From Xiphophorus maculatus (Eukaryota > Chordata > Actinopteri > Cyprinodontiformes > Poeciliidae), in NCBI RefSeq assembly GCF_002775205.1, contig NC_036456.1:6401463-6465462 (forward strand): a stretch of DNA of 64,000 nucleotides, read 5' to 3'. The notes beneath the pieces were generated by a model. The model did not search any database, was not told the origin of the DNA, and was given only the letters and a program-made list of their open reading frames with translations. Positions 1 through 64,000 of the stretch are shown piece after piece (position 1 is the first letter of the stretch; each line of letters starts with the position of its first letter). Both the position numbers and the translations under genes were made by a program.

Positions 1-795
1 AAAATAAAAGCCCACAGTCGCTTATAATAATCGAACTTGGCGACAGAAACTCAAAGTAGTTCCTGTTTTTCTACCAACAAAATGCGCATCTCCCTCTTCC
101 CTCCATTGTTTACATTTCTGTCGCTGCTGATACTGTCGCATAGAAACAGCGATCACTCGACAAGACGCGTAGAGGAAATAAAATTAAATTCCAAAAGAAA
201 ATAGTAACGCAAAATGATTTTGATAAGTAACTGTAGTCTGACTACTGGATATGAAATAGCAACGCGTTAGATAACTCGTTACTGAAAAAAGTGGTCTGAC
301 GACCACGGCACTGGTCACGATGATGCAATGTGGTTTGTACAGAAAAATCTGCTTAAGGTGCAGTAACTTTGCATGAATATGTGGTTACCAACCTATGAGG
401 TTTCTGTTCTTATCATTGTGCTGAGGACGAAGAGAACTGTCATTCTGCAGATAAAGAAATCTTTGCTGAAATCTGAACATTGTACAGTCAGAAAGGAGGA
501 AAAATGTCAATGTGTTGATTGAATTAGTTTTCCACAGTTTTAAAAATATTTATACAGCGTGTAATTTAATAACTTTATGGAATATACCAAATAAACTGGC
601 AGAGGATTAAGGAAGTTCAGTGAGAACGTGTAAGATAATAATAAACACACCCAGATCTGGGCTTGACCAACTGCAAAAAAAACCCAGCAAATAAATCAAA
701 GCTGCCGGGCCATCTTGTCTCAGACGGCAAATCTCTCACGAAGCACGTAACATCTTCTTTTTAGAAGACTGATCCTCTGAACTTCTACACTTATC
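1..795. other. Upstream region of the first GIMAP gene, no gene seen
   Basis: I see no convincing coding exon here. The part just before 796 must hold the 5' untranslated sequence and promoter of the plus-strand GIMAP gene. No TATA box or CpG-rich stretch stands out. Confidence 0.5.
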
Positions 796-2995
796 ATGGG
801 TGGTGAGTAAGGCTTACCTTAAAATCTTTTACATTCAAATATTAACTATTTTAAAGATAAGGTTCCACTTTTTAGGTCTGCAATTTATAGACCCTTTTCA
901 TTAAGGCACTTTTCTGCATTTCAATTTTCTTTATGCTTAAAATGTGACTAAACACTGAGCTCTTCTCACTTGTCTCAGTCAAGATCAGAAATCAAGATCA
1001 AGCAATAAAAAAGAGTCTGGGCAAAATGGCATCCATTGCATGTCTCACATTTAAAAACCAAGAACTTCCTGATTATACCCTAAACCTTAGGGAACATTTT
1101 CTGGGGAGTGACAAAAAAAAAGTACACCGTTTTGTTGTGTGTGTGTTCTGTTACATCTGATGTTAAGCTACAACAATCTTTCCCAAAAGGAACATTATTG
1201 CTAACCGTCAAACAAGTCAGGCCGCTAGCTGTTTTAGTGTTTGACATATTAAGTCGACCAATCAAAGACAATACTTACTGTAACTGCACAGCTGCCCCAG
1301 AAGAAAAAGTGAGTAAAGTCTGACTTACAAAGCGGGGCTTTGGATACGTCTTTGTAAAATGTATATTTGCTTAATGGCTTCCTATTTTAAAATAAATGTT
1401 TCACTGTCTTCTAAGTTTCCCAGATTTGTGAAATCTTTCTAATTTAAGATTCTTTCAGTTTAACAATTTTCCGATAGTCCATTATTGTTATGTAGTTTTC
1501 ATTGTCAACCTATTATCATCGTCTATACTCATAGTGCTTTTGTATTGTATAAAATATATTTTTGTATTAAAATTAATTTCAATATAATAACCAGTACTGG
1601 GCACATTACTTTTAAAAAGTAATTAGTCACTAGCTATTTTTTTTTCATAAAAGTAGCTGTAACAATTGTATTGCTTAAAAATAACATGCTAGAATATGTT
1701 AAACTATTTTGGATCCTCTCTTACTAGAACCCTAAAATATATGTTCACACGCAGCTTACACAGGAAGCAAAATACGATTAATCAACATTGCTCTCGTTTT
1801 GGTTGCAGCACCAATTAGAATGGTCCTCCTGGGAAAAACCGGATCTGGTAAAAGCAGCCTGGCCAACACAATATGCGGAGACCAGCTGTTCACCACCAAC
1901 CACACGATCAACTCTGAAACAAGCCACTGCAAAGCCATCACCAGGTCCGTCAGTGGGAGAAACCTCACGGTCATCGACACCCCGGGTTTCTTTGACACGG
2001 ACCGGCCGGAGGAGGAGCTGGAGCCTGAGATAGTGAGGTGCCTCGCAGAGTGCGCTCCTGGGCCCCATGTGTTCCTCATTGTGCTCAAGGTGGAGAAATT
2101 CACAGAGCACGAGAAGGCCGTCATCGAGAAAATCTGCACGTGCTTCTCTGAGGACGCTCTTAAATACGCCGTGGTGGTGTTCACTCATGGCGACCAGCTG
2201 CCTGATGGGACGCAGATTGAGGAGTTAGTCGGGCGCAATAAGCTTGTGAGTGAACTGGTGAAGAAGTGTGGCGGCCGCTGCCTCGTCCTGGACAACAAGC
2301 ACTGGAACAATAAGCATCAGGACGAATACAGGACCAACCCGTTCCAGATGGAGAGCCTGCTTCAAACTATTGACACGTTGGTGACGGAAAACGAGGGCAA
2401 ATGCTACACCAATGACCTGCTGCAGGCGGCCGAGGAAGAAATAAAAGAAGAGGAGGAGAACCTTCGACTGGTCTCAGGAAACCTGCCGGATGCAGAGATC
2501 AGAGAAAAGGCCAAGAGAAGTGTTGCTGATAAACTCTTGATCAGATTTACGGGCCTTGGCGTTGGCGTTTTGTTAGGGGCGATTTTTGGTGTGGTGTTCA
2601 TGGTTGGAGCAGTCCTTACTGTTTTACAGGAATCTTCGAAGCCAGTAAAGCTGAGGAACGTGGTGGAAGTTGCAGCATCAACAGGGATGGCATTAGGGGT
2701 AGGAGGAAAGGCAGTAGGGAGCTGTGTGGTACCAGCAGCGATGTTTTTGAGTGTAACAGCAGCATTTGCTGCAACGGGAGCTGTTAAAGGTGCTTTAACT
2801 GGATACGACGTGGCTGAAGAAGCAGCGACTCCAAAGGAAGCTGCATGGAAAACAGCAGAGGCTGTGAAGAATGAGGCGCAGGTTTGCTTAGATACGATTA
2901 ACCAGGGCTGGAACAAAGTTATAGAAACAAAATGTGAAAATTTAGAGGAGGACTCTTCTAGAAAAAAGAAGACATCTTGCTGTACTCTGATGTAA
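796..2995 (+). CDS. GIMAP-family (AIG1-type) GTPase, copy A
   Basis: Predicted two-exon gene. Coding exon 1 is only 7 nt (796-802, ATG GGT G, then a strong GTGAGT donor). Exon 2 is 1809-2995 after a TTGCAG acceptor. The join gives MGAPIRMVLLGK and a protein of about 397 residues. Seen: P-loop GKTGSGKS at residues 11-18, switch motif DTPGFFDT at 59-66, the GIMAP conserved box around 85-105 (FLIVLKVEKFTEHEK), and THGD at 128-131 in the fourth guanine-binding position. An acidic, probably coiled stretch follows near 200-235, then two hydrophobic Gly/Ala-rich segments that could span or dip into a membrane. The protein ends KKKTSCCTLM, which fits a CaaX prenylation box (CTLM) with an upstream Cys and basic residues. 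GIMAPs are immune-associated GTPases on intracellular membranes of lymphoid cells. A near-identical copy lies inverted at 35885-38728. The family call is secure; the exon 1 assignment rests on phase and splice signals only. Confidence 0.88.
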
Positions 2996-3183
2996 AACCT
3001 TTACAAGCTTTACTGAAATCATCTTTACTGGCTGTGTGGATTATTCTGGTAAACATTTTAAGTGTCTTCTGAACTTCCAACATGAATGAATTTCTGCTGC
3101 AGGAGGAAAGTGGACAGGAGGGACGTCCAGTTAAACTGTCATTAATGGAATCTAGTTATACATTGTCAAACTAATTTGATTGG

Positions 3184-3189
3184 AATAAA
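3184..3189 (+). promoter_or_regulatory. Polyadenylation signal of GIMAP copy A
   Basis: AATAAA about 190 nt after the stop codon. The inverted copy keeps AATAAA at the equivalent place (35755-35760, minus strand). Confidence 0.6.
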
Positions 3190-3812
3190 GCATATAGATG
3201 TGATTGTTAAACCTGTTGTCATTGGTTTATTCTTCAGCCTGTATGTTTAATGTTTCCTGTAGTCGTTTCAAATCTACTTTTATTTATCCAGGTCAAAAAA
3301 TTAGACACAATTTTGATGGACAGAGATTTTGTGTGAGATATTATGAAAATAAATAACTAAAATTAAAAAATATTGCCGTGTCAGTGCTGCTGTTTACGTA
3401 CTCATCTAGTGTGTACACTTAGGCCTAGAATCATTTCTGGCCCCGGAGTTGGGCTCATGAAATATTTGACCAATTGTAAGAATTGTGTTGATTAATTTGT
3501 ATCTGGCCTATGTCGAAACTTAATCATCTGTGTAATGTGAGAAAATTAAAAAAAAGGAATCACATTATAGATGAGAGCACAGAAAGAAATGCTAAAAGAA
3601 CAATTGCTGTACTCTAATAAAACCTTTACAAGAGTTAAAAGGCAAAGATCCACTACAATGCAGTCAAAATGAAGGACATTTTTGTATGGAATTACTTTGT
3701 TTGAAGGAAAATTGTGTAATTTCATTAGAAATAGTAGAGATAATTAGGTAACATAAAATACCCTCTTAGCTTTCAAGATGTACATACAGTATGATTAAGA
3801 ATTAGATTTTTG

Positions 3813-4951
3813 TAGTGATGTTACGTGATGTCCCGAGGCTTCGAGGCGTGTGTCGAGTAATGGAGGGGGCGTTTCCGTAAAGCGCGTATCGAGGCTTGCT
3901 TCATTTAGGGGAGGAGCCGAAAACGATGACGTCCGAAGCCTCGCTGCCTGGCTGTACCACGTGACTGCTTCGGGAAGTGGCTCAGATGTTGGCGCGGGGT
4001 TTGACAGCTTTAGAAACCCCACAGGCTCCATTCAAAATGTGGGTTGTTGTAGGCGAGTTGCGGTCAGTTGAGAGAGTGGATAGAGTTTTGATAGTTTGGA
4101 TAGTAGAGTTTGGATAGTGGTTATTTAGTTTGAGACAGTTAGTTTGGTGTTTGGAGAGTTTAGGAGAGAGAGAGAAAGAGATAGGAGATTTAGGAGCGCG
4201 AGGACAGGATAGGAGTAGGATGGAGCCGGCGAGAAAGAGGAGGATTTCCCTTATGTGGGAACATTTTGATTTGATAAGCCCTAACAAGGTAAGGTGAACA
4301 TTTGCAGATGCATTAGGTTTGCTTATGAGGAACTGTATTTTTCACTGTTTCTTATTTTCTGTAAAGGTGAGGTGTTTATTGTGCTCCAAGGAGTTGGGGT
4401 ACAATAATAACACCTCATCCATGTAGTGTCAAAAAAGAGAAATAGTTTGAAACCAAAAACTGTGGAGAAATTGTTGTTTCTTAATAAAAATGCATAAAAT
4501 CATCCAAGTTACACAAGCATTAGCCTTTTCACTACCTCCTCCCTAGTTCCACAAGCACTTTCACTGTCCTCTGCCTGATTAAGCCCAGGCCATTTTTCTA
4601 GAGTCACAGAAAAACTTTATTACACAACATGCCATATCACATGACACTACTATTTTGGGAATAATTACACACAGAGGATACATTCAAACAATATTTTATT
4701 ATACACACATGTGTATACATAATTTATGTATACAAATGATTTCGTCCTACATCTTTTGTGAAGTCATTCCCAAGAGCCATAATAGACAAAAATTCAATGC
4801 ATCACACGTGTTAAGATACAGCTGGCTGTGATTATACACCTGGCCAGTAGGTGGTTTCGTGTGCACATGAAGCTTCAAGAAATGAACCCTTTCTCGAACC
4901 AGTTGGCTCAAGTGGTTCAATGCCTCATGAGGCTTCATCTCACCATCACTA
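3813..4951. mobile_element. Non-autonomous hAT-type DNA transposon with perfect 8-bp target duplication
   Basis: The element begins TAGTGATG and ends CATCACTA. It is flanked on both sides by the same 8 bp, GATTTTTG (3805-3812 and 4952-4959). The interior has short GAGGCTT/AAGCCTC motifs near both ends. On the plus strand around 4220-4430 it keeps a decayed BED-type zinc-finger coding stretch (WEHFDLISPNK, then after an intron-like gap CLLCSKELGYNNN). No full transposase is present. Eight-bp duplications and BED fingers are typical of hAT elements. The duplicated GIMAP segment lacks this insertion. Confidence 0.85.
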
Positions 4952-5099
4952 GATTTTTGTCATCCCTAAATTTCTAAATGACCACAAGAGGGGGTAATAA
5001 TGTCGTGTATGTATGTTTCATTTTTCCCGCTTCAGTCACACATGTACCTATGTGTGTTTTTCAAGCAGGTTTCAGTGTGGAGGATTGAAACCTCCACAC

Positions 5100-5287
5100 C
5101 AGGGGTGGGCAATCCTGCAACTCTTAGATAGATTAGAGTCCAACACAGCTGAATCCAACAGTGAATCACCTCCTCAGTGCAGTCAAGTTCTCCAGAGTCC
5201 TGCTAATGACCTCATTATTTGACTCAGCTGTGTTGAAGTTGAGACACATCTAAAAGTTCCCTCAAGGCCTGGAGTTGCCCACCCCTG
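5100..5287. repeat. hAT-like MITE with CAGGGGTGGGCAA termini
   Basis: Starts CAGGGGTGGGCAA and ends with its reverse complement TTGCCCACCCCTG; it has no coding potential. I could not find a clear 8-bp target duplication. This terminal motif is common in short hAT-derived fish repeats. Confidence 0.6.
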
Positions 5288-5639
5288 GTTTAAACCTAAC
5301 CACTCAGGGGAGGGGAAACTAAAAAAATTATATTGCATATAATTTTCGAAGAAAAAAAGTATTTATAAAGTCTATGCGTCATAATGGTGTGTTGCAGTAA
5401 CATCTGATATACCACAAACTAAACGTGTTAAATAGCGTCAATCTGATGTGTGGATGAGATCAGAGATCTGAAACAAGTGAAGTATTACATTTGCTTACAA
5501 TACACATGCAAAAGGAATCACACTTAATGCCATCACATACCTGATTGCATTGCATGTTTGGATAATTGTTTCATCTGGCAGCAGCTCATATAAGCATCTT
5601 AAAATCTCAAACAGTACCTGAGCAACACTTTAAACCACA

Positions 5640-8600
5640 GGCTTACATACAATAAGACAAATGTATTTTCTTGTATTTGATCAGCTGTATTTCTGTTTTA
5701 CTTTGGTTCAGTGCTTTCTTAGTGGTTCTAGCTTCATTATCCTTTTGTGTCAGTTTTTTAGATCAGTTCTGTCTTGTTTCAAAGTAAACATAACTAGTGT
5801 TTACTTTGCTAATTATGTTTACTTCTTATATCTAGTCCTTTCTTAGTCACTCTAGCTTTATTAAGTTTCTTATGTGTAGTTATTTTGTTAGATTCATTTT
5901 CTAGTCCCCAGTGTACACTCCCTCGCCCCTTGTGTCACTTCTTCTTTCTCTCTCTCCTCAGCGTGCCTTCTGCTTTCTCCCCACACCTGCAACCCATTAT
6001 CTAATCAGCACTGGCAGGGCCGTGCAAAGGCATTTGGAGGGACAGGGGCTCAAAGTTAAAAAGGGGCACTGGAACAAGTTCTTAAAACACCGTTCAACAA
6101 CACAGCAACAACCCATATTAATCAAGAATCTAATTGGATCCTACTATATTATTGCCATCATGTGGGGACAATGCAAAGCAAATCTAGTTTATATTTTCCC
6201 CAACAGGTATAAAGTTTCTGTTTCTGCTGCTGACAGTCCTGGAGGGCTGAGTTGATCTGAGACTGTAGCTGTTAAACAGACCAGAGGAGAGAAGGTCAAA
6301 GGTTATGAAGTTATGAAATAAGCAAATTTGCTGCTATTTTACTAATTAAGCTGTAATAATGTCTATTTAACCTCTAGAACAACCTGGCTGCAGAATGATT
6401 TATAGATCAAAAAAGCTCAAAGGGGTTAAAACTATATAATGTTTTGATTTTAGTATCTCTGAGATCTAGAATCTTATGACTGAGATATCAAGGCAAAGAA
6501 AACTCAGTAACTGCTGGTGGGGCCATTCAGGGGCCTCCAGACATTCAGGGGCCCCTAGAAATGGTTCAATTGTAACACAGAGCATAGATCTAAACCTGTA
6601 GCATCATTTATAGAGAATAACAATGTTATTAAATTTTATTTAATGCATTCAGCTGAGAAAAAAAAATACATTTAGGATTTAATTAGGAAGTTTACTTTGT
6701 AAAAGTTTAAAGAATCATCTTGATGTTATGTTCCGGAGTTCTCTGGTTCTCTTGGTGGGGTTTTCCTGTGCGCCTTTTCCACCTCTTACCACCAGATGGC
6801 GACAGGTTCCGGTTGGAGTGCGGTGGTGTCATCATAATCCTCAGCTGTCATCGATTACCCTCATCAGCGGAGCATACTTTAGGAGTAGGCCGCCAGTCCA
6901 GCGTCGCCTGAGTGTTTGCCAGTCACCGTACCTCTGAGCCCCCTTGAGCCCTGTCTCTGTGTTCCTCATTGCCTTGAGCCTTCCAGTGATTCTCTTTGTG
7001 TTTCTCTGTGGTCTTCAGGTGATCCATTGGACACTCTGGACCCACTGACTAGATCCTGGCAGTTTTCCTGGTTTCAGAACCTCCCTCGTGACGCCGTGGA
7101 GAGAACCCACTGGTTGCCCGAGTTCCCAGACTCACCTCTCCGTTGTTTTGCAAGTATCTCCTGGATCCCACGGCTGGCGGTTGAACCACTCCTCTGTGTC
7201 TCCGTTGCACCTGAGCCTACCTGTCCGTTCTCCGCCGCACTCCTCCGTTGTTCCTGGACCCACTAAGAGACCGAGACCCTGGACATACTCTGTAACCTTC
7301 CACGATTCAAATCCAACCACCACAAGTAAGAACAACCTGCGTTTTATCTGAGATTTCCATGTTCCCACGACCCCTGAACTCACCAGTCTGCTCTTTCCCC
7401 TCGCAGTGAACCACTGCTGCCCGTTACCGTTGATTCCCTGGACCAGACCATCTTGACACATTCTGATAATTGTGTGATCTTAGTAAATCACTTAAACTGA
7501 TTTCTACTCTCCTGTCTTGTGTTCTGCATGTGGGCTAGAAAACTTAAACCCATCATGACACTTGATAGTTTGATTGTTGTGTTACCATGGCTACTACAAT
7601 ATGGTTAATCTTTGTGTTTGAATTGGATTTGTTCACAAATACATCACAGCAAATAATCAGTGATTGATTTTAAACTGGGCCAATAAACCTGGTCTCCCTC
7701 TCACAGATTCACCTTATCAATATTTAAACATGTTAGTGATGCTGAGGTTCTTAGTAGGACGGGTTCCAGAGGGAGGGGGGTTCTGGCTATGGCCCCATAT
7801 TACCTTGGGCCGGCCCTGGAGGAACAGCTGCTGCAATGTGCATCTCAGGAATCTACCTGGAATCCCCTGGTGGCCCCTGTCAGTCCCCCTGATGCTTTGG
7901 AGACATTTTGATTCATTTCATTGTGGCATGTTTGGCTTTTTGCTGCGGTTCTAATTATTGCTACAATATTTTCTCTGATGTTTATTTTGTGACTCTAAAT
8001 GGGCTGAATCTTCCTTTAACACTTGAGGTTCTGCAATAACTTCTATTTACAGTCGTGAACCTCCATCCCAGATCCTGTCAGCAGAGGCTTTAACCTGCCT
8101 GGTAGAAACGTTAAGGAGAAGCAGAGAGAACTGGGTTGTACCAGATGGTACCGGATGGTACCAGGGCTTTGAGCAGCTTCGCGACAGTCGGTACCGTGTC
8201 TTATATCAGTATGTCTGATAGAAAGAATGTCTGTCTTTCTATCTGTTGGTGGGACCGACTCAAGCTGCCTGTAGTGAACCGGGCCTTTAGCAGAATGATG
8301 AAGTTAAACTCCGAAGTGTGTTTAGGGGTGAGGCGGGTTTTGTCCCGCTATTGCAAGGACGATTATAAAAATATAAATAGAAACAAATTGTCTAACTTCA
8401 ACATTAGAGATTTGTTTTTATTCACAAACCGGTGTATAAAAAAATATTCTTGCCCATAATTTGATAGTTAGAGGACACAGATCTGCCTCCTCCTCACCAT
8501 GGACCCGGAGTCTGAACAACATGGAGGCTCTGAGAGTCATTATTAGACTGAGGGCAGAAAGACTAGTTTATTTTTACTAAATTATTATATTTACCTAAAT

Positions 8601-8990
8601 ATTATTGCTGAGGGGCACGAGCAGGCCTTCTTTTATAAAGATTGGGGGGAAAAAAACTCATAAAGGGCACTAGAGACATAAAGGGGCAGGGGCTAAAGCC
8701 CCCTTCGCCCCTACACATGCCTGAGCTCTTTTGTTCTGCATTCAACCTCCCAGTATATACACCTCTTTTTCAGTTCCTCCCTGGTGGTTCCTCTTGTCAA
8801 TTCCTCATTTTACCCTGTGTTCTCCTTGCTGGATTCATTCCTGTTGATTTTTTTTCTTGGCTCACTGTTTGCCCCTGGAATTTTGTAAGTTTTGTTCTTA
8901 TATTTTCATTAAATCTTCATTGGGTCCACCCTTACTGTACGACAAAGTCTCATCACCATAATGGTACAGACCAAAAGTGATACCAGTGAA
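5640..8990. repeat. Composite of nested interspersed repeats, no gene
   Basis: A T-rich repeat of a type common in fish begins near 5640 (ends near 6010) and seems to resume at about 8715. The interval between looks like later insertions, with ends rich in GGGGCAGGGGCT-like sequence near 6015-6070 and 8590-8715. A further unclassified repeat lies around 6725-7560, related to 32400-33118. Open frames here are short and resemble no family I know. Confidence 0.4.
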
Positions 8991-9436
8991 CTTGTTCAAA
9001 AACACATATCTTGATTCGATTTCAAAAACTTCTTTGATCAATAACAGGATCAATAAATTATCAACATACTGGCATTAAAAAGTGTGTTTTATTCTTTAAG
9101 AGCATATAGTGGATCTAATTAACATCATACCTGCACATTAATGGTGGATGCAAAGTTCAAATTAATTATCTCAAATTAATTAAACAACTGACTACAAAAC
9201 AATTTTTACAATTAAATATAAATTCAGGCAGTAAGGGGTAACATTTTATGTAAACATTTTGCCATCTGATGGTGAGTCATCTTGTTGGGTGGTGCTATTT
9301 ACACAAGGTTCATGTTACAACTGGTCTGTTTGGTCTGACTACCAGACATGCAAGATGAACATTTCATCTTGCATGATCAGACCATAAAGACAAAACTATT
9401 GTTAATGTCTTATTTTCGGTGTCTTGCATAAGTAAA

Positions 9437-12400
9437 ATGGGTAATAGTAACACTCACCCCGTTTTCTTTGAGTGCTATAACCTTCATCAAGAGCAGAAGA
9501 TGGATATAACAAAATATTTTGACCACTGGACATCGAGCAGAAAAGGCTGTGGGTCACTGGAGAAGGTCTCTGACAGAGTTTAAGCGATCTTTTTCCAAAA
9601 CACAAAAGGTAGTAAAATGTTTTACATTATACAGATTCTACTTATTTCAAAAGTTGTTAAAAGTATTTGATTAGTTTGAATAGGCAATTCTAATTTGTCA
9701 AAGTAAAGGAATGTTTTCTTTCCAAAGTTACTGGTCATTTGAACTGCAATTTTAGATTTTTTATTTTTTTTTAATATGAAGTTTGTTTGAACTAAACCAA
9801 ACACAATGTTAAACACTTAGATATGTTGCTTAACAGTCAACTATTCCACACTATCTTTAATTATATAGATTTGAGAAAAAAAAACTTTTTTTCAAACCAT
9901 TTTGTTCTACAAACACTCCCCAAAAAGAATTTAATGAAACAACTAAATAACTGTGTGAATGTTTCCTCATGTATGTGTTTTCACATGGCAAAACTAGCCT
10001 GATCATGAGTTTCTTGATCTCTGATTGTATTTGACTTTTTGCAAAGTTGTAGATGCTGATGAACTAGTAATATTTAAAAACTATTTTAATATTTCTTCTT
10101 CCACTTCCACTGATTTGGGAGTGTGATGTTCTTATATTTAACAGGAATGTAATTTGTACTAGCTACTGTTGCTATTATGTACATTATGGTTTAGATCAGC
10201 AAGCAGTCCTTAAGAAATCAAAGCATGTTGTGGATCTCAGAGATGGCCGTTGTCTCACTTTGACAATCGAAAGCAGTTTGGAAGCTGCCACATCACCTGT
10301 CAACACTTTATTGACAGCAGCTCCAAAGGTCAGATGACATTTAGATTAAAATGTGACTGAAACTTGTTTTGGTGGGGGTGGGGGAAGTAGAGGGAGAAAC
10401 TGAAAGTAAAATTGTAATCATTGCATGTTCTTGTCTCCAACACAGAGCTTAAACCTCCTTCATGCCTCAAGTGCGCTACCAAGATGTAAAAAGTGTGAAC
10501 TAGACTTTAACAGACTCCTGATAGCTAAAATAGAGGCTGCCTCTCCACTGCTGGAATTTTGTCATATTTACCCAGAGGAGTCAAATATTTTAGCCAGAAG
10601 AAAACTATTCAATGCCGTGCTTACAAAGACATTGCATTGCAAAATTGAGAAAAACAATGATGAGGTTTTGACATTCCATCATAAGAAATCCACTGACAAT
10701 GTTAAAGCATGTCAGACCACAGAGGATGAGGATTACAGCTCAGGTGGGAAACATTGTAAGGAGGACGTAGATGTAAATTCATGGTTAAATGAGAACTTGC
10801 CATTTATAAGTATGAGGGAAGGAAGCACAGTTGTAGTATACAATGTTCTAAATAGACTCCAGGTGACAGTGTGTTTGGGTGACATCACCACACTGGATAC
10901 AGACACTATGGTAAACATTGCAGGGGAGGATTTAGACCACTGTGACAGAGTTTCTGCCTTTTCAGAAACATTTAGGTCCAAATCTTTAACCATGCCCTTT
11001 CACAGTACAGGTGTGTTTGGTGTTCCTCTTAATATTTGCTGTGAGGCTATAATAAGGGCTGTGAAGGAGTTCAGCAGTCAGGGAGGACGAAATGTGTGCA
11101 GAATCATTCTGATAGACAACAGAAGGCATGTTGTGAGGGCCATGCTGGAAGTGTGTGACAGGCTTCTACACGGAACTAGCGACAAAGACAGTGCATTGAG
11201 GCGTGTGGAGGTCCAGATGGATGTTGCTGACCGACAACCAGAGAGACGAAACGAGGCTGAAGGTGGTGGAAGTGGCGTTCATGTTGAGATTGTTCTGGGG
11301 ACTATCGAGACTCAGGAGGTGGGAAATATTTCAGTTTTATGTCTTTCCGTGTTCAGAAGGATCATTTGATGGTGCAAATCTTTATCAGCTGATAGGGAGT
11401 AGATTGCAAATAAAACTAAATAAACCTCCAATAATCTCCAATGTTCCTCTTCTAGGTTGATGCTGTGGTTTCTCCCATGGTTGGCCATAACCCTCTATCT
11501 TCAAGAGTTGGGATTGCTTTGAACCAAAAAGCTGGACTGCAGTTGGTCTCAAGATTCAGGAAGGATGCAGGGGACGAGTCCATGCCTGGAGACTTAGTGC
11601 TCTTGAGGGGAGTACCTGGACTTTCATCTGGAGCTGTTTTCTTTCTCAACCTTGTTCCATGGGATGGTGATGAAGATGGAACTGCAGTTCAGGTGAAATA
11701 CAAACATAATGCTTAAAAAAACTCTATCTCCTTGTGCTATGTTGATCCATTAAAGTGATACAGACTGCAAGTTGTGTATATCTTTATTTGAAAGGTTCTC
11801 AGATTGGCCATCAGCAACATCCTGACGTCCTGTGAGAGGAGAGGGTTTGAATCTGTTGCAGTTCCCGTACTTGGAGCCGGGAAGGTCTTGCGCTTTCCAG
11901 ACAATGTGGTATCCAAGGTTTTATCAGAGGAGATCCATTCCTTTGAACGGAATCAAGGCAGCAGCAGACCACTCTTGGTTCGGATTGTCTTACAGCCCAA
12001 TGAAGCGTCCAGTCAGGTAATAAGGGGAGACTTCATGGAAATAAGATGATGAAATAAAGAACAACCCTTTATTATTACCTATTACATAAGAATGTAATCA
12101 AATAAAATGGTTTGAAAGGCACACTAAAAGTTTCTTTAAAGTCCGGTCCTTAATTATGTTTGAATCCATTATTTCCAAGCATTTAGATGATAAATTTTAT
12201 CATTAAGGACACAACGTAGACACAACACAGATAGAGAAAGTCATATATAATAGTGAATTTCAGATACAATGATTGTCATTACATGAAAGCTCAAACAAGG
12301 TATTTACATTTTTTTCTTGCTGTCTGATATTACTTCAGTTGAAATGTAACAGGATAAATGTTTCAAGCCTACATGTATTGTAATTTTAGAAAATCCAAAA

Positions 12401-15400
12401 TCTATCCATCCATCCATCCATCCATTTTCTCCCACTCATCCAGGGTCGGGTTGCAGGTAGCAGCCAATGCTAGTTAGGTAGCTAACTAGTTGAGCCAACT
12501 CCTCCAGGGGAAACCCAAGACATTCCCAGGCCAGCTGAGAAACATAGTCCCTCCTCTGGAAAGACCTAGGGTATTAAAGTCCAAAATGACTCTTTCTTCA
12601 GCCTGACACCATCCCTCACCGTTGGTGTCCACCAGTAGGTTCAAGAGTTGCCACCACAATATGCACGACACTCTTGTGGCCACAGCTCCAATAGGTTGTC
12701 ATGATGTTGGAGGTGCAGTACATGGTCCACTCAGACTCAATGTCTCCCACTTCTCCTGGAACATGTTCGAAGTTTTCCTGGAGATGGGAGTTAAAGCTCT
12801 TTTTCATGAGACTCTGCCAGACGTTCCCAGCAGACCTTCACAACACGTTTGGGCCTGCCAGGTCTGACCGGCATTCTCCCCCACCATCGGAGGCAAGTAT
12901 AGTTCAGTGGACAGCTCTGCACCTCTCTTCGCCCGGGTGTCCAAGACATGCAGTTGCAGATCAGATAAAGTGACAACAAAGTTGATAATTGAACTGCAGC
13001 CCACGGTGTCCTGGCGCCAAGAGCACATATGGGCACCCCGACCCCTGAACATCGTATTTGTTATGGACAATCCATGATGAGCACAGAAGTCCAACAACAG
13101 AACACCACTCGGGTTCAGATCAGGGGGATCATTCCTCCCAACCACACCCCTCCAGGTATCACTGTCATTGCCCACGTGAGCATTGGAGTCCTCCGGAAAA
13201 ACACTCTCCAGTACCCGCTCCAAGGACTCCAAAAAGGGTGGTGCTGTTTGGTGGATAAGCACAAACAATCAGAACCCATCCCCACCACATGTAGGCAGAG
13301 GGAGGCTACCACCTCATTCACAGGGGTGAAACCCAACATACAAGCACCAAGATGGGAGGCAACAAGTATGCCCACTCCAGAGTGAAATATAAATGTTTCA
13401 AGCCTACATGTATTGTAAGTGTCTCAGAAAATTTCTCTTGGAGAAAGGTTCCAGATCTAGAGCCATGTGTTGAGTTCAGTCTGACTATTTCAAGTTGGAA
13501 CCTCTCAACCTCACAAACCAGTCTGAGCTGGTGTGTGAGGTCAATGTCACCACAGAGGTGACGTTGACCTCACACAGGTGACATTCCATATCCAAAGAGC
13601 CAGCTTCTTTAACCGACTATCAGACCACCAAGGTTACTGCCTTTTGACAATACCCATCACACATTGCACCGACCCTTTGGCCCACCCCACAGGTGGTGAG
13701 TTCATGGAAGGGGGACTCATGTCTCTTCTTCAGGCTGAGCCTCACTGTCCTTCATGGGTGAAAGCCAAGCGCTCACCAGAGTGCCCCACTTCCAGCCCTA
13801 GCTCCAGAGAGGGACCCCAGTGACATTGATTGAGAACAATGATTGTACTCATCATAAGGAGTCTTTGGGGTGAAAGTTGTCTGGTCCCTTACATAGGACC
13901 CGTTTGCCCTGGGTGACTCTACTAGGGGCTTGAAGCTCCTGACCGCATAGCTCCTAGAATTACTGGAACATTCAAATCTCTCCACCACCGTAAGGTGGCA
14001 GCACAGGGAGGGAACTGTAAATTCAGTGTCTCAGAAAATATTATATAAAAAGTAAAACCAAACAATACCAAAAACTCACGGTGTGACAATAAACATAAAC
14101 TCCTTCAGGATGTTCAAAGTATTTGTTTGATTTACTTGTATGGATGATCTACAATTTCTTTACAATCATAATAATTTGTTACTTAATATGGATTGCAATT
14201 ATTAAACATTGATATCATTTTATATAACTAATAATGTAGTAATGATTAATAATTACTCTCTATCTTTTCTAGTGCTGCAGAAGCATCGAGAACCAGTTGC
14301 AGCAGTTGTTTACCACACTGGACAAGGCTGCAAAGAAAGCAAGAGGAGAATACAACCACAGTGCTTCTGCGAATGTTTGGATCAAATTAACAGGGACCAC
14401 AGACAGTTCAGTGTCAGACGCTTTATTTGGCTCAGCTCTTGTAGCTTTGCAGGCAGCAAGAAAAAGTGTAAACATCAAAGGAGCAGGAGAAGACAATGTA
14501 GCAGATGGAAATGAGGCAATAAAAAATGGACTAGCTGGGAGAGAAGGAAATTCTAAAAGCAGACAGTTTGGAGGAATTTGGTATCCAGCATTAGGAGCAT
14601 TAGGTGGAATTATGGGTGTAGCAGGAACAGCAGGAGTAATAGGTGGGGCACTGAGTTCAGGGGTTGCAGGAATAGGAGGAACAGGAGGCACAACTGGTGG
14701 AGCAACAGGTGGAGGAGGTACAGGTGGAGCAACAGGAGGAGCAAGCAGTGGCGGAGCAACAGGTGGAGGAGGTACTGAAGGAGTAACAGGTGGAGGAGGT
14801 ACAAGTGGGGCAACAGGTGGAGGAGGTACTGAAGGAGTAACAGGTGGAGGAGGTACTGGAGGAGCAACAGGTGGAGGAGGTACTGGAGGAGCAACAGGTG
14901 GAGGAGGTACTGGAGGAGCAACAGGTGGAGGAGGTACTGAAGGAGTAACAGGTGGAGGAGGTACAGGTGGAGCAACAGGTGGAGGAAGTACTGGAGGAGC
15001 AACAAGTGGAGGAGGTATGGGTGGGGCAACAGGTGGAGGAGGTACGGGCGGAGCAACAGGTGGAGGAGGTACGGGCGGAGCAACAAGTGGAGGAGGTACG
15101 AGTGGGGCAACAGGTGGAGGAGGTAAGGGTGGAGTAACAGGTGGAGGAGGTACGGGCGGAGCAACAAGTGGAGGAGGTACGAGTGGGGCAACAGGTGGAG
15201 GAGGTAAGGGTGGAGTAACAGGTGGTTGTCGCACTGGTGGGGTAGGAGCAACAGGTGGAGAAGCAACAGGCATAGCAGAAATAGGAACAGGGGTGGAAGG
15301 TGTAGCTGCAGCAGAAGCTACAGGGGGATGTGTTGCTGCTGCTGTTTCTGCAGAAGCAACAACAGCTGGAGCTGCAGAAATAATATCTAAAGTTGCAGCT

Positions 15401-15688
15401 ATGACATCTGGAGGAATAATTGCATTAAAGTTAACAATTGATACGATCATATGGGCTAAAGACATAATTTCTCAAATTTCTAACTTTATCAATGACATAA
15501 AGCAGCACAGCAGAGAAATACTCCTTGTGATTGTTTTTTACTTACTGCTACTGGTATCATTCTTTCTCAGTGTAAATGTTGAAATCCTCTTGTCATTTGT
15601 TTTACTGTTTTTGTTTTCAGTGTTGGTGTTGCTGGTCCTTGTAATTCGTGAGAACAAGCTAAACCAACAGAGGGCTAAATCAAGTTAA
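9437..15688 (+). CDS. PARP14-like RRM/macrodomain gene, stop codon in exon 1, glycine-repeat membrane tail
   Basis: Proposed exons: 9437-9608, 10204-10328, 10446-11318, 11456-11692, 11795-12016, 14273-15688; all joins are in phase. Exon 1 ([16 protein letters not shown]...) and exon 2 ([15 protein letters not shown]...) resemble the N-terminal RRM of fish PARP14-like proteins. Exon 1 carries an in-frame TAA at 9581-9583 in the middle of that domain. Exon 3 ends in a shortened first macrodomain ([24 protein letters not shown], with the glycine-rich ADP-ribose loop missing). Exons 3-5 hold a better-preserved second macrodomain ([18 protein letters not shown] ... [21 protein letters not shown]). 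Exon 6 encodes an Ala/Gly-rich stretch, about 20 nine-residue glycine repeats, and two C-terminal hydrophobic helices. No ADP-ribosyltransferase domain is present. Linking exon 6 to the macrodomain exons is inference: phase 0 to phase 0 across a 2.2-kb intron full of LINE sequence. The full-length reading is probably dead; a shorter product starting downstream is possible. Confidence 0.62.
12388..13390 (-). mobile_element. RTE-type LINE fragment (endonuclease region plus 3' end)
   Basis: Minus-strand reading gives LINE endonuclease sequence around 12804-13268 ([37 protein letters not shown]). The 3' end carries an (ATGG)n-type tail (CCATCCATCC on the plus strand, about 12405-12424). Most of the reverse transcriptase is deleted. 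The piece is flanked by a 30-bp direct repeat (starts ATAAATGTTTCAAGCC; about 12354-12387 and 13388-13417). It lies in an intron of the PARP14-like gene. Confidence 0.75.
13431..14026 (-). mobile_element. Second LINE fragment (5' part), flanked by 14-bp repeat
   Basis: Sequence between two copies of GTGTCTCAGAAAAT (about 13417-13430 and 14027-14040). On the minus strand it matches the 5' region upstream of the endonuclease in the same LINE type. It lies next to, and in the same orientation as, the fragment at 12388-13390. The two may be separate insertions or parts of one rearranged event. Confidence 0.55.
14690..15240 (+). repeat. Coding minisatellite, 27-bp unit, about 20 copies
   Basis: Tandem units of the type GGAGCAACAGGTGGAGGAGG(T)... 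encode the nine-residue period GGATGGGGT with variants [18 protein letters not shown] and [11 protein letters not shown]. The frame stays open throughout, so unit changes have kept multiples of three. The reverse strand gives long proline/leucine-rich open frames that are only shadows. Confidence 0.9.
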
Positions 15689-16476
15689 AACAGCTATAAA
15701 ATGCCACAGCATGAGAATCACTGATTTATTCAGAGGAAGTTTAAACGGGCAAGATGCTTTTTATTAGTATGTTTAAGAATTTCATAATAGACTAAATTAT
15801 ATCCAATAAGACGACCTATGTGACACAACATCGGACCCAATTTCGAAAGGTGCAGTAAATCAGTAACAAGCATGAAGAGATTTTTCTTAATGTGTGAATG
15901 TCTAAGAGAGTCCTCCTTAAAACTAAACTGAAGTCTTTAGGTCTTTATAGTGTTGGCAAAGTCAAAAGCTACAAGGGACACAGCCAAGATGCAAAATGAC
16001 TTTTTATATATGCAAGATTTCAGTGTTTTGTTCAAAATCAATGTTCTACAATCTGTTTGTATAATGAAGATGAAGTAAAAGACAAACTAGCAGTAACAAT
16101 GTAAAGATGTTCATGATTATGAAAGTAACAAATTTCTAGTTAGTAGATATACTTTAGTTTTGGAGTCTGTGTTTAGTAATTAATTTTGTTCACTTTCCAT
16201 TTACTTTAGCAATTTATTGGTCAGTTATTGGTTCAGAGTGGTAAAATGTTCTCATGAGTTTTCCATGTTATTACATAATGTTTATTGCAGAATAAAGTGA
16301 TTTTTAGAACGTAGATCTTAAAAGAAAAGTGTTTCCAGCATGGAAGCTGCATATACTTACTAATCAATATAGTTTTATTCTCTCAATTAAATCTGAAACA
16401 CCGTCTTACTCTGCCTGATTTTATTTGTGGTGCTTTTGTTTCACATTTCAGTCTAATTTGAAAATGTTTGATAAGT
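15689..16476. other. 3' flank of the glycine-repeat exon, no gene
   Basis: No coding signal. Parts around 15860-15960 (AGCATGAAGAGA..., TCCTCCTTAAAACTA) resemble 20690-20760, so the local duplication includes this flank. AATAAA-like motifs occur (for example near 16290), so the 3' untranslated region may lie here. Confidence 0.5.
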
Positions 16477-16938
16477 GAATAGAGAACTTTAGAAAAGTTT
16501 TGCTTTCAGATAATCAAGATTCAGACATTTTATTCCCAGTAGATACTCTCCATGTTTGAAAGAATCTACTGATATTTGTTGCAGAGGATTTTAATGTTTA
16601 TTGTTTAAACTTGTCAAGAAAACCCGAGATCATCCCACTTTCACATGCTGGAGATTTTAGCTAAACAGTAACAATAAATAAAGTTACCTTTAAAATTAAT
16701 CACACAAGTGACATCTAGGCCCAACAGTAGACTTAAACTTCTATAAAATCAATCTGGTTGTGTGTGTGTTGTTTTTGTCTCCTGCAAACTTTGCTTTAAT
16801 TCTACTTCTGTTTTCTAATCATAAGAAATCATAGTCAGACAAAGTCATGAAACAGGAAGAGCAGGTTTCCTGGAAAGAAAGAGGAAGTAAGTTTCCAGCC
16901 TGAAGATTCATAAAAATAGTTGAGACTATTCCTTATTT
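16477..16938 (+). repeat. Large inverted repeat, arm A
   Basis: Reverse complement of 18337-18842 over almost its full length, with about 50 bp extra in the other arm. It includes AGGAAACCTGCTCTTCC (reverse) and a run around AACCCGAGATCATCCCACTT. It does not appear to code. Confidence 0.85.
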
Positions 16939-17040
16939 CAGTGTAAGACAGTTTTAAAGAATGAAATCTAAGCATTTTGAGTAATTGGATAAGATTCAAA
17001 GTAAAATACTTATATTAATATTGGTTTCCTTGCAAGAGTA

Positions 17041-17810
<770 letters not shown>

Positions 17811-18303
17811 CTTACAATTACCCTTACACTTGTGGAGACACAAGTAAAACAAATAACTGTAACTTTGGTATCAAATAATTAGAATCATGGATTACTCTGA
17901 GTTTCTTTTCAGAAAACATCACTAATAACTCAGATTGTGATTATAATAAGAGTAACTAATAAGTTATGGCTATCATAATATAAATAAATGCTAAATCAGA
18001 GAGGATAAAAGGTTATAAGTGTGATTTTGACATTTAACTTGAAATGATGTAAAATGTATAACTGCAATTAAAGATCACTGATACGTTGGATGTAGATGGT
18101 AGGCGAAAGACATAGGGGAGCTAACAGGAAAGCAGAGATTTCCAACACCTTACTTGCAGGCACGTGCAGAGTGGGGGATAGATGGGGCTTGAGTCCCTAC
18201 CGCTTTCATCCTTGATGCCCCTAGTGCCCTTTTTGATTTTTGTTTCTCAATAATTTTTTTGAAACTATTATTATTTTTAATCTGTGCATCAGGAGGCCTG
18301 CTT

Positions 18304-18336
18304 GTGCCAATCAGCAATGCTTTTGCTGATTGGCAC
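18304..18336. repeat. Perfect hairpin, 14-bp arms
   Basis: GTGCCAATCAGCAA, a 5-nt loop, then the exact reverse complement TTGCTGATTGGCAC. A second copy with two changes lies near 22119-22151. It sits at the edge of inverted-repeat arm B. Confidence 0.8.
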
Positions 18337-18842
18337 AATAAGGAACAGTCTCAACTATTTTTATGAATCTTCAGGCTGGAAACTTACTTCCTCTTTTTCC
18401 AGGAAACCTGCTCTTCCTGTTTCATGACTCTTTCTGTCTGACTATGATTTCTTATGATTAGAAAACAGAAGTAGAATTAAAGCAAAGTTTGCAGGAGACA
18501 AAAACAACACACACAACCAGATTGATTTTATTGAAGTTTAAGTCTACTGTTGGGCCTTGATGTCACTTGTGTGATTAATTTTAAAGGTAACTTTATTTAT
18601 TGTTACTGTTAAACTAAAATCTCCAGCATGGGGAAGTGGGATGATCTCGGGTTTTCTTGACAAGTTTAAACAATAAACCTTTACTTAACATATTTAGCTT
18701 TCATCTTAGATTATGTAAAACATTAAAATCCTCTGCAGCAAATATCAGTAGTTTCTTTCAAACATGGAGAGTATCTACCGGTAATAAAATGTCTGAATCT
18801 TGATTATCTGAAATCAAAACTTTTCTAAAGTTCTCTATTCAC
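18337..18842 (-). repeat. Large inverted repeat, arm B
   Basis: Reverse complement of 16477-16938. Its two ends recur in direct orientation at 22153-22253 and 22655-22793. Confidence 0.85.
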
Positions 18843-20021
18843 TCTGTCTGAAGTTACTCCTTTTAATCTAAAAAAGGCCCAGGTTTCAAATTCTTAATCT
18901 GATCTTGGAAGAAAGAAAAACATAAAAGATTTTATGATATTCTATGTTTACACTTTTGTTTTTCTCTTCACACAGCATGCTAGCAAAGCTGAACTTCTTA
19001 CTATCACTATTGTTGGTGTTTTTTTGGTTGTTTCTATATTTATAATCAAAAATAATTTCCCAGAGAACAAAAAAGCCATGTGAAGAGAAATTATTTTTAC
19101 AGGCGTCTGCGAAAAAAATGCAACGAATGGACATTCAATTTAAAATCGGTAGGCCTATCAGCAGCCAGAGTGGAAAAAAATATTCCTGTTCTGTGCCATT
19201 TTGTGACGTTAGTTGTTAAATATTGCACAAAATGACCAGATAAAAGATGTACAACAATACCAGATAAAACTTTATGCATAAAGACTGAGCTCTGCAACAT
19301 TAAAATATGGGTAGAACTGCAACTATATAATCATAACTCTCTACTCTTCAGTGTTTCTGTCAGTTTCTGATGGTGCAGCTCTGTGCTGCCTTCAAGAAAG
19401 TGGGACATCAGAGTATCATCCATAAAATTTCACTCACATGGCATTTACTGTGCAAACCAGAGCTTCAGTGAAAAAAAAAGTTCCAGATCTTTTTAATGCC
19501 GTATAAGCATGGGACAGAAACATGGATTATATCTTTATATAGACCTGTCTGTTGATTTATAGATTAATAGTTTTACTGGACATAAATTACAAAGAACAAA
19601 GCTGGTTCTTAATCAAAACCTAATGTGTCAGATTGAAAGTGTCATGGAGTCACTGAACAGCCTCATGATATTAACGTTGTCATAAAAAATAATATTGAAG
19701 AAATAAATCTATCAAATCTAATTAAAAACACAAATAAGCGATAAGCTCCCTATTACTGTTCTCATCTGTAAAATATATTTCTTCTTAGTAATAGATGTGG
19801 TCTCAACAAACTCATGGCACTTTGACAATATTATCGTATCTTTTATCTGAAAACAGAGTCTGTTTTTGACATACAGTCCGTTGTATTTATTATTGCTCAA
19901 AAGGTCTTGCCGTACCACTTTATTCCTCTTTACTTTAATTTCTTAGCTTATTCTTACATTTTGTTCTTCCTTCATTTCCATTTAGTTTTCTTTTATTAGT
20001 ATTGTCCTCTCTTGGTTTATT
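18843..20021. other. No gene seen
   Basis: AT-rich sequence with only short chance open frames. The first ~65 bp (to the GGAAGAAAGAAAAAC motif) recurs at 22730-22793; the rest is unique within the window. Confidence 0.5.
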
Positions 20022-20580
20022 ATGTTCTCTTTAGTTTATTTCCTGTTGCTAGTTTTATTTTTTCTAAAAAATTCTAAAAGAGGACAGTTTGGAGGAATTT
20101 TGCGCCCAGCATTAGGAGCATTAGGTGGAATTATGGGTGTAGCAGGAACAGCAGGAGTAACAGGTGGGGCACTGAGTTCAGGGGTTGCAGGAATAGGAGG
20201 AGCAGGAGGAACAAGTGGGAATGGTGGTACAGGTGAGGCTGGAGGAGCAACAGGTGGAGGAGGTACAGGTGGAGCAACAGGATTAATAGGAGAACAAAAA
20301 ATGCCACCTGTGCCAAGGTTGATACCTGGAGGGATACATAAATTAAAAGAGATGATTCAAAAAGTCAAGTGGGCTGCAGGCATAATTTCTCAAATTTGGA
20401 ACTTGACAAACAACATAAAGCAGCACAGCAGAGAAATACTCATCGCGATTGCTTTTTTACTTACTGCTACTTGTATCATTCCTTCTCAGTGTAAATACTG
20501 AAACCCTCTTGTCAGTCGGTTTATTGTTGCTTTCACTGTTCGTGTTGCTCATAATACATGAAAACAAAGGTCGTTAAAAT
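20022..20580 (+). pseudogene. Second, truncated copy of the glycine-rich/transmembrane exon
   Basis: From about 20066 the sequence matches the last exon of the PARP14-like gene ([18 protein letters not shown] against [18 protein letters not shown]). It keeps only two or three glycine-repeat units, then the region ahead of the membrane helices ([20 protein letters not shown]). Near 20451-20458 it has one extra base compared with copy 1. The frame then ends at a TGA (20499-20501) and the second hydrophobic helix is lost. Upstream of 20066 there is no homology, but the frame is open back to an ATG at 20022 that would give a very hydrophobic leader (MFSLVYFLLLVLFFL). This is probably chance. The 3' flank matches the flank of copy 1. 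Confidence 0.75.
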
Positions 20581-21013
20581 CAAATAGATTTCCAAAATTT
20601 AGGTGAGCCTCCTAAACTAATTTTAGCCCTAGCATGTTGTACTTCCTCACAGTTGTTATCGCTGACCGTTTTGAAGGCTGCAGTTAATCAGAATTAGCAT
20701 GAAGAGAATGTCTAAAATATTCCTCCCTAAAACTATCCTGTGGTCTTGGGTTTTTATGGAACGTTGGGAAATCTTATGAGCACTGTCCAAGACAGACAAA
20801 ATGTATGCACAAATAGAAAAGCTGGCAGCTGAAGGAGGAACAGCTTGTCCTGCTCTCTTCCGTCTTTACTGATAACTTTGCCTGAGCTATTTTTAAAGTG
20901 ACAGTTTTTATAGTTATATTCACATTTTCAACATCATAACTGGATTACTACAAACCTAAGGACTGGGGGATTTTCTTACTTTCATTTTTACCTTACTTTT
21001 CTTCATCTACAAG

Positions 21014-22083
21014 TTGAACCAGGACAAAATGCCTCCGGCCGACCCCAAGGACATTAGCAGTATTATACAACGACTTCAGTCTATAGAAAGGAAGATCAAA
21101 CAGCTGGAGGTGAACTTTGAAATCAACGCTAACTGTGGAAATCAGACAACTCTTCCTCAAATCAACGGAGAGGCTGTACGCCTCGCATCAAGCAGCTCAC
21201 CCTGGAACACTCTGGGTGCCAAGCCGAAGCAAAAGTCTCACACCGCAGATCCGATGAGGCGACTGACAGGGAGAACCCCTCACCTGGACGAATCAGCGTG
21301 GCCGGCTCTGAGCCGAAACCCACCTTCAACCTCAACACCTGCTCCACCAAAGAAAAACAAACAAGCAGCTGCAACCAAAACGGTTGCACCGACCCCGCTC
21401 CCAAGGACAGAGCGACCAGCCCGGGCCTCAAAACATTCTGACTCCGTGGGAATCCCACTGAAAAACAGATTTTCTGTACTCCAGCCTGAGCCTCTGAGTG
21501 AAACCTCGCCTTCAAACATCAACAATGAGGCAAGACCATCACATCCACCCCCCAAAGCCCAAAGGGCAAAGCAGCTGCCAGGAAGACGAAAGGTATGCCA
21601 AAAGTGCTTATTGTTGGAGATGAGGCAGTGAATGGAATCAGTCACATGTGCAATCCCAAGAAAACGAGAATGATTTCTTTTCCTGGTGACACTGTATCTG
21701 ATTTAACTCGTAAAGTTCTTTCGCCAACCGCTGATTAGCCAGATATTGAGTCCTTAGTTGTGCATGTTGGAGCCAACGATGTGGCAAAGCAGAAATCTGA
21801 GATTCTGAAAAAGGACTTTAATATTCTTCTGAAAACTATGGGAACGTTAAAAATGAAGTTATTTCTCAGTGGTCCAATTCCATCACCTCAATGGGGGGAT
21901 GAAAAACACTCCAGGCTGGACATGATAAACAAATGGCTGATTAAAAGCTGCTCTGCCAGCTCAGTGACCTTCATCGATAACCTCTGGATCTATTGGCAGC
22001 GCTTTCACCTATTTGGAAGAAGCGGACGCAATCTTCATAAACATGGGATAAAGCTATTCACTGCAAACCTTTTTCATTTTATC
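21014..22083 (+). mobile_element. LINE ORF1 remnant with SGNH/GDSL-esterase-like domain
   Basis: The first open frame (21014-21631) is a basic, Pro/Ser-rich protein with a short coiled coil near its start (IIQRLQSIERKIKQLE). A frame change near 21590 leads to an esterase-like part: VLIVGDEAVNGI, then VVHVGANDVAKQKSEILKKDF and LSGPIPSP around 21600-21900, broken by a TAG near 21736. Such esterase-bearing ORF1 proteins are known from CR1/L2-clade LINEs of fish. I see no following endonuclease or reverse transcriptase; the sequence breaks at about 22085 into the locally duplicated repeat. Inactive. Confidence 0.7.
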
Positions 22084-22084
22084 A

Positions 22085-22793
22085 ACAAATTATTATTATT
22101 TTTAATCTGTGCATCAGGAGGCCTGCTTGTGCCAATCAACAATGTTTTTGCTGATTGGCACAATAAGGAATAGTCTCAACTATTTTTATGAATCTTCAGG
22201 CTGGAAACTTACTTCCTCTTTCTTTCCAGGAAACCTGCTCTTCCTGTTTCATGACTTTGTCTGAATTTAGCGTTTTATTTTCTTCGGGTGATTCAGAGTC
22301 ACCTCAGTCACCACAGTCACTGTGAAAACTAAAACATATACAAATATTAAAATACAAACATAAACTTACAATACAAACAACAAAACGTACCTCACTGCTT
22401 TCACTGGGGAACACTAATTGTTGACACAACGATTCTACCAGCTTTTAAAGGGCCTGCCCTCATTAATTACGGCAGCCCAAAAGGTACAAAAAAAAAAAAA
22501 AAAAAAACATTACAAAGTGCAAATACCATTAAATAAAACAAAAAAAAACAACAAAAATGCTAATCAAAACAGACAAACATCCATAAACAATCTGTGTCAT
22601 ACTTAATTTAGAAAATTCTTAATTTACTTTAAATAGTCTATCCGTTACAACCGGGAATAAAATGTCTGAATCTTGATTATCTGAAATCAAAACTTTTCTA
22701 AAGTTCTCTATTCACTCTGTCTGAAGTTACTCCTTTTAATCTAAAAAAGGCCCAGGTTTCAAATCCTTAATCTGGTCTTGGAAGAAAGAAAAA
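22085..22793 (+). repeat. Third, broken copy of the local repeat (arm B type)
   Basis: 22085-22253 matches about 18266-18430 (including the imperfect hairpin), and 22655-22793 matches about 18780-18905. The middle (22254-22654) is different sequence containing a poly-A run near 22490-22507. Confidence 0.75.
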
Positions 22794-23524
22794 CCCACTT
22801 GTGAGCAAATTAAAGTACAGTACAATTAGAGCACAAAAAACAATAAGTGATCAACAGTATCAAGATTAATACATAGATTGTCACCTTTCCTAGATAAGTT
22901 TAGATTTATCCATGCCATCTGTGTATGTGTGTATGTGTGCGGGGTGTGTGTGCGTCCAGGCGCAATAGTAAACACATACCTCTAAAGAAAACCTACAGTT
23001 TAACTGTTTTACTGCATTATTTATGGTAGCACGATTAGTCAGTGCTGACTATGAGTTTGTGATTTCCTTCATCACTCAAATTTTAAACTCTTATAGATTT
23101 TTTTTCTGTAACACTTGCTAGTACGATACATGTCAGTAAAAGTTCCTCATCTGTACATGTACTTCTTAAGAACATGTGACAGACAGTAAACAGGCCTATG
23201 TGAGGCTACTCAAATTTAACTTTGATTTTTCCACAGTTAAAGAATTTGTCCAGACTTTTCCAGAATTTGGCCCGGTATCATTGTGAATGATTTTGTTCAG
23301 TTTTTGTTTTCTTGCTGTTGAATCAACACTGATCTTCCCACTGCTTCATGCTTTCTCCAAAATAGTAAATCTTGGTTTAAATACATTTGAAACTCTCTTT
23401 TTTTCTGTAACACTTGCTAGTGTGAAACATGTTAGTAAAAGTTCCTCATCTGTAAATTTATTTCTGAAGAATATCTGACAGGGACAAAACAGGCCTCGGT
23501 GACGATACTTATATGTATCTTTCA
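22794..23524. other. No gene seen; small internal direct repeat
   Basis: Two similar stretches (about 23098-23190 and 23398-23490) share TTTTTTTCTGTAACACTTGCTAGT and AAAAGTTCCTCATCTGTA, so about 90 bp has been duplicated. A GT-rich patch lies near 22921-22950. Confidence 0.5.
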
Positions 23525-23962
23525 GCTTTCCCTACAGTTGAAATTTTTCATTACTAAAACTTATAAATAATCGCCGATCACGATCATTCAGGATTTTTTT
23601 CCGACCACGTTTCTTCCTGGAAGACGATGGTTCCCCACCATCCTTCCAGTTTTTAATGATGCGTTGGACAGTTCTTAACCCAATTCTAGTAGTTTCTGCA
23701 ATCTCCTTAGATGTTTTCTCTGCTTGATGCATGCCAATGATTTGACCCTTCTTAAACAGACTAACGTCTTTTCCACGACCACAGGATGTGTCTTTTGCCA
23801 TGGTTGTTTAAGAAATGAGGAGTTACTCATTGCATCAGCTGGGGTTAAATAACTTGTTGCCAGCTGAAAGATAATCGCCTATGCAGTACTTATCCAATAG
23901 GAGGCTTGTACCTATTTGCTTAGTTAAATCCAGGTGGCGACTTTTTTTTTGGCCAGGGAGTG
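23525..23962 (-). mobile_element. Tc1/mariner transposon fragment
   Basis: The minus strand encodes the start of a Tc1-type transposase at 23532-23801: helix-turn-helix DNA-binding region (GKDVSLFKKGQIIGMHQAEK, EIAETTRIGLRTVQRIIKNW) and the basic link to the catalytic domain. The 5' terminal sequence (CTCCCTGGCCAAAAAAAAAG on the minus strand) ends near 23962 next to TA. The catalytic DDE part is missing. Confidence 0.85.
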
Positions 23963-24030
23963 TAGCTTAGTGACTAATTTTGTTCAAATGTTTTGAAGAT
24001 CATAGTAATAAGAGACATTTTTGTCTTTTA

Positions 24031-24740
24031 GTGCGCAGAAAATTATGATTCTTGGACACACAGGATCTGGGAAAAGCAGTTTTGGAAACACTGTATTTGG
24101 AGAAGACAAGATCACCATCAGCCATAAGTCCAACTCTGATGAAAGTTCATGTGAAGCAAAAACTAAATCACTCAGTGGAATAGAAACCACTCTGATCGAT
24201 ACTCCAGGCTTCTTTGATACAAACACACCTGAAGAAAGAAATAACAAAATGTATCACAGTGTTCACCTGGTCCGCACGCTTTCCTCATTGTGCTAAAACT
24301 AGAAAAATTTACTGAGCTGGAAAACAAGATCATCGAACAAATAACCCACTATGTCTCTGAAGAAGTCTTCAACTTTGCAACAGTTGTTTTTACTCACGGT
24401 GATGATCTCCAAGAAAGGCTGGAAATCAAAGATTATGTGAGATCTAACCGGTTTTTGAGTGCATTAGCAGGAAAAACGTGGTGGTCGGTGCCATGTGATA
24501 GATAATAAATACTGGAAAAATCTCTCAGATGAGACGTACAGGAGCAACGCCCACCAGGTGAAAGAGATACTGAAATCAATTGAAGAGATTGTGAATGATA
24601 ACAATGGAAACTGCTACACAAACAAGATGCTGCAAAAAGTGGAGAAATGACACAACAGGAAGAGAAGCGTATTGCACTGTTCTCAGAAAATATGTCAAAA
24701 GAAGAAATCAGGCAGAAAGCTAAAAGCAGTGTGTGATATT
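24031..24740 (+). pseudogene. GIMAP-family pseudogene (N-terminal and GTPase part)
   Basis: It starts with a clear GIMAP GTPase (IMILGHTGSGKSSFGNTVFG, LIDTPGFFDT). There are frame changes at about 24250 (after NKMYHS), at about 24480 (inside GKT..GGRCHVIDNKYW) and near 24645, and a stop where the C-terminal part would follow (KSSV, then TGA). The frame pieces together cover the AIG1 domain and the start of the C-terminal helices. It lies just downstream of the Tc1 fragment and is cut off by an unclassified repeat. It is more diverged than the two intact copies. Confidence 0.88.
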
Positions 24741-24774
24741 TTAAATAAATATCATCCCACACACTGACCGCATG

Positions 24775-24925
24775 TCACTGGTCGGTTACGGTTGAAACCA
24801 TAACATTGATTCAACATGCAAGTCACCGACCACTTTCAATTTCGTTTCAATGTCAGGCTTCAACATAGATTCAATGTTTCTGCCTAACGTTGTTTCAATG
24901 TTGTTAAACTATTATTTTGCTATCT
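24775..24925. repeat. Unclassified interspersed repeat (TTGATTCAACAT motif)
   Basis: Repeated TTTCAATGT / ACATTGATTCAA motifs in both orientations and a TATCTGGGTA end. It interrupts the GIMAP pseudogene. No coding content. Confidence 0.35.
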
Positions 24926-25684
24926 GGGTACGCAGAGTTGCTCAAATATAATAATTATGAAAAAGGGGACACATGACTGTTATGAAGGTTTTTCTCTGCA
25001 TGCAGGACTTCCTCCTGGAAGAAGAAGTTGTTAAAGGCGCAGAAGTGAAAGAGTACCTTTCCTGGCAACAGATGCAGTGAGCAGCTCAGACAGTGAATCT
25101 GAACTGAATCAACAATTTTGCTGGCTTGGTAAATAGTTTTTCTATGTATTTTATTGTAATGAATCTGCACCAGAATGCATGGGAGTAACTTTATGAAGGA
25201 CTGGTGTGGCCATGTCCCCACAGAGAGCGTCCCCACTAATATTTCCCACCAATATTTTCTTTTATGTGCCTGCACTCTGTTCAAATCATTTATTGACTCA
25301 ATCAAGCAAAGAATCTGAAAAAGGAAGGCAATGTTTTGCTATTAATTGTCAACACTACAACAGCAAGATAACAAGGTCCAAGGGAATCACATTTCACAGT
25401 TCAGTAAAAAAATATAAAGAAAGTTTGAAGTAGGACAGTAATCCACATGTGGCACAGACAAGTGATAGAAAAGTTTGATATGATAGACGGAGCAGAAAAA
25501 AAGAAATAAAAATAATACTCACAAACTACCGTTTACTTTTATTTAAGAAAAGTAAAACACAAAAAGCTACAAGTGCAAGAGGAATTTCAAATCTTCAATT
25601 AAGCTATTAACATATTTATATTTATAAAATGTGTATTTAACAAGCAGGAATCATTATTGGCAAGTAATCTGTGTTGTTCTCCTG

Positions 25685-25965
25685 TCAGTAACACTTTATT
25701 GACAGGATGTGCAAAAGACTGAAATGACATCGTCATCAACATGACAACAGGACACCTGTCATACACATGAAGGAGTCTTTATGAATGTCTATGACTGCTG
25801 TCATGAAGTGTCATTCAGTAAATAATGACACGATTAATGAAAAGTTGCTCTACAAGTTGCCTTGAAAGTCCATTAAAAGTGTCAACTTCGCATTAAAGTG
25901 TCATTATTTTCCGAATGACACGTCATGACAACAGTCATGGATGACTGAATGTAGCGTGAAGCACT
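25685..25965. repeat. Unclassified repeat rich in TGTCAT/ATGACA
   Basis: Many TGTCAT and ATGACA words in both orientations over about 280 bp, opening with the hairpin CCTGTCA ... TGACAGG. It resembles a decayed MITE; no target duplication was found. Confidence 0.35.
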
Positions 25966-26433
25966 TTGGATTCCTCTGACCTGACAAAGCGCTCCACAAG
26001 TTCAGGCCTTTCTTTCTTTAAACGTCTCAGTGGGTTTTAGTCTTGGTCACTGGCTTACAATAAATCAAAAGCTTGTAGTTTTGTGAAATTGGTGACAAAT
26101 TGGCTGATCTTACCATCAGTTTATAGGCGTGTTGTTTTTTATTATGAGGCGCCAGTGGACATAGGTAAGTGTCATCTGTTGCAGATAAATAGTTTTCTAG
26201 TTGCAAAATCCCCCAATAGGCCAAGCAGCATGTCCCCGTTGAATGTGTGGAGCTGCTGTTAAGGCTCCATCAGAGGAGATTTGGACAAATGTACTTAACC
26301 TTTCCAGACCAAACGTAGTGCCGACGATCCAGCCAAATTTGCAGAACCGTAATTCCGCCACACTTTGCGCTATTTCCCATGTAGCAGGGAGAGAAATTAA
26401 TCTGAGGGCGCTCTTTTAATAAATGGTAAATTG

Positions 26434-26636
26434 GGGGCGTGCCGTGGTGGCGTAGCGGTTAGCGCGACCCATATTTGGAGGCCTTCAGTCCTCGACTCGG
26501 CCGTCGCGGGTTCGATTCCCGGACCCGACGATATTTGCTGCATGTCTTCCCCCGTCTGCTACCCCGTTTCCTGTCAGCCTACTATCATATAAGGGACACT
26601 AGAGCCCAGAAAAGACCCCCTGGAGGGGTACAAATA
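26434..26636 (+). mobile_element. tRNA-derived SINE with 16-bp target duplication
   Basis: The head has RNA polymerase III boxes (A-like GTAGCGGTTAGCGC near 26452 and B-box GGTTCGATTCCC near 26509), followed by a non-tRNA body and a short A/T-rich tail. It is flanked by a perfect direct repeat AATAAATGGTAAATTG (26418-26433 and 26637-26652). The perfect duplication suggests a fairly recent insertion. Confidence 0.88.
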
Positions 26637-26652
26637 AATAAATGGTAAATTG

Positions 26653-27640
26653 CGAAAATAACTTGGTAGATATTGAAAGGTACAGTTGTTATGGATAAAT
26701 GGGCAAATATATTGACTCACAGGATATTTAAAGAACTGCGCACAATTAAAATAGGCAAAAATATCCAGGCGGAGATTTGAAATTTAGGTCTAAAAGGGTG
26801 AAGAGCAATTACTGAAAAGAGCCAACCAATATTAGATTGAGATTTCAGATAAATGTTTTGAAAGATAATTAAAGAATATGCTGAAGAACAATTTAAGTGG
26901 AATTTGCGTTTTGGCTCCTGAAAAATTCCCAAGTTCAGGTGATAGTTTGTGTAACCTGTGGATTTTGCCTGGACTTATTGAACTGGAGTTAGGAGACTTT
27001 TCTTTGATTGAGATTGTTGTTGCAAATAGATGATATAATTTGCCAGAATCAGCTTCTGCTTTAATGCTGTGGTGCGTTTTAACAGGTAGAGCGCATAAGA
27101 GTGGTTTTAAAAAGATCTTAATGTTCTAGATAAATAAGGAAAATATTACTCCGTGACCGATGAAGATTTTTTTCCATGATGTTTTAATATTCAAATACTA
27201 ACATTAGTGTTGAATGGAAGCTATACATGAGATCCAGGATAAAAATACTACAGGAAGCAGCTTCATCTGCTGCAGAGTGAAACCTCTGAGATGCAAATGA
27301 GAACCGTTCCCTTCTAACCAGTCTGACGTACTTCTGAACAAATGGCCGTTGTTAAAGTTATTCAGAACAAAACGAGGGGGAATTTTTGTCTGCATGTTGT
27401 GAGGATGCTGCTGTTTATTACCTGGATTACACTCACATAATCCACTGTATGTCAACCCTGTTGATACTAAATAAAACATTCAGTTTCAGCTGAATGTTTT
27501 AGTCAATATTAAACTGCATCAATATAAAACACAGAGACTTTTCCTTAAATATCTATCGATACAGACATGTTATTAAACTGCAAATATGGTAACCTAAATA
27601 TCTGCCTTATTTAAATATTTGAATATTCAAATTCCTCCCA
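26653..27640. other. No gene seen; upstream region of the lectin gene
   Basis: AT-rich, only short chance frames. It contains a perfect palindrome at 27472-27501 (arms TAAAACATTCAG / CTGAATGTTTTA, 6-nt loop) about 150 bp before the proposed lectin 5' exon. Confidence 0.45.
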
Positions 27641-28212
27641 AAAACAGTCCAGCCTAAGAAAAGTTACAGCAGAACAGAAGATCCATTGAGACGCCAAGGC
27701 AGCAGAAGCAGAACCACAGATGTAAGTTTTTATCCTCAACTCAAACTTAGACATTTATTTTATTATTGGTGTGTATCCATGTGTTTATTTTTTTGAAACA
27801 GATGTTTGTGTGTCTCTTGATATTAATGTTATGTAATGTTATGTCTTTTAACAAAAGTGTGATTTAATGAGGTGATGGTGAATTCAGAGGCAGTTGTGTA
27901 AACTGTGAAGTAGGATTTATAGTTATTAAAATGTGTGTTTGTTTTACATGTCATGGTGGGAAGCAGCTGCTCTCTGTGTTTTCCTGAACGGCACATTTGT
28001 AAAAATCCTCAGTATTAATACAATATAATTATTGTAAATAATCAATGACATTTGTATGAAGAGTGCTGTCTATTTTAGTAGGATTTATCTTCACACAGCT
28101 ACAAAAAGATTTGTCGTTGCTAGAATTTATGTTTTTATATTTTACACACATTTTCTCCAGCAGAGACAAATTTGTGGGAAAACGACATCAGACACAACAA
28201 CTAACATCAAAC

Positions 28213-30101
28213 ATGCAGTGGACTCTGCTGCTGCTCATTTGGATGGGTGAGTGTCTCTGCATAAACTATGCTGCTGAACTTTTCTTAACATAATTTTCAC
28301 CCAACAGACCATGAGATGGTAACAAATATATATTTTGAATAAAATTATCATAAAGTCAGTAGAGTAATAGCCATACTGTGCTTTAAATCTCTGCTGTGAA
28401 TAAATCCACTGAGTATTTTCATCTGTTTTAGGTCAATATTGTGTGATTGTTTGTCAGCTGTATGAGTTTCACTACATTAATGAGAATAAAAACTGGACTG
28501 AAGCTCAGCAGTACTGCAGAGAGAATCACACTGACCTGGCCACAGTGACTAACATGAAGGACATGAAGAGACTCATCAACATCTCAGCTGGAGATTGGAG
28601 TGGAGCCTGGATTGGTCTGTATTATCAAACAGATGGTACCAGAAAGTGGCACTGGTCTGATCCTGGACTGGAGTTCAATGAAAGTGAGACAAACTGGAAC
28701 CAAGGAGAACCAAATGATGCAAATGGGTGGCAGAACTGTGGATTCATATGGAAGAGCCTGAAGTGGGGAGACCAGTCCTGTAATGATGATCGATATTTTC
28801 TCTGTTATGATGGTGAGAACATTTGAGTTTCCGGCTGCATTTTAATCCTGCATTTTGAAATTAAAATAATTATCAAAAGTAAGAGAAAGTTAGACAATTT
28901 AGACAACAAAATTATTAACTATATGTGATTCGGCTACTCCTTGTAACCTCTGAAGATTTTATTCTGTTATGAAAATATTTAGATAGACTGATCCTCACAA
29001 TTTTTTAATCACAGACAGTAATTCATCCAAGAAATTGTATTCTGGAGAGAAAATGTTTAGATAGACTGATGCTCACACTTTGATTCTCACACAGACAGAA
29101 ATTCATCCAAGAAATATCACTTGATTCAAGAAAAGAAAACTTGGACAGAAGCTCAGAGTTACTGCAGAGAGAATCACACAGACCTGATCAGTGGAACGAA
29201 GCAACTACAGGATGAAGAAGTGGAAAAAGAAACCAGCTCTGTGGGAAATGATCCATACATTTTTATTGGTCTGTTCAGAGAGAAATGGAGGTGGTCAGAT
29301 GGAAGCAGTTTCTCTTTCAGAAACTGGACAAAAGGGTTTGACTATCAGGTAGAATACAGAGGTCAATGTGCCATGACTGTGTTTGGTGATGGAGGCAGAT
29401 GGAGGAATGAGAACTGTAATGAGAAAAAACCTTTCATCTGTTATGATGGTGAGATGTTCTAATAAATATTCCCACAATAAAATAATTAATACTGTGTGAC
29501 AAAAAAACTGTCGAATCTATTCCTCTATCCATACGCAGTTTTATATTTGTGTTCAGAAAAAAATATTGAAGTAACTTGAAAATATGAATATGTTTACCTT
29601 AAATCATGAACGTACAAGACACTTGAAACTTCACAATGTTCTCCCAAATCACAGATATATTTTAGTTTTTCATGCTATATTTCATTGTTCTTGTTTATAA
29701 ATAACATCCTAAGACATAAAGTATGAATTATTTTGTTCGTTTCTGAACTTCTGACAGATAAAATGATCCTGATCAAAGAAGTGATGAACTGGGAGGACGC
29801 CTTGTACTACTGCAGAGATCATCACCATGACCTGGTCACCATCACCAACATGGATGATCAAATATGGATCCAGAAGAAAGTCAAGGAGGCATCGACTCCT
29901 TTTGTCTGGATGGGTCTGCGCTACACCTGCACTCTGGATTTCTGGTTCTGGGTCAGTGATGAGATGGTCAGATATAAGAACTGGGCCAAAGGTGAACCGA
30001 TGGACGACTGTGACATGTCTGGAGCCATGGAGACGAGAGGAAAACATCAGTGGTTTAAAAGAAATGATACTGAGAAGTTTAATTTCATCTGTTCTAAGTA
30101 A
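28213..30101 (+). CDS. Secreted protein with three C-type lectin domains
   Basis: Coding exons: 28213-28246, 28432-28812, 29095-29448, 29758-30101, all joined in phase 1. An untranslated exon probably ends at 27721 (GTAAGT donor), and the start-codon exon begins at about 28161. MQWTLLLLIWMG is a signal peptide. Each later exon encodes one C-type lectin domain opening with a W..A..YCR.NHTDL-type motif. Domain 1 keeps EPN (mannose-type sugar site) but has WGD where WND is usual. Domain 2 lacks EPN. Domain 3 has EPM and lacks the third conserved cysteine (WFKRNDTEKFNFIC). Calcium-dependent sugar binding is therefore doubtful for domains 2 and 3. No transmembrane helix follows; it ends FICSK. The exon-per-domain layout resembles fish mannose-receptor-like/lectin clusters. 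The product is extracellular; the ligand is unknown. Confidence 0.85.
28978..29115 (+). repeat. Tandem duplication at the acceptor of lectin exon 3
   Basis: About 75 bp (TTTAGATAGACTGATCCTCACA ... ACAGACAGTAATTCATCCAAGAAAT) is repeated directly, so two similar acceptor sites (about 29015 and 29094) precede the second lectin domain. Only the downstream one is followed by an open lectin frame. Confidence 0.75.
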
Positions 30102-30753
30102 AGGTCAGCAGTAGTTGTTTTTAGCCAAGTGTCTTTAGATCTGAACTTCCAGGGCTTAAATCTTTTTTTTTTGATTGAAGACAACATTTAATGTTAATTA
30201 AAACCTTTTATATGCATGTTGAGTATCTACATAATCAAAAGACACAAATGTATCAGCGTATGTCAATAAAGATGTAAATAAACCATAAAAGACCAAAACA
30301 GAAATGAACATCTTTGTGTTCTTTTCATTTTAATAAGACTCAGGCTGAGTAATTTGCTTTTGGTACATCAGTTCTTCTGCATTTATTCACATTCATCCCA
30401 ACTTTTAAGTTGTTCCAGAAGCTTCACATAAATTTTAAATATCAATTAATAAAAAACATCTGAAGTCAGATCTCTGAAAGATTGAAGAATATCTGAGAAG
30501 CAGGAAACTCTCTTAACCACATTTCTCTTATTAGCTTGAGAAAAGAGTCTGTTAGTCAAACTTCAAGTATGCAGAGAAAAATATCTGAAACAAAAATATC
30601 TGGTCTGTAATTTTCATGCCTGTATTTCATAATGAAAAGAAACTTTTTAACCAAGAAACGTTTGTGCATCTAAGGGTCCCAGAATGAACTGGACTCTGTT
30701 AAAGACATGAGTTTATTTATTAAGTTTTCCTTTAGCCTAACCTATTTTATGTA
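30102..30753. other. 3' flank of the lectin gene, no further gene
   Basis: AATAAA occurs near 30265 (GTCAATAAAGATG) and is a likely polyadenylation signal. The rest shows no coding signal. Confidence 0.45.
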
Positions 30754-30950
30754 CGTTTTTATCCTCAACTCACTCTTAGACATTTATTTTATTATAGGTG
30801 TGTATCCATGTGTTTATTGGTTGAAACAGATGTTTGTGTTGCTCTTGATATTAATGTTATGTAATGTTATATCTCTTAACAAACGTGTGATTTAATGAGG
30901 TGATGGTGAATTCAGAGGCAGTTGTGTAAACTGTGAAGTAGGATTTATAG
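30754..30950 (+). repeat. Copy of the lectin gene's first intron start
   Basis: About 190 bp is close to 27731-27921 (TTTTTATCCTCAACTCA..., GTGTATCCATGTGTTTATT, GATTTAATGAGGTGATGGTGAATTC). It is a remnant of a tandem duplication of the lectin locus with no lectin exons attached. Confidence 0.8.
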
Positions 30951-31635
30951 ATCTTAGTAATACTCTGGTGTTAAACGGAAGCAAACAATTATAATAAACA
31001 AACAAACAAAAAAAAACTAAACAGAGTGACTCATCATTTATGTAAAAGACACCTGGTCTCTCTTTACAGTTCAGGGTGTGGCTCTGCTGCTGTCTCACTG
31101 AACAGTTTTGTTTTTCCTTTCACTTCTCTGCAAAACAAACATTTCCAGTAAAACAGATTTAATAAAACCAAATTGATTATATCAATCATGCAACCTATGT
31201 TAACTTCGACATTTATAGTGCGTATGAATAACATGGTGGAAATATGGTAAAATGATAAATAGCCTGTACATGAGAAGTTCTCAACTCTAGTACTTGAGTA
31301 AAAGTATTGCTACTCCTGGTCAAATCTTACTCAACTAGTAAACATTGCTCAGTCAGAAGTGTAATCAAGTTAATGTACTCTGATGAGTACTTTTGAAAAT
31401 TAATCAAAAGTAATCTAGTAATCAAAAATACGAATTATATTTTCTAATATTATTTGTACAGAACCTTGTAACTTCTTTAAACCACCTGATGATGTGTTGA
31501 CATGTAGAACCACCACAAAACTTCAACACCACCTGCAAAGACATCAGCATAGAAAAGCAATAAAAACATGACAGTTAATTTATTTCTTCTTTTTTTGACA
31601 TCTGAAGGCTCAGTATTATGCAAAAGTGATATTTT

Positions 31636-31716
31636 GAATAGAATAGAATAGAATAGAATAGAATAGAATAGAATAGAATAGAATAGAATAGAATAGAATA
31701 GAATAGAATAGAATAG
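31636..31716. repeat. (GAATA)n microsatellite
   Basis: About 16 pentamer units next to an L2 fragment on the other strand; likely its expanded 3' tail. Confidence 0.95.
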
Positions 31717-31739
31717 TAATAATTCTGTAGCTAAAGGTG

Positions 31740-32150
31740 CTCCTGTGTCAACATGGACAGGGTCCTTCTTTCTGACACCACTGTCAATTTCCAGCTCCAC
31801 TCCAGCAACATTACTGGCCTTGTGGATCAGACTCTTGATGTTCTCTCCCCTCTGCCTGCAGCCCCAGATCACCACAGCACTGGCAGCCACAGATTCATAG
31901 AACATTCTGAGCAAAGGACCTCAGCCGCCTCAGAAAGTAGAGGTGATGTTGGCCCTTCCTGTACATGGCATCGGTGTTCTTAACCCAGTCCAGTTTATTG
32001 TCAGTGTGGAGTCCCAGATATTTATAGTTCTCCACAATGTCCACACTGACCCCCTGGATGGTAATAGTGGTCACCGGTATCCTGGTCCTCCTGATCCACC
32101 ACCAGCTCCTTGGTCTTTGACACATTGAGCTGCAGATCGAATACTGAAAT
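31740..32150 (-). mobile_element. L2-type LINE fragment
   Basis: The minus strand reads reverse-transcriptase C-terminal sequence: VENYKYLGLHTDNKLDW, MYRKGQHHLYFLRRLRSF, MLRMFYESVAASAVVIWG. There is a frame change near 31900. The (GAATA)n tract follows at its 3' side. Confidence 0.8.
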
Positions 32151-32399
32151 CTGATGCAAAGAAAAGCCGGTGTCTCATTGTTTCACTGCTTCTCACTGCA
32201 ACACTACTATGTTTTGCAACAGTTTTTCAATTCTTTCTTTGCTGCTACGTCTGACCATGCCCACTGCCAGTCAGTGAACAGGAGCTAAGCCTGCGTCACC
32301 GAGCTGACCCTACTCCGAAGTAATCACCTAGAAAAACAGAGCCAGCCTTCAAAAAAGGTCGGCTCACAAAGCGAGTCGAGCCGGGACCATTAGAGCCAG

Positions 32400-33118
32400 T
32401 GGTGTCAGGGTTCCTGTGTGTGTGAGTGATGCATCTTTTCCAGCGAAGATCTTGGTGGAGAACCTGGGCAGCCTATGCAGGTGGAGCTCATCAGCCTCGC
32501 TAGAGTGCTGGGAATAAAAGAGCAGCAGAGCCTCCATTCAGTGCTGGATGATTAACATTTACCAGTAGTCTCTCTGGCCTCCTCTTGTATTCAGCTGTTA
32601 CAAACTTTTGACTTGTCTCTTGTGTATTTACCAGAAGCTTTATAGTCCTTGTGTTTGCTACCTCTAGGTTTGTCTCACTGGATTTTGTAAGAAGGATCAC
32701 TTTGACTCTTTCTTCCTGTGGATCCTACCTGCAAGTTACCTGCCTCCCTGCTCCACCATTCCTCATTTCTCCACCCCGCTCCATCAGACCCCTGGCTCTC
32801 TGTGTCACCACCTTCCTCACCACTTGTCTCAGGAATCACCATCAACCATTCTCCACACAGGACCCTGGCCATCTTTCTTCCAAGCCTCACTCAGAATCAT
32901 TATAAAGTAAGCTCTCTCATATTGCATCTCTGATCAACTTGTTTCAGGCCGCCACCATTGACCCCACTCTTGTTCCAGGCGCCGCCGATCACGTGACACT
33001 TGCCACCCTCCAGAAAGATCAGGACGATCTGTCAATTGTTGCGTATTCTTTTGAAAGTAAAACTAATTCCTAACTTGGACTCTGTTTCTGCATGTGGGTC
33101 AGAAGGTTAAGCCTGAAC
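32400..33118 (+). repeat. Unclassified interspersed repeat
   Basis: C/T-rich sequence ending in CTGTTTCTGCATGTGGGTCAGAA..., similar in layout and end to about 6725-7560 (CTGCATGTGGGCTAGAA). It abuts the GIMAP fragment at 33119. No convincing protein. Confidence 0.4.
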
Positions 33119-33493
33119 AAGATGCGGTAAAAAGTGAAGGAAATGACACAATAAGAGAAGCGTATTGCCCAGTCCTCAGAAAATATGTCAAGAGAAGAAA
33201 TCAGGCAGAAAGCTAAAAGCAGAGTGAGTGATACTTTACATAAAGTAGCAGGTATTACAACAGGTGCACTGTTGGGAGCATTTTGTGTAGCTGTCACTGT
33301 TGTAGGAGCTAAAGAAATTACTAATGTAGCAGGTAGTAGAAACACTCTCCCTGATGGGACTAGCAGTTCCAGCTGCTGTAACAGGGGCAACATCTGTTGC
33401 TGCAGCTGAAACTTCTGGCGTCAAACCAGGAGCAGTAGGATTGGTTGTAGGTGCAGCTGTGTTTGGTGCATATAAAGGATATCAGGCTGCAGA
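33119..33493 (+). pseudogene. GIMAP C-terminal fragment
   Basis: Sequence from the helical and hydrophobic C-terminal part of a GIMAP (MSREEIRQKAKSRVSDTLHK, ITTGALLGAFCVAVTVVGA, then in another frame AVTGATSVAAAETSGVKPGA). It has a stop near 33150 and a frame change near 33340. It begins at almost the place where the 24.0-kb pseudogene ends, but the overlap (EGNDT/EEMTQ..EKRIA) is not identical, so it comes from a different copy. It is cut at the right by a hAT element. Confidence 0.82.
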
Positions 33494-34408
33494 TAGTGAT
33501 GTGTCGGTCGCGAACGATCCGGCTCTAAGAGCCGGCTCTTTGTAGTGAACGATTGGAACCGGCTCCACAATAGGAGCCGTTTTAGGATCCTATTTGGGAG
33601 CCGGGTTTTTTTCTACAGTATATCGCTGTCTCTCCGCCTCCCTGTCGTTGTGCTTGTGCTCTGCAAGTGCCAGAGCCGATAGTTTTTCCCCACAGCGTTT
33701 TTTTTTTTGTCCTGCGGTGCCTCGCTGTCTCTCCCCTCCTTCTCCCTCTCCTTGCGCGTTTTGCTCTTCTGCCAGTGCTACAGCTGAGAGTTTTTTTCCC
33801 TCGGTCCACTGCCCTCATGTCAAGTGTGTGCTCCACACATCTGACCAATCACACATAGTTTCAATTAATAATGTGGCGGGAAAACACTGAAAAAAAAGTT
33901 TATCTCCACTTTTTTTGTGGAAACGGCTGGCAGTTGGCCAAGCTGTATAGCGTTCGTCGGCAGGTGTTTATGTACAGACACTCACTCAGCGGTCATGAAG
34001 CACAGAAAGAAGGGGAGTCAGTGTGAGAACTGAATAGGTGAAAATAAATGAGTGACTGAAAACGGAGCAAGATTTGGACTCATTTTAATGCTACATCAAG
34101 CTCCAGGGCAGAGTGCAGACTGTGCAAAGTCAGCATTTAATATCGTGCAGGCTCGACAAACAACCTGCACAGGCACATGCGGACATCACACGCATCGGTA
34201 TTGCTATAACATTGTTATGCGGCATTTTTACTCATCATAAGTGCTTAACAATGTCAATAATGAAACAAAATATTATAAAATTAGGTTTAAGCTATTAATT
34301 AATTAATAATGTCAAAAATATATATGGGGAGCCGAAAGAGCCGGCTCTCCACAGTAAGAAGAGCCATTAGAGCCGCATCTCGAAAAGGAGCCGAAAATCC
34401 CATCACTA
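33494..34408. mobile_element. hAT-type element with BED-finger remnant
   Basis: Starts TAGTGATG and ends CATCACTA. Near both ends it has GAGCCGGCTCT-like motifs in both orientations. A decayed BED zinc finger reads CRLCKVS ... NNLHRHMRTSH around 34110-34190, with a stop between. No complete transposase. Its 8-bp flanks do not match, so the insertion may have been altered afterwards. Confidence 0.7.
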
Positions 34409-35102
34409 GTTCCCGCTAAAGTCTTTTGTTGTTGTTTTTTTTGTTTTTGCCCCAATTTTTACTTTACGACAATCTTACAACGTCCTGCAGTGAGCGCTGT
34501 GTTACGTGGTGGTGTGTTGAATATGTCAGATGTAAAATCGGGCATATTCAACATCGTCTTGGCCCGATTATCTCAGCCTGTGGGGTTTTTACTGACTGGG
34601 AGCGAAACGCAGCCTGTTGAATGTGACATCCCAAACAGTTGACATGGCAACTGAGAGTCCGGTGGACATCAGAGGTGATACGTGGAAATGTTTATTACTA
34701 TATATAAAGGTCATTTTTATACATGTTTATTATATGTGGTTATGTTTATTCAGTTAAAAATGTTAACTACGAACAAACATAACTCACCTCCAAATCATAG
34801 TGCAGCAAATAGAGCGGCTGCTCCCGCCATCTTTTATCAAACGCCTTTTCTTTTTACGTCTTTTATCGCTTCAAATGAGCCACGAGGTGGATGGACGTCA
34901 TCCACCTCAGAAACAGTAGCAGGTTGACAGGACACAGAATCCACAACAAACACCGTGTTAATGTTATGCTGTAATGCTGTAATATTCCTCTCTGTCATTC
35001 CAAACCATGGAGTCAGGATTGTGTCTGGACCATGAAAACATGAGCCTGGACATTAACTTCTTATGCAATTGCACTCACTTTAACACTGTTGCTAATACTG
35101 TT
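34409..35102. other. No gene seen
   Basis: Only short chance frames. The inverted GIMAP duplication starts just to the right. Confidence 0.45.
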
Positions 35103-37117
35103 GCTCCCTCTTGTGGTCATTTAGAAATTTACAGATGACAACTATCAAATTGTTAATCATACTGTATGCACATCTGGAACATTAATGTCATTTCCTACTT
35201 ATCTCTACTAATGAAATGACAAAATCTTCCTTCAAAGTTAATTTCATTCAAGAAACCCGAACAGTTTCCTTCAGTTTGACTGCAGTGTGAAGGTGGATCT
35301 ATTTATGCCTTTCAATTCTTGTAAAGGTTTTTATTAGAGTACAGCAATTGTTCTTTTAGCATTTCTTTCCATGCTCTCAACTCTAATGTGATTCCTTACT
35401 TTTGATTTCCTCACATTGCACAAATCATGACGTTCTGACCTGGATCAGAAGCAAAATAATCAACACATTCATCAATATTAATGAGCGTGACAAAGCCAGA
35501 AATGATTGTAAGCTTAAGTCTACACAGTAGATGACAGAGTAAATCGCAATACTCACACAGGCAATATTTTTAATTATAGTAATACATTTAGATAATTTCT
35601 TACACAAAATGTCCATCTGTCCATCAAAATTGTGAACTTTTTGACCTGGATAAATAAATGTAGATTTGAAATCACCACAGGAAACATGGAAAGATGTAAA
35701 GGCTGGACAATAAAGTAATATGACAAGAGGCTTAACAATCTCATCTATGTATGTTTTATTTTAACCAGATTAGTTTGACAATTTATAGTTAGATTCAATA
35801 AATGACACATCATCCCTCCTGTCCAGTTTCAAAAGATCCTTTAAATGTTAACCAGAATAATCCACACAGCCAGTAAAGATGATCTCAGTCAAGTTTGTCA
35901 CAAAGTAATGACTTCTCCTCCTCTGACTTTTCACATTTTGTTTCTATAACTTTGTTCCAGCCCTGGTTAATCGTATCTAAGTAAACCTGCGCCTCATTCT
36001 TCACAGCCTCTGCTGTTTTCTGTGCAGCTTCCTTTGGAGTCTCTGCTCCTTCAGCCATGTCGTATCCAGTTAAAGCACCTTTAACAGCTCCCGTTGCAGC
36101 AAATGCTGCTGTGACGCTCAAACACGTCGCTGCTGGTACCACACCGCCCCCTAGTGCCGTTCCTCCTACCCCTAATGCCATCCCCGCTGAAGCTGCAGCT
36201 GTTTTGCCCACCGCGTTCCTCAGCTTTACTGGCTTCGAAGATTCCTGTAAAACAGTAAGGACTGCTCCAACCATGACCACCACACCAAAAATCGCCCCTA
36301 ACAAAACGCCAACGCCAAGGCCCGTACATGTGATCAAGAGTTTATCAGCAACACTTCTCTTGGCCTTTTCTCTGATCTCAGCATCCGGCAGGTTTCCTGA
36401 GACCAGTCGAAGGTTCTCCTCCTCTTCTTTTATTTCTTCCTCGGCCGCCTGCAGCAGGTCGTTGGTGTAGCATTTGCCCTCGTTTTCCGTCACCAACGTG
36501 TCAATAGTTTGAAGCAGCCTCTCCATCTGGAACGGGTTGCTCCTGTATTCCTCCTGTTGCTTATTGTTCCAGTACTTGTTGTCCAGGACGTGGCAGCGGC
36601 CGCCACACTTCTTCACCAGTTCACTCACAAGCTTATTGCGCCCGACTAACTCCTCAATCCGCGTCCGATCAGGCAGCTGGTCGCCATGAGTGAACACCAC
36701 CACGGCGTATTTAAGAGCGTCCTCAGAGAAGTACGTGCAGATTTTCTCGATGACGGCCTTCTCGTGCTCTGTGAATTTCTCCACCTTGAGCACAATGAGG
36801 AACACATGGGGCCCAGGAGCGCACTCTGTGATGCACCTCACTATCTCAGGCTCCAGCTCCTCCTCCAGCCGGTCCGTGTCAAAGAAACCCGGGGTGTCGA
36901 TGACCGTGAGGTTTCTCCCACCGACGGACCTGGTGATGGCTTTGCAGTGGCTTGTTTCAGAGTTGATCGTGTGGTTGGTGGTGAACAGCTGGTCTCCGCA
37001 TATTGTGTTGGCCAGGCTGCTTTTACCAGATCCGGTTTTTCCCAGGAGGACCATTCTAATTGGTGCTGCAACCAAAACGAGAGCAATGTTGATTAATCGT
37101 ATTTTGCTTCCTGTATA
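35103..37117 (-). repeat. Inverted segmental duplication, right copy
   Basis: Reverse-complement partner of about 1757-4998. It lacks the 1.1-kb hAT insertion: the uninterrupted site is near 35139-35146 (CAACTATC on the plus strand). Confidence 0.85.
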
Positions 37118-38728
37118 AAAAGTGAGTCTTTATCTTTCAATGTTACATGTATGTATGATTCCTTGAAAGACCATAACACTTAAAAAAAAGAAAAACACAC
37201 AATTATCCTAATGAAAATTGTAAGCGACATCATGCAGACCCCAGTTTCCATTGGAATGAAGAGGGAAAGTAATGGAAGAAATTCATTAATTCATCATCAT
37301 CCAATCCAATTCCTTTAGAAAGTTTGGATTTTTGTTAATCTACAGCAGGGGTGTCAAACTCATTTTCATTTTGGGCCATATAAAAAATCTGAATGTTCTT
37401 AAAGGGCCGGTTGTGCAACAATGCATAAAGAAAGCCAATTAAAATGTTAAAATATCAATAAATAGCTGTTCCTTCAGGATTTTGTGATTGTTTTACTGTT
37501 TTTTTTTTTGCAGTCAACATTGCACATTTTGTGGCGCCAAAATAGAAATGTCTGATAGGAAGTTTTATGTTTGTGCCGAGGTATGATGTTAAATGTGACT
37601 TTTTATTACTCAATGCTTTTGACCAAATATAAGTAAATTTGCAGTGAAATCAGAGAAAAATGTGGAGATTTGTTGACTTTTGTGTTAATTTTGTAGATTT
37701 GTGAAAAACTGGAGCGAATTAGTTATGTGATTTGGAGTCTAGGGGGCCACATAAAAAGCTACGGCGGGCCAGATTTGGTCCTCGGGCCTCGAGTTTGACA
37801 TCTGTGATGTAGAGCCTACAGAGATACAGAGTTTTGCTTGGTGTGTGTTAGCAATGCTCAATAGGGGAATTTGAAGAAAGTACCTTTTCTAAACTGGGAC
37901 TGTATCTAGTTTATGTACTAGGAGTGAAATGTGAAGTCAAACACAAGGTCGTCTCCTCGACAAATAAAGCTTGGTCCAGGCTGAGTCATCAATGAGAAAG
38001 TTATTCCCATCCCACCAATAAAAATTAAAACCATATGTCCATTCCAATGTCATTGGACTACTGTGATGGGAGCTTAAGAAAACTTTAAAAAAACCCAAAA
38101 AACACAAATCTGCAAAATGAAGAAAAACTGAAACCGTATTATAATATTTCTTCCTTTTCAGATAAAAGACAGACCTGAAAACGAACATCGGGCCTGTTGC
38201 CCGTTCCTTTTAAGAGTCTTTCCACGCTGTAATAGGAACAGCCTTTAGCTCACAGGTGTCAAACTCCAGTCCTGGAGGGCCACTGCCCTGCAACTTTTAG
38301 AAGTGCCTCTGCTGCACCACATCTGAATAGAATAATTAGGTCATTAAGGCTCTGGAGAACTGATCTACACAAGGAGGAGGTAATTAAGCTATTTCATTCC
38401 AGCATTTTGTACCTGTGGCACATCTAAAACCTGCAGGACAGCGGCCCTTGAGGACTGGAGTTTGACACCCCTGCTTTAGCTGATCACTGCCCAACTCCAG
38501 TCAAGCAATTCTTCCTTGACTGAAATAAACTCCTTAAAAATAACAATGACTGTCATGGTTGCAGAGCCAGTCAATAATGTCATAAAATATTCAAGAAACT
38601 GATTGAGAATGAAGAAAATCAACTGGTCACAAAAAACCAAACACTGTTTTTCCTTATACATGTGATACTTAAGCCTATTCAGTCACAACACTAGAGATTT
38701 TTACAGAAAATAGCGGCTTACCATTCAT
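35885..38728 (-). CDS. GIMAP-family (AIG1-type) GTPase, copy B
   Basis: Two-exon gene on the minus strand. The proposed coding exon 1 is 38728-38722 (ATG AAT G, donor GTAAGC) and exon 2 is 37065-35885, giving MNAPIRMVLLGK and about 395 residues. The GTPase motifs equal those of copy A: GKTGSGKS, DTPGFFDT, THGD. The G domain differs at only about a dozen positions. The differences cluster in the C-terminal third (AVGKTAAASAGM against VVEVAASTGM), and the end is EEEKSLLCDKLD, without the CaaX-like CTLM of copy A. The C-terminal third keeps two hydrophobic Gly/Ala-rich segments. The intron (37066-38721) holds two hAT MITEs and shows no match to the intron of copy A, so the promoter and exon 1 come from unrelated sequence. 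AATAAA lies at 35760-35755. Confidence 0.88.
37346..37806. repeat. hAT-like MITE (CAGGGGTGTCAAACTC termini)
   Basis: Begins CAGGGGTGTCAAACTC and ends GAGTTTGACATCTGTG. The 8-bp flanks match at 6 of 8 positions (ATCTACAG / ATGTAGAG). It lies in the intron of GIMAP copy B. Confidence 0.75.
38251..38473. repeat. hAT-like MITE with perfect 8-bp target duplication
   Basis: Termini CACAGGTGTCAAACTCC and GAGTTTGACACCCCTG. It is flanked by CTTTAGCT at 38243-38250 and 38474-38481. It lies in the intron of GIMAP copy B. Confidence 0.82.
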
Positions 38729-39622
38729 TTTTCGAGAGAAGCTGAGGACTGAAGGACCGGCAAGGCAGAGTGTGTTTGAATTAGCTTCATGTATTCTGAC
38801 AAGTGGCAAAGGTTTCACTTCCTGAACTGTTGCATCACGCATAAGGCAGTCTCACCATTATCACTACTCACAGTTGAACCGATCCAATGAACGATCTGCT
38901 TCTCGACTTAAGATGTCTTGCTTGCTTATGACTGCAGCAAGAGCTTGAAGATTAAAAAAATTTTTAAAAAAATCTTTCAAGCGAAACACTCATTTAAAAA
39001 AAAACGTGTTTCTTCTGTAAGAGGTTTTCCTGTTCTCTCTTTCAAACCGGAAATATCAAACAGCACTTCGCCTGCCAGAGCCTTGAGTTTTCTGCAGCCC
39101 TGCCCCACTTTCCACCATCTTTCAAGCAAAACAAAAAAAAAAAAGGGGCACCTGCCCCAAGACTAAAGATTTCATCACATTACACTTTATTCTGATCAGC
39201 GAACATAAATCACAAACATTTAAATATAAAAGGCAGCAAAAATAATGACAGATGAACACTGCGTGTTGGGTTATGCTAACTGTCCAAACGCTGTTGGTAT
39301 TCCTTTGTGTTCCAGTGTGTTGACCCTTTATTTTTATTTATTTTTATCCCTTTTGGTTACACCGTGGAACAAAAACCCACACTAAATGTTTCTTGTTTGT
39401 GTAATACTTGCTACAGACACAATAAAAATACATCTTTAAAAAAGCCACTTCACGTCAAAACAGAAAATACTGTAAGGCAGCATTGTGATTATGCAAACAA
39501 AACGCACATGTATTTGGGACTCTCTTAGAACAATCTAACATTTAGAAGACTTGTTTGCCTTCTGTCATGAATTCACCATCAGTCCCTCCCCTTCCCGCGT
39601 GTGTCCTATGTCTCCGATCTGC

Positions 39623-40471
39623 TCAGACGCTGACGAACACCAATCTGGCGCTGTAGGCCAGATCGGCGAGGTACAGCAGGAAGTTGAGACCGGTGAGGAC
39701 GGCCACGGCGATCAGTTTTGTCTGGTCTCCCCCCCTGCTGTACTTCTTGTCAAATTGAAAAATGGGCCAGAGGATGGTGGCCGACAGGTACATGATGACG
39801 GCCAAGAGCCCGTAGGCCGACAGGAACTTGGAGAAAGGTACGGGGAGGCAGCCGGTGCACTCTCCCACGCACAGCACCACCACGGCCATGGAGAGGATGA
39901 AGCAGATGCAGTACACTGCCATGCACCACTTCAGGGCCGGGTGGTGGTCATAGGACACGGGGTCGCTGACCAGGATGAAGATAATGCAGGCCACGAAGGT
40001 TTGGCACACCTTCATCAGACCTGGAGCCGTTTTCATGTAACCCGCCACTTCTCCTGGCCTGGCCTTGGACAGGCTCACCTCCACCATGTAGGCAACTGTT
40101 GCCAGGCAGGAGAAGACCGTGGACGCGATGCGATGATCGCGAACTTCCTGGGAGAGATTCTGACCCTTGAGAAAAAACACGGGGAAAATGATGGAGGCCG
40201 AGAGGCAGAGGAGGGAGGCGTAGCAGGCGACTGTGATGGGGAAGTTGGACCAGGAGACAGGGATTCGGGACTGGAGGCTGCACTGCTCCACCAGCAGGAC
40301 CAGCAGGGTACAGGCGAAGCTGAAAGCCCAGCTGAAGATGCACCAGTCCGCCATACCTCCATGGGGCAGCCAGCCTCCATTTGCTACAACGCTGAAAGCG
40401 GTGCAGGTGAACAACACCGCAGCGATGCGCACCCACAGCAGCTGGGATGTTGGGAACCAGGTCACCGGCAT
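39623..40471 (-). CDS. MYADM-like (MARVEL-domain) membrane protein
   Basis: Uninterrupted 282-codon frame with a good start context (CCCACCATGC). The protein has eight hydrophobic helices, at about residues 13-35, 43-63, 77-100, 114-134, 151-172, 182-205, 218-240 and 252-275, i.e. two MARVEL units. This is the usual length and layout of myeloid-associated differentiation marker proteins, whose coding region is also a single exon. The family acts in membrane raft organisation and cell spreading at the plasma membrane. A splice acceptor on the minus strand at 40587 (TTTTTTCTGTATGCAG) marks the start of the coding exon. A likely untranslated first exon ends at 43497. A polyadenylation signal (AATAAA on the minus strand) is near 39190. 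It could be MYADM or a MYADM-like paralogue; sequence alone does not decide. Confidence 0.88.
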   Translation of the reverse strand: MPVTWFPTSQLLWVRIAAVLFTCTAFSVVANGGWLPHGGMADWCIFSWAFSFACTLLVLLVEQCSLQSRIPVSWSNFPITVACYASLLCLSASIIFPVFFLKGQNLSQEVRDHRIASTVFSCLATVAYMVEVSLSKARPGEVAGYMKTAPGLMKVCQTFVACIIFILVSDPVSYDHHPALKWCMAVYCICFILSMAVVVLCVGECTGCLPVPFSKFLSAYGLLAVIMYLSATILWPIFQFDKKYSRGGDQTKLIAVAVLTGLNFLLYLADLAYSARLVFVSV

Positions 40472-40586
40472 GGTGGGATGGCAGTCAGGATCGACTATGT
40501 GAGTCTAGGATCGCAACGCAACTTTCAACTGGATCCTGTGTCGGGTTCCGGTCGGGCACTTTCCCTCTGTTGGAATGTGTCAATCT

Positions 40587-43496
40587 CTGCATACAGAAAA
40601 AATAAAATCAGAACAAACTTTGGCTGCATGGTTTTCTTAAAGCCTAAAGATAAACCCAATGTCACTATGTGGATGTTTTCGACAAGTGTCCAGAGTACAG
40701 TAGCTTGAACCTTTTTGGCACAACCATAAACCTTGGTAGACTTCACTAGTAATATGTGATAGAACAACACCAGGAAGTGGGATGTGTAGTCGTCATGCAA
40801 TCAGAAAGCTTTGGTTTGAATTACAGTGCCCTCACCGCCACATGTCAACTTGCCCCTTTTGGGTCGTACCACATGATATCGATTGGATTTAGGCTTGGTC
40901 TTTGACTTTGTCATTCTAATATATGGGTAAGCTTTGATTTAAACCATTCCATTGTTTCTCTGGCTGTGAGTATGTTTGTTTTCTCATTGGAAGGCAAACC
41001 TCAGCAAGGTTTCCTGTTCGTGATATAACACGTTCATGCAGGAAGCTGAAGTTTGGCTGCTAATGCTTCAAAGTGTTGGAAAGTCCCTCAGATTAAACAA
41101 AAAAAATGTAAGAGCAGTGAAGTTTCACAGGGTTGACTCTACTACCCTCTTGTGTCCTTTTTGACAGGAGGCAAACATATAAATTGTCAAATAAGAAGCA
41201 GCATTTCTCCAAAAAAATTACCTTTACTTTCTCATTTCAGATCTGAGTGTGTCTGACGTAGAAATTAACGGTGCCTAAAATCAAATTGTCACTTTTTTGC
41301 AGGTTGAAATTTCCCATCTTAAACTTCAATAACATTGCCATGAGCGGCAAATCAAAGCCTACAAACAGCTCGTTCTATGACACACATATACGGATAATCT
41401 TTTAATCTGGTTGGTTTTCTTTTGATTCAGGCTAGCATCTCGATCAAGGAACCTGAAGCAATTTTTCTTTGTCTTTTATGGCCAATGTTTGTTACATATA
41501 ATTATTGAATTGGAACAATTTTCACACAAAACTATGTGCAATGCATTAAGTTCCCCTGTGATTATTCTCTTCCACTTTACTGTGCTTTGGTTCAAACGAA
41601 GAATTCGGATGTTTGGATCGTATCTCATGTTATCTCGCGTTTGACTCATGGATTTAGACATCATTTTCCACTTCATTCTGGGATTTTTAAATGTTTTTAA
41701 AACTTTCTGAACATTTCAGACAAAAAAAAACAAACTTAAAATTTCAGAAATCATAAAAAGCCTTGGGGGGCGGAGAGGTTAAGTCATCTGGACTGGTTTG
41801 GATCAGTCACTTGTAACTTTTAGCATATTGATACCTGAACTGGATTATCCTGGCCAGGTTTAACAGAAATACAATATAACAATTTCTTAAAGCAATATAT
41901 GATGTAATGGCTTTATTTATCTGAATTTCTACGCATAAATGCAGTAAAGTGGTCCCCTATTTTCTACTGTGATTTTCAATGTGATCAGATCTATTTGTAA
42001 TTTTTCTGTGAGCAACTCAAAAAGCATTTTAATCAATGATCTCGATAGAAAAGAAACTCTTAATTTGTGACCTGGCAAACCCGACATAAAAGACACTATA
42101 TACCACTGAATCAGCATAGGGGAAAAATCATGTGTTACTGTCTTCCCAGGCAGCTTAACGTCAAAACTTTTGCAGATATTACGTACTTAAATGTCGGTTC
42201 TTTTTTAAAGTTAAGCAATGCAGTAAGATAATGGAATAGGGAATCAAGTGAGCAAGTACAAAATATTTTTCCATGATTGCCATTTTCTTTTCCAAACTTG
42301 GAAAAATACTGATAATAGATTTATACTTTTCCAGATCAACTAGTTTTAAATAGTCATCGATATTTTTAAACAAGGATTTTTTTTCTTTATTCCACTTTCG
42401 GCCATATTTGTAAAATTCCCAAAAAATCTGATTGTGTATATTTTTAATGGGTTCCACTTTACTGTGATTTTTTTTTTTTTTTTTTTTGCAAATGAAGCAG
42501 TGGAATATTTTTTCCCAATTTAATTTCAGTTTATGGTTTTACCTACCGTAAATTCTTCCATTTCAAAATTTCCAGATTTTTTTTTTTTTTTTTTTCAAAA
42601 CTTATCTAGCGAAACGTGCTTGTTATTTCTCTTCAGGAAGAAGGTCTGGCCCTTAAGATGCCTGGCAACCATTTCTGCTGCTTTTGCCTGAAAGTTAATA
42701 ACGTCATCAGCCATAAAATACAGTTACAGCTCTGCTTCCTGCCGTCACGTAGCAGCACTAACGCACAGGAAGTTGATGCTGCTCCGTTAAGGCCCCCAGC
42801 TACCTCAGGAAGCAGAACAAAACAAATCGATACTAAATTTAATTTATTCTAGAGTCATTAGAGGAACCGAGGTTTTGGTTTGTTTTGCTCTATGCGCCCT
42901 CATTTCTTTATCAAGCACACGGTATTTTGGGGTTCCTGGGGTTTAATGTGAAAACTGCAACCCACAGACCATCACCAAGTTTCCGAGCTGAGATGTGGGT
43001 TGATTCAGCGGCGGTGAGGACTGTGGCCTGGGTGACAGGAAACCAACTTCGGGGTCTATTTCTAGGTTTCCAGAGCAACCCAGTTTATACACAGTTTCAT
43101 TTTGACTCCACTGACAATTGTGAAGAGTCAAAATATGATCATAATGGACGCCAGAATGGAGGAGTGAGATTTTTATTTATTTATTTATTTATTTATTTAT
43201 TTTTGTTAAACCGAATACCTGAAACCCCCCCACAAACAACCCTACTTGTTGCCACCTTTACAGGATTAGATTTGCACACGCGTACAGCAGCATACAGACA
43301 TATGAGAGCGTGTTTTAGTGATAAGAGGTTTTCCCCCCCACCCTGCATACCACGCCGCGCCCATCTCCACTGTAAACATCCCTTGCTCCAGCAAAAAAGA
43401 GAATAACAAAAGCGTTCGTTAAATTTCCCCCCCAGGACATCTTTACGAGAAAACAGGGGAAACAAAACACGTGACTTTACGGGAGACTTGGCTTAC
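40587..43496 (-). other. Probable first intron of the MYADM-like gene
   Basis: No coding signal on either strand. It contains homopolymer T runs (42470-42487, 42576-42595) and a (TTTA)n run at 43171-43203. Confidence 0.5.
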
Positions 43497-43650
43497 CTAG
43501 TAGACTCGGGGCTTCCAGCTCGCTGTCCTCGCCGCCGCAAGGCAGAAGTTTTCCGTGAACGCATCTGTATGAATCCCACGCCCCGCGGTGGCCATATTTG
43601 GTAAAGTGTTCAAAGCGTCTCCGGGCAGCAGTTTTAGGTCACTTCCCCTC
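43497..43650 (-). promoter_or_regulatory. Probable untranslated exon 1 and promoter of the MYADM-like gene
   Basis: On the minus strand the sequence ...GAAGCCCCGAGTCTACTAG is followed by a strong donor GTAAGCC at 43496. The patch is CpG-rich (TCGCCGCCGCAAGG, CCCCGCGG) compared with its AT-rich surroundings. The transcription start is not determined. Confidence 0.55.
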
Positions 43651-46329
43651 TCCAAGTGTTCATACCTCGGTTAAAAATATAGAAATAAAAGTGGGGAGAG
43701 GGGGCGAGGTCGTTGTGGGCTCGTAGCCGCTGCGTCCCGCTGTATCCAGGAATGACGACATCTGGCGTTTTAATCGTTTGAATGCAAAAGTGAAGGCTTT
43801 GGTTTACAGAGTGTCCCAACAAAGCTTCAGGATCCCCTCATAGACTAGAATATCACGCCAGAAGCAAGTTAGAGGTAAATGGAAGTATACAGATTCAACC
43901 TAAGGAGTAATACAAAAATAATTATAAATGGACATTGAAGCAAATATAGTTATAACCCCAAACAACCTCAATTTTTTTCCTGTAAACGTAAATCAGAAAT
44001 GCATCTTATTTCTCCTTCAGCAGAAATAAGACGTAATATTTCCTAGACTTTGCTGCAGATTTTCTGGAGAAAAGTCGTTGGATTTGACTATGTTTAACCA
44101 GGAAACACGTCCTGAATTCAGTGGCGCTCCTAAAGGTGGGAGCAGGGGGCCATGACTAAATACTGACCACTCCACTGAATGAGTCATCCCTACAGTTTGG
44201 TAACGTTTCAACACATTAGAATTTATCACCCCATCTAAAGGAGGGCTTTTAAAACTACAAAAAAAAAAAAAGATATGTATGGAACCATATTTTACTTTGG
44301 CCAAATATTTGTCATACGATTTGTCATCACTGTGATGTTCACATTTTCTGAAAGGCAATTTTCCCTAATCTGCTCAATAAATGTATATTGGAGAGTCGTT
44401 CCGTTTGCCAGCACATTTCTTTTGCAGTAAAAAAAAAGGAAGTACAATGAAACTTTCACTAGCAAATAATCTGGAATTTCATGTTTTATTGAAGAAAAGA
44501 GAATGATGGATTGGGCCTCCATCAACAAGTCTCCCCAGATGACCCTGGGAGGAGGAGACCCTGTGTGGGGATAATCAGGAAATAGTGTTGTTTTGTTTTT
44601 GTTTCTTTATGTAGAAGCAACTTGAAGCAAAGAATTGGTTTGTGAACACAACAACAGAAGTGTTTTATTTTTTATTTTTATTTAATTCATTTTCTTTGCT
44701 ACATAGTACGTTAATGTACACCAGGTATTGACTACCAGTTAATCAGAGTAAACTGCAACAGTAATGGAATATCACCATGCAACGTTGAAACTGGCAAAGC
44801 AGGCTTGTCCCTGCTTGTGAATGACTAAACAAAACCCACAGAGACGGTAAAGAAAAGTCACCTTAATCCCGCCTTGAACTGTTTTGTGAGACGGATTAGA
44901 GATGAGTCAAAACTGAAAGTCCACGGGATCGTGGCGGCTAGAACTGGAAGTCTCCGACTGGAGGCTGCAGACGAATTTCATGAGCTTCCAGTCAGAAATA
45001 TGTCAAGAACGCTCCCTGGAATCAGCTTTTCCACCGGCAAAGTGTTAGATCTGGAGCAGATCCAAAGTGTGTGTTGGCAGCATGAAACATGTCGGGATCG
45101 TCCTACATTGTATCACGTTGTACTGTAGTTAGACCCACGCCAGTGAACAAATCTCGCCTGTCTTGCAACTTGCAAATCCAACTTGCTACTTGGATGTAAC
45201 GGCAATTCCATATCCGAGCGTTGATTTCTGAGACGAATCGAATGTGCGTGTGTGTGTCCTATTTGTACTTTGATGTATCTCATTGAACGATTGTTACAAT
45301 AAACAGGACACAGTATCGGGAAAATGTTCCTTCTCGGGTCTGATTGGATTACATTGAGGGAAATACATTGTTATCGTCTTGTAGTTATCTCCCTGGTTTT
45401 CTGACTAACCGTTGGAATTTGCTCTTCTTCTGTATTTGGGTGTGACGTCACTGCTAGGTCCAAGGTCCAACCTTCAAGACAAATCCAGAGGAAGCAGAAA
45501 TTTCTCAAATGTCTGTTGTAAAGTGTCACAGATCTTCTTTTGGCTGTTGCAGAGGATGCGGTCTTCTGTTATCATCGGTTGCGGTAGGAGCTCAAGATTC
45601 GGTTGCTCACACCAGCTGATAAAGAAGGGTGGCTCTGTTATGGGGACTCTGTTCTGGAACTTGTAGAGTTGAAAGAAGAATGCCTTGTAAAAAAAAAAAA
45701 AAAAAAAGAACATTCTCTTCCAAAGACTACAACAAATGTATTAAGTCCTCATAACCTATAATAACTCTATGATAAAACTTAGATAAGGAGAGCTCCTTCT
45801 ACACCCACTTTTCCCAGCAGCAGTGAAAACGTATTTTTAGATTTTAACTGAACTCCGGCCATTCCAGTCGTTTTCAGCTGCAGGTTGCAGTCTTTCCCAC
45901 ACGAGGTCGCTGTTTCAACTGTTTTCGTGCTCGTGATCCTTGAAGATATGCTGGTTGATCAGCAGTCAGGACAACAAGATAACACAACAGCAGAGATCAT
46001 TATTTTTTAACAACTGGGACTGTGGCGAGAGCGACGGATATCAAAACTACGTCTGGATTTCTTTCCCCCCCTCTGCGTTATCACGACGGGGAAACAAACC
46101 TTTGATTAAATCAGTTTTTTTGATGGGAGAAAAGGACCTGCCTGGGATTTGGGACTCCTCTGGAATAACGTGCAGCTACCCTCGCTAACATGCCACTCTG
46201 CGTCTGAAACAGCAGCAGAGCGGGACCCCTGGATATACCTAGCAGCGTATACACACACACCGAAGGAGTCCAGTGCGTATAGACAACCACGTATCCTAAT
46301 GTTGCCAAAGCTATGCGGTGGTTTCGTTT
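43651..46329. other. Intergenic between the MYADM-like gene and arhgef11, no gene seen
   Basis: Short frames only and no recognised family. A poly-A run lies at 45690-45706. Part of 45900-46330 could be upstream promoter sequence of arhgef11. Confidence 0.45.
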
Positions 46330-46520
46330 TGCAGCGCTACCCGGTTAGCTAGCTAGCTAGCGCGTCGGCTCGTTGGTTTCTGCAAGCCGGGGACGCGGCG
46401 CTTACGGTCGGCGTGCGCGCTAACGCCATGCCGGTGGTCGAAAGGGGCCTACTGGTCGTGGCGGTTTCCCTCAGCTAACGTCGGCTGGATGTAGCGGGCC
46501 CCCGGAATTTCTACGTGTTA
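46330..46520 (+). promoter_or_regulatory. CpG-rich patch, probable arhgef11 promoter/5' end
   Basis: CpG-dense sequence (GCGCGTCGGCTCG, GGGGACGCGGCGCTTACGG) about 0.8 kb before the first coding exon, next to a (GCTA)n run. A likely 5' untranslated donor (TATCAG|GTAAATAC) lies near 46952. Confidence 0.5.
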
Positions 46521-47232
46521 GATTAGTCGCAGGGGTATTTGTGTTTAAATTTGAAAACAGCCACGCGATACAACTGAAAACAACATATATGGAGAGGATT
46601 AGTTAGATCAGAGCATCTGCTACAAGCTCCACATGTAAACAAGCCTGGCAAGTGTGTGTGAGAGAGTCTGTGGTTGGAGGTTAGCACTAAATATTCAAGT
46701 TAATCCTTTGTTGTTGTCTGTAACACTAGTTCTAGGTGTTAAGGTTAAGCTCCCAGTGATTCAGTTAAGTTCAGCAATGGGCTTAAAAGTCGTGGATGTT
46801 GTTGATCTGCAGCGCTGTCAGACATATCAGCCATTCATTCATGATTGATGACCCTTGAGGAAGCAGACCGTCTTTCATCCATCTCCACTACAGCGAAACC
46901 ACAACGCTAAGCCACTGACACTTTCTGGATTATAAAGGTTTTGTCATTATCAGGTAAATACCGAGAGCCTTTTTAGGGGGCCTGTTTCAGCAGCACTTTA
47001 TTTTTCAAGTCCCCACTGACCTCACTGGGACTCCCTACAGTGTATGGGAACATGAGGGACTGTCTGTTTGATCTGAACCAGCATCCAAGTAGCTTCAAGG
47101 ACTGATCAAAGCCCAACAGAGAGCCCCATTGTGTGGACTACGAACTGAACTGAACGGGGAAAGAGATGGTGGTGATAAGGGAGGCCCACTGACTGTGTTT
47201 GATCCCACACCAGGAAGCAGAGGAGTGCAGAC

Positions 47233-50200
47233 ATGAGCCTCCGCCAGCCCACATCCACCCTGGACAGGTACGAGCCTGCCGTCCGCCATCCTCTACGTCT
47301 AGACGGGGTCCTGATGTTGGCATCTTATCTCCGGTGCCTTCCATAAAAAATGCAGTGCTCTTTTTTTTTATTTTATCAGCCCGAAGTCCGGTTTGGCTGA
47401 GGGAAGAACAGGTCAGACAGGTTGACTTTAGGGATGGCGAAACAGCCTCCTGGAAGAAGAGAGGGCACATTGTGTAGACCTGCCGATAGTTTACCGCCTG
47501 CTTTCATTCGCCTTCCCACTGTCTGTACCCTAAACCCCCTTGTGCTGCTGTGGATTTTGCCTTTCTAATGTCTTTCCATCACCTTTGTCTTTATCATGTG
47601 TGTTTCCTGTCTCTCTCACTGTTTGCTGTTTTCCCTGGTGTGTTCTCACGCTTTCGTCCAATGCTCCCCACTACCTTCTTTGTGTGTCATGTGACAGCAA
47701 GGTGGCCAGTGAAAAACACACCCACCTGTTCAGGTAGGACTACTGCCCAGCAGTGAGTGCTCGTGTTTGGGTGTGTGCGGACGATAGCGATGCCCACAGA
47801 TTGTACCATGAACGCATTTTTGTAAAAACGACACAAAAGTTGACTCTTCTACCAAGTCAAATATATACATTTTTTAAATATGTGCAATTATACAAGCGAT
47901 GGGTCACCCAGGAGTTCACCCAGTAACTCCTGGGTGAATATTGTCTACATTGGCGGTCTCCAGTGCCACTCTTTGACATCTATTGTCCTCCCAACTTTTT
48001 AAGCTCTACTCTAAAACATCTCAATCGAAAGGCTCAGTTACATCTTCAGCATGCCGTTAGGACTGGGTAATGCCAGGTAAAGAGCCATTCATTTTATTGA
48101 GGCATATTTGAACAGGGTTGAATCTAAAAGTTGCTGGACAGCAGCTTTTCCAGACTGGACTTGGAGACCACTGGTTTAGATCATTTGAAAGAATGAGACT
48201 GTTGTTATTGGATCTTGTCGAGCCTCTAGGAAGCAGAGTAAATCCTTCTGAAAGCAAATGTGTCAATCTGAATCTGGGATTGTTCTTACTTATTCTGAAC
48301 ATGAGAATAGACTAAAAACATCCGGCTGTAAAGAAGTTGATTTCCCACTTTCTTCTCAACAGTAGAAGTAGTAGTGTTGTTCTTCCTTCATAGTAATGCT
48401 ATCTGAACACCGCCTTGCAGGGATGTCTCAATTCAAAACCAGTTAATGGATCTATTTCGTGATTAGTGTTTGAGTCGTAATTATGTGTTTTATTAGTGTC
48501 GTGTCCCATTTAACTTCCTAACCATTGGCAGTCTGGTCATCACAGTGTCTGTTTTTCTGCACCGTAACATATTTGGTCAACAAAATGAAGGTACGCTTCT
48601 TGGTAGGTTGATATTTTGCTCCTGCTGGCAGAAGCGTTAAGCTAGCTCTAGCATTTTTCATCCTCTGTTTTGATATGACTCTTTGATCATTCGGCTTTCA
48701 TTAGGGCTGCTGAGTATCTCTCAAAATTACCTTCTCTGTGACACCAGTGTGTGCAATAATAATGTCACACAGGGCTTGTTTGGACTGCTGCAATTGTTGG
48801 CTAACAGATTTTGTTATGAACTTGGATCCCAGATTCCTTCTAGATTCCACACCTGACAAAAACGAGTCTCAAATATGTTAACAATAACAGGGTTTTGGGC
48901 GCACACATGAGAAAGCTAAATGAATTACTGTAGCTAAAGGATGAAAATGTCAGGAAAATCGTACTTCAATTGCTGAATAGTATTTCAGGTTGACCAGATC
49001 CACTGTACCTACTTGTAACCAAGGATACTGGATCAAAGGGTGGCTAAAACAAAGCCTTCATCCAAGTGTTCACTGCACAAAACACAAAGAAATAAAACAA
49101 AACAAACCTAAAATGAACATTTCAGCAAGACATAGCCACTTGTTTAAAAGGCCAATAATTCTTCAATATTGATTAAAACGTGCTGGACTCACTGGCAGGT
49201 TATTACTTATAGCAAGACATTTGTCCTCTTCTGCTCTGTGCCGGCAATCAGGTCGTTTTGTTAGTTTTCCACTGATTACGTGATTGGACATTGCACAGCT
49301 GCTGCTGCTTCCTACTGTCTTGCGTCGGTCCCTCCAGAAAAATAAACACTGAAATCTTCCCCTGCCTCGGCTCAGTCATTAAACATTGAGTAGACCCAAT
49401 AACTCTTACAATATGCGGGGGAAGTGCACACAGCCTGCAGCCGTGTTTTGAAATGCTTCCTGTGAACTTTGACCCTTAAACATGTGTATGCTCTGTTCAT
49501 TCATCACCTTTAAACCGAAAGTCCTGACTGCTCTCGAGTGTTTGCTCGCTGGAGGAGGAAAGGGTCTGCCGTTGCTTTGAGAAAGCTTTCCCTCTTCCAG
49601 CCTGTTCAATTCTCCATGTTTGTTGTTCTGAATCTCTGTTCTCTGTTTATCTGTTTCCTTCTTTTCCGTCATGCTTCGCTTTCAGCCCTTTTGCTGCTTG
49701 GTGAGTTGTTTCGTGCCCACTGTCTTCTTGTTGGTGTCTGTCTTCGAATCTCATATAAGATCTTCTTTGTATCGTGTCTCTTCCTTCACTTTCTGCTTCT
49801 CATTACAAGGTTTACTTTGTACTTTGTGGTCTGCTCCAGTCACTTCTCATTTTTCTCTTGTTTATCTGGTCTCATTATCTCCAGACTTCTTTCTTGTACT
49901 CTAAATAGGTGTAATTGTATGCTTACATGGTTTTTTGGTCTTTAAACTCAGGCTCAACAGTCTGACAGCCGGCGATTCGGAGCGCAGAGGCCCTGCCAGC
50001 CAACAGAGAGAGGTGACGATAGATGAGAGTTCAAGTAAGTACACACTAACTGCTCTGGCTGGTGAACGAACTCTCGGCTTTAGCGCCGTAGTTATTTTTG
50101 TCTGTCAGACTCAACCGTGACGTTCCCCTCCCGGCCAGGTCCTGGTCTGGTCCACAGGTGTGTGGTGGTGCAGAAAGACCAGCTCGGTTTCGGCTTCACT

Positions 50201-53200
50201 GTCTGTGGAGAGAGAGTCAAGCTTGTGCAGAACGTCCGACCAGGTGAGACTCATTTTAAGGATATGCGAGTGCTTCATGCTGAATCGCTACCACAGATCG
50301 AAGGGGAAGTTGGATTCACACCGACCACTGTCTAGTCTGGTGTAATCGAACCAACTTCCGTTTGCGTAGAAAGTCTGGTTCATTTGGGGAGGTATGAATA
50401 CGTAATCAAACTCTGACCCAAACCAAAGAAGGCTAACTCTGGTTTGCCTACAAAACTAGGACTCATTTTGTTTGAAGTGAACTCTGGTGCACTTAGAATG
50501 CACATTTGAATGCAAGTGGACCAGAGACGGCTCCAAAACCAGGAAGCAGACTACAGTGCAAGGCATTCTGGGTCAGTAGAACCAAAATAAACTCTAGCGT
50601 TAGCGGGAGAAATGGCTCATGGTCTTTTACCAAAGACTAAAGAGAAATTATATAGCCGCTAAAATCTGACACTACTCCATTTGTAAGTAGTGCTCATGTC
50701 TTCTTCTGAGGCTTTTGTGTCATTTCCTTCAGTGATTCTTGGTGCAGCGCCACCGCAGGCGAGCGGGAGGAACATGTTTTTCAAAGAGTTTGGTTCCATC
50801 AGCTGTGAAAACAATCCTGGGGACAACATTGTCAGAATGAGCGCTTCTTCTCCACCATAATAGCTATTTGTCTGGGCAATATGTTTTCTTCTTTTCAAAC
50901 CAGATCCAATTTCTGACTTTAATCTTTGAATTGACGAAAATGAAAGATTTTGGTTGTTGTTTTTTAGTTTGGGATATTTAAAATGTCTTCCAGTTCCAGT
51001 GTTAAGTGTTCTTTACAAAATGACCTATATAATTTGAAAGATCAACTATATAGTGAGAGTAAAAACAAAGGTAGCCCAGCTAAAATATTTATCGTGTAGT
51101 TTCTCAATGAAGCAGTCTGGTGTTTAAGAGTCTTGTGCTTTCAGTTTTGCTTAATTAGTTCAGCTCGATTCAGAGGCAGAAAGAAAGCAGTGATTTGACA
51201 AGGAAGTCAAATCACAAGTTTCACCCCACCTTACTCTGTTATCGTCCTGCTGGCTTTCACACAAGTGTTGTTAGGCAACAAGATCCACACTGCTTGGGGT
51301 TGTTGTCCCAGCTCTGAACTTTGCTGCCTCCCTCTGGAGGGAAGAAACTTTCAAAACGTCAATGTGAAAGTGAACCCAAACAAAAACACACCTAGTAAAT
51401 CTGCACTAACACTGCGAGACACATGATGTACTGTTTCCTTACAAAGAATAACACACATGCGAATGCAAGTTACGTTCATTTGAATCCCACAGTCTTTTTA
51501 TTCTCTGCAAGGTCCGGCGGACTGTGTGTGTTGTTACGGGAACTGACGGTCTGACAGGACAACCCCACCGCTACCCCATTTTCCGACCATGACATTTGCC
51601 GCTCTAAGATGGCGAGAGTGTTAAATAAGCTTTATAGTTTTTTTGTTGTTGTAATCAGCCCTCATTTGACCTACGACCTCCTATAGTTTCTATTCATTGC
51701 TTGACTTGCATGCCTGATCTCCATCCCAGGTGGCGCTGCAGTCAAAGCTGGAGTACATGAGGGGGACCGGATCATTAAGGTTTGCATTTCTTTGTTTGAA
51801 ACTAGTTTTAAATTTTTTTTATCTGGAAGTGTTTTGAGATTTCCTTCTTTGTGTTGACTTTGCCTCTCAGGTGAACGGCTCACCGGTCTCCACCATGACT
51901 CACCAGGAAGTGGTAAAGCTCATAAAATGTGAGTTTGACAAGCTCCGCCGGATTGGTGTTCGTAGCCTCAGGTTTTATTAAAGCCGTCCCGTTTTCCTGC
52001 AGCCGGACCGTACGTCGCCCTAACACTACAAGGACCGCCCCCGTCCGCCACCTCCGTGCCCTTGGAGCCCCTCCCTTCAGACTCTACGCCCAATCAGAGG
52101 TCTTCTCTGACCGGGGAGGGTCCACCCCCTCCGCCTCCACCCTTGCCCTCCGGACTGGGCAGCACCCCATCCCAAAGAATCACTGGACCCAAACCGCTAC
52201 AAGTGAGTGGGAAACCTTTAAAAGTCGTTTTTGAATTGGTTAAAAAAAAATTTTCAAACAATTTTTTTTTTTTTTTACCGAAAAATGGCTAAATGTATTC
52301 GTAGGATCCAGAAGTGCAAAAACATGCAAGTCAGATACTCAGGAAAATGTTGGAGCAGGAAGAGGCTGAACTCCAGGTGGGAATTCTGACGCAGAAAAAG
52401 CCAGTTAAATGTTTCAAAGTCACAACATTCGCTCCATTAAGCTGCTTGTTTCTGCAGGGCTTGATGGAGGAATGGTTGAAGAGCCCGTCGCCGTCGCTGG
52501 AGGAGCGCATCGAGAGCGCCAAGAGGAGAGCTCACCAAGTCAGGGTCAAGATTCAGAATCAGGTCAGCAGAAAAAGAAGCAGCATAAAAATCAAAAGGGA
52601 AAGTTTCAGTAACAAGTGATGCCAGGATGGGATGACTACATCTTAGGACGATTACTTTGTTTCCTTTTCTCCTTCTGTCTTCTTTCCTCCTCAGGAGGGA
52701 ACGGGATCAGAATCTGTCACAAACTACATCCAAGCAGGAGAAGGTTTGTCTGCTTTGAAATGATTACATCAATTTAAAACTTCAATAAAAAAACAAATCG
52801 ACCAAATTTGATTTCCCATTTTAATAGATTTATTTCGTTTTGGAAAATTTTAGATTAGTTTGAGCGGATCAGGGAATCATAAGATCTCCTGCTGCTTTTC
52901 GAGCAAATTATGTAGGATTGCATGCTGAGGGGCATGATTCTTTGTTTTATCGTTTTTTTCAGTTTTTATTTTTTATTGTCTGTTCAAAATAAATGAATGG
53001 ATTAATCTCAGAGATTTTCTAGAAATAAACGTCTTCTAGCAAATTTTTGACTTTTCAAGCTCAGAAATTTCCCAAGTTTTTTTCTAGAAAATTTCTGAGA
53101 TTTCTCTTTTTGTTTTTTTTAAATTTTATTTTATTGGCAGAAATTTTCTCCACCTTTTTTTCTTCTCTTTCTACCTACATTGGCTCTAATGCGCCATGTT

Positions 53201-53528
53201 AGAGATACAGATGCTTGACGCACTTTTCAGATTTTCACAAAGACAGGTGATTTTGGACACCGTTTTCACTTCCACATCAAAGCACCAGTTTGTGTTGCTG
53301 GATCGCATAAAACCTTAGTAAAATACGTCGGAGTTCATGGTTCTAACGTGACAAATTGTGGTTTCAAAAACAAATGCGAGGAGGTTTTTGCAACGCACCT
53401 CAGAGTCACTGTAAAAGTTTTCTGTTGTTGTTGTTTTTGCAGGACGTTGTTACAGATCTTCCTGTTCTCTCACAGGACGGCTGTCGATAGACTCCAGTGA
53501 AGGAGACTTGGAGGTAACACGCTGTTGC

Positions 53529-53562
<34 letters not shown>

Positions 53563-56500
53563 TGTGTGTGTGTGAATGTCCACTCATCCCGTTCCACTCA
53601 TCCTGGCTCCCTCTACCCCTCCCTCGCTCTCCCTTCCCCTCCCGTTGCCCTCAGGCCTTTGAGAGTCCCAGCTCCTCCCCCTCATTACCCTTCAGGACCC
53701 CCTATCACCGACGCCAGAACTCGGACACACACACCCTGTCTGACACGGTGAGACAGACACACATTTGCTTTCCATTCTTTTCTTCTCTCCCTCTCATTCA
53801 TTTTTTCATTCATTATTTACTGATTTTTGCGACAACTGTTGCTCTGTCATTTTACCGAAACAGGAACGTCGTCACGCTCGCCGTTTGCAACACTTTGATT
53901 CGCTCGGCTTGTTTAAAAAAAAAATCTCAACGTCACAAAGGAAAAAACAAACAAAAACAAAAAGTGTTGGTTTGTGTTTCAGACCGTTTAGGCTCGCTGT
54001 TTCCTGCCTGAACACAATTAATAAATGAAAACAACTCTTGATGCGTTTCAGAATGCAGGATTAAACGAATTGCTCTTCAATCCGATTCTGTCTCAGGGTG
54101 CTAAAGCCCAGATCATCAGCCCTGAGGATGAAGATGAAGAAGGTGATGGCTATGCCTTTAATGAGGTGTGTTGTTGTTGTTGTTGCTTTTTTTTTCTGTT
54201 TATTTTCCCCCAAATCACCTGACTGCTTTTCATCTTGACTTTGCTTTCCTTTCCACCCGTTCGTAGATGGACGGTCCCTTCCAGGACATCGAGTTGTTGA
54301 AGTCACGGCCGGCACACATGACGGTGTTCATGAGATACGTCTTCACCCAGCTGCTGGACCCAAACCCTCTGGTCAGTTCAGAGCTAAAGAGATTTGCTCT
54401 GATTAACTAATTACATATGACCCTCACTGGTTTTCTTGGTGCTTATTTCTGATCTAAAAAGGTTGAAATTTGAGTCAGGAGTATTTGTTCGGGCTCTTTT
54501 CTAATCTACGTTGCTTTCTAAATATACATAAACAGCGGTTAAATCTTTTTGTGTGTGTGTGTGTGTGTGTTTTAGTCTCGGAGCCAACAAATGTTTTATT
54601 CTTTAAGACGTCAAAAGTAGAGAAAGGTGCATAAAATGGCGAAAAAAGTGATAACGTTACATTTGGAACAGTCGCCTTGGATACAAAGTACAGAACAGAA
54701 ACCCAAGACAAAAGTAGCAAGGTTTCCGACTAAAATGTGATGGAAAAAAAGGTTTACATGTTAATTTTTCCTGTGAGGAAGAGGAAGTTAGGAGGACAGA
54801 AACTTGGAGAGACTTGGAAATCCATTCAGTTGTGCAAAACGCTTGCGTGGAGCTAGCCTCGCCTTTGAAGACGTAGCTCCTCCTCAGAGCTGCAGTTTCC
54901 AAGCTTCTGGCATTTGACTCCCCCACTCAGCTCCTTCAGACTAGCCAGCAGCAATTAGCAAATCGTTAACGGAGCTGCTTCTCAGTGAAACGCAGATAAA
55001 AAATGTTGTTAAAGGGTTAATAGAGGAGCCATGTTGTGATGACGTCCTGACGGCGGAGTTTCAGAAAGAGTAGAAATTTTTAAAGAGACAGAGGCTCAAT
55101 TTGAGTTAAATTACAAAGTAAAATTTCTTTCAAGTCATATTTGATATATGTAGCTTTTTTTTTTTACATAACTGAAGGTAACATAGTTACTTTATTGTGC
55201 CTTAAAGTGGCACTATGTGCCTGGAAAACACATCCAAACTGGGATTTACTTTCTTACATTCACGTCTTCTCCTCCCCCCCACAGCTGTTCTACCTGTCTG
55301 TAGAAGCGTATTTAGGCTCCACCCCTAAAGACGCCCGCGCACTCGCGCCTCAGATCTGCTCCCACTTCCTGGATCCAGATGCTGTACGTCTCCATGTATC
55401 TCTCTGATAATAAGCAAATGTGTTTTGCAGAGATTGACAACAGTAATAATGTTTGTTTGTTTTTTTTGTAAAATGTGCAAATAAATACATTATTACAATT
55501 TTAACCATAATGTCACACCTTCAGTGCGCCAACTCATTCGAACATTTTTCTTGCAGCCCTTGAAAATCAAAGTGCGCGAGGAATTTCTGACAGAAATAGG
55601 TAACAGGAGGCTTCATTAATAATCTGATATGATGCCAGTTATTTTTGTGCATGCTTTTATATTCTATCACTAATGTTTGCATCAACGTCAGAGAACCGCC
55701 TTCATGCCCAGGAGGACATCCGAGGGCCTCTGTCCGAGCTGCAGCAGCAGGTTCTGCCTGACATCCAGGATCAGATTCAAGACTACAGGTGCGTCATTTT
55801 AAGGATGCTGCAGTTCAAAATTCAACACCATTTTCCCTCCAAAATGTCTGTTCTGACTGAGTTTAAGCTCTACAAAGTGTTTGTTTTGGTATTTTCAATA
55901 TCGCCGCTACCGTGTCGTCGTTGGTCTTGACCCTTACTAAACATTCAGTCAGAAAAAGAGCAACCTGCAGGTACAGGTCTGAGTCTGAAGGCTTTTGGTT
56001 TATTCTAAGGACATGAATTTAAACCCTGCAGATTCTGATGTGGGTCTCTGGCTTTGAACTCCGTCTAGTTCAGCTGTCTCTCCAAAGGTTTAGTTACATT
56101 TAAACCTTTGTAAAAATTCAGAGAAATGCAACAGTATAACCAGTCATGCCAACTTTAACAAAGATGGGAAAAAAAAAAAATCTTTGTAGAATATCAATTC
56201 TACTTTTTAACGTTCAACATGAGAAGGAATAGATGGACAGAGGCAAAACAAGCTAGCTTGATCTTATGGACACAAAAAACTTATGCAGTTTTTGCTTTGC
56301 TTGATTGTAATGCAACAAGCCCCCCAAAAACTCCCCCATATTTAGATATTTTGTTTTTCAGTCTTAAATTTCATGCAAAGTGGCATTAAAAAGATCTTAC
56401 GAAACCAACAGACTCTCTGCCTCAGTTGCTTTTGTAACTGGATCTTAAAGGTTTTGTGTGCAACGCTCATTTACTGCAAGTTGTAAAACCGCTACATGTA

Positions 56501-59500
56501 TAGGATTCTGTTTCCTGGTAAAGAAGCTCTTTATTTTATAGGTTGTTTTTTGGGGGGTTTGTTGTAGCCTGTTGAGTTTGTGTTCATGTCTCCTGACAGG
56601 AACAAGCAGATGATTGGTCTGGGCTCTCTGTTCGGAGAAGGAGACCTGCATCAGCTGGACGGAGACCCCCTGAAGGAGAAGCATGTGGTGGACAGACAGG
56701 TCGCCGCTCTCTGGGAGATTCTGTGAGTCACGAAGCTGCCTTCATGAATGGAAGTCGTGAAAGGTAGTCCATAGTTTTCCTCTTTGACCGGCTCACTTTG
56801 ACGTCGAGAAATCAGGGAAGTCTCTTTCCTTTTAAAGAGAGAGAGAGAAAAAAGCTTTTCTCTTAGGAGCTGAAACTGATTTTCTGTCTCTATAGTAGAT
56901 CCACCTGCTCAGGTGTTTATAGAGTCCTATAAAATAGTTAATCACAAAGCAGCAGCAGCTAAATGAGCATAGCAAAGGTCGTTGCTCCAGATGTAAAGCC
57001 TGGAAACCATGTGACGCTTGCGCTTTCGGCGTTTTACACACACCGTCAGATTCTCCCGTCACATGACTGAGACGGCAGGGCTTCTGTTTCTAACGCCTGT
57101 GGATGTAGCCAAACCGCTGCAGGTCCAATCAGTAACCCTTTTTTTTTTTTTTGGTTTTGTTTTTTTCCCCCATTCCAGATCAAAGCATGAAGAGGACAGA
57201 AGGTAAAAAGCGCGTTTAACGGCTATTCTGCACTTTAACAGCTTTAGGTCTCTTCGTCGGCCTCATGGCGTCGGCTCTCTCTCCTTCACTGCAGCTCTCC
57301 TCTGGCCTCAGCTGTGCTCCTCTACCTGCGACACTCCGGCATCAAGCTCAGAGACTCCAAGGTCTTCCTCGGCCTGAGCACGGAGAAGGACAAGTGGCTG
57401 GCTTTTCTGAAACCCAAAAAGGTAAAGACAAGGCGGGATTCTTATCTGCGCTGGTAAAAATAAAAAAATACATAAATAAGCGTCTGATTTGAGAAAAGTA
57501 GTCGCTGCTGCACACGTAGTTCATCTTTAACCACAGAGGAAGCGAGTTTGTTTTCTTGTTTTTATAGCTCGTAGTATGTGAGAAACCAAATCCGCCCCCG
57601 AACTTTAATGGATGTTTTAACTTGAAAGCCTTGAAAATTCCAAGCTGTTTGGTTTTCAATAAGCGCCGAACTCTGCTCTCAGTCAGCAGAGGGTTTATGA
57701 ACACTGCAGAAACACCAAATCTCACCAAGGATTTTTGATCTAGTTTCTAGCTCAAATATCCTAGTACACTTAAAATAAGGCAGAACCAACCTAAAAGTAA
57801 CTTTTTAGCACAATGTAGAAGTTTGTATTAAGTCAATAATCCCTCAATATGATGAAGAAGTCCTAGTTGGCAGATTATGTAACTTAAAACAAGATATAAA
57901 ACCATCTTAGGGCAAAAATGAAGTTTAAAAAAATTGCAACCTTTTTGAAAAAAGATGCTATACGATCAACAATTTTAGTTCTGCAACATCCTGGAAGGTA
58001 ATTAGCACCACATTTTCAAAATCATGCAGGTTCTATAACACAGCTCAAAAAAATTAAATTAGTTTAGTGTTCCACTTATCACCTGAAAGTTTCACTTCCT
58101 GTTCAGGTCTGACTAAACCACGTGAACAAACCGATACGTCTAGATACCAAATAGTTTTCTCTCAAATTGCTCTTTCAGTTGCTGGTGGTAGTCTTCCTCC
58201 TGCAGTCACAGCATCCACAAAGAAGAGTGTTAAAGTAGGCATGACTCGGTGCTTTCTCATGGTGCGTTCACTGCCCGGAAAAAGGCTGGAGTTTATTGGA
58301 GTATCAGTTTAATATTGAACCATGAACAATATGAACCTGTTTTAATTTGATCTGTGAACAGCAACACACTTTGCAACTTGTTTTCCGCCACGTTTTCTAG
58401 AATCCTATTGGAATATCAGTTATTTTTTGCCATCTTTATTCATTTTAACATCGTCTAACACTAATGGGAAACATAATGCATTAGACTGCTTCGAATTGGT
58501 TATGGATTTTTTCAGTGTTTACACTCAAGAAAGCGTTTTAGCACATATTTTAAGCGAACGGATGTAGAAAAGGAAAATTATGTTTACAATCTTTTTCTCT
58601 TTCTGCAGCCGAGCAGCGTGAAGAAAGAGAAAGATGGAGAGGATAAGAAGAGAAACCCCATCCTGAAGTACATCGGCAAACCCCGGAGCACATCTCAGTC
58701 CAGTAAAGAAACACACACACACACACACACCGTTTTTAAACAGAAGTGAACCTCAAATAAATACGAGATCCTCTATTTACAGCAAATGATTCAATAAAGT
58801 GATCCTGTGACATTTATTTCATACAGAAAAGCAACAGATATTTATACTGGTAAACAAATAATACATTAACTTATACGGTTTGTTTTCCTAAAGCTGGAAA
58901 TATTTTTCATAAAACCGATTTTTGCCTTGAAAAGGGCTGTAGCCTTCTTTCAGTCAGCTGACCTGGCAGTGTGCAGCCGTGGGTTGCTCTGCTGATCTGT
59001 GTTCTATGAAGTTGTTATAGTTAATTGTTTGCAATAACTAGTGATAGAAAACACCCTGAAACTCTCCCTTCCACTGTTCATGTCCAATCATAATAATTTC
59101 ATTTTGGTTTTTGTTCACCATGTTGTTTTACTTTCTTTTTTTTTTTTTCTCTCTAATAATTCTTAATTGACTCATGATTTGTTTCTTTTTCGGCTCATTT
59201 TTGGTTTTGTAGCATTCCACGTCCCGTTGTCGCCCACAGAAGGTACTTTTTTTTTTTTTCCCTCCTCTTTATTATTTCACTTTTTTGCTTTTTCAATTAA
59301 AAATCTGTTCTTCATCAGTTGATTATGAGGTGGCACTTACTGCAGACTCAATTCCAGCCCTGCTGTCTGTCTTGCTGTTGCTGCTGTTTTGGTCGTCGTG
59401 CTGAACCGAGACGTGTTTTGCAGTGCGTCCCGGCAGCGTGAAGAACATCATTCAGCAGTTCGAGAACCACACAGAGCTCCCAGGAGAGGAGGAGGGGGAT

Positions 59501-62500
59501 GCTGTGGACCCCCAGAGGCTCTCCTCCAGCAGCTTGGGAGAGGAAGGCATGGACAGGTGACTGCAAAATTAACTGCCTAAAATTAAGGCATTAAAATGAG
59601 AATAAATGTTAGTCACAGGTCTTAAATTTTGTCATGGAAGGCTATTATTTTTATTTTTTTCTCATCTGACTTTTCTCAGTAGCACACAAGCATCTCCACT
59701 CCACTGTGCGACTCCAGGCTACCGGCAGCTATCTGCTAATGTACCCTTGCTAGCTTAAATTTTGCAGTGGCAGGAATATTTTATCTAGCTTTTTTTTTTT
59801 CTTCTTCCTCACCGGACTTTTCTGTTAGGTGAAACTTCTTCATTGCATTCTGTGACTCAAGATAGTCGAGGCTACCAGCAACTAGCTGCATATTAGCAGT
59901 TTGGAGCTAGCTAGGATATATTAGCCAGCTAGCTGCTAATATACCATAGCTAGCTTAAATTTTGTCATGGCAGGAGTATTTAATGTAGGCTTTTTTTTTT
60001 TTTTGTTGGACTAAATTTGTCAGGAAAAAAATTTGATTCACACACAAACATCTTCATTGCATTCTGTGAGTCTAGGTGGTCAGATAGGCTAATGGTAGCT
60101 AGATGCTATGATACCTTTGCTAGCTTAAATTTTGTTGTATAAAAACAAAATGTAATGTAGTTTTATTTCCTCGCTGGGCTTTTCTGTCAGGTAAAAGTTT
60201 TGAGTCGCACGCAAACATCTTCATCGCATTGTGACTCAAGGCGGTCAGGATTAGCTAGCTACTTAACCAGCTAGCCTTAGGGTTTTTTTTTAACCTTGAT
60301 GGTATTGCAGCAGAATTCCCCACCATCTTATTTTTTCTGTTTCCATTTCATTCAAGATGACATTACAAAAGTCTTGGATATAACTTGCTGAAACCGGCAG
60401 GCACCTTGACGTTTCCTGCTTTTCTCTCGCAGTCCCACGGTCTCGGTGCGTCTGGGGCGCAGCGGGTCGTTGAAGGCTCAGGGTGAAGACCGCCGGCGGG
60501 GCACCGTCTCCAGCGGGGACTCGGTGCCCCGCTCTCGCAGCGACGTGGACATGGAGGACTGCGAGGAGAGGGAGCAACCGGGCCTCCGGCTGCTCCAGCA
60601 CAGCGCCTCGTCGTCCGCGTCCAGCAGCTCCGCTAGGTAAGGATTCTCGCAGCCGGACTTCTTCTGTGTTTTTTTGGGGTTTTTTTTCCAGTTAGCAGCT
60701 CTGAGTCCAGGGGTCTCGCTCAACAGCCGCTCACATTCCCCTGATCTGGGTAGCTTCTTCCTCACGCCATTTCTATTTCCACTCTCCCACACTCAGGTCT
60801 CTTGAGAACCCTACACCCCCATACACCCCTCGGTCCAGACGCAGGTGAGTCAGGATTAACAAAGGATCACCCAGAGTGAGGGAAATTAGGAGCACAGAGG
60901 CGGAAATGGGGACATTTTTTGTTCATAATAGCCATCATGGCTTTAACTCATGGCTGACTCTGGAAATATGAATCCTTTCGAATAATTGTCTTCCTGTTCT
61001 TCTCTTCATCCACGTTGTTTTCTTGTCGTTCCTCCACTGTCTGTTCCTGCTCCCCTTTTCTCGGACCCCATCTCGATTATCCTACAGGAGTGTGGACTCA
61101 CAGCTGGCCCTGCTGCCAGACGCCGCGGTGCTGGAGGACGAGGTGTGTGACGGTCAGAACTGGAGGGACACGGTTCCCCCTGAGCTCCTGGCGACCCTCG
61201 GCCCCAGGGAAGTGGAGCGGCAAGCCGTCATTTACGGTACGGTTGGCGTTAACCAAGATTTACGACAAAGTGACGTACGGTAAGGAATTTATTTGTCATT
61301 TTTGACTTCCCTTTGTTTCAATCAGAGCTGTTCACCACTGAGGTGTCCCACCTTCGGACCTTACGGGTTCTTGACAAGGTTTTTTACCGGAAGATGAGAT
61401 CTGTGCTGAACTCGGAGGAGCTGGCCTGCATCTTCCCAAACCTGCCTCAGGTCTACGAACTCCACGGTCAGTCTGGGTGTCAGTGTGTCGTCAGGCTACA
61501 AAGCTGGAGTTTGGAAGATGTTTTTTATGGAACGGAAAACTCTCGTAAAGTCACGGTTTTGTCACAGTACTATTTGTGTTTCACTGTGCCTAAATGTCCA
61601 TGCTGTATTTCTGCCCCGATGTTGATGGTCTTTTTTGTTGTTTGTTTTTCTATATAGCGAGTCTTTGTGAGGAGATGAAGAAGCGACGAGAGAGCCCCAT
61701 CGTTCAGAACATCGGAGACGTCATGCTGGCCAAGGTGAGCCACTCCTGCTGTGTTTACGAAACTCTCCTGGGACTTAAGCTGGACTGAGACGGAGTATTT
61801 CAATAACAAACACTCCCAAGTATGTTTAGCATGCAGGTTTAGCATCCTCTTTCTCTTCTAAAAGGGATCAGTTAGTTATGGTCCCTTTGAAATGCCGGGG
61901 GATTTTAAATAAGAATCTGCTGGTCTTTCCTTTTTACCGTCCTAACCCTCGCTGTTGTCTGTCAGGTTGAAGGCGCAGCTGGAAACGAGTTTCAGGAGCA
62001 GGCGTCGCAGCTCTGCTGCCAGCAGACTCAGGCTCTGGAGCTCATCAAGAACAAAAAACGGAAAGATCCACGCTTCGCCCAAATCATCCAGGTCCGCACG
62101 CTCACCGACTCCAGAACAACTGAAAAAAAAAAAAATAAGAATAAAATGTCTACCTTGTCTTTTTAACATACTTGGTCACATTCATATTTAACATCAGTTT
62201 TAACATTTAGATTTAAGTGATTTAATATCCTAAAACTGGAAAAATAACCTGGCTATAGATAAGATTTCTGTTGAGGAATAAATTTCGACATCCCTTCCTA
62301 TTTTTTATTCTCATTTAAAATGGCTGATTGCTACATCACTATTGGATGCGCTGCTCATGATTAGAGCGTAATTGCTGAGCATTTGTATGGAGGTTTGACC
62401 TTTTATAAAACTAAATAAACCTTTAGCATGGTGTCCTTGTGACTTTTAAGGTGGCGATACAAAGAGTTGCTGTTTTACAAATCTCCTCTTGTCGGACCTG

Positions 62501-63956
62501 TCTTTCTCCCCAAACATAATTTAATTCTTTAAGAAAACATAAAAAAGACAAAGGTTCCGCTGACGTTTTGCTGACATGTCTCCGGCTCAGGAGTGTGAGG
62601 CGAGTCCTCAGTGTCGGAGGCTGCAGCTCAAGGACCTGCTGGTGTCCGAGATGCTGAGACTCACCAAGTATCCTCTGCTGCTCGACAAGATCATCAAATA
62701 CACAGAGGGTGAGAGAGCAGGAAACGATCTCTAAAAGGAAGTCGAAAACAGTCGTACTAGCATTTAATTTCCTGATATAAATACTTAATTTTCTTGTGAT
62801 AAAGAGTTATCTTACCTGTGGTTTTATGAAGATAACGACTTCATTTACCTACGGTTTTCTCGAGATAAGTTGATTTGATTTAAAAACGAGTTACATTTTT
62901 GGGAAAACGTCGATGCGAGCACATTCGCTCTCAGCTTCCATTGAAACCTGCTCATATCTGTTTTGGGGTTTTTTTTTTGGTTGTTTGTTGTTTTTTTTTC
63001 TTCAGGCGGGTCATCGGACCTCCCGTCGCTGCAGCGTGCCCAGGCTTGTTGCCGAGGCATTCTGAAGGCGGTCAACGAGGACGTGAGGGAGACGGAGCAC
63101 CGGCAGCGCCTCAGTCAGTACCAGCGCCGGCTGGACGCCGCGCCTCAGTTCAAGGTGGGGCCAAACGTTTTTAACTTGCCGCCCTCGTAGCTGTCCTCTA
63201 TTCATCAAACACCGTTTAAAGCTTGTTCTTTCCTCACAGAGTCTGGACCTCACCACGAAGAGAATGATTCACGAAGGTCCTCTAGTCTGGAAGATCGGCA
63301 AAGACAAGCAGATAGGTCGGTATTCCTCCCGCCGATCGGCTGACGTCGGCCGTGGCGTCCGTCTCATCTCGCGTCCGCGCTCGTTCCTCAGAGATCCAAG
63401 CGCTGCTGCTGTCGGACTGCATGGTCCTCCTCCAGAAAGGCCCCGACGACCGGCTGCTGCTTCGTTATCCGTCCCGCTGGATGGGCGGAGGAGGAGGGGT
63501 CATCACGGACACCAAGACCTCCTTCAGTCCCCTGGTGAAGCTGGACTCGCTGCTCGTCCGCTCCGTAGCTACAGGTACGGTCTTTGCTAAAGTTTGGACG
63601 TCCTTTTCTTTTCTCTCTCTCTGTTTTTTCTTTCCCAATAAAATGACAACGTTTGGGTACCTTTTTTTTTTCTAGACAAAAAAGCTCTCTACATCATCAG
63701 CACCAAAGAGACGCAGATTTACGAGCTGGCGGCGGGGTCGCCGTCTGAGAAAGACACGTAAGCGGATTTCTTCTGCTCAAGAAGACGCGACGGGCAGACG
63801 GACATTCTGCTTCTGTTCACCTTCAGAAGTCACGTTTTGTCAGGATGGTTCGCTAACTTTTTTTTTTTGCTATTTGATTTACAGCTGGAAGGATTTACTT
63901 GAAAAGACCATTAAAGCTTCAGCTCCACAGAGCAATCACGGATCACTTCCTGCATC
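47233..63956 (+). CDS. arhgef11: ARHGEF11 (PDZ-RhoGEF), 3' end outside window
   Basis: Rho guanine-nucleotide exchange factor activated by G-alpha-12/13. Coding exons: 47233-47267, 49952-50034, 50139-50243, 51730-51779, 51871-51928, 52003-52202, 52305-52376, 52458-52562, 52695-52743, 53476-53513, 53655-53747, 54052-54165, 54267-54371, 55285-55383, 55557-55599, 55692-55788, 56600-56722, 57179-57202, 57295-57421, 58609-58702, 59213-59242, 59424-59556, 60433-60636, 60797-60844, 61088-61236, 61326-61466, 61658-61734, 61966-62091, 62591-62708, 63006-63154, 63240-63315, 63392-63574, 63676-63757, 63885-63956. Every junction is in phase (about 1,100 codons). The start is MSLRQPTSTLDR, like the mammalian MSVRLPQSIDRL. 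Order: PDZ, coiled helix, Gα-binding RGS-like domain, linker, DH, PH. ARHGEF11 rather than ARHGEF12 is shown by KRNPILKYIGKP, TFHVPLSPTEV, RSRSDVDM and SLENPTPPYTP. The C-terminal tail lies beyond the edge. Confidence 0.95.
47268..49951 (+). other. First coding intron of arhgef11
   Basis: No separate gene. It contains the candidate cassette exon 47698-47733. Other open frames (for example 49538-49945) are pyrimidine-rich intron sequence. Confidence 0.6.
47698..47733 (+). other. arhgef11: Candidate 36-nt cassette exon of arhgef11
   Basis: A pyrimidine-rich acceptor (CTTTGTGTGTCATGTGACAG) and donor CAG|GTAGGAC bound 36 nt that start in phase 2 and end in phase 2. That is exactly the phase of the junction between exon 1 and exon 49952, so inclusion would add 12 residues (SKVASEKHTHLF) without breaking the frame. 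I do not recall this exon from other species. Confidence 0.4.
50139..52202 (+). other. arhgef11: arhgef11 PDZ-domain exons
   Basis: Exons 50139-50243, 51730-51779, 51871-51928 and the start of 52003-52202 give the PDZ domain: RCVVVQKDQLGFGFTVCGE (GFGF carboxylate-binding loop), GDRIIKVNGSPVSTMTHQEV, LIKSGPYVALTLQG. In mammals this domain binds C-terminal tails such as those of plexin-B and LPA receptors. A proline-rich linker follows (PPPPPPPLPSG), then QRITGPKPLQ. Confidence 0.9.
53443..53475 (+). other. arhgef11: Candidate alternative 5' extension of arhgef11 exon 53476-53513
   Basis: Two acceptors, TTTTTGCAG at 53442 and CTCTCACAG at 53475, are in the same phase. The upstream one would add 11 residues (RCYRSSCSLTG). 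The shorter form (GRLSIDSSEGD) matches mammalian GRLSLDSQEGD, so it is taken as the main one. Confidence 0.45.
53528..53574 (+). repeat. (TG)n microsatellite in an arhgef11 intron
   Basis: About 20 TG units with two interruptions, 15 bp after the exon ending at 53513. Confidence 0.9.
54052..56722 (+). other. arhgef11: arhgef11 RGS-like (Gα12/13-binding) exons
   Basis: Exons 54052 to 56722 encode an acidic lead-in (IISPEDEDEEGDGY, like IIGPEEDYDPGY in mammals, which contacts G-alpha-13). The helical RGS-like domain follows: FQDIELLKSRPAHMTVF, LLFYLSVEAYLGSTPKDARAL, PLKIKVREEFL, LQQQVLPDIQDQIQDYR, IGLGSLFGEGDL. Confidence 0.9.
59640..60290 (+). repeat. Degenerate tandem repeat in an arhgef11 intron
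   Basis: About four imperfect units of 150-190 bp. Each has a GCTAGCTTAAATTTTG(T) segment (near 59749, 59951, 60119), a T run, a TTTTCTGT(T/C)AGGT segment and a CATCTTCATTGCATT(C)TGTGA segment. GCTAGC hexamers are frequent. Confidence 0.7.
61326..63154 (+). other. arhgef11: arhgef11 DH-domain exons
   Basis: Exons 61326-61466, 61658-61734, 61966-62091, 62591-62708 and 63006-63154 give the Dbl-homology domain: ELFTTEVSHLRTLRVLDKVFYRKM (CR1), NIGDVMLAK, LCCQQTQALELIKNKKRKDPRFAQ, and LKDLLVSEMLRLTKYPLLLDKI (CR3). It catalyses GDP release from RhoA. Confidence 0.93.
63240..63956 (+). other. arhgef11: arhgef11 PH-domain exons
   Basis: KSLDLTTKRMIHEGPLVWKI opens the pleckstrin-homology domain that follows DH. 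ALLLSDCMVLLQK, KLDSLLVRSVATDKKALYIIS and TQIYELAAGSPSEKDTWKDLL follow. A glycine run (WMGGGGGVITDTK) lengthens one strand-connecting loop compared with mammals. The window ends one exon after. Confidence 0.9.
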
Positions 63957-64000
63957 GTGAGTATATATGTCGAGAATAAGAAACAAGGGGAAAAAACAGT

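Follow-up and report, generated by a model that had tools for sequence, protein, structure and literature searches.

A candidate, probably decaying fusion of a PARP14-type macrodomain head with a GTPase-less GIMAP end

PARP14-type macrodomains and GIMAPs represent two expanded immune families between which, to our knowledge, no physical link is known. The locus considered here raises the question of whether the two are joined in a single gene, with macrodomain exons standing upstream of an exon that encodes a glycine-rich array and two putative membrane helices. The window, that is, the whole 64-kb stretch of DNA that was analysed, corresponds to C14:6401463-6465462 on the plus strand, window position x being C14:6401462+x. 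Searches of the fish's own genome, whose gene content points to a teleost, covered 704 Mb in 101 contigs, and 13 stretches were taken from the surroundings of the cluster and of the further C14 matches. The reading that we favour, at a probability of roughly 0.55, is that the window gene would be a fusion of a PARP14-type head with the end of a GIMAP of the type found in a neighbouring gene, hereafter gene G, devoid of the GTPase and probably decaying.

Both families are expanded in this genome, with at least 23 Macro and at least 125 AIG1 matches, and close same-strand Macro/AIG1 pairs were seen by eye on C14 only among the matches listed. With macrodomain 2 of the window as the query, 11 matches were obtained, all on C14, two of them being the window's own exons. 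Two queries found no relative in viral contigs. The window also contains a GIMAP gene of its own at 1736-2995 as well as GIMAP pseudogene pieces at 24012 and 33137, which could be a former GIMAP exon of the window head and in this respect speak against the favoured fusion.

The 5' part of the locus is made up of the following putative exons, with phases 0,1,0,0,0, each internal exon being preceded by AG and each exon followed by GT:

9437..9608, forward strand: RRM exon 1 of the PARP14-type head, with an in-frame TAA at 9581-9583
10195..10328, forward strand: RRM exon 2, starting in phase 1 (from the exon join and Pfam)
10446..11318, forward strand: exon 3, phase 0, with a linker and macrodomain 1, the latter shorter than in paralogue B by an internal deletion of 70 residues
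11456..11692, forward strand: first exon of macrodomain 2, phase 0, 237 nt, equal in length in B and B2
11795..12016, forward strand: second exon of macrodomain 2, phase 0, 222 nt (219 in B and B2), with the donor CAG/GTAATA

An N-terminal RRM, as in PARP14, is present, though it lies one bit under the curated cut-off and is interrupted by a stop: with the stop entered as X, the joined exons match the Pfam family RRM_PARP14_1 at 8.7e-6 and 26 bits against a cut-off of 27, and a Tyr codon stands at the site of the TAA at 9581 in the neighbouring gene models B, B2 and R when the sequences are aligned by eye. The preliminary description had placed this RRM within 10446..15688; the domain itself was correctly recognized, but it is encoded outside that interval, by 9437-9608 and 10195-10328, and with the TAA. 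The macrodomain exons that follow (10446-11318, 11456-11692 and 11795-12016) are AG/GT bounded and all in phase 0. Judged from its sequence, the head is the start of a PARP14-type gene, in which two RRM exons are followed by macrodomain exons in matching phase.

The assignment of the macrodomains to the PARP14 type, proposed earlier, is borne out by the match of the head to PDB 3vfq (human PARP14) at E 3.7e-12, with PARP14 and PARP9 among the matches, and by the Pfam Macro score of 27.2 bits for the joined head. Macrodomain 2 alone scores 22.1 bits, against a cut-off of 22, and macrodomain 1 alone matches nothing in Pfam. In particular, 70 residues of paralogue B are missing in one block from the window macrodomain 1, a block which probably holds much of the loop region that is responsible for ADP-ribose binding in other macrodomains. 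PARP14 has three macrodomains; the window head appears to hold about one and a half, one whole and one without the 70 residues. Between the window and B, macrodomain 2 shows a dN of 0.41 and a dS of 1.01 over 152 codons, so that it was a coding sequence subject to selection through most of its past. Catalytic and WWE-like exons do occur in PARP14-like genes near 6.05 Mb on the same contig, about 350 kb away, and these local exons gave no tblastn match in the window or in the surrounding 140-kb region at E 0.01. By this comparison the window gene has neither the WWE nor the ADP-ribosyltransferase domain of PARP14, in keeping with the earlier statement that the latter is lacking.

Within 60 kb of the window head there are gene models in which a head of the PARP14 type is followed in frame by the GTPase exon of a GIMAP. 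One of them, B, lies on the minus strand at 6359391-6352842, 42-49 kb before the window start, and consists of seven exons with phases 0,1,0,0,0,0,1 in the order RRM-Macro-Macro-AIG1, where a linking exon of 76 nt (VFKSVQEDIKYNR...) stands between macrodomain 2 and the GIMAP exon. Its translation of 1014 aa has no stop and matches RRM_PARP14_1 at 4.6e-10, Macro at 5.5e-34 (2 stretches) and AIG1 at 2.6e-57 in Pfam. B2, at 6368698-6363306, is RRM-Macro-AIG1 without macrodomain 1 (AIG1 match 1.7e-55), its parts resting on genome matches and likeness to B and not on a protein Pfam run; R, at 6395600-6392698, runs from the RRM through a 64-nt exon to AIG1 (Pfam RRM 2.1e-11, AIG1 2.5e-52). The phases 0,1,0,0,0 of the window head are those of B and B2, and 0,1,0 is common to B, B2 and R.

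These models might be artefacts, in which PARP14-like heads merely stand beside GIMAP genes with first exons of their own that escaped detection, and the expansion of both families speaks for such chance neighbourhood. Against this, the GIMAP exon is entered in phase 1 with AG/GT junctions in all three models (about two independent agreements, as B and B2 are recent duplicates), the distance from head to GIMAP exon is only about 0.9 kb in B and 1.1 kb in B2, and the linking exon of B begins with VFKSVQE, which by eye and over a short length resembles the AFKCTQ with which the exon following macrodomain 2 opens in the PARP14-type cluster. The GIMAP open frames of B, B2 and R have no Met ahead of the P-loop. 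We regard the artefact as quite improbable, and the simplest account of the three models is that in each the 5' half of a PARP14 gene was attached to the last exon of a GIMAP.

The part of the window downstream of the head contains the following features:

12017..14272, forward strand: presumed intron with a fragment that is presumably LINE endonuclease-like (from the sequence)
14273..15688, forward strand: tail exon, open and in phase 0, a putative GIMAP C-terminal module of the G type that lacks the GTPase domain
14279..14365, forward strand: possible remnant of the last AIG1 helix (weak; from shuffle scores)
14375..14443, forward strand: motif VWIKLTG...ALFGS, common to two places in gene G (from a profile of G1 and G2)
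14696..15225, forward strand: array of 19.6 copies of a 27-nt unit (GGATGGGGT) (from the repeat count)
15437..15682, forward strand: two predicted long helices forming a putative membrane hairpin, with homology to the gene G terminus (from alignment and predicted structure)
16291..16296, forward strand: AATAAA, a possible polyadenylation signal about 600 nt past the stop
20069..20568, forward strand: second copy of the tail, frameshifted and without the long array and the first 92 tail codons (from comparison)

Outside the array the tail has two parts, each with a single open forward frame and the other two closed. They stay open in 1 of 50000 and 0 of 50000 base shuffles, respectively, and the first also in 8 of 20000 dinucleotide shuffles. 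Within the array an open frame proves nothing, since the repeat period is a multiple of three. The earlier count of about 20 glycine repeats agrees with the 19.6 copies, and the two C-terminal membrane helices described before are in line with a long hydrophobic stretch at residues 412-463 that overlaps predicted helices at 389-432 and 436-470. The structure prediction that had been proposed as a check does model these two long helices, but it comes from a single-sequence model with a mean pLDDT of 40.9. The tail exon has no Pfam match and hence no recognizable AIG1 GTPase domain; at most, its first 30 residues show a weak likeness, in the right place, to the last AIG1 helix, in that 12 of 2000 shuffles reach the score of the comparison with B, 48 of 2000 that with G and 4 of 5000 that with a profile built on six GIMAPs. 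Collagen and colicin matches of the tail were discarded as low-complexity glycine, and a superoxide dismutase match of the first 97 residues (E 0.84) as chance.

The origin of this tail is indicated by gene G, which belongs to the same cluster and lies at C14:6381479-6383589, 27 kb upstream of the window head. Gene G encodes, in one open frame, an AIG1 domain (1.2e-43) followed by WISLSG...FFGS, a Gly/Ala-rich hydrophobic repeat and a membrane hairpin, and the order of motif, repeat and hairpin is alike in the window tail. The end of the tail matches gene G at 2e-10 without composition correction, and its alignment score of 107 was reached by none of 5000 shuffles in which polar and hydrophobic blocks were kept apart (best shuffle 77). 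Likewise, none of 2000 shuffles reached the score of the motif alignment with each of the G copies, and the window motif obtained 20.3 bits with a profile of G1 and G2 only, compared with 6.6 for the best among the shuffles listed. A search of the fetched open frames with a profile of the window, G1 and G2 was not counted, being circular for these three sequences. When the tail's first 133 residues were searched against the whole genome, 3 candidates were scored and 2 matched, namely the two copies in the window; gene G was missed, so that the search was too strict for distant relatives.

Thus, the G-type C-terminal membrane module, which is not defining for all GIMAPs, is present in the window tail, and the exon looks like a G-type GIMAP exon that has no GTPase. 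The gene G matches rule out a wholly new protein, and the layout is less isolated than the preliminary description supposed: the tail corresponds to the C-terminal module found in GIMAP proteins like that of gene G, and pairs of PARP14-type head and GIMAP recur in B, B2 and R. Similarly, the tail had been described as lying next to GIMAP GTPases, and such neighbours do exist, but by its homology to gene G the tail appears to be itself a GIMAP piece and not something apart from them. It is unlike the GIMAP tail of B (925 of 2000 shuffles reach the score) and that of the window's own GIMAP at 1736-2995 (224 of 2000). A window gene derived from B by loss of the GTPase is ruled out, as the B tail is not homologous, and the 3' end would come from a different type of GIMAP because the two tails are unlike.

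Whether head and tail belong to one transcript depends on the predicted join 12016/14273, which goes from phase 0 to phase 0 with an acceptor that has 15 pyrimidines in 17 positions, the best of the four compared. The competing explanation is that of two neighbours, a stand-alone macrodomain gene or pseudogene followed by the 3' remnant of a G-type GIMAP without the GTPase part. Several observations agree with it: gene G carries such a tail with no macrodomain head, the window tail is unlike that of B, the second bare copy at 20069 is headless, the dN/dS between the tail copies is 0.69-1.05, and head and tail are separated by a 2.26-kb gap with a transposon-like insert. On the other hand, the tail frame closes immediately upstream of 14273, and the first Met of the tail itself, at 14612, comes after the motif; the interval 12017-14260 contains no ATG exon with a phase-0 donor in any of the six consensus-like forms tried; and head and GIMAP exon are phase-matched in three neighbours. 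The linking exon and phase-1 AIG1 exon of those neighbours have no counterpart in the window, where the tail would join in phase 0: no linking exon of the B or B2 type was accepted in the window intron (best pairwise score for the B type 27), and the start of the tail exon is unlike the linking exons of B (411 of 2000 shuffles reach the score), B2 (910 of 2000) and the PARP14-type cluster (1773 of 2000). We consider two separate neighbours somewhat doubtful, if deserving of weight. The phase-0 join put forward at the outset is plausible, given its phase, its acceptor, the layout of the relatives and the lack of an intervening ATG exon, but it remains a prediction.

The RRM stop and the truncated macrodomain 1 suggest that the window copy is decaying or has lost its N-terminus, and the tail shows no clear constraint, with dN/dS between its two copies of 1.05, 0.73 and 0.69 in three segments, a test that is weakened by the frameshift in one copy. 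The alternative of a functional ADP-ribose reader anchored in the membrane, which might arise from a different start so as to bypass the RRM stop, would instead draw on the open frame without frameshift from exon 3 to the end, on a macrodomain 2 at or above the Pfam cut-off, and on a possible promoter element in intron 2:

10396..10405, forward strand: ISRE-like GAAACTGAAA; the 64-kb window has 14 loose matches and no other strict one

This site lies 50 bp before exon 3. R and G, too, are preceded by ISRE-like sites, whereas the window gene, B and B2 have none in the 1.5 kb leading up to their first exons. We treat it as a lead only. Opposed to a working reader are the stop codon in the RRM, the loss of 70 residues from macrodomain 1, the position of the first in-frame Met of exon 3 at 10812, 366 nt into the exon, and the tail without clear constraint. 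The membrane-anchored reader of the preliminary description retains its predicted head and hairpin, while its function is made doubtful by the RRM stop and the truncated macrodomain 1, and we judge it unlikely.

In the favoured reading of a decaying fusion, the locus would belong to a group of neighbouring genes in which the 5' half of a PARP14-type gene, with its RRM and macrodomains, was joined to GIMAP exons. The partner in the window copy would be a G-type GIMAP end with no GTPase, the head running directly into the motif, the Gly-rich spacer and the hairpin. Macrodomain 2 may bind ADP-ribosylated targets, the hairpin may seat the protein on an internal membrane or a lipid droplet, and the Gly array could act as a flexible arm or spacer. 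In relatives that bear the GTPase, such as B, the head would be followed by the GTP-dependent GIMAP switch. The window copy itself would probably be decaying, or would have lost its N-terminus or produce a shorter protein from an internal start. A broader proposal is a fish-lineage family of macrodomain-GIMAP GTPases, with PARP14 macrodomains, in which the sensing of ADP-ribosylation is tied to a GTPase switch at the membrane, the window gene being a GTPase-less version with reader, Gly arm and hairpin expressed from an internal promoter of interferon type; this we hold to be distinctly unlikely as it stands.

If true, in-frame fusion genes would be direct evidence that both families act in one pathway, and would supply a natural construct with which to ask if a membrane GTPase is steered by ADP-ribosylation. 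Taken by itself, the window copy is of less importance, because it may be dead. In the parts of the open-access literature that were searched, no description of a macrodomain-GIMAP fusion was found, by which absence from print is not established; as far as the portion consulted goes, GIMAPs and macrodomains are mentioned separately in PMC8195603, with no relation to a fusion.

With respect to known systems, PARP14, a macroPARP and mono-ADP-ribosyltransferase, has in common with the window gene the RRM_PARP14_1 start and a macrodomain pair alignable to 3vfq, but the window gene has no detected WWE or catalytic domain, its macrodomain 1 is truncated and it ends in the manner of a GIMAP. Fusion of AIG1 proteins to other modules is known in Biomphalaria, where extra death, kinase, ARM and Hint domains and tandem arrays have been described (PMC7053062), and the sections of that paper available to us name no macrodomain or RRM partner. 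Among GIMAPs with a hydrophobic C-terminus, GIMAP2 has been described, in the part of the source consulted, as having a 'double hydrophobic domain' and as being located at lipid droplets (PMC8201404), and a predicted two-helix hydrophobic end is also a feature of the window gene. Compared with GIMAP GTPases in general, the window exon lacks the GTPase domain and has a PARP14-type head. The closest counterpart found on this side is gene G, which shares with the window tail the order of motif, Gly/Ala-rich repeat and hairpin, but possesses the AIG1 GTPase, and the 12 kb on its 5' side show no match to the macrodomain head.

Two minus-strand neighbour models carry a PARP14-type head together with a GIMAP (AIG1) exon:

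C14:6359391-6352842, minus strand: gene model B, RRM-Macro-Macro-AIG1 (loci L025-L026)
C14:6395600-6392698, minus strand: gene model R, RRM-AIG1 type (loci L029-L030)

In B, a single open reading frame of 1014 aa spans all four domains, and this model is probably of greater importance than the window's own RRM and macrodomain gene. In model R, the GIMAP GTPase is directly joined to the PARP14-type RRM, and GAAAGTGAAA is located 116 bp upstream of the ATG.

GIMAP sequences are also present in the window and upstream of it:

24012-24774 and 33137-33310, plus strand: broken GIMAP pieces, 3' of the window's PARP14-type head
1820-2992, plus strand, and 35909-37054, minus strand: oppositely oriented pair of near-identical GIMAP genes
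C14:6381479-6383589, plus strand: GIMAP gene G (locus L028)

One of the broken pieces may be a former GIMAP exon of the head. Between the near-identical genes dN exceeds dS (0.045 and 0.029, respectively, over 380 compared codons), which could reflect diversifying selection or gene conversion. Gene G contains two copies of a roughly 40-residue motif, W..[LI][TS]G...FFGS, one on each side of the GIMAP GTPase; this motif had no Pfam match within the part scanned.

The remaining features are repeats and other open frames:

16474-16937, 18337-18843 and 22087-22794: 0.5-kb sequence, as inverted copies and pieces of a third copy
C14:6336861-6339188, minus strand: 775-codon open frame (locus L024)
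28413-30104, plus strand: three consecutive open frames

The inverted copies (87% identity) surround a piece, 17042-17425, that we presume to be retrotransposon-like. The 775-codon frame ends in long GPASDSEPASES repeats, and the opposite strand likewise carries long open frames. Judged by motif, the three consecutive frames resemble C-type lectin domains, a putative assignment.
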